Virus record (IMG/VR): IMGVR_UViG_3300037245_001041
Span: 1 to 34,165 of that record
Strand: one strand, 5' to 3'
Length of the DNA: 34,165 nt
From: a virus
Shown here: in pieces, positions 1 through 34,165 of the stretch
How positions within the stretch are numbered: the first letter of the stretch is position 1
Layout: each line of letters opens with the position of its first letter
The notes under the pieces: model-generated
Databases searched by the model: none
Told to the model about the DNA's origin: nothing
The model's input: only the letters and a program-made list of their open reading frames with translations
Position numbers and translations under genes: made by a program

Positions 1-127
1 ATTATGATGTAGTCCCAACCGGGTATTCGGCAACCACAACGAAAGTTTTGATAGGAACATCGGCGACGAACCAGTCAACCGGGGGCGGCACAACCAGAGG
101 CTCCTTGCCAAGGGTGCTACAGACAGG
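1..127. repeat. Terminal direct repeat, left copy
   Basis: These 127 bases are identical to 34039-34165, the exact right end of the window. The repeat reaches both ends with no mismatch, and the reading frame of one gene continues through it. This is what a circular contig looks like when an assembler leaves its overlap word at both ends; 127 is a common maximum k-mer. A true 127-bp terminal redundancy of the packaged DNA is possible but less likely, because it would lie inside a structural gene. Confidence 0.95.
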
Positions 128-209
128 ACCCATATATGTTTACCGGATAGCTAACAATGCTGGCGAGGAAATTAGTTTCCACGTCAACTTTAATTGGTAT
201 GAATTCTAA
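1..209 (+). CDS. Structural protein, C-terminal part (gene cut by window edge)
   Basis: This open frame has its first complete codon at base 3 and stops with TAA at 207-209. It is the 3' end of the gene starting at 33696; the shared 127-bp repeat keeps the same frame (offset 34,038, divisible by 3). The joined protein is 183 residues. The C-terminal part is rich in Thr, Ser and Gly and ends with aromatic residues (Trp-Tyr-Glu-Phe). I do not recognise a family. Its place between head proteins and the DnaT-like connector suggests a head or neck structural component. The next gene starts on the last base of the stop codon (TAATG). Confidence 0.85.
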   Translation, partial: YDVVPTGYSATTTKVLIGTSATNQSTGGGTTRGSLPRVLQTGPIYVYRIANNAGEEISFHVNFNWYEF

Positions 210-709
210 TGGCCGTCCAATTCGTCGTCGAAGACGGTACGGGATTAAGTACGTCCACTTCTTACGTGGAGCTTGCGGAATTCCGACAATACTGGGAAAA
301 CAAAGGCGTCGACTATTCTGTCGTCGGCGGAACTACTGACGCACAGGTCCAGGTATGGCTTAACGAGGCGACCGCATACACCGACTTGACCTATTGCTGG
401 CCCGGTGCCTTGGTGGACGAAGACCAAGCCCTAGCGGTGCCTAGAACGGGCTGGGTTGATGTCTATGGCAGAGACCTGGACGACAGCGTGCCAACCTACC
501 TAAAGAACGGCGTTTGCGAATTAGCAGGCACCAGGCAAGGGACAGACCCGGAAGCCGTGTCAGAGGTTGGCGTATCCTCCCAATCATACGGCCCGGTGAG
601 CGTGTCCTATAGCGGCGGCAGGAATGGGCAGACTATAACCTATCCCACGGCGTCGAAGTGGTTTGGCAAGATGCAGCAATGTGGCGGATTAAGGGCGTGG
701 CCAGCATGA
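209..709 (+). CDS. Head-tail connector, DnaT-like family
   Basis: A 166-residue protein whose N-terminal half resembles the phage proteins annotated as DnaT-like ssDNA-binding proteins: a Val-Glu-Asp-Gly-Thr-Gly opening, a Ser-Tyr-Val block, a Leu-Asn-Glu-Ala-Thr helix and a conserved Val-Pro-Arg-Thr-Gly-Trp motif. Members of this family sit between capsid and tail genes in siphoviruses and are best read as head-completion or adaptor proteins; a DNA-binding role is not shown here. The ATG overlaps the preceding TAA by one base and the 3' end overlaps the next ATG (ATGA). Family assignment is by remembered similarity. Confidence 0.7.
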   Translation: MAVQFVVEDGTGLSTSTSYVELAEFRQYWENKGVDYSVVGGTTDAQVQVWLNEATAYTDLTYCWPGALVDEDQALAVPRTGWVDVYGRDLDDSVPTYLKNGVCELAGTRQGTDPEAVSEVGVSSQSYGPVSVSYSGGRNGQTITYPTASKWFGKMQQCGGLRAWPA

Positions 710-1044
710 TCCTTAACTCATTCGCACGGTTTATCGTTCCCGCTTTAGTAGAGCGATCAACGCCGGTCTTCGTTAACAACATGCCCCATGGCTTTACATG
801 GGCGACCGTTGCCACCTATCGCGTCCTCTTTTGGGAGGGGTCTAGTGCGCGGTCTTTTGTAAGCGATAAGTTTAAGGAAAGCGTTGACGCCTCCGCAGGG
901 TTTGACCTTGGCTCCGACGTTCAGGAAGGCGACCGGGTGACGATAGACACAAGGGTGTTCTTTGTAACGCACCCCGATAACGTCGGCCTAGCCAATAAGT
1001 ATAAGCTCGTAGGCATGAAGGAATACGACAATGGCACCGCGTAG
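706..1044 (+). CDS. Putative head-tail joining protein
   Basis: A 112-residue protein. The start at 706 is chosen because its ATG overlaps the preceding TGA (ATGA), although the frame is open further upstream. The sequence is beta-rich, with a Gly-Asp-Arg-Val-Thr-Ile-Asp segment near residues 75-85, consistent with the small beta-barrel stoppers or head-closure proteins found at this point of siphovirus genomes. No diagnostic motif is visible, so the call rests on position and size. It overlaps the next gene by 14 bases. Confidence 0.55.
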   Translation: MILNSFARFIVPALVERSTPVFVNNMPHGFTWATVATYRVLFWEGSSARSFVSDKFKESVDASAGFDLGSDVQEGDRVTIDTRVFFVTHPDNVGLANKYKLVGMKEYDNGTA

Positions 1045-1483
1045 TGAAGTCACCGCTACATCTTTTGGGAACGTACCGAAAGCCGTACAGGAAGGCAACG
1101 AAAGGGCCATCCTTGAATTACTAATAAACGTGACGGCTGAGGCCAAGCGCGGGGCACAGGTAGCCGAGGGTCAACTTCGGAATTCCATCATGTACAGATC
1201 ATCGGAAAAAGAGGGCGGGTTTAATGTCGGCGGCAGGAAGCAAGCAGAAAGTCCAATAACGCCGAGGCCAAAAGAAGGCCAGGGCTTCGTTGGTACGAAC
1301 CTACTGCACGCTATCTATAATGAATTCGGTACAAGGTATATGGCGGCTGTTCCGTTCTTAAGGCCAGCCATCGCAATACAGGCAAGCGGGACAGATGCTA
1401 GGAAAGCCGTTAGGAAATATGAACAAGAGGCCGTTGCGGCAGGGATGAAGAAAGGACCGAGGGTCAAGAAGGTATCCAAATGA
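1031..1483 (+). CDS. HK97 gp10-like neck/tail protein
   Basis: A 150-residue protein with the features of the HK97-gp10 family: basic helical N-terminus, a central Thr-Asn-Leu-Leu-His-Ala stretch, and the characteristic Tyr-Asn-Glu-Phe-Gly-Thr followed by Ala-Val-Pro-Phe-Leu-Arg-Pro-Ala near residues 96-113. Family members act in the connector between portal and tail. The C-terminus is Lys-rich. It overlaps the following gene by four bases, and the order connector, gp10-like, terminator, tail tube is standard. Confidence 0.8.
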   Translation: MAPRSEVTATSFGNVPKAVQEGNERAILELLINVTAEAKRGAQVAEGQLRNSIMYRSSEKEGGFNVGGRKQAESPITPRPKEGQGFVGTNLLHAIYNEFGTRYMAAVPFLRPAIAIQASGTDARKAVRKYEQEAVAAGMKKGPRVKKVSK

Positions 1484-1884
1484 GCTATGGCAAGCAAGAG
1501 CTATTAGACCTAATCAACGTGCCTGCCGTCACTTCTTTACTGACGAAGGCAAGCTATATATTCCCGGCCCGCGTAGTCCCTCAAAAGGATTCAACCGGGG
1601 CCAAGATATCGACACAGGCAAAGACAATCAATTTCTACAGGTCAACGCCTGTCAATGGTGCGCTTCACTATATGCAAACGTCCTACAGTATCAATTGCCG
1701 GGCAGCGTATGAGGCGGATGCCCAGGAAATAGCAGACGCGGTATTTGATATCCTCAAAGCCGCCCCAAATTCAGCCAGGTTTTTCGTGCCGTCTATATTT
1801 GAACCCATCCCGCCTATCACAGACGAAACGGATAATTATAACGTACCGCTAGAGATCGACTCTCGCGGGCGAACTTTTGCATAG
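1480..1884 (+). CDS. Tail terminator / tail completion protein
   Basis: A 134-residue protein directly between the gp10-like protein and the tail tube protein, the usual place of the tail terminator. The pattern of an N-terminal helix, an Ala-Tyr-Glu-Ala-Asp-Ala-Gln-Glu-Ile-Ala segment and an Asp-Asn-Tyr-Asn-Val-Pro-Leu-Glu-Ile strand near the C-terminus fits the alpha/beta terminator fold. Assigned from position, size and pattern. It overlaps the preceding gene by four bases. Confidence 0.65.
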   Translation: MSYGKQELLDLINVPAVTSLLTKASYIFPARVVPQKDSTGAKISTQAKTINFYRSTPVNGALHYMQTSYSINCRAAYEADAQEIADAVFDILKAAPNSARFFVPSIFEPIPPITDETDNYNVPLEIDSRGRTFA

Positions 1885-1892
1885 GAGGCTTT

Positions 1893-2708
1893 ATGGCCGC
1901 TTCAACTGATTATGTGAGGCTCCCCGACGGGAGCGAATGGAGTTATTCCCTGGACGGGATTAGCTATACCGCGCTTGGCGTGTTAAACGGTGACGTTGAC
2001 GCGACTTGGAACTATGACAGGAATGAGATCGAATTCCACGACGGGCAGAAAAAGATATCCTATCGGAACCAGTCCATGGGTGCAACGTTGACCCTTGCGG
2101 ATCTGAACCCGCAGGCATTGGCTGACTTGTCTGGCGGCATGTTGTCGAAGACCGACACAGCCGGGGTCTTGTTCAACGACGCGCCGGACCAGATTATCGC
2201 CGCAGGTTGGAGCGACATGAAGGCAATCAACTTAACACCTACCACAGCGGGCGGTGTTGCGGTTGTCGGTAGCGTCGTCCCTACCCTTACGAGTGTAACC
2301 GGCGCGACCGCCGGGGCTCTTGCCGCCGGTGTTGATTATTATATCGTTGAAGATGATAACAGCTTTTTCGGTTGGTCGATAATCCTCGATGAAGCCGGGG
2401 CAGCCGGTGTCGTGACTACTGAGATTGTGACTATCAGCTTTGCAGACGTTACCCCGGTTGCGTCTACTACCATGAGCGCCGGATCTCCTACCTTTGTGCC
2501 AGATACGTTGGCCCTTCGTGGGGTCCAATCTTCCAGCGGTATCACCATCGACATCGCCGTGGTAAATGTTGACGGCGGATCATATAACTTCGGGTTTAAG
2601 GCTACCGCGTCGGACGGGACTGATGAAATGGTCCTTGCCTTCACCGGTGTCCTTGACGCTGACCTGACCGACGGGGCGCAGTTGTTTACTGTCACACAGA
2701 CACTGTAA
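1893..2708 (+). CDS. Major tail (tube) protein
   Basis: A 271-residue protein, rich in Thr, Ala, Gly and Val and dominated by beta strands, located just upstream of the tail assembly chaperone. The ribosome binding site GGAGG lies seven bases before the ATG. Residues 1-110 look like the tube-forming domain. Residues from about 115, with repeated Val-Thr-Gly-Ala and Ala-Gly-Val segments, may be an extra surface domain of Ig-like character. It is followed by a hairpin, as expected for a highly expressed structural gene. The exact family is not identified. Confidence 0.75.
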   Translation: MAASTDYVRLPDGSEWSYSLDGISYTALGVLNGDVDATWNYDRNEIEFHDGQKKISYRNQSMGATLTLADLNPQALADLSGGMLSKTDTAGVLFNDAPDQIIAAGWSDMKAINLTPTTAGGVAVVGSVVPTLTSVTGATAGALAAGVDYYIVEDDNSFFGWSIILDEAGAAGVVTTEIVTISFADVTPVASTTMSAGSPTFVPDTLALRGVQSSSGITIDIAVVNVDGGSYNFGFKATASDGTDEMVLAFTGVLDADLTDGAQLFTVTQTL

Positions 2709-2714
2709 TCAAGT

Positions 2715-2753
2715 CCCTCTTGGCCTTTTTCCTCCGGGCCTTGAGGGCATTTT
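2715..2753 (+). terminator. Hairpin after the major tail gene (possible weak terminator)
   Basis: CCCTC (2715-2719) and GGCC (2722-2725) pair with GGCC (2737-2740) and GAGGG (2743-2747) across a 2x2 TT/TT internal loop. A short T4 (2750-2753) follows the stem. It could trim tail tube mRNA or attenuate transcription into the tail assembly genes. The short T tract makes complete termination unlikely. Confidence 0.5.
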
Positions 2754-2774
2754 CCTAGGGGGATTGGGGGATAA

Positions 2775-3200
2775 ATGGAATATTCAATCAGGATAGGCGA
2801 AAAGAAATTCACATTTAAAAAGGTGAATATCCTTTGCTCGGAAATGTATGGGGAAATAGCAGGACTAGCCCTATCGTATAACGGGCAGCGGACAGAGGCC
2901 GAGGAGATCGACTTAGCGTATACAATCGCGAAGGCCGAAGCAGAGACGGCAATCGAAAAGGCACAGGCCAGAAGTGAGCAATTGAAAGCCTCTAAGAACC
3001 TGACGAAAGACGGGCGGGAGATGACCAAAGAAATGCACCGTCTACAGTACGTTATCCTTGCAGAATTGCTTGATATAAATGGATATGAATATGACGAATC
3101 CTATTGGAAGAAAAATGCTTCCATAGAAGATGTGAATGATGTAATCGTCGAGGCAGTAGGTGGCGGAAGTAAAAAAAAAGTAGTGGAAAGTTCCACCTAA
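2775..3200 (+). CDS. Tail assembly chaperone, short (G-like) product
   Basis: A 141-residue protein between the tail tube and tape measure genes, the position of the lambda G-type tail assembly chaperone. It is highly charged and helical (many Glu, Ala and Lys between residues 35 and 85). It ends shortly after a nine-A run at 3171-3179 that encodes three lysines. Translation in this frame stops at 3198-3200. An ATG with an upstream GGGGGATTGGGGG purine tract starts the gene. It pairs with the frameshift product listed separately. Confidence 0.8.
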   Translation: MEYSIRIGEKKFTFKKVNILCSEMYGEIAGLALSYNGQRTEAEEIDLAYTIAKAEAETAIEKAQARSEQLKASKNLTKDGREMTKEMHRLQYVILAELLDINGYEYDESYWKKNASIEDVNDVIVEAVGGGSKKKVVESST

Positions 3201-3367
3201 AGAGACTGTTCGTAATCCTTAATAGGGTATGGAGGTCTATCGACTGGGAAGATTTCAAAAAGATGTCATGGGATGACGTTGACGAAATTATACAAGGATC
3301 GGCAATCACAAAGAAGGATGCCGACTGGATTTGGGTTAAGGAAATACCTGCTTTTGGGGTGCACTAG
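2775..3367 (+). CDS. Tail assembly chaperone, -1 frameshift (GT-like) product
   Basis: A -1 slip on the A9 run at 3171-3179 joins the first 135 codons to a second open frame that begins with AGT at 3179 and ends with TAG at 3365-3367, giving about 197 residues. The second frame is open for about 60 codons, has no ribosome binding site of its own, and encodes a coherent helical segment containing a Trp-Arg-Ser-Ile-Asp-Trp-Glu-Asp-Phe motif. Its stop overlaps the tape measure start by one base. This is the classical G/GT arrangement of siphoviruses. The A-run contains the canonical A_AAA_AAA heptamer in the correct phase. Frameshift efficiency cannot be judged from sequence. Confidence 0.8.
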
Positions 3368-5154
3368 TGGCTACGAATATTGGCGAACTTGTTTGGAAAG
3401 TAACAGGAGACACTAGGGATATCGATAAGTCCCTGAAGAAAACCGAGACCGGAATAGGTAAGGTGGGCAAGGCTTTCTTAGCCGCGTTCTCTGCCGTCGC
3501 TATTATCGCCGGTGTTAAAAAGCTTATCGGATTCCTTGGTGAGGCGTCGGATGCGGCAGCCGTCCAGGAATCGGCTATCGTTAGACTCGGCGCAGCGTTG
3601 GAAGCTACTGGACAGGCAGGGGATAACGCGCTTAGCGACATGCAATCATTCGCATCTGAGCTACAGCAATTAACGGTTGTCGGCGATGAGGTCACATTAG
3701 GATTATTACAGACCGCAATCAATATGGGGTTGACCGCAGAGGAAGCACAGAACGCTACCCAACAGGCCATCGGCTTATCCCGCGCCTATGGGATCGGTTT
3801 GGACACCGCCCTTATCGGCGTGACGAATACGCTGCAAGGTCAGACATCAACGCTTTCCAGATATATCCCATCACTTAAAACAGCCGGGGACGAAACCGAG
3901 CGAATCGCTATCTTGAATGAAGAAGCCGCGCGCGCGTGGTCAGTAGCGACAGCAGAAGTCGAGACGGCAGCAGGCGCACAGGCACAGCTTGAGAACACGC
4001 TAGGCGACAGCATGGAATTGATCGGGGATCTGGTTAATGAGAGACTAACCCCATGGCGCAACCGATTAAATGAGATCGTTTCTGAATTAAACGATACCGC
4101 GGTAGCCCAAAGGAATCTCGATGCAGTTCTAGCCGGTGAAGCTGGTGACGCGGTGAGCGCATACGCTGACCAACTGGAAAAGGTGGAGAGGTTAACGGCG
4201 TTTGCGAATGGTGGCGCTTATGGTGCTGGCGTTGCGGCGATAGCGGCGCAATTAGAGCAGGAGTTAGCAATTTTAGAAGTACTCCGACAAGCCAGGGCTG
4301 ATTATTTTGCCGAGCGAGCAGCGCAACGCGGTGCAGCAGATATAGCGGCAAGGCGGGCGGTAGACGCCCTAGCAACAGAAGAGGAAGCGGCAACACTAGC
4401 GGCAAGGAACGCCCTTATTGAAGCCGAGCGGTTAGCCACAGCCGAACAATTCCTTGCCACTCAATCAGAATTAGCTATGGCGGCGATGGCTAACGCCGAG
4501 CAAGAACGCGACGACCTAATGTCTGTCGCTGAATTGCAAGAGCGAAACGCACAGCGGCGGCTTGATAGAATAGAAACCGAGCGGCAGGCAGAGGAAGACT
4601 TTGAAGCACAACGAGCGCAAGCAATACAAAACAGGCTAACTAATTTCAGCACTTACGCTAGCAGCGTGGCGGGGATATTTAGCAACCTGATTGCTATACA
4701 GCTTGCCGGGGATCAGGAACTTACCGAGAAGCAAAAGAAGAATGTAATCACTCTATACCGCGTCCAACAAGCGGCAAACATTGCACAGGTTACTGTTGAT
4801 ACCGCTACTGCAATAGCGCGGCAATTCAAAGACTTACCAATATTCCTAGCGATCCCAGCGGCTATCATCGCAGGGGCTGTCGGTGCAGCGCAAATTGGGC
4901 TCATTGCAGCAACCCCACCGCCACAGATGGCCCAGGGCGGTATTGTCCCGGCAAGGCCCGGAGGCACTACGGTTACACTAGGCGAGGCCGGCGAAGATGA
5001 GATAGTGACATCAGAGCGAAGGATGGCGGAATTTATGGGCGGCTCAAATGATAGGCCGATAATACTCCAGATAGATTCTGAGGTATTAGCAAGCTGGGTA
5101 CAGGGCCAACTTGACAACAGGGGGATTGTAGTGCCTAAGGGAACAGTAGTATGA
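3367..5154 (+). CDS. Tape measure protein
   Basis: A 595-residue protein, the second longest in the genome, directly after the chaperone pair. It starts at GTG 3367, which shares its first base with the stop of the frameshift product, and a GGGGTG purine tract lies a few bases upstream. Residues 1-60 contain the Trp-Lys-Val-Thr-Gly-Asp-Thr opening and a first hydrophobic stretch. Long Ala/Glu-rich coiled-coil segments follow (about 240-420), then a hydrophobic Ala/Ile region (about 490-525), and a Gln-Gly-Gly-Ile-Val-Pro / Gly-Glu-Ala-Gly-Glu-Asp-Glu C-terminal motif typical of tape measure proteins. At roughly 0.15 nm per residue it predicts a tail near 90 nm, short for a siphovirus. Confidence 0.9.
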   Translation: MATNIGELVWKVTGDTRDIDKSLKKTETGIGKVGKAFLAAFSAVAIIAGVKKLIGFLGEASDAAAVQESAIVRLGAALEATGQAGDNALSDMQSFASELQQLTVVGDEVTLGLLQTAINMGLTAEEAQNATQQAIGLSRAYGIGLDTALIGVTNTLQGQTSTLSRYIPSLKTAGDETERIAILNEEAARAWSVATAEVETAAGAQAQLENTLGDSMELIGDLVNERLTPWRNRLNEIVSELNDTAVAQRNLDAVLAGEAGDAVSAYADQLEKVERLTAFANGGAYGAGVAAIAAQLEQELAILEVLRQARADYFAERAAQRGAADIAARRAVDALATEEEAATLAARNALIEAERLATAEQFLATQSELAMAAMANAEQERDDLMSVAELQERNAQRRLDRIETERQAEEDFEAQRAQAIQNRLTNFSTYASSVAGIFSNLIAIQLAGDQELTEKQKKNVITLYRVQQAANIAQVTVDTATAIARQFKDLPIFLAIPAAIIAGAVGAAQIGLIAATPPPQMAQGGIVPARPGGTTVTLGEAGEDEIVTSERRMAEFMGGSNDRPIILQIDSEVLASWVQGQLDNRGIVVPKGTVV

Positions 5155-5891
5155 GAATCCTTTACTTAAACCGACTAGGCACAAGCGGGACATTGAGCGC
5201 CACGAATGAGGACGCCAACTACCCCATCGAGGAAGTGCTGGATAATACGCTCACGACTTTGTTTAAGTCCACCACTACAACGGCGGTTATCACTCAGGCG
5301 TTCGCCGCAGACTTTGAAATATCGGCTCTCGCATGGGGTAACACCAACGCCACGCAGATAGATATAGTCATGAAGAATTCAGGCGCATCGACCGTGTTCA
5401 GCCAGACGCTTACAGGCTCAGAGATAAAGTACTCGGGTAGCTTTCCCGGGAATATCTTCTACCCTAGCTCGGCTGTTGCAGATGTCAGGACAATCATCCT
5501 AACTTGCACCGGTCCGGACCCTCTACAATTCGGCGGGCTGTATGCCGGTCAATATCTACAAGCGCCATATTTCGATGTCGGCCCTACTCTTGGTTCTGTA
5601 TCATCGGCAAGCGTCCAGAAGTCTCGCTACGGTGTCGCGTACAGCGTGCCGGGCGTATCGGTTGACACATTCAGCGCAGACTTTAGCGCGGTGTTGATAG
5701 ACGATTACGATAATATCAACGCATTCTTCAGGGCAACGCAGACTGACACGCCTATATGGTTAGACAGGTGGGAAGACTCGACACTATTCCCTCCCATGTT
5801 TGCGCTTGTGACTAATAATATTGAATGGACGAAATCCCGTGAGGGGATAATGTTCGACAACCTAACGCTTGATTTTGAGGAGATTAAATGA
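5151..5891 (+). CDS. Distal/minor tail protein
   Basis: A 246-residue beta-rich protein overlapping the tape measure stop (ATGA). It has the look of a minor tail protein that occupies the distal-tail position: an N-terminal Tyr-Leu-Asn-Arg opening, many Thr/Ser/Ala strands, and a C-terminal Trp-Leu-Asp-Arg-Trp-Glu plus Phe-Asp-Asn-Leu-Thr-Leu-Asp-Phe-Glu-Glu ending. The function is inferred from its place immediately after the tape measure. No enzymatic motif is seen. Confidence 0.6.
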   Translation: MRILYLNRLGTSGTLSATNEDANYPIEEVLDNTLTTLFKSTTTTAVITQAFAADFEISALAWGNTNATQIDIVMKNSGASTVFSQTLTGSEIKYSGSFPGNIFYPSSAVADVRTIILTCTGPDPLQFGGLYAGQYLQAPYFDVGPTLGSVSSASVQKSRYGVAYSVPGVSVDTFSADFSAVLIDDYDNINAFFRATQTDTPIWLDRWEDSTLFPPMFALVTNNIEWTKSREGIMFDNLTLDFEEIK

Positions 5892-6016
5892 AATATGCGA
5901 TCTTTATCCTGTCAGTATTGGTTCTCTTTGGATGCACTATGCTTGAACCTAGCATGCACGATCCTGGAAGGTGGCATTCATACGATGATATACAAGACAT
6001 TAGCGAGGCAGAATAA
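5888..6016 (+). CDS. Small lipoprotein in the tail operon
   Basis: A 42-residue open frame with perfect operon spacing: its ATG overlaps the preceding TGA (ATGA) and its TAA overlaps the next ATG (TAATG). Residues 1-15 form a short signal peptide (Lys2, then a hydrophobic Ile/Leu/Val core) ending in Leu-Phe-Gly-Cys, a lipobox with Cys16 as the predicted lipidated residue. Only 26 residues would remain after processing, acidic and with His, Trp and Tyr. Small phage lipoproteins are known to block receptors or DNA entry (superinfection exclusion), and a role of that kind is one possibility. A second outer-membrane spanin is another, though a proper spanin pair exists near 11.6-12.1 kb. Confidence 0.7.
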   Translation: MKYAIFILSVLVLFGCTMLEPSMHDPGRWHSYDDIQDISEAE

Positions 6017-6714
6017 TGGCTATTACCAAGGTTGACAATCCAACATCAGGAACGCCTAGCATTCCCGGTGATTACACCCAACAGAATGAAGTGTCTGAAC
6101 GTGGTTTACGTGGCGGGAATAATATGTCCCTCACAAATTGGGACGCCACCACCACAGCGCCACAGGTGGCCGCTGGAAGCTCCATAGAAATCAATGGGGC
6201 TTGGTGGGATATCACCACGAATACATCTATTAGCACATCGGGTGCATCTAGTGGCACCGTTTATCTAGTGTTTGATGACGCTGCCCCAGGCTTTGTGTGG
6301 ACAGACACAGCCCCATCATGGGACGCCGCTCTTAATGGGTGGTATGTCAGCGGGGATAGGTTCACAGGGCATCTTTGCGAATGGGACGGGGCGGTGGCTT
6401 ACACCGTGAAATCTAGGTATTACACAAACAACCAACAGGGCGACCAACTCCCAATAGGTGCGTCAATTTGGACAGGTGTAGACTCCACACAGGTTGTCGT
6501 CACGGCTACCACGTATGTTCTCCCGGCTGGTGCATATCTCATAACAGCAGACCAAGGGAGCGCGGGGGGCCATACTTTTATAAATGGAGATTGGAGAACA
6601 AATAACAATCTTTCCCTCGGCGAAGTGGGATTTATAGTGTCCGACGGAACTAACTCACGGCTATTCAATAACGCCGGGAGCGACACCACCTTTAATATCA
6701 AGAAGATATGGTAG
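6016..6714 (+). CDS. Tail tip or fibre-like protein
   Basis: A 232-residue protein rich in Thr, Ser, Gly, Asp and Trp, without charged coiled coils, which looks like a beta-structured tail-tip or receptor-facing protein. Repeated Trp-Asp motifs occur in the middle (residues 45-130). It lies between the lipoprotein and the large tail protein and starts on the TAATG overlap. No known family is recognised; a role as appendage or adsorption protein is inference. Confidence 0.5.
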   Translation: MAITKVDNPTSGTPSIPGDYTQQNEVSERGLRGGNNMSLTNWDATTTAPQVAAGSSIEINGAWWDITTNTSISTSGASSGTVYLVFDDAAPGFVWTDTAPSWDAALNGWYVSGDRFTGHLCEWDGAVAYTVKSRYYTNNQQGDQLPIGASIWTGVDSTQVVVTATTYVLPAGAYLITADQGSAGGHTFINGDWRTNNNLSLGEVGFIVSDGTNSRLFNNAGSDTTFNIKKIW

Positions 6715-6717
6715 ATT

Positions 6718-8583
6718 ATGATCGAAACACTGTTACGCCTAAGTGTACCAACCACAGCAACCACTCCTTTCCTAGCCCATGAGCAAGGTGTATATAGGAC
6801 CACTCTTACAAAGCCGGTAGACGGATTTGACGCTTATTATTCTACCTGGAATTATACCGGGATGAATGAGGAAAGGGTTATCGTTAATGATGTTTATATA
6901 TTAGTTGGCGACCAGCAAGTACAATATTCAAGAAAAGACACTCTTGGCGATTGCGAGACTGATGAAAAGTCGTGGTTCTTTAACAGGGATACTCAAACAC
7001 TCTATATACATTATGAGTTTGGCCTTACCCCTGAATCCGCTACAACTACCATAGGCATCCTCCGGGGCTACTCTAAAAACGATACGCAATACATAGACGA
7101 TATCAAATACGAAGCAAGGATATCATCAACAACTCCAATAAAGAAAAAGGTTGACCCGGTAACCGTTGGGAAGATGGCCTTCCAGGATCAGACCGTCACA
7201 TTGAAAAACGGCGATGGGGGGCTTGACGGGTTTATCCTTAATCCTATTCCTGGCTCTCTTGCTAGAATAGTCCTTTACGATACCGAGGCAGACACCGAGC
7301 GAGAGTACTATACAGGCCGGGTATCTCAGGACGTTAACACGATAGACAATCTGTCGATAAAATTGCTCGATGTCAGGCGGTCGGAGAATGTCAACGCGCC
7401 GGTTGATAGGATTCAACAGACTGATTTCCCGTATGTGGCCGATAAGTACCTGGATAAGATAATCCCGGATGGTTACGGTCAACACTTCGGGAAGATTGCC
7501 TTTCCTGTTAACGAATTGGAGCCCGCAACGCCTAATATTCAATATAAGTTCGCTGCACTAGCAGATTCTATCGACGCCGTATGGGTGAAGATCGATGAGG
7601 AGTGGACGGAGATAACACCATTAACCACCGACGCGGCTAACGGTGAATTCGTGGCGACGCGGGCCGACGTTGTAGGATCAGGCAAAGACACGGCATATGA
7701 AGTGCGGGTGGATATCCACTTGCGCGGCAGCGGTGACGCCCAGGTCGACGTCAACGATATAATCAGCGATATGAATGACCGGTTCGCCGGGGTTGTATAT
7801 GACGCTTCGGGATACAATCAAACCGAGTTCACCACAGAGGGCGAGCTTGCGGGCGCATGCGCGCTATACATGGACAAAGAATCCCCGTTGTTCACTTGGT
7901 TTGAGAAGCTCCAATCTGGCGCAGAACGAAACTTTGTATACGACATACAGGGAGACGGGAAACGAACAATACACACTGACTACAAAGACCGGTCTGTGAC
8001 GGATGAAATCCAACGCGCAAAGGTTAAGAGCGACTTGATGAAAGCAACTAGGGACTTCCGCCAATACGCTTCGTCGGTTGTCATTGAGTATGCAGAAAAT
8101 CAAAGGATTGATAAGAAAGAGCGAGAGGTAAACGACGATTACCAGGCTAGCGCAATACAGAAATACGGGTTCCCTAATGAGCTAACAACAACCGGGTTGT
8201 TTGCCGAGACAGCACCAGCGACGACCAAGGCCGGGATACTTGCAGAGGATCAGAGTGAGGCACGACCTAGCCTAGATATATCACTCCACGGCAATAACCT
8301 GTCTAGTCTTGATAAAAATCTATACGACGTTATATCAGTTGATACATCGACGCCTGAGACTACCGAGCGCGAAAAAGTCCAGCGTGTTTACCTAGACCCA
8401 ACCGCCTCCAAGTATTACGAAGACCCGACAACTACCAACCGCTATTATATTCATCCTCCATCTGTCATAATACTAGACAAGGGCAGGGAATATCTTGGCA
8501 CGTTTACGGGTAAGGTAATCGAGATAGATTACAACCCCACGACGCTAGACTACAAACTAAAACTAAGGGAGATCCCCGCATGA
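6718..8583 (+). CDS. Large tail tip / hub-like protein
   Basis: A 621-residue protein, the longest in the genome. N-terminal half: beta-rich with an Asp-Pro-Val-Thr-Val-Gly-Lys segment near residue 142 and an Asp-Val-Arg-Arg motif near 219, resembling the tail-tip attachment proteins that form the hub. Middle part (about 380-480): helical, with Trp-Phe-Glu-Lys-Leu-Gln. The C-terminus ends in Thr-Phe-Thr-Gly-Lys-Val-Ile-Glu-Ile-Asp-Tyr, a strand pattern common in hub proteins. It is followed by an overlapping gene (ATGA). I place it at the tail tip from position and size. No lysozyme or protease motif is visible. Confidence 0.6.
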   Translation: MIETLLRLSVPTTATTPFLAHEQGVYRTTLTKPVDGFDAYYSTWNYTGMNEERVIVNDVYILVGDQQVQYSRKDTLGDCETDEKSWFFNRDTQTLYIHYEFGLTPESATTTIGILRGYSKNDTQYIDDIKYEARISSTTPIKKKVDPVTVGKMAFQDQTVTLKNGDGGLDGFILNPIPGSLARIVLYDTEADTEREYYTGRVSQDVNTIDNLSIKLLDVRRSENVNAPVDRIQQTDFPYVADKYLDKIIPDGYGQHFGKIAFPVNELEPATPNIQYKFAALADSIDAVWVKIDEEWTEITPLTTDAANGEFVATRADVVGSGKDTAYEVRVDIHLRGSGDAQVDVNDIISDMNDRFAGVVYDASGYNQTEFTTEGELAGACALYMDKESPLFTWFEKLQSGAERNFVYDIQGDGKRTIHTDYKDRSVTDEIQRAKVKSDLMKATRDFRQYASSVVIEYAENQRIDKKEREVNDDYQASAIQKYGFPNELTTTGLFAETAPATTKAGILAEDQSEARPSLDISLHGNNLSSLDKNLYDVISVDTSTPETTEREKVQRVYLDPTASKYYEDPTTTNRYYIHPPSVIILDKGREYLGTFTGKVIEIDYNPTTLDYKLKLREIPA

Positions 8584-9092
8584 GTACAGACACAAAGATT
8601 GTATTTAATTATTCACTCCATAATGATAGTTGGGATTGGGACGACGTCGTGGCCGGAACGGTGACACTTAAGTTGGCAACCGTACTGGATGAGGGAGACG
8701 CCTTCCACTTCAAAGATCATCCCTACGGCTTCGGCAAAGTTGTTGAGGTTGTCGGTGATGGCTCCACCACGCTTGAGGATTTATCCCCCACTGGCGGTGG
8801 TTCTATATTCATCGATGAGGTATTGAGCGGCCAACGTGTTATCAAGTGGGATACTGGATTCATGCTAATCTCCGGGAACGATTTAGCCCTATCCACTGGT
8901 GTAAAGACAGTGACCTATTCGGTTGCATTCGTCGGGTCTCCAGTAATCCTTGCGTCTGCCGATGATGCAGCCAATGCAATATTCGCATCAGCCAACACAG
9001 TTGCAACATTATTCAATACTTCGGTTTGGTTTACAAATAACACTAGGGCGGCTGCGACATATAATTGGTTAGCAATTGGAAGGTGGAAATAA
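8580..9092 (+). CDS. Tail-associated protein (possible receptor-binding accessory)
   Basis: A 170-residue protein overlapping the preceding gene (ATGA) and the next (TAATG). It is rich in Asp, Val, Gly and Thr and strongly beta-like. The C-terminal segment (Ala-Ala-Ala-Thr-Tyr-Asn-Trp-Leu-Ala-Ile-Gly-Arg-Trp) resembles the ends of fibre or head-domain proteins that close a beta sandwich. Its family is not recognised. Context makes it part of the tail tip or fibre. Confidence 0.5.
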   Translation: MSTDTKIVFNYSLHNDSWDWDDVVAGTVTLKLATVLDEGDAFHFKDHPYGFGKVVEVVGDGSTTLEDLSPTGGGSIFIDEVLSGQRVIKWDTGFMLISGNDLALSTGVKTVTYSVAFVGSPVILASADDAANAIFASANTVATLFNTSVWFTNNTRAAATYNWLAIGRWK

Positions 9093-9505
9093 TGTTAGTT
9101 AAACTATTCCCAATAGAACGCGAGAAACATGAACACAAGATAAAGAGCGTTGAGACAGTTAGCGGAGAGATCCGCGTTGACCTGGAATATTCATTCCCAA
9201 CATTCGCAGAGGCGCTGGCATATGACGGCAAGGGGTACCAAAAGCATACGAAATTGAAACTCCCTAGTGATGCAGAGATAAAAGAATGGCTTGCCGCAAA
9301 GGAAGCCACAGACGCCACGGCAGCAGCGCAAGCGGCGATTGACGAAGCACAGGATAAAGTCATCACGCGGCTAGCTCATGACATGGCGATCCTATTTAAG
9401 CGAATCAAGACCAAGGGCTTTGTTGCCCCGACAGCTACAGAGAAAAAATGGCTCGATAGTTTCATCGGAGACTATGACGACTGGATAGCGAAGCAAGAAG
9501 CGTGA
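9092..9505 (+). CDS. Hypothetical tail-operon protein, possible fibre assembly factor
   Basis: A 137-residue protein. The ATG at 9092 overlapping the previous stop (TAATG) is preferred over an upstream TTG at 9065. The first third is beta-like. Residues 66-95 are Ala/Glu/Lys-rich and helical. The C-terminus contains Trp-Leu-Asp-Ser-Phe-Ile and Asp-Asp-Trp-Ile. Small helical proteins after fibre genes are often fibre assembly chaperones; no specific match is recognised. A small hairpin overlaps its stop codon. Confidence 0.55.
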   Translation: MLVKLFPIEREKHEHKIKSVETVSGEIRVDLEYSFPTFAEALAYDGKGYQKHTKLKLPSDAEIKEWLAAKEATDATAAAQAAIDEAQDKVITRLAHDMAILFKRIKTKGFVAPTATEKKWLDSFIGDYDDWIAKQEA

Positions 9506-9518
9506 CGCTGGTAGCGTC
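9504..9518 (+). other. Small perfect hairpin at the end of the tail operon
   Basis: GACGCT (9504-9509) and AGCGTC (9513-9518) form a perfect 6-bp stem with a 3-base loop, overlapping the TGA stop at 9503-9505. No T tract follows, so it is not a clear intrinsic terminator. It may mark the mRNA 3' end or protect it. Confidence 0.45.
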
Positions 9519-9547
9519 AGAAATAAATATTCAGGCAAGGAATAAAT

Positions 9548-9883
9548 ATGGAACCGTGGACATGGGTCGGCATCGTAGTTGGAGTACTAACAATAGTCGG
9601 TTTAATTGGAAGGTTTATGGTATCTACCACAAAGGCTATCTCCAAGATGGGTGAGACTAAGACAAAAGAAGGCTTTGACGCTGGTACTCATGCAAGCGCC
9701 CACGAAACACTTGATACCCATGTCGGTGCTGCCCATGTTAAAATCCGAGTCCTTGACAGCAGGGTTGATAAATTAGAAGCGTCTGACGAAGCCTCCTCAG
9801 TGTGGCGCGAGGGTATGACCAAGCGTATGGATGCGAGCGATTCAAAGCTAGATAGGATAATTGATATCCTATTGAAAAAGTAA
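9548..9883 (+). CDS. Membrane/coiled-coil protein of the lysis region (holin-like)
   Basis: A 111-residue protein with one hydrophobic segment at residues 6-26 followed by a soluble helical domain containing His-rich (about 48-63) and coiled-coil (about 66-111) parts, ending Leu-Leu-Lys-Lys. The topology matches small phage lysis-region proteins such as XhlA-type or single-span holins. It lies two bases before the DUF261-like gene, so the two are probably co-translated. It could be the holin, a holin partner, or a membrane anchor for the lysin. The 73-residue two-span protein at 11136 is the competing holin candidate. Confidence 0.6.
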   Translation: MEPWTWVGIVVGVLTIVGLIGRFMVSTTKAISKMGETKTKEGFDAGTHASAHETLDTHVGAAHVKIRVLDSRVDKLEASDEASSVWREGMTKRMDASDSKLDRIIDILLKK

Positions 9884-9885
9884 TT

Positions 9886-10332
9886 ATGCTTAATCAAACA
9901 GCTAAACAATACAACCCCATTAGCCGGTATGGTTGCTACTTCCTCTCTCTTGGCAGACAGGCCGAGAAGATAGCAGGCAAGGAACTAACGCCCGAGCAAG
10001 TGCTAACAGTCTACGTTGCCGCCGTATGTTCTAAGCAAATGGACACCAATTGCTACATAATGGCCCCTCACACCGTTTGCAATCTATTCCTGTATGAATT
10101 AGCCAACGCACGCGGCGAGGCCTACCACGGCCCGCTAGTGGAGTACGTCGGCTGGTGGAACGCTGACATGGTAAGGGAAGAAATGTGGAAACCTGGCGAG
10201 GTTTCGTTTACTGTGAAAAGATATAGGACAGGGTACGGCCATCACTTTATACTTGACGACTACAACCCGGACCCACGCCTGACTTTGTTGGGCTTGACTG
10301 GTAAAAGATTTTTCCGCGTTTATCGGAGGTAA
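9886..10332 (+). CDS. DUF261-like, C39-peptidase-like protein; candidate endolysin
   Basis: A 148-residue protein resembling the DUF261 family known from Borrelia plasmid prophages: an Arg-Tyr-Gly-Cys-Tyr-Phe motif with Cys17, an Asn-Cys-Tyr motif near residue 55, and Gly-His-His-Phe-Ile-Leu-Asp-Asp-Tyr-Asn-Pro-Asp near residues 118-129. Cys17, His119 or His120, and Asp124/Asn127 have the order of a papain/C39-type catalytic triad. Its location between a membrane protein and holin/spanin genes makes it the best candidate for the peptidoglycan-cleaving enzyme, since no other lysozyme or amidase is seen. No signal peptide is present, so it would need a holin. Family recognition is from memory. 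Confidence 0.6.
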   Translation: MLNQTAKQYNPISRYGCYFLSLGRQAEKIAGKELTPEQVLTVYVAAVCSKQMDTNCYIMAPHTVCNLFLYELANARGEAYHGPLVEYVGWWNADMVREEMWKPGEVSFTVKRYRTGYGHHFILDDYNPDPRLTLLGLTGKRFFRVYRR

Positions 10333-10333
10333 C

Positions 10334-11143
10334 ATGAGAGGAATTACAATCGAGTGCGGTCCCTGGAAGGTCGGCGATGCGCCTAAAATTGGCGTATTCT
10401 CTGACCCTCACATAGAGATAGGCGGCGACAATTCCAGACTTGAGAGGGCATTAGATAGGGCGGTTGGCATGGGTTGCCGGTTGGCATTCAATGGGGACCT
10501 ATCGGATTTCATCTATTTCCTTGACAAGCGATACGTCCCGGAGCGGGAAGAGTCCGAAGGGCAGAACGCTAAGATTGACTACGCGGTGGATTACATCGTT
10601 GATTTCCTTATGCCGTACAAAGACCACATTGATTTTATCGGGTATGGCAACCACGACACGGTGGCGGTCAAGAAGTATTTGACGGACCCGGTAGCAAGGG
10701 TATGCGCAAGGCTTGGCTGTGAGCGCGGTTCGTATCGTGCCTTGGTTCGCTACAAATGGCGGAACGGTGATGGCGGAGGGCGGTCGTTTACTTGCTACTT
10801 CCACCACGGCGGGCATGGTGTGGCAACGCAGAATAAAGGCATCCTTGCTATTAGGAATATGATACTAGGGGCTGAAGCTGACTGCTATATAGTAGGCCAT
10901 GGACACAGGGCGGCGATTGACGCAGGCGAGCCCCGGTATTACATGGACAAGTCCGGAGACACCAAGACGAAAGTGCGCAAGGGTATGCAGGTGCCGGGAT
11001 TCCAGCACGATACAAGCAAGAGCGGGACGGGGTTTGAAGATAGATTCTATCAACCTACAGTCATGGGATGGGGCTTGATTAATCTACGGTTCAGACGTAA
11101 GGAATTAGTATACAATCTATCGGTGGAGGTTGACGATGAATAG
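10334..11143 (+). CDS. Calcineurin-like metallophosphoesterase
   Basis: A 269-residue protein with all metal-binding motifs of the family in order: Asp24-Pro-His26, Asn-Gly-Asp (53-55), Gly-Asn-His-Asp (105-108), His-His-Gly-Gly-His (157-161) and Gly-His-Gly-His (188-191). It should bind two metal ions and hydrolyse phosphoesters; the substrate is not predictable. The central insertion (60-100) is charged. It sits inside the lysis cassette, one base after the candidate endolysin stop and overlapping the holin-like gene. That place is unusual and may reflect a late-expressed nuclease, 2',3'-cyclic phosphodiesterase or defence-countering enzyme. Confidence 0.9.
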   Translation: MRGITIECGPWKVGDAPKIGVFSDPHIEIGGDNSRLERALDRAVGMGCRLAFNGDLSDFIYFLDKRYVPEREESEGQNAKIDYAVDYIVDFLMPYKDHIDFIGYGNHDTVAVKKYLTDPVARVCARLGCERGSYRALVRYKWRNGDGGGRSFTCYFHHGGHGVATQNKGILAIRNMILGAEADCYIVGHGHRAAIDAGEPRYYMDKSGDTKTKVRKGMQVPGFQHDTSKSGTGFEDRFYQPTVMGWGLINLRFRRKELVYNLSVEVDDE

Positions 11144-11357
11144 CATGATCCAGGATACAGAGGGCAATACTTCCAGTAAACGGATAATGGGCGTGGCTAC
11201 TTTCGCCTTCGCTTTTATCCTTGCGCTTCTCGATGTGCTAGGCGTCGGCGCAAGTACTAACACTGTCCCGCTAGTCAATGCGTTTATCATCGCGGGCACC
11301 ACGCTATTAGTGGGCGGGACGGCAGCCGAACAGATTAAGAATCTAGGGGGCAAATAA
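11136..11357 (+). CDS. Two-span holin-like protein
   Basis: A 73-residue protein with two hydrophobic segments (about residues 17-37 and 46-64) separated by a short Gly/Ser/Asn turn and a short charged C-terminus, the profile of a class II holin. The start at 11136 is chosen because GGTGGAGG lies five bases upstream; an upstream TTG (11130) is weaker. It overlaps the phosphoesterase by eight bases. A holin forms inner-membrane lesions that release the endolysin, and position before the spanins supports this. No motif proves the function. Confidence 0.7.
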   Translation: MNSMIQDTEGNTSSKRIMGVATFAFAFILALLDVLGVGASTNTVPLVNAFIIAGTTLLVGGTAAEQIKNLGGK

Positions 11358-11599
11358 TGGAAGATAGAAAACCGTGGGAATGCCCAAAGTGTAATCGAGT
11401 TAACGCACCATGGATGGACTCTTGCCCGTGTGTGGACGTGTCATCCCCACAAAGCCCAGTGCCGTATCCCTTTTACCCAAGCTATCCAACATATCCTAAT
11501 TATCCATATTATCCACAGTTGCCAATCACTTGGATTACAAGCGGGACAATAACAACTACGGATACCACCGACGCCACTATTGGCAGTGAAAAGAAATGA
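11357..11599 (+). CDS. Zinc-finger protein with Tyr-Pro repeats
   Basis: An 80-residue protein with an unusual make-up. Residues 7-25 read Trp-x-Cys-x2-Cys-x3-Asn-x6-Cys-x-Cys, close to the RanBP2-type zinc finger. Residues about 34-56 are a Pro/Tyr tract in which Tyr-Pro recurs with single-residue spacers. A Thr-rich tail follows. The gene is joined to its neighbours by a TAATG overlap upstream and an ATGA overlap with the spanin gene. The finger could bind RNA or protein and the Tyr-Pro tract is expected to be extended. The function in a lysis operon is unknown. It may have little role in lysis itself. Confidence 0.75.
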   Translation: MEDRKPWECPKCNRVNAPWMDSCPCVDVSSPQSPVPYPFYPSYPTYPNYPYYPQLPITWITSGTITTTDTTDATIGSEKK

Positions 11600-11916
11600 C
11601 ATGGCTCAAGTTCGTGCCATGGATTGTAGCCACTTGTTGCTTACTGGCTACGTTTGTGTCCATCAAGATTGCCGCAAAGCGAAAGGCTCAGGTGGACGAC
11701 CTAGCAAAGAAGCTCACAACCATCACGGTGAACATTTCCCGCTTGAAAGCAGCAAAGGAAGACGATGCCGCCGCCATCGCTAGGCGTAGGCCGTTGCTCG
11801 TTGAAATCACGGAGGCTAAGAGTGATAAAGATGCTGAGGCTGTTGTTGATACTTTCCGTCGTCATGTTCTTGATGGGCTGCAAAACGTGCCCAGGCCCGG
11901 TGATTCTCCCGGATGA
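11596..11916 (+). CDS. Inner-membrane spanin (Rz-like)
   Basis: A 106-residue protein with an N-terminal membrane anchor (residues 4-25), then a basic Lys/Arg stop and a helical, Ala/Lys/Asp-rich periplasmic domain. This is the expected architecture of an i-spanin, which crosses the periplasm and pairs with an outer-membrane lipoprotein to fuse the membranes at lysis. The last 95 bases overlap the o-spanin gene in another frame, the classical Rz/Rz1 arrangement. It implies a diderm host. Confidence 0.8.
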   Translation: MTWLKFVPWIVATCCLLATFVSIKIAAKRKAQVDDLAKKLTTITVNISRLKAAKEDDAAAIARRRPLLVEITEAKSDKDAEAVVDTFRRHVLDGLQNVPRPGDSPG

Positions 11917-12091
11917 CTTACCGGCTGTCGAGATAACCGGCGACGACAATGTCGACCTGTTCGAGCTAACCGTCCAGGATATCCGATGGCGTATCTTGAT
12001 GGCTAACGCCCGCTTTATCACCGGCGAAATTACCGAAGACTATAGAGACACCCTAGTGTCATTCTATCTCGGGCTAATCGATGGCGAGTAG
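11822..12091 (+). CDS. Outer-membrane lipoprotein spanin (Rz1-like)
   Basis: An 89-residue lipoprotein. GTG at 11822 is preferred because GGAGG (11811-11815) lies six bases upstream; ATG 11831 is the alternative. The signal peptide has Lys3 and Arg6, a Leu/Val/Ile core and a Phe-Leu-Met-Gly-Cys lipobox (Cys20). A Pro-rich segment follows (residues 24-32), then an acidic helical part. Overlap with the i-spanin and the lipobox make the o-spanin call strong. It is longer than lambda Rz1 (60 residues). The gene ends the late operon, just before a perfect hairpin. Confidence 0.8.
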   Translation: MIKMLRLLLILSVVMFLMGCKTCPGPVILPDDLPAVEITGDDNVDLFELTVQDIRWRILMANARFITGEITEDYRDTLVSFYLGLIDGE

Positions 12092-12111
12092 ATATACCTC
12101 TCAAGGTATAT
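12092..12111 (+). terminator. Perfect hairpin directly after the spanin genes
   Basis: ATATACCT (12092-12099) pairs with AGGTATAT (12104-12111) around a CTCA loop. The sequence immediately downstream is T-rich (TTCGTATTTCTT) but lacks a pure T tract, and the stem is AT-rich. It could be a weak end of the late transcript or an mRNA-processing site preceding the tRNA-like element. A partly similar CCTCAAGGT sequence follows at about 12125-12133. Confidence 0.45.
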
Positions 12112-12156
12112 TCGTATTTCTTACCCTCAAGGTGATATTTATTACTTAGCAAACCG

Positions 12157-12231
12157 TTGGCTGTGCCGGGATAGTCTACGGAACCCGATAACTAATTGGG
12201 TGCAATGCGGGTGCAAGACCCGTCAGCCAAA
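12157..12231 (+). tRNA. tRNA-like cloverleaf, non-canonical
   Basis: The geometry is that of a full tRNA: 7-bp acceptor stem (12157-12163 with 12224-12230), two linker bases starting with T at position 8, a 3-bp D stem (12166-12168 with 12179-12181) with a 10-base loop, a single base 26, a 5-bp anticodon stem (12183-12187 with 12197-12201) that can extend by one A-T pair to leave a 7-base loop, a 5-base variable loop and a 5-bp T stem (12207-12211 with 12219-12223, one G-T pair) with a 7-base loop directly abutting the acceptor. The loops are atypical: T loop TGCAAGA, no T before the anticodon in the 7-base form, no GG in the D loop, and no encoded CCA. The central triplet would be ACT; a CTA lies one base off centre. 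It may be a degenerate tRNA, a specialised tRNA-like RNA, or a missed functional tRNA. Confidence 0.55.
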
Positions 12232-12233
12232 TA

Positions 12234-12275
12234 CACACAATCTACACAATCAGCTATCACCGGATGCTATATACT
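12234..12275 (+). promoter_or_regulatory. Early promoter region with conserved CACACAATC motif, copy 1
   Basis: The motif CACACAATCTACACA spans 12234-12248 and a -10-like TATACT lies at 12270-12275, 36 bases from motif start to -10. No good -35 hexamer is present; the motif itself occupies that region, as in activator-dependent promoters. It precedes the gene at 12294, whose ribosome binding site AAGGAG is at 12282-12287. Confidence 0.6.
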
Positions 12276-12293
12276 CGATGTAAGGAGTAATAG

Positions 12294-12656
12294 ATGGAAG
12301 AATGGATGACCCTAAAACTAGAGAACCTGTCTAACGACATCCTCAAAGATGGGCTGTATGAGTTTTGTGTTTTTGATTATCGTGCTTCACATAAATGGAC
12401 ACCATCGGAGAAGGCACCACTGAGCATTTTAGTATCTGCTGCCGCTGGAGAAGTCTACCGCTACCGCAGACTCCAACCAAAGCAGCTAAGCCCTAAAGAA
12501 AAACTGACAAAGGAAATTGAGTGCATCCTTGGTGGTGCCCCAATATATGCTTTTCAACAGAGCGGGATAGAGATAGAAAGCCTCGTTGGATACATGCTCC
12601 CTAAAATATGGGAGTACATAACTCTACATTGCGTCAGCATCCCACCGCCGGAATGA
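12294..12656 (+). CDS. Hypothetical early protein
   Basis: A 120-residue protein, the first gene after the lysis region and under its own motif-bearing promoter. It has mixed alpha/beta composition with a Glu-Val-Tyr-Arg-Tyr-Arg-Arg stretch in the middle and a Cys/Pro-rich C-terminus (Cys113, three prolines near the end). No family is recognised. Its location at the head of the rightward early region suggests an early takeover or regulatory role, which is inference only. It stands alone, since copy 2 of the motif starts right after its stop codon. Confidence 0.65.
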   Translation: MEEWMTLKLENLSNDILKDGLYEFCVFDYRASHKWTPSEKAPLSILVSAAAGEVYRYRRLQPKQLSPKEKLTKEIECILGGAPIYAFQQSGIEIESLVGYMLPKIWEYITLHCVSIPPPE

Positions 12657-12659
12657 ATA

Positions 12660-12701
12660 CACACAATCAACACACACAGCCCCGGCGATATGCTGTAGAT
12701 T
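12660..12701 (+). promoter_or_regulatory. Promoter region with conserved motif, copy 2
   Basis: CACACAATCAACACA, the best consensus copy, spans 12660-12674. A -10-like TAGATT at 12696-12701 again begins 36 bases after the motif start. The spacing and the downstream ATGCT...AAGGAG context match copy 1 without gaps. It precedes the recombination operon (ATG at 12720). Confidence 0.65.
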
Positions 12702-12719
12702 CATAGCAAGGAGATAACT

Positions 12720-13214
12720 ATGGGAAAAGAGACTATCAAGATTCACGGCAAAGACTATGAGACGGTAGCGTCTCGCGTTGCTAGGTTTAGGGCCGTGTAT
12801 GGGCAATGGTGTATTGCCACAGAGTTATTGCACCATGACGCGGAGCGGGTAGTTATGAAGGCTGTCGTTGCCGACCATGAAGGAACGGTGATGGGCGTAG
12901 GCCATGCGGAAGAATATCGCAAGGCGTCCAGCATAAACAAGACATCGGCAATGGAGAACGCGGAAACGTCGGCCATTGGGCGGGCTTTGGCGGCTTGTGG
13001 TTACGGCGGGACAGAATATGCAAGTGCTAACGAGATTGTCGGGGCTGGCGTTGATTCACTTCAAGAACACCTTGACGGCTTGAAGCGGTGTCAATCCATG
13101 GATGAACTGCATAAATTCTACGAAAAAGTATACACGTTATTCACCGACACCGAATCCCGCAGAATCCTAGTGGAGTGTAAAGACGAATGCAAATCGAAAT
13201 TGACGAAGAAGTAG
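12720..13214 (+). CDS. ERF-like single-strand annealing protein
   Basis: A 164-residue protein with the motif block Ser-Ile-Asn-Lys-Thr-Ser-Ala-x-Glu-Asn-Ala-Glu-Thr-Ser-Ala-Ile-Gly-Arg-Ala-Leu (residues 71-90) followed by Tyr-Ala-Ser-Ala-Asn-Glu (100-105), a signature I associate with phage ERF/Rad52-like annealing proteins. The adjoining gene encodes a YqaJ exonuclease, the standard partner, which strengthens the call. The pair would resect double-strand ends and anneal strands during replication and genome circularisation. The C-terminal helical part (115-164) may contact the exonuclease or SSB. The genes overlap by 28 bases. Confidence 0.75.
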   Translation: MGKETIKIHGKDYETVASRVARFRAVYGQWCIATELLHHDAERVVMKAVVADHEGTVMGVGHAEEYRKASSINKTSAMENAETSAIGRALAACGYGGTEYASANEIVGAGVDSLQEHLDGLKRCQSMDELHKFYEKVYTLFTDTESRRILVECKDECKSKLTKK

Positions 13215-13834
13215 AGCAGGGGACAGAGGCGTGGTACGCGCAAAGAACCGGCAAAATGACGGGTTCTCGTGCTGTCGATATCGTCAAAGGGCCGAAGGGC
13301 TCCTACACGGCAGCTCGTAAGAACATGATAGCCCGCCTCGTATGTGAGCGCATGACAGGCGAGCGGGAGGAAACGTACCAATCCAAGGAAATGCAATGGG
13401 GAACCGACCACGAGGCCCTGGCGCGGTCTGTGTACGAGATTGTATCAGACCGGGACGTACAAGAGACCGGATTTATCAACCATCCCACAATCGCAAACTT
13501 TGGCGGCTCCCCCGATGGGCTGGTAGGCGACGACGGGCTGACCGAAATCAAATGTCCTGGCACTGCCACGCATCTAGCCCTATTGGTAGGTGGTAACGTA
13601 AAGCGGGAATACATCTACCAGATGCAAGCCTACATGTTAATCACCAACAGAAAGTGGTGCGACTTCATCAGCTATGACCCGCGATTGCCGGATAGCCACT
13701 GTATCTACATCAAGAGGATTATGCGCGACGAGAAGATGATAGCCGAGATTGAAGCTGAGGCCGTCAAGGTATTAGCAGAAGTCGACGCAATGATGGAAGC
13801 TATTAAGGATTACAAACCAGAGATAACAAAGTGA
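13187..13834 (+). CDS. YqaJ-type recombination exonuclease
   Basis: A 215-residue protein of the lambda-exonuclease/YqaJ superfamily. Visible motifs: Gly-Thr-Glu-Ala-Trp-Tyr-Ala-Gln-Arg (12-20) with Thr-Gly-Ser (25-27), Gly-x3-Glu-x-Leu-Ala (72-79), the catalytic Ser-Pro-Asp-Gly (108-111; Asp110) and Glu-Ile-Lys-Cys-Pro (120-124; Glu120, Lys122), and Tyr-x-Tyr-Gln-Met-Gln (142-147). All catalytic residues are present. It should degrade the 5' strand of DNA ends processively and load the annealing protein encoded just upstream. It overlaps the next gene by four bases (GTGA). Confidence 0.92.
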   Translation: MQIEIDEEVEQGTEAWYAQRTGKMTGSRAVDIVKGPKGSYTAARKNMIARLVCERMTGEREETYQSKEMQWGTDHEALARSVYEIVSDRDVQETGFINHPTIANFGGSPDGLVGDDGLTEIKCPGTATHLALLVGGNVKREYIYQMQAYMLITNRKWCDFISYDPRLPDSHCIYIKRIMRDEKMIAEIEAEAVKVLAEVDAMMEAIKDYKPEITK

Positions 13835-14310
13835 AAATCCTAATCCTTGAGGGCGACCGTTTTCTATTCGCGAATAGCGAACAGCCCGAAGTCGGCAAGA
13901 CATACATCCTGGAAGACGCCGGGACACACAGCGCACAGCAGAGGAAAACGTGGCACGCGCTTGTCCAGGAGTGGTGGAAGTCCGGGATGAACAACATTGA
14001 CACGCTAGACTTTCACCTATTCCGCGAGACATGCAAGAAACAGTACGGCGAGGGGTTCAGTCACTACGAATACATCGGTAATGATGTAAACATGGTGAGG
14101 GTTAAGGACTTATCGGAGATCCCGCAAGACATCCTAGACGACTTCAAGAACGTGCACAGGCAGAGGATAAAGGGCGTGCTAAAATCCTTCACCAAGTACA
14201 CGAAGAAACAGGTTAAGGATTCGATTGATAAGATCATTGTGGCGATGGACGAATGCGGGGTTGATACGGTGAAGTACCATGAGATATTAGGGGGGATGGA
14301 AAGTGAGTAG
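13831..14310 (+). CDS. Recombination-operon protein, possibly NinB-like
   Basis: A 159-residue protein starting at GTG 13831 that overlaps the exonuclease stop. Residues 31-52 hold a His-Ser-Ala-Gln-Gln-Arg-Lys-Thr-Trp-His segment reminiscent of NinB-type recombination mediators (a Gln-Asn/Gln-Gln-Arg helix near the N-terminus). The C-terminal half is helical and Lys-rich. The operon position beside an annealing protein and exonuclease supports a recombination role. The family assignment is tentative and could be wrong. Confidence 0.5.
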   Translation: MKILILEGDRFLFANSEQPEVGKTYILEDAGTHSAQQRKTWHALVQEWWKSGMNNIDTLDFHLFRETCKKQYGEGFSHYEYIGNDVNMVRVKDLSEIPQDILDDFKNVHRQRIKGVLKSFTKYTKKQVKDSIDKIIVAMDECGVDTVKYHEILGGMESE

Positions 14311-14740
14311 AGATATTAAGTTTAGGGCTTGGGATTCAGTGGCTAAGAAGTTCTATCTGTGGGGCTTTGGCGTTTCTCCGGAGACGGGTGCCCACTGGAC
14401 CGGGCCACCAACGCAAGTGGATAGATTCACACACGGGCAATTCACCGGCCTCCAAGACAAGAACGGCAAGGATATCTATGAGGGGGATATTATAGAATAT
14501 AAGGGCGAAACACATCCATACTATACTCCTAAGTATTTTCGCGGCGTTGTCAGTATTGGGGAGATTCTTGTCACTACCGGTGGAGCTGGGCACGGAGAGG
14601 GGCCGCCAAAATGTCGAGCTTTCGCTGTAATTATTACCGATAAATATAAGGCGTCTTTGCTAGAAATATCTGAAAACGATTCAGTCGTCGGTAACGTCCA
14701 CGAAAACCCGGAACTATTGAAGGGTAAAGACGGTGAATAA
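14303..14740 (+). CDS. YopX-like protein
   Basis: A 145-residue protein with the complete YopX signature: an Ile-Lys-Phe-Arg-Ala-Trp-Asp start (residues 5-11), Phe-Thr-Gly-Leu-x-Asp-x-Asn-Gly-x-x-Ile-Tyr-Glu-Gly-Asp (47-62) and a C-terminal Val-Val-Gly-Asn-Val-His-Glu-Asn-Pro-Glu-Leu-Leu. The family is widespread in phages and prophages of many bacteria; its biochemical role is unknown. The start is GTG, overlapping the upstream stop by eight bases. It continues the recombination operon. Confidence 0.92.
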   Translation: MSRDIKFRAWDSVAKKFYLWGFGVSPETGAHWTGPPTQVDRFTHGQFTGLQDKNGKDIYEGDIIEYKGETHPYYTPKYFRGVVSIGEILVTTGGAGHGEGPPKCRAFAVIITDKYKASLLEISENDSVVGNVHENPELLKGKDGE

Positions 14741-14981
14741 CGAAACCCCACTAATCGACAACCATAGACAAGCCTACCTTGCAGCAAAGGGGCACGGGTT
14801 TAATTGGGTTGCCATGGATTCGGACGGTACTTGGTTCGGCTACATGGTCCGGCCTATCCCATGCCTTGAGGTATCAATGTGGCAACACCAGGGCGGCGAC
14901 GACCCAACCAAGCTCGCAAAGATGGACCCGGTAGAAGAGCATTGGCCGAGTACACTAATGGAGGTTCGGCGGCATGGCTAA
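14733..14981 (+). CDS. Hypothetical protein
   Basis: An 82-residue protein starting at GTG 14733 inside the end of the YopX gene. It has several Trp residues, a Met-Asp-Ser-Asp-Gly-Thr-Trp segment in the middle and a Glu-Glu-His-Trp-Pro motif near the C-terminus. The Trp/Gly/Asp composition resembles small phage proteins found beside recombination genes, but no family is recognised. It overlaps the HNH gene by eight bases, which supports real translation. Confidence 0.6.
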   Translation: MNNETPLIDNHRQAYLAAKGHGFNWVAMDSDGTWFGYMVRPIPCLEVSMWQHQGGDDPTKLAKMDPVEEHWPSTLMEVRRHG

Positions 14982-15357
14982 AGGTGTGAGTGACCGCTAC
15001 CTTCAGGCGTATTGGCGCAAGGCTGTGCTTTTGATCCACGGGAATACTTGCATCGTTTGCGGTAACGTGCGCATGCCGGACGCATTAGAGTGTCATCATG
15101 TCATTAAAAGGCGGCATCGTGTACTTAAGCATGATCCCAAAAATGGCGTGCCGGTTTGTGCCGGCGAGTGCCATCAATTCGTACACACAAGAAAAGGAGA
15201 AAGGACTATTGAATTGAAACTAGGCGACGACACGATGGACCACCTAGAGACGCGGCAAACGTGGCTAATCAAGGACTATCGTTTTTCCCTTAGCCACAGC
15301 AAGGAACAACACGAGAAGTTTGAACTAGCGATATTAAAGAAAATTGTGGAGGGATAA
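14974..15357 (+). CDS. HNH endonuclease
   Basis: A 127-residue protein with a zinc-binding HNH core: Cys-x2-Cys near residues 26-29, Leu-Glu-Cys-His-His-Val at about 38-43, Asp-Pro-Lys-Asn-Gly-Val-Pro-Val-Cys at about 54-62 and Cys-His-x-Phe-Val-His at about 66-71. The enzyme class cuts DNA using a single metal ion. It lies between recombination genes and SSB, so it may process recombination or packaging intermediates, or be a homing-type nuclease. It overlaps the preceding gene. Confidence 0.85.
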   Translation: MAKGVSDRYLQAYWRKAVLLIHGNTCIVCGNVRMPDALECHHVIKRRHRVLKHDPKNGVPVCAGECHQFVHTRKGERTIELKLGDDTMDHLETRQTWLIKDYRFSLSHSKEQHEKFELAILKKIVEG

Positions 15358-15358
15358 T

Positions 15359-15760
15359 ATGGCTGAAAATATGTGCGCATTAGGCATCACCGGGAACTTA
15401 ACGAGAGACGCGGAATTAACCTACACGGGCAGCGGCACCGCTTTGCTGAAATTCAGCATTGCGTGTAACGAGCGGCAGAAGACCGGCGAGCAATGGGGAG
15501 AGTATGTATCCTTCTTTGATTGCATCATGTGGGGGAAGCGTGGTGAGGCTTTGGCGCAGTACATGCTGCAAGGGAAAATGGTTGGCGTCGAGGGGCGCAT
15601 ACGTCAAGAGCGATGGGAAGCTAAAGATGGAACCAAACGTTCCAAGGTCGTAATCAAGGCCGACAACATCCAGCTATTCGCAAGCGGCAACCGTGAGCAT
15701 AAGGACGAAGATGTGGGGCCGACGCCTAGCAAGAAGTATGACGACGACATAGCATTCTGA
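15359..15760 (+). CDS. ssb: Single-stranded DNA-binding protein
   Basis: A 133-residue SSB. The ATG at 15359 is chosen because GGAGGG (15348-15353) sits five bases upstream; an upstream GTG in frame is less likely. The OB-fold (residues 7-105) shows Gly-Asn-Leu-Thr-Arg-Asp-Ala-Glu-Leu, Phe-x-x-x-x-Trp-Gly-Lys-Arg, and Val-x-Gly-Arg-Ile-Arg. The acidic tail ends Asp-Asp-Asp-Ile-Ala-Phe, close to the bacterial SSB tip that recruits partner proteins. It protects single strands in replication and annealing, and ends the recombination operon before motif copy 3. Confidence 0.95.
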   Translation: MAENMCALGITGNLTRDAELTYTGSGTALLKFSIACNERQKTGEQWGEYVSFFDCIMWGKRGEALAQYMLQGKMVGVEGRIRQERWEAKDGTKRSKVVIKADNIQLFASGNREHKDEDVGPTPSKKYDDDIAF

Positions 15761-15765
15761 GAATA

Positions 15766-15807
15766 CACACAAACCACATAATACCCCGGCGCAATCCGGG
15801 TTATTAT
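15766..15807 (+). promoter_or_regulatory. Promoter region with conserved motif, copy 3, plus hairpin
   Basis: The motif variant CACACAAACCACATA (15766-15780; 12 of 15 match copy 2) follows the SSB stop. A 5-bp hairpin CCCGG (15785-15789) / CCGGG (15796-15800) with a T-rich tail may terminate the SSB transcript. TATTAT at 15802-15807 is a possible -10, 36 bases from the motif start. An AAGGAG ribosome binding site precedes the ATG at 15827. Confidence 0.55.
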
Positions 15808-15826
15808 TGTTTCTAAGGAGTACAAG

Positions 15827-16009
15827 ATGAGCAAATCTTTTAGACCATTTATCCCATGTACAGCGCTAGTGGTCGCCGGTATCTTTTTCAGCAATGGAGT
15901 CATGCACTTTAAGGAAGGGCGCACTATTCAGGGTGTGTCATTCGTTATTATTTACTTCATTATCTATGTGCTATCGTCGTGGGCTATCACAAGGGAATAT
16001 AACAAATGA
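15827..16009 (+). CDS. Small two-span membrane protein (copy A)
   Basis: A 60-residue protein with two hydrophobic segments (about 8-26 and 36-53), a short polar loop and the C-terminus Tyr-Asn-Lys. The next gene encodes a same-size protein with the same topology and ending, suggesting a tandem duplication. It has its own promoter, apart from the late lysis genes, so it is probably early. An early role in membrane modification or exclusion is possible; no family is recognised. Confidence 0.65.
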   Translation: MSKSFRPFIPCTALVVAGIFFSNGVMHFKEGRTIQGVSFVIIYFIIYVLSSWAITREYNK

Positions 16010-16188
16010 TTAAATTAAATCGCCCGGTTGTTGTTTGCGTTATGATTTTGCTTGCTGGCAGTGTTAATAGCGCGGCAAACGAGTTAAGAATCGCTGGGGA
16101 GATCGGCCCCGCAATTCTCGGCTATGTTGTTTATGTCGCCCTATTCCTTCCGGCTTTCGTTGCTATAAGCAATAAGTACAACAAATGA
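16006..16188 (+). CDS. Small two-span membrane protein (copy B)
   Basis: A 60-residue protein that overlaps copy A by four bases (ATGA). It has a signal-like hydrophobic start (about 7-22), a polar middle and a second hydrophobic segment (about 37-54), and ends in Tyr-Asn-Lys like copy A. The two genes share length, topology and 3' end sequence (AACAAATGA) but little of the middle. It is an old duplication or a pair of interacting subunits. Confidence 0.6.
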   Translation: MIKLNRPVVVCVMILLAGSVNSAANELRIAGEIGPAILGYVVYVALFLPAFVAISNKYNK

Positions 16189-16289
16189 AATACTTTAAGT
16201 TGTTGATTGGTCTTTTATTAAGGTTCGCGCGCTATTGCATGGCGGAGGCGGATGCGTTCGAGCGTGCTTGTAAAGAAGCGGAGGGTTAG
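16185..16289 (+). CDS. 34-residue microprotein
   Basis: A short frame starting in ATGA overlap with copy B. It has an amphipathic basic/hydrophobic first half (Leu-rich, Arg13, Arg16) and an acidic Ala/Glu second half. It would form a single membrane-proximal helix. Support is operon spacing only. Confidence 0.45.
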   Translation: MKYFKLLIGLLLRFARYCMAEADAFERACKEAEG

Positions 16290-16290
16290 A

Positions 16291-16461
16291 ATGCAAGGTA
16301 TAGACTACCGAGCAAAGGAAAAGGGCAAGGGCACCAACGAAGACGCGCTGCCGGTGTGGAAATTATCCCCAACCCAACGCGAGGCCGAGCTTGCGATCTG
16401 CCGGTATGACCCGATTAGGGACGACATGACCCGAATATTTGAAGACACGAAGAGGTGTTAA
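16291..16461 (+). CDS. Hypothetical small protein
   Basis: A 56-residue protein with GGAGGG just upstream of the ATG at 16291, one base after the previous stop. It is highly charged (Lys, Arg, Glu, Asp) and probably soluble, with a Cys at the C-terminus. Its stop codon overlaps the dyad GGTGTTA-AG-TAACACC (16454-16469). No family is recognised. Confidence 0.55.
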   Translation: MQGIDYRAKEKGKGTNEDALPVWKLSPTQREAELAICRYDPIRDDMTRIFEDTKRC

Positions 16462-16475
16462 GTAACACCCACCCC

Positions 16476-16520
16476 GCACAGTACCAGACCTTGCGTTACT
16501 GTGCATTTCTATGGTAAGAT
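16476..16520 (+). promoter_or_regulatory. Sigma70-like promoter with operator-like inverted repeat
   Basis: A -35 TTGCGT (16491-16496), an 18-bp spacer and a -10 TAAGAT (16515-16520) form a promoter upstream of the hairpin RNA and the replication operon. A perfect 8-bp inverted repeat, GCACAGTA (16476-16483) and TACTGTGC (16497-16504), brackets the -35 and looks like a regulator binding site. A second dyad, GGTGTT/AACACC, lies just upstream at 16454-16469. Confidence 0.6.
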
Positions 16521-16573
16521 ATTCTTAGTCGTGGCGCTCGCACCGCTAGATGACACGTTTTAGTAATCCGACC

Positions 16574-16655
16574 GGACCGTTTGCGAGGGTGTTATCATAT
16601 TGGAAGATTGCTTCAATATGGTAGTGCGAACACCCTTGTAAGCGGTCCTTTTTTT
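16574..16655 (+). ncRNA. Long hairpin RNA / terminator-attenuator before the replication operon
   Basis: The arms at 16574-16593 and 16629-16648 pair over 20 bp without interruption (three G-U pairs). Inside, 16596-16606 pairs with 16611-16620 (10 bp, one bulged G, ATTG tetraloop) across an asymmetric internal loop. A T7 tract (16649-16655) follows at once. With the promoter at 16491-16520 this predicts a small RNA of about 130 nt ending here, or a leader that attenuates transcription into the HNH and replication genes, whose start codon is only ten bases beyond the T tract. G-U pairs in one strand direction fit an RNA element on the + strand. Confidence 0.7.
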
Positions 16656-16664
16656 GGTGACTTT

Positions 16665-17096
16665 ATGGGATACAAAGAAGATTTCAAAGATCCAAGGTGG
16701 CAGAAGAAGAGGCTAGAGATCCTTAATAGGGACGGGTTTATTTGTCAAGGATGTTATGATAGTGAATCAACCCTTAACGTCCATCATCTATATTACATGT
16801 CTAGTAGGAAGCCATGGGAATATCCTGATGGCGCATTAATAACATTCTGTGATGAGTGCCACGACGCAGAGCATCATAGAGAAGAAACTATAATTGATTC
16901 TTTATCATCCATAATTGGCGATACACTTCTTGAATGTGTACCAGATATTATTAGAGCGAATCTTATATTTACAAATTGCGGGATTCCTCCTTTTGTATGT
17001 GCTTTGGCTGACGCTATGCATGAATACGCCATACAAGGGCACAGCACATCTGAGCTAATTGAGTTCCTTGAAAGCAAAAACAAGGGTGTTTCATAA
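16665..17096 (+). CDS. HNH endonuclease at the head of the replication operon
   Basis: A 143-residue protein with an HNH/zinc motif: Cys-x2-Cys in the Phe-Ile-Cys-Gln-Gly-Cys segment (about 24-29), Leu-Asn-Val-His-His-Leu (about 38-43) and Cys-Asp-Glu-Cys-His (about 64-68) followed by His-His. The ATG at 16665 is chosen because the frame upstream lies inside the hairpin and T tract; a weak GGTGA precedes it by four bases. The C-terminal half (80-143) is a separate helical domain without recognised motifs. It overlaps the initiator gene start (TAATG). Confidence 0.85.
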   Translation: MGYKEDFKDPRWQKKRLEILNRDGFICQGCYDSESTLNVHHLYYMSSRKPWEYPDGALITFCDECHDAEHHREETIIDSLSSIIGDTLLECVPDIIRANLIFTNCGIPPFVCALADAMHEYAIQGHSTSELIEFLESKNKGVS

Positions 17097-17917
17097 TGGC
17101 TACCCAACGATATATAAGCACATCATTTTGGGACGATCCTTGGGTCTGCCAGTTAGACCCGGCTGAGAAATTTATCTATCTCTATCTCATGACAAACCCA
17201 TTAACCAACATTGCCGGGGTCTATGAGATAACGGTTAGGCGTATTTGCTTTGACACTGGATATAATAATGAAACGGTGTCGAATATCCTTGAGCGGTTCC
17301 ACGAATCAGGCAAGGCGCTAAGGTGGGAGAGCTATACAATAATTCCATCATGGCCGAAGCATCAGAAGTGGGAAACAAGGAAACAGATCGAGATAGGTAT
17401 AGAAAAAATACTTGTGAATCTTCCTAGTGAGCTTTTAGCGCAGCTAGAGGATATGTCTTATAGCTATCCTATAGGTAAGATACCCATAACCTATACACAA
17501 GGTCCGAGCTATTCTGATCTGGATAAGGATAAGGATATAGATAAGGAAGCGCCAAAGGCGAAGCCTAACGATAATTACACTTCTGATTTTTTAGACTTCT
17601 GGACAACATACCCATCGAGCGAAGGCAAGCGCCCGGCATTCACAGCCTGGAAGAAACTAGCCAAGCACCGCCCACCAATTGGCGACATCATCGCAAAGCT
17701 AGAAGCGTTTAAGCAAACCGATAAATGGAAGTCTGGTTATGTTCGCAACCCGGCCACCTGGATCAATCAGCGCGGGTGGGAGGACGAAATACAAACAACG
17801 CACACACAACCCACACCAACCCCACAAAAAGAGCTTGGATACTGTTTTAGACACGGGCCAGCCGGTTATCGTCTTGACGATGACGGATCTTGCCCGATGT
17901 GTAAGGAGTTAGCATGA
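17096..17917 (+). CDS. Replication initiation protein (O/DnaD-like)
   Basis: A 273-residue protein. Residues 1-110 form a winged-helix-like N-domain, including Ser-Phe-Trp-Asp-Asp-Pro-Trp and Leu-Thr-Asn-Ile-Ala-Gly-Val-Tyr, as in phage replisome organisers. A charged Asp/Lys linker (about 140-150) follows, then a C-terminal domain with Phe-Trp-Thr-Thr-Tyr-Pro and Asn-Pro-Ala-Thr-Trp-Ile-Asn-Gln-Arg-Gly-Trp (about 160-227). The protein ends with Cys-Phe-Arg-His...Cys-Pro-Met-Cys, a zinc-ribbon-like addition. It should recognise the phage origin and recruit the DnaB helicase encoded downstream. A partial CACACAA motif lies in its linker-coding DNA (17803-17817). Confidence 0.8.
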   Translation: MATQRYISTSFWDDPWVCQLDPAEKFIYLYLMTNPLTNIAGVYEITVRRICFDTGYNNETVSNILERFHESGKALRWESYTIIPSWPKHQKWETRKQIEIGIEKILVNLPSELLAQLEDMSYSYPIGKIPITYTQGPSYSDLDKDKDIDKEAPKAKPNDNYTSDFLDFWTTYPSSEGKRPAFTAWKKLAKHRPPIGDIIAKLEAFKQTDKWKSGYVRNPATWINQRGWEDEIQTTHTQPTPTPQKELGYCFRHGPAGYRLDDDGSCPMCKELA

Positions 17918-18351
17918 AACTGTGGAAGAGACCCGAGAATGGGACAAAGAAGAGCGTAGCTCGATATGCATTGTTGCCAGTGCGCGTGGGAGCTACAATT
18001 ATTTGGCTTGAACATTACGTTGCTGTGTATGAATATTTGCATTTCCCGGGCTGCGGCCCGGGGACATGGGAGCTTTCGCACAGAGAATGGAATGCAAAAA
18101 TAGATAGAAGGACGAAAACGAATATATTGTTAGGCCTGGCGCTAGAGTATGGGAATAGCGAAAAAAAGAGGTTCGTGCTGAAAAGATCTCAGGTTAAAAC
18201 TCTATTGGCTGAATATCTAGAGTCATCAGGACGGCCTTTCATTCAAAAATGCACAAAAGACAAAGTAAATAGTGCGGTATGCCATGCATATAATAATGGA
18301 GAATGCATGAGCATGCCTTGTGGTTATTTTGATAAGGAGATAGATGGATGA
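17914..18351 (+). CDS. Hypothetical replication-operon protein
   Basis: A 145-residue basic protein overlapping the initiator stop (ATGA) and the next start. It shows Trp-Leu-Glu-His-Tyr near residue 31, a Cys-Gly-Pro-Gly-Thr-Trp-Glu turn near 47 and several Cys in the C-terminal third (113, 122, 131, 136), perhaps metal-binding. No family is recognised. The operon location between initiator and helicase suggests a replication accessory role. Confidence 0.55.
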   Translation: MKLWKRPENGTKKSVARYALLPVRVGATIIWLEHYVAVYEYLHFPGCGPGTWELSHREWNAKIDRRTKTNILLGLALEYGNSEKKRFVLKRSQVKTLLAEYLESSGRPFIQKCTKDKVNSAVCHAYNNGECMSMPCGYFDKEIDG

Positions 18352-18527
18352 CAGACTATGTATTTAACTTTATTTTCGAACGGCTAGGCCAATATGAATG
18401 TGTACCGTCAGAAAAGAACAAGAAAAAATCAGATGGTTGTTTCCACGCGCTCAATGATTACGGCAAAGAGCCGGTAGAAGCAGCCTGTAAAAGATGCTGG
18501 AGAGAGTTTCTAGAGGATGAAAATTGA
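18348..18527 (+). CDS. Small Cys/His protein
   Basis: A 59-residue protein overlapping the preceding stop (ATGA). Cys18, a Cys-Phe-His unit near 33-35 and a Cys-x2-Cys-Trp motif near 49-53 could coordinate zinc. The pattern of a Cys-Lys-Arg-Cys-Trp-Arg C-terminus is common in small phage and bacterial zinc proteins of unknown role. It is supported by operon overlap and composition. Confidence 0.6.
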   Translation: MTDYVFNFIFERLGQYECVPSEKNKKKSDGCFHALNDYGKEPVEAACKRCWREFLEDEN

Positions 18528-18603
18528 GAATATTGTCTTAGAGATGAATCTTGAACGTAACCCCGGGACTTGTAGAATGTGCGAGGAGGAAGTGGATGGA
18601 TAA
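18517..18603 (+). CDS. 28-residue microprotein (tentative)
   Basis: A short frame whose ATG lies within the last codons of the preceding gene and which ends eight bases into the next gene. It holds a Cys-x2-Cys pair (Thr-Cys-Arg-Met-Cys). It may be translated by reinitiation or may only be a spacer carrying the next ribosome binding site. Confidence 0.3.
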   Translation: MKIENIVLEMNLERNPGTCRMCEEEVDG

Positions 18604-18931
18604 GTTAGACAAATTACTCGACGAAATGGGGATAGCCCTAGGGCCATGGGAAATTACAGGATCAGATAGTCACCTTGTTTCATCCAATGGGCCAGGCGTT
18701 GAATCTATCATAGGTGAATTCTGGACCCATTGTGGTATTGGTAATAAAGGGTTGGTTCTTCAATCCCGCGAACTACTAAAGGCACTGATTCGGACAGAGC
18801 GGGAAGCCTTTCACGCTAATCTCGGGGAAGACGCCAGAAACATCGCCACCATCGAAACCGCCACCCCTCCCGGCTGGACATGGGAGAGGATAGTTAAGAG
18901 ACTAGAGGAGATGGAAGCCTATGAATCTTGA
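18596..18931 (+). CDS. Hypothetical protein
   Basis: A 111-residue protein. The ATG at 18596 is preferred over an upstream TTG because AGGAGG (18584-18589) is six bases upstream. It begins with an amphipathic helix, and ends with a Trp-Thr-Trp-Glu-Arg-Ile-Val helix rich in Glu/Lys. No family is recognised. It overlaps the helicase gene by 11 bases and may be a replication accessory factor. Confidence 0.6.
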   Translation: MDKLDKLLDEMGIALGPWEITGSDSHLVSSNGPGVESIIGEFWTHCGIGNKGLVLQSRELLKALIRTEREAFHANLGEDARNIATIETATPPGWTWERIVKRLEEMEAYES

Positions 18932-20153
18932 ACGCCAATTCATAGCCAATATACTTCTTAAACCCGAGCTAACCGGGGATACAGCAATCCGGCCCGCAGA
19001 CCTACAAGACGAAATGCACGCTATTGCGTACGCTTCGGTGTTAAAGCTACAGGCAAGCGGTGTTACGCCGGATCAGGTTGTAGTTGCCCAGGATTGCCAA
19101 GACTACACCAACGACATTATTCGCCTCACGCCAGAGTCAAAGAATTTCGAGTATTACAACCGGGAGCTATGCAAGCAGATCGAACGCCGACGGCTGACCA
19201 ATGCCGCTATGGTGTTCAAAGAGTCGTTGGACAACGGCGACGACCCCGGCAAGGTGTTGGAACGTGTCGAGTCCATGATTGCCGGGGCGAAGGTCGAGCA
19301 TGAACAGCACGAAATCAAGACGCTTCACAGTTGTGCCATGGAGTTTGGTCCCATATTCGAGAAGCGGTACAAGGCTAAAGGCGAGTTGGTGGGAATCCCA
19401 ACCGGGTTCGCGATGCTCGACGGGATACTAGGCGGATTCCAGAATGGAACTTACTACATCGGGGCGAGACCATCACAAGGCAAGACCGCGTTGATGTTGA
19501 CCATGATGCTCGCTGCTTGCAATGCGGGGTACGGTGCCGGGCTAATATCAATCGAGTCATCAGAGATCGAGCTTATCTCCCGCGTGATAGCCCAAAACGG
19601 GCCCATACGGGCTTCGGGCCTAAAGAGTGGCAGTTTGCTACCATCGGAGTTCCAAGCCTTCTCAGCGTCCATAGATAGGCTCAAGTCAATGAACGGTCAA
19701 ATCTATTTTAACACGAAAACCGACATCCCAACGCTTGAAAACGTGGCCCGGCGAATGGTGAAGACTCACGGCACCAAGATAATATTTATCGACTATCTCC
19801 AACGGGTAAACGCAAAGGGATATAACAAGACCGAACAAGTCACGGCAGCAAGCCGGGCGGTTACTGATATAGCCAAGGGCATAGGCGTGCCGGTTGTATG
19901 CTTAGCGCAGACCGGGCGGATAGCCGACCAGGAGACCCCGGCGCTAAATCACTTCCAGCACGCGAGCGCAATTGAGCAGGATGCAGATGTGGCAATGGTT
20001 ATTCACCACCCAATGATTGAGGGGGAAGAACGGTCAGAGCTTGCGGTGCTAAAGAACCGAGACGGCGAGGTGGGCAGCGTGCCGGTATACTTCGACCGCT
20101 CCCACGTTCGATTTCTGCCGCGTGAGACTTCACAGAATCAACACAGAAATTAG
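18921..20153 (+). CDS. DnaB-type replicative helicase
   Basis: A 410-residue protein with a short N-terminal helical domain (1-125) and a RecA-type core. Walker A is Gly-Ala-Arg-Pro-Ser-Gln-Gly-Lys-Thr (181-189), Ser-Ile-Glu-Ser near 210-213 carries the catalytic Glu, and Walker B is Ile-Ile-Phe-Ile-Asp-Tyr-Leu-Gln (287-294). A Leu-Ala-Gln-x-Gly-Arg segment (328-333) and the Lys-Asn-Arg-Asp-Gly motif near the C-terminus are typical of DnaB. It unwinds the fork as a ring hexamer and is presumably loaded by the initiator encoded upstream. It is shorter than bacterial DnaB (about 470), mainly in the N-terminal domain. Confidence 0.93.
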   Translation: MNLERQFIANILLKPELTGDTAIRPADLQDEMHAIAYASVLKLQASGVTPDQVVVAQDCQDYTNDIIRLTPESKNFEYYNRELCKQIERRRLTNAAMVFKESLDNGDDPGKVLERVESMIAGAKVEHEQHEIKTLHSCAMEFGPIFEKRYKAKGELVGIPTGFAMLDGILGGFQNGTYYIGARPSQGKTALMLTMMLAACNAGYGAGLISIESSEIELISRVIAQNGPIRASGLKSGSLLPSEFQAFSASIDRLKSMNGQIYFNTKTDIPTLENVARRMVKTHGTKIIFIDYLQRVNAKGYNKTEQVTAASRAVTDIAKGIGVPVVCLAQTGRIADQETPALNHFQHASAIEQDADVAMVIHHPMIEGEERSELAVLKNRDGEVGSVPVYFDRSHVRFLPRETSQNQHRN

Positions 20154-20182
20154 GTTGCGCCGGTTGGGTGGTCGGATATAAT
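20131..20182 (+). promoter_or_regulatory. Promoter with conserved motif, copy 4
   Basis: The motif CACAGAATCAACACA (20131-20145) lies in the last codons of the helicase gene. A consensus promoter follows: TTGCGC (20155-20160), 16-bp spacer, TATAAT (20177-20182). Motif start to -10 is 46 bases, ten more than in copies 1-3. It drives the small-gene cluster from 20200. Confidence 0.75.
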
Positions 20183-20199
20183 GAGGGTAAGGAGAAAGT

Positions 20200-20514
20200 A
20201 TGAATATTGACGAAAAAACCGGGGTTACTCCTGGGGAATGGGTTCATTGGATAAACCAAGACGGCTACGATTCTATCTTGACAAAAAAAGGCGAATTAAT
20301 CGCAGACCAACTACAGTACGAAGACGCCTTGCTTCTGTCCAGCGCAAAGGCAATGCGAGACGCGCTGATTGAGATAGTGAAGGATAGGATTCACAGCTAT
20401 AGATATCCGGTCCTAAATAATGCAACAGCAGAGGAATATTATACCGACGACATCAAAGTCATCGAACAAGCCACAGGCCTAACCTGGGATGAGATTACAA
20501 AGGAGACAAAATGA
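20200..20514 (+). CDS. Hypothetical protein
   Basis: A 104-residue protein behind a strong promoter and AAGGAG ribosome binding site. It has an N-terminal Thr-Pro-Gly-Glu-Trp motif and an Asp-Ala-Leu-Leu-Leu-Ser-Ser-Ala-Lys-Ala-Met-Arg helix. This pattern (TPGEW, then an Asp-rich helix) is frequent in short phage early proteins of unknown function. It ends four bases into the next gene. Confidence 0.65.
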   Translation: MNIDEKTGVTPGEWVHWINQDGYDSILTKKGELIADQLQYEDALLLSSAKAMRDALIEIVKDRIHSYRYPVLNNATAEEYYTDDIKVIEQATGLTWDEITKETK

Positions 20515-20711
20515 AAACATACGGCAAACCATTTATCAAAGACGGGATTGAATATGTACATACTATGGTCTGGTACAAGCGCCCTCTGTTCCATTTATTT
20601 TCTAAAATACAGTGGTGTTTATGGAAACTCGGTATTAGTTGGCACTTTAAATCATTTGGTGGTCAATGCACGCCAGACTGTTCGTGCTGTATAAAAGGGA
20701 TGAGATCGTAA
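20511..20711 (+). CDS. Small Cys-rich protein
   Basis: A 66-residue protein, ATGA-coupled to the preceding gene. The middle contains several Trp and Phe residues and the end has Cys-Thr-Pro-Asp-Cys-Ser-Cys-Cys, a possible metal site. Function unknown. Confidence 0.6.
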   Translation: MKTYGKPFIKDGIEYVHTMVWYKRPLFHLFSKIQWCLWKLGISWHFKSFGGQCTPDCSCCIKGMRS

Positions 20712-20722
20712 AGGAGTAATCC

Positions 20723-20962
20723 ATGAACGAATACGAAATCACAATAACCGACCCTATAACCGGAGACGATCTACCGTTGACCGTCATGGTCGCATTGAGA
20801 GACCCCGACCCAGGTATAGGGTTCATCGGCGATTATTCCATTGCCAGCGTTGTTGATGAATTCGGGTTCGATAGATGTGACCTACTCGACACCGAAGAGG
20901 GCCGAGAGATTGACGATATTATCGTTGAACGGATGGAGGAGGATGGATCATGGCGAAGCTAG
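20723..20962 (+). CDS. Hypothetical acidic protein
   Basis: A 79-residue protein with many Asp and Glu residues throughout. A good AAGGAG site lies upstream. The composition is like DNA-mimic or inhibitor proteins but that is only a resemblance. It overlaps the next gene by 13 bases. Confidence 0.6.
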   Translation: MNEYEITITDPITGDDLPLTVMVALRDPDPGIGFIGDYSIASVVDEFGFDRCDLLDTEEGREIDDIIVERMEEDGSWRS

Positions 20963-21294
20963 ACAACCTATCCTCTAATCCTCGGATCTGCGACAAGTGC
21001 GGAAGTAACAAGTCCAGGCAAACGGGCCGGACGTTCAATAAACGGTATAAATCCATTTATAGGACTTGCAAAGATTGCGGGCATAAATGGGCGGCTATCG
21101 AGGTGAAGGCAATCAAAGAGGGCCGGGGGCTTATACCAGTAATTGATGTAGGCACCGATAAACGAATGGGCATAGACCTAGATATGGCTATGCGGTTATT
21201 GATTATGATGAGGAAAAGATACTACTTTGGGATAATCCCCAGCGAAGAGTTTATGGTTACGGTTAATGATTTCATAAAAGGCGTAAAAGGATGA
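20950..21294 (+). CDS. Zinc-ribbon protein
   Basis: A 114-residue protein with a zinc ribbon: Cys14-x2-Cys17 and Cys40-x2-Cys43 in a Cys-Lys-Asp-Cys-Gly-His-Lys-Trp context, resembling the DNA-binding ribbon of NrdR-like regulators. The C-terminal part is helical with a Met/Leu-rich segment (75-90). It may be a transcription modulator. The next gene starts on its stop (ATGA). Confidence 0.65.
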   Translation: MAKLDNLSSNPRICDKCGSNKSRQTGRTFNKRYKSIYRTCKDCGHKWAAIEVKAIKEGRGLIPVIDVGTDKRMGIDLDMAMRLLIMMRKRYYFGIIPSEEFMVTVNDFIKGVKG

Positions 21295-21629
21295 AACTAG
21301 CCTACAGCATATTCACCCTTACAACTAACCCGATGACAGGCGTCGGCAACGAGTGTGCGAAAGAAGTCACATTCAACGCCCGCGATAAATCCGGTGAGTA
21401 TCAGATAGTAGCCCGGGACAGATTAGCGGTGGCGGCAGCGGCCCACCTGAAAGCGGGCGACAAGGCGCGAATCCTAGGCCACACCGTCAACGACTGGAAA
21501 GAAGTAACCGGCAGATGCGAATGTGGGCGGGACATCGTAACCAGGATGATCTACATAAGCGCCGAGGATATCCAAGTCAAGCGCCAAGACTGGCGCGGCA
21601 TCCTTGAACTACAGCCGTTATTGCTGTAA
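21291..21629 (+). CDS. Putative OB-fold, SSB-like protein
   Basis: A 112-residue protein whose layout suggests an OB barrel: beta segments at 24-44, a helix (45-54), Leu-Lys-Ala-Gly-Asp-Lys-Ala-Arg-Ile-Leu-Gly (53-63), and Arg-Met-Ile-Tyr-Ile-Ser-Ala-Glu-Asp-Ile (85-94), which parallels the Gly-x-Val-x-Gly and Ile-x-Ala-Asp-Asn/Asp-Ile strands of SSB. A Cys-Glu-Cys-Gly insert (76-79) is an addition. No acidic SSB tip is present. It could be a second, specialised ssDNA- or RNA-binding protein. This is inference from pattern. Confidence 0.5.
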   Translation: MKLAYSIFTLTTNPMTGVGNECAKEVTFNARDKSGEYQIVARDRLAVAAAAHLKAGDKARILGHTVNDWKEVTGRCECGRDIVTRMIYISAEDIQVKRQDWRGILELQPLLL

Positions 21630-21666
21630 GATTTAAGCACCATCATACAAAAAAACCCTTGCGGTT

Positions 21667-21697
21667 CCCGGCGTTTACTCCTTGCGCCGGGTTTTTT
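21667..21697 (+). terminator. Intrinsic terminator
   Basis: CCCGGCG (21667-21673) pairs with CGCCGGG (21685-21691), an 11-base loop lies between, and T6 follows (21692-21697). An A7 tract upstream of the stem would let it work in both directions. It ends the 20200-21629 transcript just before the next promoter. Confidence 0.85.
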
Positions 21698-21704
21698 ATG
21701 TCTT

Positions 21705-21766
21705 CACACAATCACCACATAAAAAGAGGAAATAATCATTGCGCCACAGTCTCTACCGTGTATAAT
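21705..21766 (+). promoter_or_regulatory. Promoter with conserved motif, copy 5
   Basis: The motif CACACAATCACCACA (21705-21719) is followed by TTGCGC (21739-21744), a 16-bp spacer and a perfect TATAAT (21761-21766). Motif start to -10 is 56 bases, again ten more than copy 4. The promoter controls the cluster from 21790 and is insulated by the terminator upstream. Confidence 0.8.
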
Positions 21767-21789
21767 AGTAAGTAGATAAGGAGCAATCG

Positions 21790-22140
21790 ATGACTAAAGC
21801 AACAAAAACAGAGTTAGTGACCATTCTTAACGCAACATACGGCGCTTATGCTTCTTTTAGATTTAGCAACGCATCCGACAACATGAAAGTAGCCGGGATG
21901 TTCAATACAGAAACCAAAGAAGTTATCATGAAGTCAACATCAGCACACACCACCCTCGCCCACGAGATAGCCCACGCCATCCAATACAACAAAGAGGGCG
22001 ATACTTGCTGCATGACTCTCCCTTTATGCACAGGGTTTAATAAACTCCAAAACAAAACAGAGGAAGAGATAAAGAACAACGGCGTGGCAATCGCATGGAA
22101 TACCAGAACAGGATGGTCAACCAAGAAAGACTGGAAATAA
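21790..22140 (+). CDS. Minimal HExxH metallopeptidase-like protein
   Basis: A 116-residue protein with His58-Glu59-Ile-Ala-His62 inside Thr-Thr-Leu-Ala-His-Glu-Ile-Ala-His-Ala-Ile-Gln, a zinc-peptidase signature, and a Cys-Cys pair at 73-74. It is short for a peptidase and has no clear third ligand, though Asp71 or Glu residues downstream could serve. ImmA-like, SprT-like and anti-restriction ArdC-like proteins share this motif. As the first gene behind a consensus promoter it may be an early host-interaction factor. Confidence 0.7.
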   Translation: MTKATKTELVTILNATYGAYASFRFSNASDNMKVAGMFNTETKEVIMKSTSAHTTLAHEIAHAIQYNKEGDTCCMTLPLCTGFNKLQNKTEEEIKNNGVAIAWNTRTGWSTKKDWK

Positions 22141-22175
22141 ACAAACGGCCCCTCCGGGGGCATAAGGAGTTAATT

Positions 22176-22364
22176 ATGAATATGACCATTGAGACATTGA
22201 GGGATTTACTAGACGGCGCTATCAATGCGGGGTTGGGCGAACAGGATTTTATTCTGCTGTCCGACAACAAGCGGCTAGGCGTGGGCGCGATGTCAATAGC
22301 AAACTATCACAAAGACCCGGAAGGATTAGAGGCCGTATTTGTCGGCACCGAGGTAGGAAAATAA
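22176..22364 (+). CDS. Hypothetical small protein
   Basis: A 62-residue protein. The ATG at 22176 with AAGGAG (22165-22170) is preferred over an upstream ATG at 22095 inside the previous gene. It is a mixed alpha/beta protein with an acidic first half. A small GCCCCTCCGGGGGC hairpin precedes the ribosome binding site. No family is recognised. Confidence 0.6.
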   Translation: MNMTIETLRDLLDGAINAGLGEQDFILLSDNKRLGVGAMSIANYHKDPEGLEAVFVGTEVGK

Positions 22365-22456
22365 TGATCTGGACAACCTTCTTTCTTATCGGGCTTGCCT
22401 TCGTGTTTGCGGTTATAGGGTGGATTAGATGGGATGACTCGGATGATATGGAATAA
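22364..22456 (+). CDS. 30-residue single-span microprotein
   Basis: Starts on the last base of the preceding stop (TAATG). Residues 3-22 are a hydrophobic membrane segment, followed by a short acidic tail with several Asp. Spacing supports translation. It could modulate a membrane complex; nothing more can be said. Confidence 0.5.
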   Translation: MIWTTFFLIGLAFVFAVIGWIRWDDSDDME

Positions 22457-22465
22457 GGAGAGAAT

Positions 22466-22609
22466 ATGAACATAGATGAATGTCCTTGGTGTGGGGAACT
22501 AGAGAATTGGCTTTTACTGCCAAACGGTGAGCGCGAATGTAATAGGTGCGGGGGCTCGATAGGGGAGCTTGCGCCATTGGCTCAGATTGAACCAGAGGGC
22601 AAGTCATGA
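22466..22609 (+). CDS. Small zinc-ribbon protein
   Basis: A 47-residue protein with Cys-Pro-Trp-Cys (6-9) and Cys-Asn-Arg-Cys-Gly (29-33), a compact zinc ribbon. GGAGAGA precedes the ATG. Its stop overlaps the next ATG (ATGA). Such stand-alone ribbons in phages may adapt nucleic-acid or protein contacts. Confidence 0.65.
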   Translation: MNIDECPWCGELENWLLLPNGERECNRCGGSIGELAPLAQIEPEGKS

Positions 22610-22977
22610 CCCGCCCACCAACGCACAAGGTTTGCCCGGCTTGCTTAGGTGGCAGGCAAATATATTCAACGGCTATCTTACACGATGGCTGTTTCACGTC
22701 AACTGATTGCCCAACATGCAAAGGCACAGGCGAAGTCCCGAACTACCTAACGGTCAGCCAATACACCGCCTGGATGCTGGCTAATGGATACCCTGACTGG
22801 GTGATGCCGGATGATGCGGCTGTTTGGTGGAAATGGATACACGGCAGTGATACGTACTCTCTCGGAGTTTGGCAGGATGCGTGGAAAGATGAAGACGGTA
22901 AGCCTAAAGGTCAGTATGCCGTTGTCGCCATCGAAGCAATGGGGCCACCGGCTGAAGACAGGAAGCCAGAGGAGTAG
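22606..22977 (+). CDS. DnaJ-type zinc finger protein
   Basis: A 123-residue protein with two half motifs of the DnaJ cysteine-rich type: Cys-Pro-Ala-Cys-x-Gly-Gly (10-16) and Cys-Pro-Thr-Cys-Lys-Gly-Thr-Gly-Glu-Val (35-44). The rest contains several Trp residues. It lacks a J domain, so it is not a full DnaJ; the finger may bind an unfolded or partner protein. Overlaps upstream and lies four bases before the next gene. Confidence 0.65.
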   Translation: MTRPPTHKVCPACLGGRQIYSTAILHDGCFTSTDCPTCKGTGEVPNYLTVSQYTAWMLANGYPDWVMPDDAAVWWKWIHGSDTYSLGVWQDAWKDEDGKPKGQYAVVAIEAMGPPAEDRKPEE

Positions 22978-22980
22978 AGG

Positions 22981-23340
22981 ATGGAACTTGACCCGCTAGC
23001 TTTAATAAAAGCCCTAAACAAAGGTAGCCGATATATCGAAACTATCTTTATGCAGGGCGGTTGCTTCCGTTTTCACAAGGTTCTTTTCGCCCTATGGCCA
23101 AACGCAACCCCATATATAAATCGCGCTAAAGACCATGTAATTACGCGGATTGACGGCCAATATTACGACGTGACTGGATATGTAGATTCGACTGGTTTTG
23201 CACCTTTGGTAGCAGAAGACGTTCCACTCACCAAGTCGTGGTCTTTCGAGAAACAAGCATGGCTCTCTTTAGGGGAATGTCCCCAGTGCGAAGAACCCTT
23301 GCTTATATCACCCACCGAACCAGTAGAGGAGAGTGAATAG
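22981..23340 (+). CDS. Papain-like fold protein (putative)
   Basis: A 119-residue protein with Gly-Gly-Cys-Phe-Arg-Phe (Cys28), His-Val-Ile-Thr-Arg-Ile-Asp-Gly (His52) and Tyr-Tyr-Asp-Val-Thr-Gly (Asp63). Cys, His and Asp in this order and spacing suggest a small papain or transglutaminase-like fold, known from uncharacterised phage proteins. An extra Cys-x2-Cys lies near residues 99-102. It might modify a host protein or be an inactive binder. The fold is inferred from the motif. Confidence 0.5.
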   Translation: MELDPLALIKALNKGSRYIETIFMQGGCFRFHKVLFALWPNATPYINRAKDHVITRIDGQYYDVTGYVDSTGFAPLVAEDVPLTKSWSFEKQAWLSLGECPQCEEPLLISPTEPVEESE

Positions 23341-23529
23341 ATGCAGAGAATACAGGTTGTAAACAGTAACGACGAAGATGTCTTCACTAAAGACGTTAAT
23401 GACTTATTGGCTAAAGGGTATCGCATTAGTTCGACAGATTGCGGTTTCTTCGACAGCGAGCCCTACGAGTTTCCCCTTAGCTTACTAGCTGTGTTGGTTA
23501 TCGAAGAGGAGCCCACCGATGAAGCGTAA
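23341..23529 (+). CDS. DUF1737-like small protein
   Basis: A 62-residue protein that starts directly after the previous stop. It has Val-Asn-Asp-Leu-Leu-Ala-Lys-Gly-Tyr in the middle, the core pattern of small DUF1737-type proteins (a helix, then Gly-Tyr). The end is acidic. Overlaps the next gene by 11 bases. Confidence 0.5.
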   Translation: MQRIQVVNSNDEDVFTKDVNDLLAKGYRISSTDCGFFDSEPYEFPLSLLAVLVIEEEPTDEA

Positions 23530-23905
23530 CCCCGATGGAACGTGGCCGATAGAGACGGCTGAACAAGCGGCTTGCTTCCCCAAAGATGTGTTAGGTGGTT
23601 TTATCGAGCATGATGGGGGACTTGTCGATTTCATTATCGAGACTGGTACGCTTCATTACTGGCCGGGTGAAGTAACCGACGCCCAACTACTCGAAGCCAT
23701 CAAGCCGAGGGACGGGAGACAGGTGCGGGTGATAGAGGATGATATGGCTAATGACGAATGCCCTAAGATTTGGTCGCCGGTCGCTTATAAGTGGTATAGC
23801 CATTTTGGAATGCACAAAGACACTTTATTCCTCGACGACAACGCCTTAACCCGTGGAACGTGCGGCGAGATAAGGGAAATGATTAAATTTGCTAAGGGGG
23901 AATAG
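23519..23905 (+). CDS. Hypothetical protein
   Basis: A 128-residue acidic protein with Asp-Gly-Thr-Trp-Pro at the start, Trp-Pro-Gly-Glu-Val in the middle and Lys-Trp-Tyr-Ser-His-Phe later. No family recognised. It forms part of a run of overlapping small genes, which makes translation likely. Confidence 0.6.
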   Translation: MKRNPDGTWPIETAEQAACFPKDVLGGFIEHDGGLVDFIIETGTLHYWPGEVTDAQLLEAIKPRDGRQVRVIEDDMANDECPKIWSPVAYKWYSHFGMHKDTLFLDDNALTRGTCGEIREMIKFAKGE

Positions 23906-24034
23906 ATGAAAAGGCTATACCATTGGGCCATGATGATATTCGCCGGGGCAGACTATCGGTATTTCTGGCAGGGCAGAAAATGGCCTTGTGGACACGTGCG
24001 GGGTAGTAAGTGCCGGTGCAAGGAGTGGAAGTGA
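23906..24034 (+). CDS. 42-residue Cys/His microprotein
   Basis: Starts one base after the preceding stop and overlaps the methyltransferase start (GTGA). The N-terminal half is aromatic-rich; the C-terminal half has Cys-Gly-His and Cys-Arg-Cys, a possible zinc site. Its last codons supply the AAGGAG ribosome binding site of the methyltransferase. Confidence 0.55.
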   Translation: MKRLYHWAMMIFAGADYRYFWQGRKWPCGHVRGSKCRCKEWK

Positions 24035-24705
24035 AGAACGTCGTCCATCTGTGCGACTGCATGGATTTTATGAAGGGGTTGCCGGATAACGCTTATGACC
24101 TTGCCATTGTTGACCCGCCTTATGGGCTGTCATGGGATGGGCAAGAAGCTAATAATAAGACAAACCGCCTAAAGCACGTAAAGAAAGATTGGGACTCGGC
24201 AATCCCAACCAGTGATTATTTTATGGCTTTATTTAGGGTTTCAGTTAATCAAATTATATGGGGCGGGAATTTCTTTAATGATTACCTTGGTTCTTATCGT
24301 TGCCCGATAGTATGGGATAAGCTCCAAAAATGGCACAGCGCAGAGATGGAACTTGCGTGGTCAAGTTTAGATGCCATGCCGAAGACCTTTAGGTTCTCAA
24401 GGGCCCAGGCATATACAGGCGGTGATAAAATCCACCCAACCCAAAAGCCTATTGCCCTATATAAATGGCTCCTCCAAAACTACGCCAAGCCCGGCCAAAC
24501 GATATTCGACTCTCATGTAGGCAGCGGCTCTATCCGTATCGCTTGCCATGACCTAGGCTTTAGCTTTGAGGGGTGCGAGCTAGACGCAGATTACCACGCG
24601 GCACAGGAAGCGCGATTCAACGAACATAAGGCACAGCTGACACTCTTTGAACCGGAAGAGATACGAGAGCCGGTACAGCAAATCGAATTAGACGTTAGGG
24701 ATTAA
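24031..24705 (+). CDS. DNA adenine methyltransferase, beta-class order
   Basis: A 224-residue protein. GTG at 24031 with AAGGAG (24020-24025) is preferred over an upstream GTG at 24010. The catalytic motif Asp-Pro-Pro-Tyr (28-31) lies near the N-terminus and the AdoMet motif Phe-Asp-Ser-His-Val-Gly-Ser-Gly (159-166) near the C-terminus, the beta-class order for N6-adenine or N4-cytosine enzymes. His-Pro-Thr-Gln-Lys-Pro is also present. No restriction gene is visible beside it, so it is an orphan methylase that may protect phage DNA against restriction or regulate promoters. Confidence 0.92.
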   Translation: MKNVVHLCDCMDFMKGLPDNAYDLAIVDPPYGLSWDGQEANNKTNRLKHVKKDWDSAIPTSDYFMALFRVSVNQIIWGGNFFNDYLGSYRCPIVWDKLQKWHSAEMELAWSSLDAMPKTFRFSRAQAYTGGDKIHPTQKPIALYKWLLQNYAKPGQTIFDSHVGSGSIRIACHDLGFSFEGCELDADYHAAQEARFNEHKAQLTLFEPEEIREPVQQIELDVRD

Positions 24706-24714
24706 GGAGAAGGT

Positions 24715-24912
24715 ATGGCGAATTTCACGACAACCAGGATCACAGCATTAAAGCAATACATGGAAACCCACAACCTAGACGCCCTAGGGATATCGGTATT
24801 ATGGGGTGTAACCTATGGCGCGGTACGTCACTGGCTTAACGGGGTTAGGCCGATAACCGGGCCGGTGTGGTTTATCATTAAGCGGGATATATACGGTAGG
24901 CTTGAGAAATAG
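24715..24912 (+). CDS. Cro/CI-like HTH protein
   Basis: A 65-residue protein with a helix-turn-helix pattern: an Ala-Leu-Lys-Gln-Tyr-Met helix, then Ser-Val-Leu-Trp-Gly-Val-Thr and Ala-Val-Arg-His-Trp-Leu-Asn-Gly-Val-Arg-Pro-Ile, as in Cro-like DNA-binding proteins (recognition helix about 32-43). It is the only obvious transcription regulator in the genome. It is a candidate ligand for the inverted repeat at 16476-16504, or for the CACACAATC motif. Its AAGGAG site is good. Confidence 0.7.
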   Translation: MANFTTTRITALKQYMETHNLDALGISVLWGVTYGAVRHWLNGVRPITGPVWFIIKRDIYGRLEK

Positions 24913-24930
24913 CACCGGAAATGCTAGAAT
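24902..24930 (+). promoter_or_regulatory. Promoter for the gene at 24958
   Basis: TTGAGA (24902-24907), 17-bp spacer, TAGAAT (24925-24930), with TGC just before the -10 (extended -10 character). The -35 lies in the last codons of the HTH gene. No CACACAATC motif is present, unlike most other promoters here. Confidence 0.65.
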
Positions 24931-24957
24931 GGGGTTAGGCAGACAAGAAGGAATGAT

Positions 24958-25266
24958 ATGATTATTAAAGCGCTTATAGGCAATGAGGTGTGGGCTTACA
25001 TAGAGGCCGACAGCATGACAGTGGAACAACTAGGTGTTTGTTTCCCAAACAAGATAGGTGAGAAAACAATTTACGAGACATCAACAGGGGGAAACTTTGA
25101 TCCTTTCGCGGAATCTTTCCGTTATGTCTCAGACGACCTGCTTTCAAACAAAGAGGAAAGCTTCTTATTGACATACGTACAATGGGGCGATGGGGATATG
25201 GGGCTGTTCGTGAGTGGCGGCGTATACGTCATGAATAATAGCGGGAAAACGATAGACAAGGCATAA
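24958..25266 (+). CDS. Hypothetical protein
   Basis: A 102-residue protein with its own promoter and followed by a terminator, so it is a single-gene unit. Mixed alpha/beta, acidic, with Gly-Asp-Asp/Gly-Asp-Gly loops near the C-terminal half. No family is recognised. Its isolation between the accessory genes and the packaging genes suggests an independently regulated function. Confidence 0.65.
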   Translation: MIIKALIGNEVWAYIEADSMTVEQLGVCFPNKIGEKTIYETSTGGNFDPFAESFRYVSDDLLSNKEESFLLTYVQWGDGDMGLFVSGGVYVMNNSGKTIDKA

Positions 25267-25285
25267 TATTAAACGTCTGCCAATC

Positions 25286-25312
25286 AGCCACTTTTAACAG
25301 GGTGGCTTTTTT
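25286..25312 (+). terminator. Intrinsic terminator
   Basis: AGCCAC (25286-25291) pairs with GTGGCT (25302-25307), with a T6 tract from 25307 to 25312. It closes the gene at 24958 and separates the accessory region from the packaging region. Confidence 0.8.
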
Positions 25313-25584
25313 ACGTCAAGAGTGGTAGTATTGACTTGTATAGTCCCGCAATGCCTATCAACGATGCACAAACTTGCGGGGCGTTTTACTTTGGGACATC
25401 CCGGGATGATCTCAAGGCGTATCCCAGTTAGGGTGCAGTTGCGACGACACGGTGACGGTGGATATTGTAACCGCCAACCAAGGCGAGCCACCGCCTATGA
25501 GTGTGGTAGAGGTGGCGCTTTGGTCCTATACGCCAAGAACGCAAGAAGGGCCCAAACCGAGTAGCGGGCAACCAAGGAGATACA
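25313..25584 (+). promoter_or_regulatory. Non-coding region before terminase: late promoter, structured leader, candidate cos/pac
   Basis: No convincing gene lies here. It contains a 7-bp stem CCCGCAA/TTGCGGG (25345-25351 with 25374-25380), a 12-bp palindrome CATCCCGGGATG (25397-25408), a promoter TTGCGA (25439-25444), 18 bp, TATTGT (25463-25468), and just after it a 14-bp stem: 25477-25485 plus 25488-25492 pair with 25511-25524, with a 2-base bulge. The promoter would drive terminase and head genes. A non-coding, palindrome-rich stretch right before terminase is also where cos or pac sites are often found. Which role applies cannot be decided from sequence. Confidence 0.55.
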
Positions 25585-25947
25585 ATGAGCGACGAAACAG
25601 GAGCAGCCAAGCCAAAGGGCCGACCATCTAAGGCGGCACTGGTAGCCGAAGCGGTAGCGTTACTATTAGACGAAAAGGAAATGATGGGGCTGAAAATGCC
25701 AGAGATCAAAGCCAAGATTGACTTTGCAAGGGGCGAGATCGAAAAGGCAGAAGAATGGCCTGACGATATTGCCACAAGGCCAATAGACCCGGGGCACGAC
25801 ATCGAGCCAGGAGTCAGACAGACCATTGAAGACATCCCACAATGCGAACACGACTATACAAAGAACGTTAGAGTGATACCAACGGTAGGCTCTAACTATG
25901 TATGCGATAGATGTTGGAAGTGTGGGGCGGAGAGTAACAAGAGGTAA
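25585..25947 (+). CDS. Packaging-region protein with AT-hook-like start
   Basis: A 120-residue protein just before the small terminase. The N-terminus has Lys-Gly-Arg-Pro-Ser-Lys (residues 11-16), similar to an AT-hook and to the small terminase start. The C-terminus has Cys-Glu-His and Cys-Asp-Arg-Cys-Trp-Lys-Cys, a likely metal site. It may be a DNA-binding packaging accessory; this is inferred from position and composition. Confidence 0.6.
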   Translation: MSDETGAAKPKGRPSKAALVAEAVALLLDEKEMMGLKMPEIKAKIDFARGEIEKAEEWPDDIATRPIDPGHDIEPGVRQTIEDIPQCEHDYTKNVRVIPTVGSNYVCDRCWKCGAESNKR

Positions 25948-25949
25948 GG

Positions 25950-26402
25950 ATGGGCAGACCTAGTAAGTATAAAACAGAATATGACGAACTCACCTATAGG
26001 TATTGCTTGCTAGGGGCTACTGATAAGCAACTAGCCGATTTCTTCGATACATCCGAGCAGACTATCAACGCATGGAAGAAGACACAGCCTAGCTTTCTTG
26101 AGTCCTTAAAGAAGGGCAAGGAATTAGCCGATGCAAGTGTCGCCGAGGCTCTGTACCATCGCGCTTTAGGATACAGCCATCCAGACAGTAAAGTGTTCAT
26201 GACAAGCGAAGGCCCGGAGGTCGTCAACATTATAAAGCACTATCCACCTGATACGGCTGCGGCGTTTATATGGCTGAAGAACCGGGCCGGGTGGAAGGAT
26301 AAACAAGACCTCGAGCATAGCGGCGATATAGGGCTAAAGGATATGAGCGACGACGACCTAAATAAAAGGCTGGAAGAGCTTGAATCGAAACAATCTAAGT
26401 GA
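25950..26402 (+). CDS. Terminase small subunit
   Basis: A 150-residue protein with Gly-Arg-Pro-Ser-Lys-Tyr at the start, a helix-turn-helix (Thr-Asp-Lys-Gln-Leu-Ala-Asp-Phe-Phe...Thr-Ile-Asn-Ala-Trp-Lys, about 24-43), a helical core (Ala-Leu-Tyr-His-Arg-Ala) and a Trp-Leu-Lys-Asn-Arg motif with Trp-Lys-Asp-Lys near the C-terminus. This is the usual layout of TerS proteins, which bind the packaging start site and load the motor. It overlaps the large subunit by 23 bases in another frame. Confidence 0.9.
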   Translation: MGRPSKYKTEYDELTYRYCLLGATDKQLADFFDTSEQTINAWKKTQPSFLESLKKGKELADASVAEALYHRALGYSHPDSKVFMTSEGPEVVNIIKHYPPDTAAAFIWLKNRAGWKDKQDLEHSGDIGLKDMSDDDLNKRLEELESKQSK

Positions 26403-27837
26403 GCGCATAGCGATACGAGAGGAGCTACTACGCCGCGATGCAAACAAGACGCTGCTCGGCTTCACTAAGTACACCATGCCGACATTCGATCCAACGTGGT
26501 TCCATACCCAATACTATGCAATCCTCGACCTATTCGCCGAGGGCATAATCAAGAAGCTGATTGTTACAGTCCCCCCGCAGCATGGGAAAAGTGAGGGCTC
26601 TACAAGACGGCTCCCTGCTTACATACTAGGCAAAGATCCAGACAACCGAGTCGCCGTGGCGTCCTATAACACGCCCTTTGCGCGTAAGTTCAATAGAGAC
26701 ATACAGAGGATCATTGATACACCGGAATATGCTAACGTATTCCCAGGCACTAAGATCAATACTAAGCATGTAGTCACCGTGAACACATACCTCCGCAATG
26801 CCGACGAATTCGAGGTAATCAATAGGCTCGGTTCACTCACCGCTGTAGGTCGTGGTGGTGCGTTAACAGGGAAATCGGTTGACACGCTAATCATTGACGA
26901 CATCTACAAGGATTACATGGAGGGGAATAGCCCAACCATCCTTGATAATGCGTGGGATTGGTACGTAACCGTGGCCGGTACGCGCTTGCATAACGAATCC
27001 AAGCAGTTGATCGTCTTCACACGCTGGAATGAGGCGGATCTAGTCGGCAGGTTAGAGCAGAAAGACGGCGTTATAGAGATTGACGCGATACCGGATGAAA
27101 TCGACCCGTCGGTGTGGTATAAAATCAACTACCCGGCCATATCAACAGGCCGAAAGACGCCGCTTGACCCGCGTGAGAACGGTGAACCACTATGGCCCGA
27201 GCGCCACAACCTAGAAGGGCTCCATAAATCACGCGCAAGAGAGCCCGAAATCTTTGAGTCCCTATACCAGGGCAACCCCAAACCACGCGAGGGGCTATTA
27301 TATGATTCATTCGCCACATACGACACGTTACCAGAGAGCTATGGGGTATATAATTACACCGATACTGCTGACACTGGCGCAGACTTCCTTTGTTCTGTAA
27401 ACTATATGGTAGGGAAGGACCAGAAAGCCTATGTATTATCGGTCCTCTATACCGATGCACCGATGGAGACTACAGAGCCACAGACGGCGGGGCTATTAGA
27501 CATCGATAATGTGTCGAGGTCCAAGGTCGAGAGCAATAACGGCGGTAGGGGCTTTGCAAGAAGCGTCCAGAAGCTAGTCAAGAGCGGCGTTAGTGTAACG
27601 TGGTTCCATCAGAGCAAGAATAAAGAGGCGCGTATATACACCGCCTCCGCAGGCGTCCAGAGGGACGTTGTATTCCCGTCAAACTGGGCTATAAAGTGGC
27701 CTAATTTCTATACAGCTATGGTAACATACAGAAAGAAGTTTAGCGCGAACAAGCACGACGATGCTCCCGACACCGTCACAGGCATCTATGAGACGCTAGA
27801 TAGGCCATCGGGGCCATTAACATTTACGAGGGGCTAA
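26380..27837 (+). CDS. Terminase large subunit
   Basis: A 485-residue packaging motor. ATPase: Walker A Pro-Gln-His-Gly-Lys-Ser (66-71), Walker B Thr-Leu-Ile-Ile-Asp-Asp (169-174), and Thr-Arg-Trp (214-216). Nuclease: Asp328 (Tyr-Thr-Asp-Thr-Ala-Asp), Glu384-Ser-Asn-Asn-Gly and Asp460/Asp461 (His-Asp-Asp-Ala). All core residues are present, so it should pump and cut DNA. The start at TTG 26380 is the first in-frame candidate near a GGAAGAG sequence; no ATG lies near the N-terminus (the next Met is residue 33). The portal follows without a gap. Confidence 0.95.
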   Translation: MNRNNLSERIAIREELLRRDANKTLLGFTKYTMPTFDPTWFHTQYYAILDLFAEGIIKKLIVTVPPQHGKSEGSTRRLPAYILGKDPDNRVAVASYNTPFARKFNRDIQRIIDTPEYANVFPGTKINTKHVVTVNTYLRNADEFEVINRLGSLTAVGRGGALTGKSVDTLIIDDIYKDYMEGNSPTILDNAWDWYVTVAGTRLHNESKQLIVFTRWNEADLVGRLEQKDGVIEIDAIPDEIDPSVWYKINYPAISTGRKTPLDPRENGEPLWPERHNLEGLHKSRAREPEIFESLYQGNPKPREGLLYDSFATYDTLPESYGVYNYTDTADTGADFLCSVNYMVGKDQKAYVLSVLYTDAPMETTEPQTAGLLDIDNVSRSKVESNNGGRGFARSVQKLVKSGVSVTWFHQSKNKEARIYTASAGVQRDVVFPSNWAIKWPNFYTAMVTYRKKFSANKHDDAPDTVTGIYETLDRPSGPLTFTRG

Positions 27838-29517
27838 ATGGGTATATCAAAGAATCACGTAAAGTACGATAAGTTTTTGCCAGTATGGACGAGATGCCAC
27901 GATGCGGTTGACGGCCAGGACGCCATAAAGGCGCAGAAAGAGAAGTATCTTCCTATGCTTCCTGGAATGAAGCGCACGGCTTCAGACAAAGAGCTCTATG
28001 ATCTTTATCTTGATAATGCATTATGGTATCCAGCAACAGGCCGGACGTTTAAAGCATACGAGGGCACTACCTTTAGGAAACCACCTACTAAGGTTCTACC
28101 TTCAGAGATGGAAGCCTATATAAAGCTATTCACGTCAGACGGGCAGACTATGGACGGGTTCGCCGTCGAGCTATTCGGTGAGATAGTTATGGGATACAGG
28201 GCGGGCATCCTAGTAGACTTCCCACAAGTCGCTACCGATGGCATGTCGATGGAAGAGGCTAACCAACTAGGGGCTAGGCCATACGCAAGCGTTTACCCAG
28301 CAAGCTCGATAGTGAATTGGGCGCAGAGCATTAAGGGCGGGTTACTTATTACCGTCCTTGTGGTGCTGGAAGAAATAGTGGAGATTGACAAAGCCAAAGC
28401 CCAATACGGCGGCGAGGTAGTAGATGAGAATGGATACGCTACACTCCGCCGAGAGCTTAAACTCATGGATGGCGTCTACTCCCAAACCCTATACATCAAG
28501 AGGGCTGATAACGGCGCTACTGAATATCAGAAAGTGAAAACGGTAACCCCAATGTCGAAGGGCGCACCGTTAGACCACATCCCATTCGTCCCCGTAACCC
28601 CAAAGGGACTAGTGTGGGATCTGGAATTCCCGTTGATTAACGATGTCGCAAACCTGAACTTGGCAGACTACCGAAATGAGGCACTATACCGTGACGCATT
28701 ACTGTTCAATGGTAGACCAACCTATTGTGTTGCTGGCTTAATACAGGAACAGGGAAAGAATAACATAGTATTAGGCTCATCTACAATCTTACAGTTTGGG
28801 ACTGAAGGGCCTTGGGTGGATTCTCTAGGCGGGGGAGCCGATGCAGACGGATTACTCGATTCAGGCAAAGACCTAAAACAGCGCATGGCGCTAGTCGGGT
28901 CAAGAGCCTTATCTGAAGATCCCCGCGGCGTCGAGGCGGCAGAGACAGCGGCACTTCACCGCCAGGGCGAGGATGGCGTGTTGTCATCCATAGCCAACGG
29001 AACGAGCGCGGGCATGACTAGGGCTCTTGAGATAATGCGCGATTGGATGGGTTTTAATGGTGAGGCTTCTTACACGATCAGCACCGACTTTATCCCGGCC
29101 AACGTTGACCCGGCAAGAATGACCGCTATATGGCAGATGTTCGTTGCCGGTGATATATCGTTCACCACCTACTTCCAATATCTCGAACGCGGCGAAGTCT
29201 ATCCCACGGGCTGGACTGAAGACGATGAGACGAAGGCCATTGAAGAGAAGGACGAGAAGGACGCCGCAGGGTTGCCGCTTGATGGGCTACCAGGTGATAC
29301 CGATGACGTAGAGGAAGCCGTCAAGGTCGCCACGCTAAGCGGTATCCAGATCGAGGCCGCTAATACCATCATCCAATCGGTAGCATCTGGCGCGCTCACG
29401 CGTGAGGCAGCTATAAATCAACTGATTGTATTCCTCGGGCTTTCCAGAGATAACGCTGAAAAGGTAATGCAAGGGGTGGAAACTGGTGACAGCACAACAG
29501 AACCAGGCCAGGAATAG
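27838..29517 (+). CDS. Portal protein (DUF4055 type)
   Basis: A 559-residue protein directly after the large terminase. The pattern of an N-terminal Trp-x3-His-Asp-Ala-Val-Asp-Gly, Tyr-Leu-Pro-Met-Leu-Pro-Gly, Thr-Gly-Arg-Thr-Phe-Lys, and a central Tyr-Pro-Ala-Ser-Ser-Ile-Val-Asn-Trp is the DUF4055 family, a portal lineage in many siphoviruses. It should form the 12-subunit ring for DNA passage. An acidic C-terminal extension (about 460-500) is present. It overlaps the MuF-like gene by 32 bases. Confidence 0.88.
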   Translation: MGISKNHVKYDKFLPVWTRCHDAVDGQDAIKAQKEKYLPMLPGMKRTASDKELYDLYLDNALWYPATGRTFKAYEGTTFRKPPTKVLPSEMEAYIKLFTSDGQTMDGFAVELFGEIVMGYRAGILVDFPQVATDGMSMEEANQLGARPYASVYPASSIVNWAQSIKGGLLITVLVVLEEIVEIDKAKAQYGGEVVDENGYATLRRELKLMDGVYSQTLYIKRADNGATEYQKVKTVTPMSKGAPLDHIPFVPVTPKGLVWDLEFPLINDVANLNLADYRNEALYRDALLFNGRPTYCVAGLIQEQGKNNIVLGSSTILQFGTEGPWVDSLGGGADADGLLDSGKDLKQRMALVGSRALSEDPRGVEAAETAALHRQGEDGVLSSIANGTSAGMTRALEIMRDWMGFNGEASYTISTDFIPANVDPARMTAIWQMFVAGDISFTTYFQYLERGEVYPTGWTEDDETKAIEEKDEKDAAGLPLDGLPGDTDDVEEAVKVATLSGIQIEAANTIIQSVASGALTREAAINQLIVFLGLSRDNAEKVMQGVETGDSTTEPGQE

Positions 29518-30523
29518 AACAGCCCGACAGGTTGAAAGCGTCAATACTCAGATAATGTTGACGTATGACGAAGCCTTGCGAGCGATTCAAAACGACCTTG
29601 ACAAAGTATATTCCCGCCTCCTCTCTGGGGTAGATCCAGAGGACTACAAAAATGTCCTCTTACAGTACAACCGGCTTGCGACTATCCAGACCAACATTAG
29701 GCAGACGTACAGCGGGTTCTCTCGACAGGCGGGCGTGCAGACGCGCGAGGCTTCCCGGCTTGCCATGTCGAATAACTACTATCAACAACAATTCGTGCTT
29801 GATTTCTTCACGCCAACGGCGGGGATAAACCTGTCTTTTTCCGCTATGCCACCGGCTATCCTTGAGGCGGCAGTCAGCGGGACAACTACCAGGTGGGCAG
29901 CGCTGACCACGGCGCAGAGAACAGCGATGGGCGAAGAGTACGGGGCAATCACTGGCTACCTGTCGGATACTAGGCTAACGGACACACTGTTAGCCAATAG
30001 GCGTAACGAACTATTAAGGCTGAACCGCACCATATCATCGGGATTATTGCGGGGCCAATCGTTCGCCGAAATATCCCGGGGCGTGAGGAGCGTGATTGAC
30101 TTTTCACAGAACAGTGCGAGCCGGGTTGTCAGGACGGAAGGCAATAGGACGTTAAACGCCGGCGGATTCGCCAATTCACAGCAAGCCGAGAGCCAAGGGG
30201 CTGAGATCAAGCGCGAGTGGTTGGCAACGCTAGACGACCGGACCAGGGCCACGCATATAGGGCTAGACGGTGAACAGGTGGGGATTGATGAGCCTTTCAC
30301 TATTAACGGATTGACGGCCATGTATCCAGGCGACTTCTCAGACCCGGCAGAAACAATAAACTGCCGATGCACGGTCATCGATATAGTAGGCGGCGTGGAG
30401 CCAACAGCAAGGCGCGGCATCAACCCACAGACGGGCGAGTCCGAAATATTCAACTGGTCTAAATACCCCGATTGGGCAAAGGCTAACGGCCTAACCGAAA
30501 CCGCAAGCGGGCGATGGCGCTAA
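29486..30523 (+). CDS. MuF-like head morphogenesis protein
   Basis: A 345-residue protein starting at GTG 29486. The C-terminal domain holds the signature: Arg-x3-Glu-Gly near residue 212, Trp-Leu-Ala-Thr-Leu-Asp-Asp-Arg-Thr-Arg-x-Thr-His (about 245-257), Asp-Gly-Glu and Asn-Cys-Arg-Cys-Thr (about 292-296). This is the SPP1 gp7/Mu gpF family, minor head proteins linked to the portal. The N-terminal two-thirds is helical. No extra C-terminal toxin domain is seen. A motif-bearing promoter follows it. Confidence 0.9.
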   Translation: MTAQQNQARNRTARQVESVNTQIMLTYDEALRAIQNDLDKVYSRLLSGVDPEDYKNVLLQYNRLATIQTNIRQTYSGFSRQAGVQTREASRLAMSNNYYQQQFVLDFFTPTAGINLSFSAMPPAILEAAVSGTTTRWAALTTAQRTAMGEEYGAITGYLSDTRLTDTLLANRRNELLRLNRTISSGLLRGQSFAEISRGVRSVIDFSQNSASRVVRTEGNRTLNAGGFANSQQAESQGAEIKREWLATLDDRTRATHIGLDGEQVGIDEPFTINGLTAMYPGDFSDPAETINCRCTVIDIVGGVEPTARRGINPQTGESEIFNWSKYPDWAKANGLTETASGRWR

Positions 30524-30528
30524 ATCTT

Positions 30529-30573
30529 CACACAACGCACACACTTGCGTGCTAAGGGCATAAGGGATATCAT
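30529..30573 (+). promoter_or_regulatory. Capsid promoter with conserved motif, copy 6
   Basis: The motif variant CACACAACGCACACA (30529-30543) directly precedes TTGCGT (30545-30550), a 17-bp spacer and TATCAT (30568-30573). Motif start to -10 is 39 bases. It lies between the MuF-like gene and the scaffold gene and should boost capsid expression. Confidence 0.7.
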
Positions 30574-30603
30574 GATATAGGGGCAAAGCCCCGGAGGTAT
30601 TAT

Positions 30604-31314
30604 ATGGGGCTCAAAGAGCTAGGCGAGTTTGTAGATTCGGAAGATGCGGCAGTAGTGACTGAGTATCTTGCAAGCAAAGGATACAAAACGGCAGAAGACA
30701 TAGCCGGGTTGGAGCGGAAGAAGGATGAGTTACTTGAGAAGGTATCCAAGGGGCAGGCCAACAAGAAGGCCACCACGGAGCTTTTCGATAAATACAAAAT
30801 TGTGGATCTGGACGACTTAAGCGTGAAGTTAGCAACGCTAGCGGGTGCGCAAGAGAAAGAATCAGACCTTGAAAACATGGCTCGGCGTCTCAAATTAATT
30901 GAGCAGACAGCCGAGGAAGATAAAGAAAGGGCAGGGCAAGAGAAGGCGTTACGCGTCAACTCTGAAAAGAAGTCCCAGATCCTTTCTGCATTGAAGGGTG
31001 TTCACGTTGACGACGTTAGCCTGGATCTGCTTTCCCCATACTTCGCCAACAAGGTGAACATTGAGGAAGAGAACGGAAAGATAAATCTAGTCGTCACCAC
31101 AGACGACGGGTCAAGCCCTTTGAAGTCCTTTATCGAGGACTGGTCCAAGACCGACGAAGCCAAGCGATATATTAAAGCGCCTGCGAATTTCGGCGGTGGA
31201 AGTAATGGTTCTGGTGGCGGCGGCGGCGTGGTCATGACGCAAGAACAAATTGCAGCACTACCTAATCGCAACGACCGCTTGAAGGCAATGGCGGAGCTTG
31301 CTAAAACTACATAA
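30604..31314 (+). CDS. Capsid scaffolding protein
   Basis: A 236-residue protein that is highly charged and helical (Lys/Glu-rich coiled coil about 30-130) and ends with a Gly-rich linker (Gly-Gly-Ser-Asn-Gly-Ser-Gly, about 200-211) and a Leu-Pro-Asn-Arg-Asn-Asp-Arg-Leu tail, typical of phage scaffolds. It guides capsid assembly and is then expelled. It lies directly before the major capsid gene and behind a strong promoter. A GGAGG ribosome binding site is present. Confidence 0.85.
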   Translation: MGLKELGEFVDSEDAAVVTEYLASKGYKTAEDIAGLERKKDELLEKVSKGQANKKATTELFDKYKIVDLDDLSVKLATLAGAQEKESDLENMARRLKLIEQTAEEDKERAGQEKALRVNSEKKSQILSALKGVHVDDVSLDLLSPYFANKVNIEEENGKINLVVTTDDGSSPLKSFIEDWSKTDEAKRYIKAPANFGGGSNGSGGGGGVVMTQEQIAALPNRNDRLKAMAELAKTT

Positions 31315-31316
31315 TT

Positions 31317-31352
31317 GGGGGCATCGCCTCCATATATTAATTAAATGGAGGC
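31317..31352 (+). promoter_or_regulatory. Competing hairpins at the major capsid ribosome binding site
   Basis: GCCTCCAT (31326-31333) is perfectly complementary to ATGGAGGC (31345-31352), which contains the GGAGG ribosome binding site of the capsid gene. The same GCCTCC can instead pair with GGGGGC (31317-31322) across an ATC loop. The two hairpins exclude each other, so one hides and the other frees the ribosome binding site. Confidence 0.55.
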
Positions 31353-31356
31353 AGAA

Positions 31357-32190
31357 ATGTCTGTAAAGAATTTCATCCCTACACTCTGGAATGATGCTAT
31401 CTTCCAGGGATACGACAAAAGATTCGTGTTTGGCAACCTTGCTAATCGTGAATACGAAGGCCAGATTAGTGCTTTCGGCGATTCTGTAAGGGTAAACGAA
31501 ATCGGCGATATGAGCGCATCAGCGTACACTGGCACGGTAACCTATTCCGAAGCCGATGATGCACAGAAAGTGCTCGATATCGATAAAAAGTACTACATCG
31601 CTAAGAAGCTCGATGATGTTGACGCGATCCAGGTCAAGCCTAAACTGTTGGGCGAGTTTGGCCGTAAGATGGGCGTTGGTATCGGTGACTCTATCGATCA
31701 GTCTATGGCTGCGTTATATGGGCAGGCCGGTATCACTAGCGGGTCTACGTCTAGCGTTGTATCGATCACAAGCGCAAACATCGTTGAGTATATCTCTTTG
31801 ATGAATCAGGCATTCGGCGAAAATAACGTCGGCACCGCTGACCGCGTGGCAGTCGTTCCTCCTTGGTTCACTCATAAACTGCGACTTGCAGGCGTTGACA
31901 CCAAAACTGACAACACTCAGCTTTTCGATGACGGCATTATCGCTAGGGCCTTCGGTTGGACTTTCTATGAATCCAATAATATCGCGTCCAGTTCAACCAC
32001 TTGGTATGCTAGCTACTTCTTCATCCAGGGTGAAACTCTCGCATTGGCCGAACAGCTGATGGCAACCGAAGCTATCCGGCTCGAAAACCAATTTGGCGAT
32101 GGTCTCCGACAGCTTGCAGTATGGGGCGTCAAGGCTATGGCACCAGAATCGTTCGGCATCTTGTATGCCAAACCCGGCTCGGAAACCTAG
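31357..32190 (+). CDS. Major capsid protein
   Basis: A 277-residue protein in the place after the scaffold. The ATG at 31357 is preferred to the one at 31345, because GGAGG (31347-31351) sits five bases before it and would be coding otherwise. The pattern (early Phe-x-Pro-Thr-Leu-Trp-Asn-Asp, Gly-Asp-Ser-Val-Arg-Val-Asn near the first quarter, Val-Val-Pro-Pro-Trp-Phe in the middle, Gln-Phe-Gly-Asp-Gly-Leu-Arg near the end) is that of a compact HK97-fold coat protein. No separate protease gene is visible, so it may not be processed. Confidence 0.9.
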   Translation: MSVKNFIPTLWNDAIFQGYDKRFVFGNLANREYEGQISAFGDSVRVNEIGDMSASAYTGTVTYSEADDAQKVLDIDKKYYIAKKLDDVDAIQVKPKLLGEFGRKMGVGIGDSIDQSMAALYGQAGITSGSTSSVVSITSANIVEYISLMNQAFGENNVGTADRVAVVPPWFTHKLRLAGVDTKTDNTQLFDDGIIARAFGWTFYESNNIASSSTTWYASYFFIQGETLALAEQLMATEAIRLENQFGDGLRQLAVWGVKAMAPESFGILYAKPGSET

Positions 32191-32200
32191 GAGGTAACCA

Positions 32201-32551
32201 ATGGCTAGAAGTGCAGTTACCGTTCAAAGCCTGTCAGCCCGTAATACGGCTGCTACAGTTACGAAAGACGTTATTGACGCAACCAATAATCACTCAATCA
32301 GCGTGGATGCAGTAAAGACTTCCAATCTTACTATTTTCATCGAGACTTCCACGACTGACCCCATGACCTTTGCGATTAAGGCTGGTGACTTTACCGATAA
32401 CGGGATTGGCGATCTTACGATTACCACTGTCACCGCATTAACTCAGGTCGTTGTTCTTGAATCCGCGCGGTTTAAAGATGATGATGAACTTATCCTCATC
32501 GATGTAACGGGCACCGGCCCAGGGTTCATCTACGCGGTTGAAACCCCTTGA
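32201..32551 (+). CDS. Head decoration-like protein
   Basis: A 116-residue Thr/Val/Asp-rich beta protein right after the major capsid gene with GGAGG upstream. Position and composition fit a head decoration or stabilisation protein. It overlaps the next gene by four bases (TTGA). Confidence 0.6.
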   Translation: MARSAVTVQSLSARNTAATVTKDVIDATNNHSISVDAVKTSNLTIFIETSTTDPMTFAIKAGDFTDNGIGDLTITTVTALTQVVVLESARFKDDDELILIDVTGTGPGFIYAVETP

Positions 32552-33135
32552 CGATTGATATTATAGGGACCGGCATAACTGGCGGTCTCTATGATTGGCC
32601 CGACGGATCTGAGAAATGGTCCGTTGGGTCTGCGTTCCAAACTCTCGGCGCTCGTATAGATATTTATTTTTGCTTCCATGGTGAACCCGTTGATGTCTTT
32701 AACAAGTCTGATATTGGTTACTTGGATAAACACAATTACCCCTTGGACGATGTTGTCCGGAAGTTTGGGACGCGCTATTTTACAAACTCGATTGCCTACA
32801 TGATAGCCCTTGCGATAATGCGGAAGGCGAAGACGATACGGCTATGGGGCGTCGACATGGAGCCCGGGACAGAGTGGGCTTACGAACGTCCATGTGTCGC
32901 CTATTGGATAGGTAGGGCGCAAGAGCGCGGTATCAAGGTCGAAACATCCAGCGAATTAACAGAACCGTTCTTTATGTATGGATATGACGAAGAGGGCCAC
33001 AGGCTAATTAAACAACTTGAAATTAGGCGCAAACATGCAGAAGCCATGGCGCATAAGACAGAGGGGCGAGAAAGCGATCAATGGGTGGGGAAGATGGTTG
33101 CTCTCAGAGATTCGATAAACTTAGTGAGGTCGTAA
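32548..33135 (+). CDS. Rossmann-like DUF115-type protein in the head module
   Basis: A 195-residue protein starting at TTG 32548 (overlap with the preceding TGA). It begins with a Gly-Thr-Gly-Ile-Thr-Gly-Gly loop after a beta strand (Ile-Asp-Ile-Ile), a nucleotide-binding look. A central Tyr-Phe-Thr-Asn-Ser-Ile-Ala-Tyr-Met-Ile-Ala-Leu-Ala and Leu-Trp-Gly-Val-Asp-Met (about 85-104) are patterns I associate with phage proteins of the DUF115/MptE-like group. The C-terminus is basic and helical. It is not an obvious structural protein; an enzyme acting on a nucleotide or sugar is possible. Confidence 0.6.
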   Translation: MTIDIIGTGITGGLYDWPDGSEKWSVGSAFQTLGARIDIYFCFHGEPVDVFNKSDIGYLDKHNYPLDDVVRKFGTRYFTNSIAYMIALAIMRKAKTIRLWGVDMEPGTEWAYERPCVAYWIGRAQERGIKVETSSELTEPFFMYGYDEEGHRLIKQLEIRRKHAEAMAHKTEGRESDQWVGKMVALRDSINLVRS

Positions 33136-33696
33136 ATGGCGGTTATACCAGCGTTAAATAAAGCGTCGGAGAATCTGACCGGGTATCTTGGCGTTATTAG
33201 CTCGGACCATGCGTATGTACATAAGGGCCTTGCGCTCACAGCAGTTGTAAATACCGGCTCAATATCTGCCGCATACAAGATATCTTTCAAGACTCCGACT
33301 GTAGCGTCTGGTAAATTCATCCATTGGCGGCCCATTGGTATCACCACTTCGGCAGATTATTGCCAGGTAGATTTCTATGAGGGCGATGCCTTCACAGGTG
33401 GCACCACAGTAGTGCCTATAAACCGTAACAGGCTTTCCGCCGTTACTTCATCCATGCAGACATTCGCAAAGGGAACAACTGTTACGCTTGCCGGGACTCT
33501 GCTCGCATCCACAGGCATAGGCACATCCGGCAACCCGGCATCACAGGCGGGCGGCGGCGCTGGTGCGGATCAAGAACTAGTGCTTAAACAGGATGAGGAA
33601 TATTCATTCTTAATCACACCGGACGGAGCGACAACTTGCGTCCTGGATCTGTTTTGGTACGAGGAAGACGGCGGCATCGTGAACGGGGCTTCATAA
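33136..33696 (+). CDS. Virion structural protein (head or neck)
   Basis: A 186-residue Thr/Ala/Gly-rich beta protein that ends with Val-Leu-Asp-Leu-Phe-Trp-Tyr-Glu-Glu, a close that I associate with small head-associated proteins of tailed phages. A Gly/Ala-rich loop with Gly-Gly-Gly-Ala-Gly-Ala lies near residue 139. Its stop overlaps the next ATG (TAATG). It is probably a decoration or neck component. Confidence 0.6.
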   Translation: MAVIPALNKASENLTGYLGVISSDHAYVHKGLALTAVVNTGSISAAYKISFKTPTVASGKFIHWRPIGITTSADYCQVDFYEGDAFTGGTTVVPINRNRLSAVTSSMQTFAKGTTVTLAGTLLASTGIGTSGNPASQAGGGAGADQELVLKQDEEYSFLITPDGATTCVLDLFWYEEDGGIVNGAS

Positions 33697-34165
33697 TGAC
33701 CGAACAGAAGATCCTAAACCTAATAAATAGTTCTGGTTCATTCTCCCGGAATGCCATCGTTGCCACATCATACGAGAATAACTACATCTTCTCGGGGAAC
33801 AGCTTTAACGTTGAGACTGTCGTCACTATCGGCAGCGGTGATACTACTTATGATCTGGCATTCGATACTAGCGGGATGGATCGAAGTCTTGTGGCCTTGC
33901 CTATCACATGGGCGACAACAGCCGGGCCGGTTATCGCGACTCTCGGCACATGTACGTCATATACGGGCGGGACGGAACTAACCCCACTGAATAGGGATTA
34001 CTCTTATCAGGTATCATTCCCCGCACAGTCTGAGATCCATTATGATGTAGTCCCAACCGGGTATTCGGCAACCACAACGAAAGTTTTGATAGGAACATCG
34101 GCGACGAACCAGTCAACCGGGGGCGGCACAACCAGAGGCTCCTTGCCAAGGGTGCTACAGACAGG
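33696..34165 (+). CDS. Structural protein, N-terminal part (continues at the left end)
   Basis: An open frame of 156 complete codons that starts at ATG 33696 (TAATG overlap) and runs off the window. The reading frame continues at base 128 of the left end through to TAA at 207-209, giving 183 residues. The protein is Thr/Ser-rich and beta-like, with Asn-Leu-Ile-Asn-Ser-Ser-Gly near the start and Thr-Tyr-Asp-Leu-Ala-Phe-Asp-Thr-Ser-Gly-Met in the first half. Head or neck component by context. Confidence 0.85.
   Translation, partial: MTEQKILNLINSSGSFSRNAIVATSYENNYIFSGNSFNVETVVTIGSGDTTYDLAFDTSGMDRSLVALPITWATTAGPVIATLGTCTSYTGGTELTPLNRDYSYQVSFPAQSEIHYDVVPTGYSATTTKVLIGTSATNQSTGGGTTRGSLPRVLQT
34039..34165. 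repeat. Terminal direct repeat, right copy
   Basis: Exact copy of positions 1-127. Joining the two copies gives a 34,038-bp circle and restores a complete gene from 33696 through the junction to 209. One of the two copies should be removed before any whole-genome comparison. Confidence 0.95.

Follow-up and report, generated by a model that had tools for sequence, protein, structure and literature searches.

A tRNA-like cloverleaf without decoding bases in the gap between late and early genes of an uncultured tailed phage

In an uncultured tailed phage, we found a 75-nucleotide element, located between lysis and early genes, that folds into a complete tRNA-like cloverleaf. The bases needed by a working tRNA are absent. 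Rather than a tRNA, the element is therefore probably an RNA that resembles one, or else a DNA control region with a chance fold. We tentatively favour a non-decoding RNA, derived from a tRNA or mimicking one, which perhaps acts as a processing or 3'-end signal. The window, i.e. the whole stretch of DNA analysed, comprises one viral record (34,165 bp). The parts of the cloverleaf are the following:

12157 to 12231, plus strand: tRNA-like cloverleaf of 75 nt including the discriminator A12231, from fold, geometry and the covariance model R1 (see below); layout TTGGCTG-TG-CCG(GGATAGTCTA)CGG-AA-CCCGA(TAACTAA)TTGGG-TGCAAT-GCGGG(TGCAAGA)CCCGT-CAGCCAA-A
12157 to 12163 and 12224 to 12230, plus strand: acceptor stem of 7 bp, TTGGCTG pairing with CAGCCAA
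12166 to 12181, plus strand: D-like arm of 3 bp (CCG/CGG) with the 10-nt loop GGATAGTCTA, without A14, G19 and A21
12184 to 12200, plus strand: anticodon-like arm CCCGA-TAACTAA-TTGGG, central triplet ACT, no T33
12207 to 12223, plus strand: T-like arm GCGGG-TGCAAGA-CCCGT, abutting the acceptor

The minimum free energy (MFE) structure calculated with RNAfold (-30.0 kcal/mol) is the cloverleaf itself, with fully paired acceptor, anticodon and T stems and two G-U pairs. A first-pass annotation had described a 7-bp acceptor, T8, a 5-bp T stem whose 7-base loop abuts the acceptor and a length of 74 plus discriminator, all of which are borne out by the sequence and the fold. The altered loops it pointed to are equally real: the T loop reads TGCAAGA, the D loop has no GG (no G19), and T33 is missing. 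A D stem is present as claimed, but it has only 3 bp, against 4 in a standard tRNA, and closes a 10-nt loop; likewise, the one-base linker and five-base variable loop hold if A12183 and T12201 form a possible sixth anticodon pair, but become 2 nt and 6 nt with the 5-bp stem. Counted either way, the anticodon domain comprises 25 nt versus 23 in a canonical tRNA. The conserved set of tertiary bases is incomplete, with T8, T54, C56 and A58 present (G18 as well, by one numbering) and A14, G19, A21, T33 and T55 absent, as is CCA. The T-like arm retains G53-C61, T54, C56, R57 and A58, and lacks T55 and Y60. Acceptor and T arm thus fit tRNA geometry, the 3-bp D stem and the extra bases of the anticodon domain do not, and the form is tRNA-like rather than canonical.

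Could such a fold arise by chance? A match to all spacings had been called unlikely, and our estimate agrees. Our descriptor required complete pairing of a 7-bp acceptor, a 5-bp anticodon stem and a 5-bp T stem, demanded three or more pairs in the D stem and left the spacers permissive. It gave one match in the window, while first-order random sequence amounting to 510 Mb yielded 33, which corresponds to 0.0044 matches expected per window on both strands (many features were inspected, and this and the following chance statistics are post hoc). None of the 33 random matches carried T54, C56, R57, A58 and G53 together, as the element does. After dinucleotide shuffling, the cloverleaf was the MFE structure in 23 of 10,000 sequences and equal stability was reached in 99 of 10,000; a scan of every 75-nt window of the record, both strands included, gave no cloverleaf more stable than the element. 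Taken together, these tests leave pure accident as a minority reading.

The resemblance to real tRNAs was probed with R1, a covariance model built from the one element sequence. Over 706 kb of tRNA-rich phage DNA, R1 gave 13 matches at E<=1, and 12 of these are tRNA genes (of 415), the best scores being those of a tRNA-His (35.5 bits), a tRNA-Leu (30.1), the T5 tRNA-Asp (28.7) and a tRNA-Asn (26.8). Two control models, with base pairs and loop letters shuffled within the same structure, geometry and composition, had no match in the same DNA. The tRNA-likeness proposed at first pass is thereby strengthened, both by a geometry beyond chance and by this recognition of 12 tRNA genes. It is mainly the T arm and the 3' third that look like a tRNA: the nearest sequence, a tRNA-His(GTG) of IMGVR_UViG_3300042987_003051 (L210:5018-5093), agrees at 18 of 20 bases (ATGCGGGT..CCCGTC; element AT-GCGGG-TgCAAGa-CCCGT-C, tRNA-His AT-GCGGG-TTCAAGT-CCCGT-C). 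Against a set of 385 unique tRNAs, 8 of 1000 shuffled cloverleaves did as well as the element over the last 31 nt, and 46 of 1000 in mean whole-length similarity; the best single whole-length similarity is unremarkable (137 of 1000 as good). Moreover, GGGTGCAA forms a tandem direct repeat at 11-bp spacing (12198, 12209), and some of the resemblance in the T loop may therefore be coincidental. We regard this as moderate evidence, which suggests but does not prove that the element descends from a tRNA or mimics its acceptor/T half. R1 also weakly matched a 65-nt tRNA-like sequence in another phage record (L255:9037-9101; 16.1 bits, E 0.095), with TTGGCGG...CCGCCAA ends, a GCGGG T stem and no normal anticodon arm; it looks like a tRNA fragment and was not retained as a homologue.

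Established tRNA finders responded differently. ARAGORN at default settings called no tRNA at the element and named it tRNA-Ser(act) only at 95% of the threshold or below, where 0.05 chance calls per window are expected; at 70% the program was useless, with several calls per kb. The covariance check suggested in the first-pass annotation came out negative: the Rfam tRNA model (RF00005) produced no candidate at E<=10, and with permissive filters over 141 nt nothing exceeded about 11 bits, a ceiling scaled from T5 E-values. In phage T5, our positive control, the same model found 27 tRNA or tRNA-like matches down to 20.8 bits and picked up the most divergent tRNAs as well as the annotated tRNA-like RNA1 (24.0 bits). 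By this measure the element does not qualify as a tRNA, and the result shows that default tRNA finders miss elements of this kind. A minus-strand Rfam match to Plastid-ycf2 (17.5 bits), whose model consensus resembles plastid trnI in reverse complement, lies far below gathering and was treated as chance.

All credible genes of the record lie on the plus strand, and its TerL shares 45-52% identity with Bacteroidales phage terminases and up to 53% with IMG/VR contigs. The surroundings of the cloverleaf are arranged as follows:

5' part, plus strand: head-tail adaptor, tail genes, metallophosphoesterase, Rz/Rz1-like spanin pair, then a 202-bp gap
11596 to 12091, plus strand: Rz/Rz1-like spanin pair, from translations
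12092 to 12111, plus strand: AT-rich 8-bp hairpin ATATACCT-CTCA-AGGTATAT, just 3' of the spanin genes
12230 to 12274, plus strand: putative early promoter, AATACACACAATCTACACA element and then TATACT
12294 to 12656, plus strand: first early ORF, 120 aa, no family match
After the gap, plus strand: early genes for a RecE-like exonuclease, an SSB-like protein, a DnaD-like loader and a DnaB helicase
Then, plus strand: DNA methyltransferase, TerL, portal and major head protein

The first spanin ORF (11596-11916) has an N-terminal transmembrane segment and the second (11765-12091) overlaps it in another frame, with the lipobox LMGC of an o-spanin lipoprotein; a Pfam search of the two gave no match. 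As read from the translations, such a pair would imply a Gram-negative host. The cloverleaf sits in the 202-bp gap (12092-12293) between these late lysis genes and the early promoter and is one of the 75-nt windows without called ORFs, which make up only 4.4%. The hairpin at 12092-12111 is a possible late terminator or operator, and a second ACC-CTCA-AGGT stands at about 12122-12133. Directly at the 3' end of the cloverleaf lies the AATACACACAATCTACACA element, and from 12234 a CACACAATCNACACA element that recurs at 12660, 15766, 20131, 21705 and 30529 (plus strand), upstream of gene starts (0.17 expected by chance, <=2 mismatches allowed); one more site, at 17803, is inside a gene. TTGCGC-N16-TATAAT promoters follow the recurring element at 20155 and 21739, and a TTGCGT-N17-TATCAT promoter follows the copy at 30529. 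The recurring element is probably an activator or operator site of the phage itself, and together with the promoters that follow it at other sites it makes the gap look like the late/early control junction of this phage. No clear sigma-70 promoter driving the cloverleaf was found, so the element, if an RNA, probably rides on late read-through.

Is the cloverleaf conserved elsewhere? In blastn searches against phages neither 211 nt nor 25 kb of the record found a match, and the phage collection holds no close relative. A 22-mer pattern of the element had zero matches in IMG/VR, and none of the six matches to a 3'-half pattern folds tRNA-like. Relatives sought by protein, via the exonuclease, the portal, TerL, the ORF at 12720 and the metallophosphoesterase, were only distant and mostly non-syntenic loci, and R1 found no homologue among them, in collections that may omit near-identical records. 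Unconserved stems in related phages and a poor covariance score had been named beforehand as evidence against the tRNA-like reading, and the lack of a homologue in related loci, like the negative RF00005 result, partly goes against it. An R1 match in a different record, L017 (15.6 bits, E 0.27), was set aside as part of an unrelated intergenic array. That record carries downstream of TerL (11370-13300) an array of small ORFs with structured GTTGCGC/TAAC-like spacers, reminiscent of a cassette array.

A second structured RNA was found in the same record: a solitary abiF RNA (RF03085; 45.5 bits, gathering 37) at 25345-25381 on the plus strand, after a terminator-like hairpin, with no Abi_2 gene found in the window. 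The conserved abiF core occurs in at least 120 viral stretches of IMG/VR; in 76 of 120 the nearest tRNA gene is no more than 60 nt off, usually at a distance of 5-10 nt, which places the core inside phage tRNA arrays. None of 47 abiF-core records tested had Abi_2 at E<=0.01; the positive control phiC2 scored 7.8e-51. In C. difficile, the abiF RNA (RCd22) neutralises the AbiF toxin by direct action (PMC12373285). Cyanophage S-CREM1 has also been reported to carry an orphan abiF RNA, apparently without an anti-AbiF interpretation (PMC9964418). Further abiF-RNA-like sequences, both unannotated and weak blastn matches, lie in Aeromonas phage T7-Ah (MT740748.1, 20552-20591, between the connector and scaffold genes) and in Salicola phage CGphi29 (HQ634153.1, 8599-8641). 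The frequency of orphan abiF RNAs in phage tRNA arrays without Abi_2 suggests the hypothesis that they are RNA antitoxin decoys against host AbiF. This opens a wider and more testable idea, namely that phages carry RNA antitoxins against the AbiF of their hosts.

What, then, is the cloverleaf? ACCCG/CGGGT half-sites at 12183, 12197, 12208 and 12218, the hairpin behind the spanin genes, the recurring CACACAATCNACACA element from 12234 and the GGGTGCAA tandem would all suit a DNA control region whose inverted repeats and half-sites are operators or iterons by the early promoter, with no RNA function and a cloverleaf by chance. The silence of ARAGORN and RF00005 agrees with such a region, but in DNA the two G-U pairs of the cloverleaf would count as mismatches, and neither the rarity of the geometry nor the recognition of tRNA genes by R1, which shuffled cloverleaves do not reproduce, would be expected of it; we consider it a serious although somewhat unlikely account. 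A functionless, decaying tRNA gene acquired from the host or from another phage, an option raised at first pass, would explain the tRNA-like T arm and 3' third, the missing CCA and the lost invariants. Neutral decay, however, would not spare stems while removing loop invariants. Here several loop invariants are gone but pairing in the acceptor, anticodon and T stems is still complete, and we therefore disfavour decay and consider it unlikely. A working non-canonical tRNA, reading either as serine (ACU) or as amber (CUA), has in its favour the complete cloverleaf and the tRNA-Ser(act) call of ARAGORN at the 95% threshold. We give it hardly any credence, with T33, the GG of the D loop and CCA missing, an anticodon domain of 25 nt and no RF00005 match. 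The CTA triplet does lie off-centre, as had been noted, and the amber decoding once considered for it found no support and was rejected on account of this position, the missing T33 and the use of TAG as the end of 16 of the 61 ORFs. An attP integration site was also dismissed, no integrase being present among the ORFs examined; attP normally contains only part of a tRNA.

An abundant tRNA mimic might instead act as a decoy or sponge that keeps host anticodon nucleases or tRNA-sensing defences busy, or its altered loop might let it escape them. Evasion of tRNases has been proposed for phage tRNAs whose anticodon loops are altered (PMC10264068), evasion of retrons has been reported for some phage tRNAs (PMC11555353), and the orphan abiF RNA of the same record is itself a candidate anti-defence RNA. 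We consider a decoy improbable, since no promoter was found, T33 and the D-T contacts usually needed for tRNA recognition are missing, and no target is known among defence proteins. Least of all apart from the working tRNA do we expect a phage antisense or immunity RNA of the P4 CI or P1 C4 kind, whose loop would pair with nearby leaders. The operon-junction position would suit it, and the D loop ATAGTCTACGG is complementary to 12033-12043 at 10 of 11 bases; yet no such family matches in Rfam, and 27 to 98 of 100 shuffled loops paired with the neighbourhood just as well.

Our preferred reading remains the non-decoding tRNA-derived or tRNA-mimicking RNA. The loss of loop invariants alongside intact main stems counts for it; the silence of RF00005 and the unremarkable whole-length similarity count against it. 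We infer that the element is transcribed, probably through read-through of the late operon. A 12-bp acceptor/T minihelix with a tRNA-like T loop is a recognition target of RNase P and of the tRNA 3'-processing enzymes, and the late transcript could thus be cut there. Cleavage would give the lysis mRNA a structured 3' end, or release a small stable RNA, and would separate late from early transcription. The bases of the anticodon and D loops may have been lost because neither decoding nor a canonical D-T elbow was needed. A bolder version, which we think rather unlikely, is a lone tRNA mimic of which only the RNase P and acceptor/T half was kept, as a late/early processing mark or an anti-defence decoy beside the orphan abiF antitoxin mimic. 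If the element is indeed a processed non-decoding RNA, it would show that phages retain the module for tRNA processing independently of decoding.

In comparison with known systems, the element shares with the tRNA-His(GTG) described above the cloverleaf, T8, the 7-bp acceptor and the 5-bp T stem with its 7-nt loop, and departs from the tRNA family (RF00005) in the missing G19, A14, A21, T33, T55 and CCA, the 3-bp D stem and the 25-nt anticodon domain. The P4 CI and P1/P7 C4 antisense RNAs are small, structured, tRNA-like RNAs at operon junctions that are processed by RNase P; the element has the same junction setting, but neither an Rfam match nor a significant antisense target, i.e. neither a known-family match nor pairing with a neighbouring leader. 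Closest in kind are RNA1, RNA2 and RNA3 of phage T5 (AY543070), annotated as tRNA-like stable RNAs of unknown function, a precedent for a phage non-decoding tRNA-like RNA. Like them, the element combines a tRNA-like fold and similarity with the lack of a functional tRNA call, and RNA2 and RNA3 are likewise undetected by RF00005 at E<=10, whereas RNA1 is detected. The T5 RNAs differ in that they lie in a large tRNA array, RNA1 and RNA2 measure 125-144 nt, they show no sequence relation to the element, and they are annotated as stable RNAs whereas the element is known here from its sequence alone. If our preferred reading holds, the element would offer a small test case for these functionless 'tRNA-like stable RNAs' of T5.
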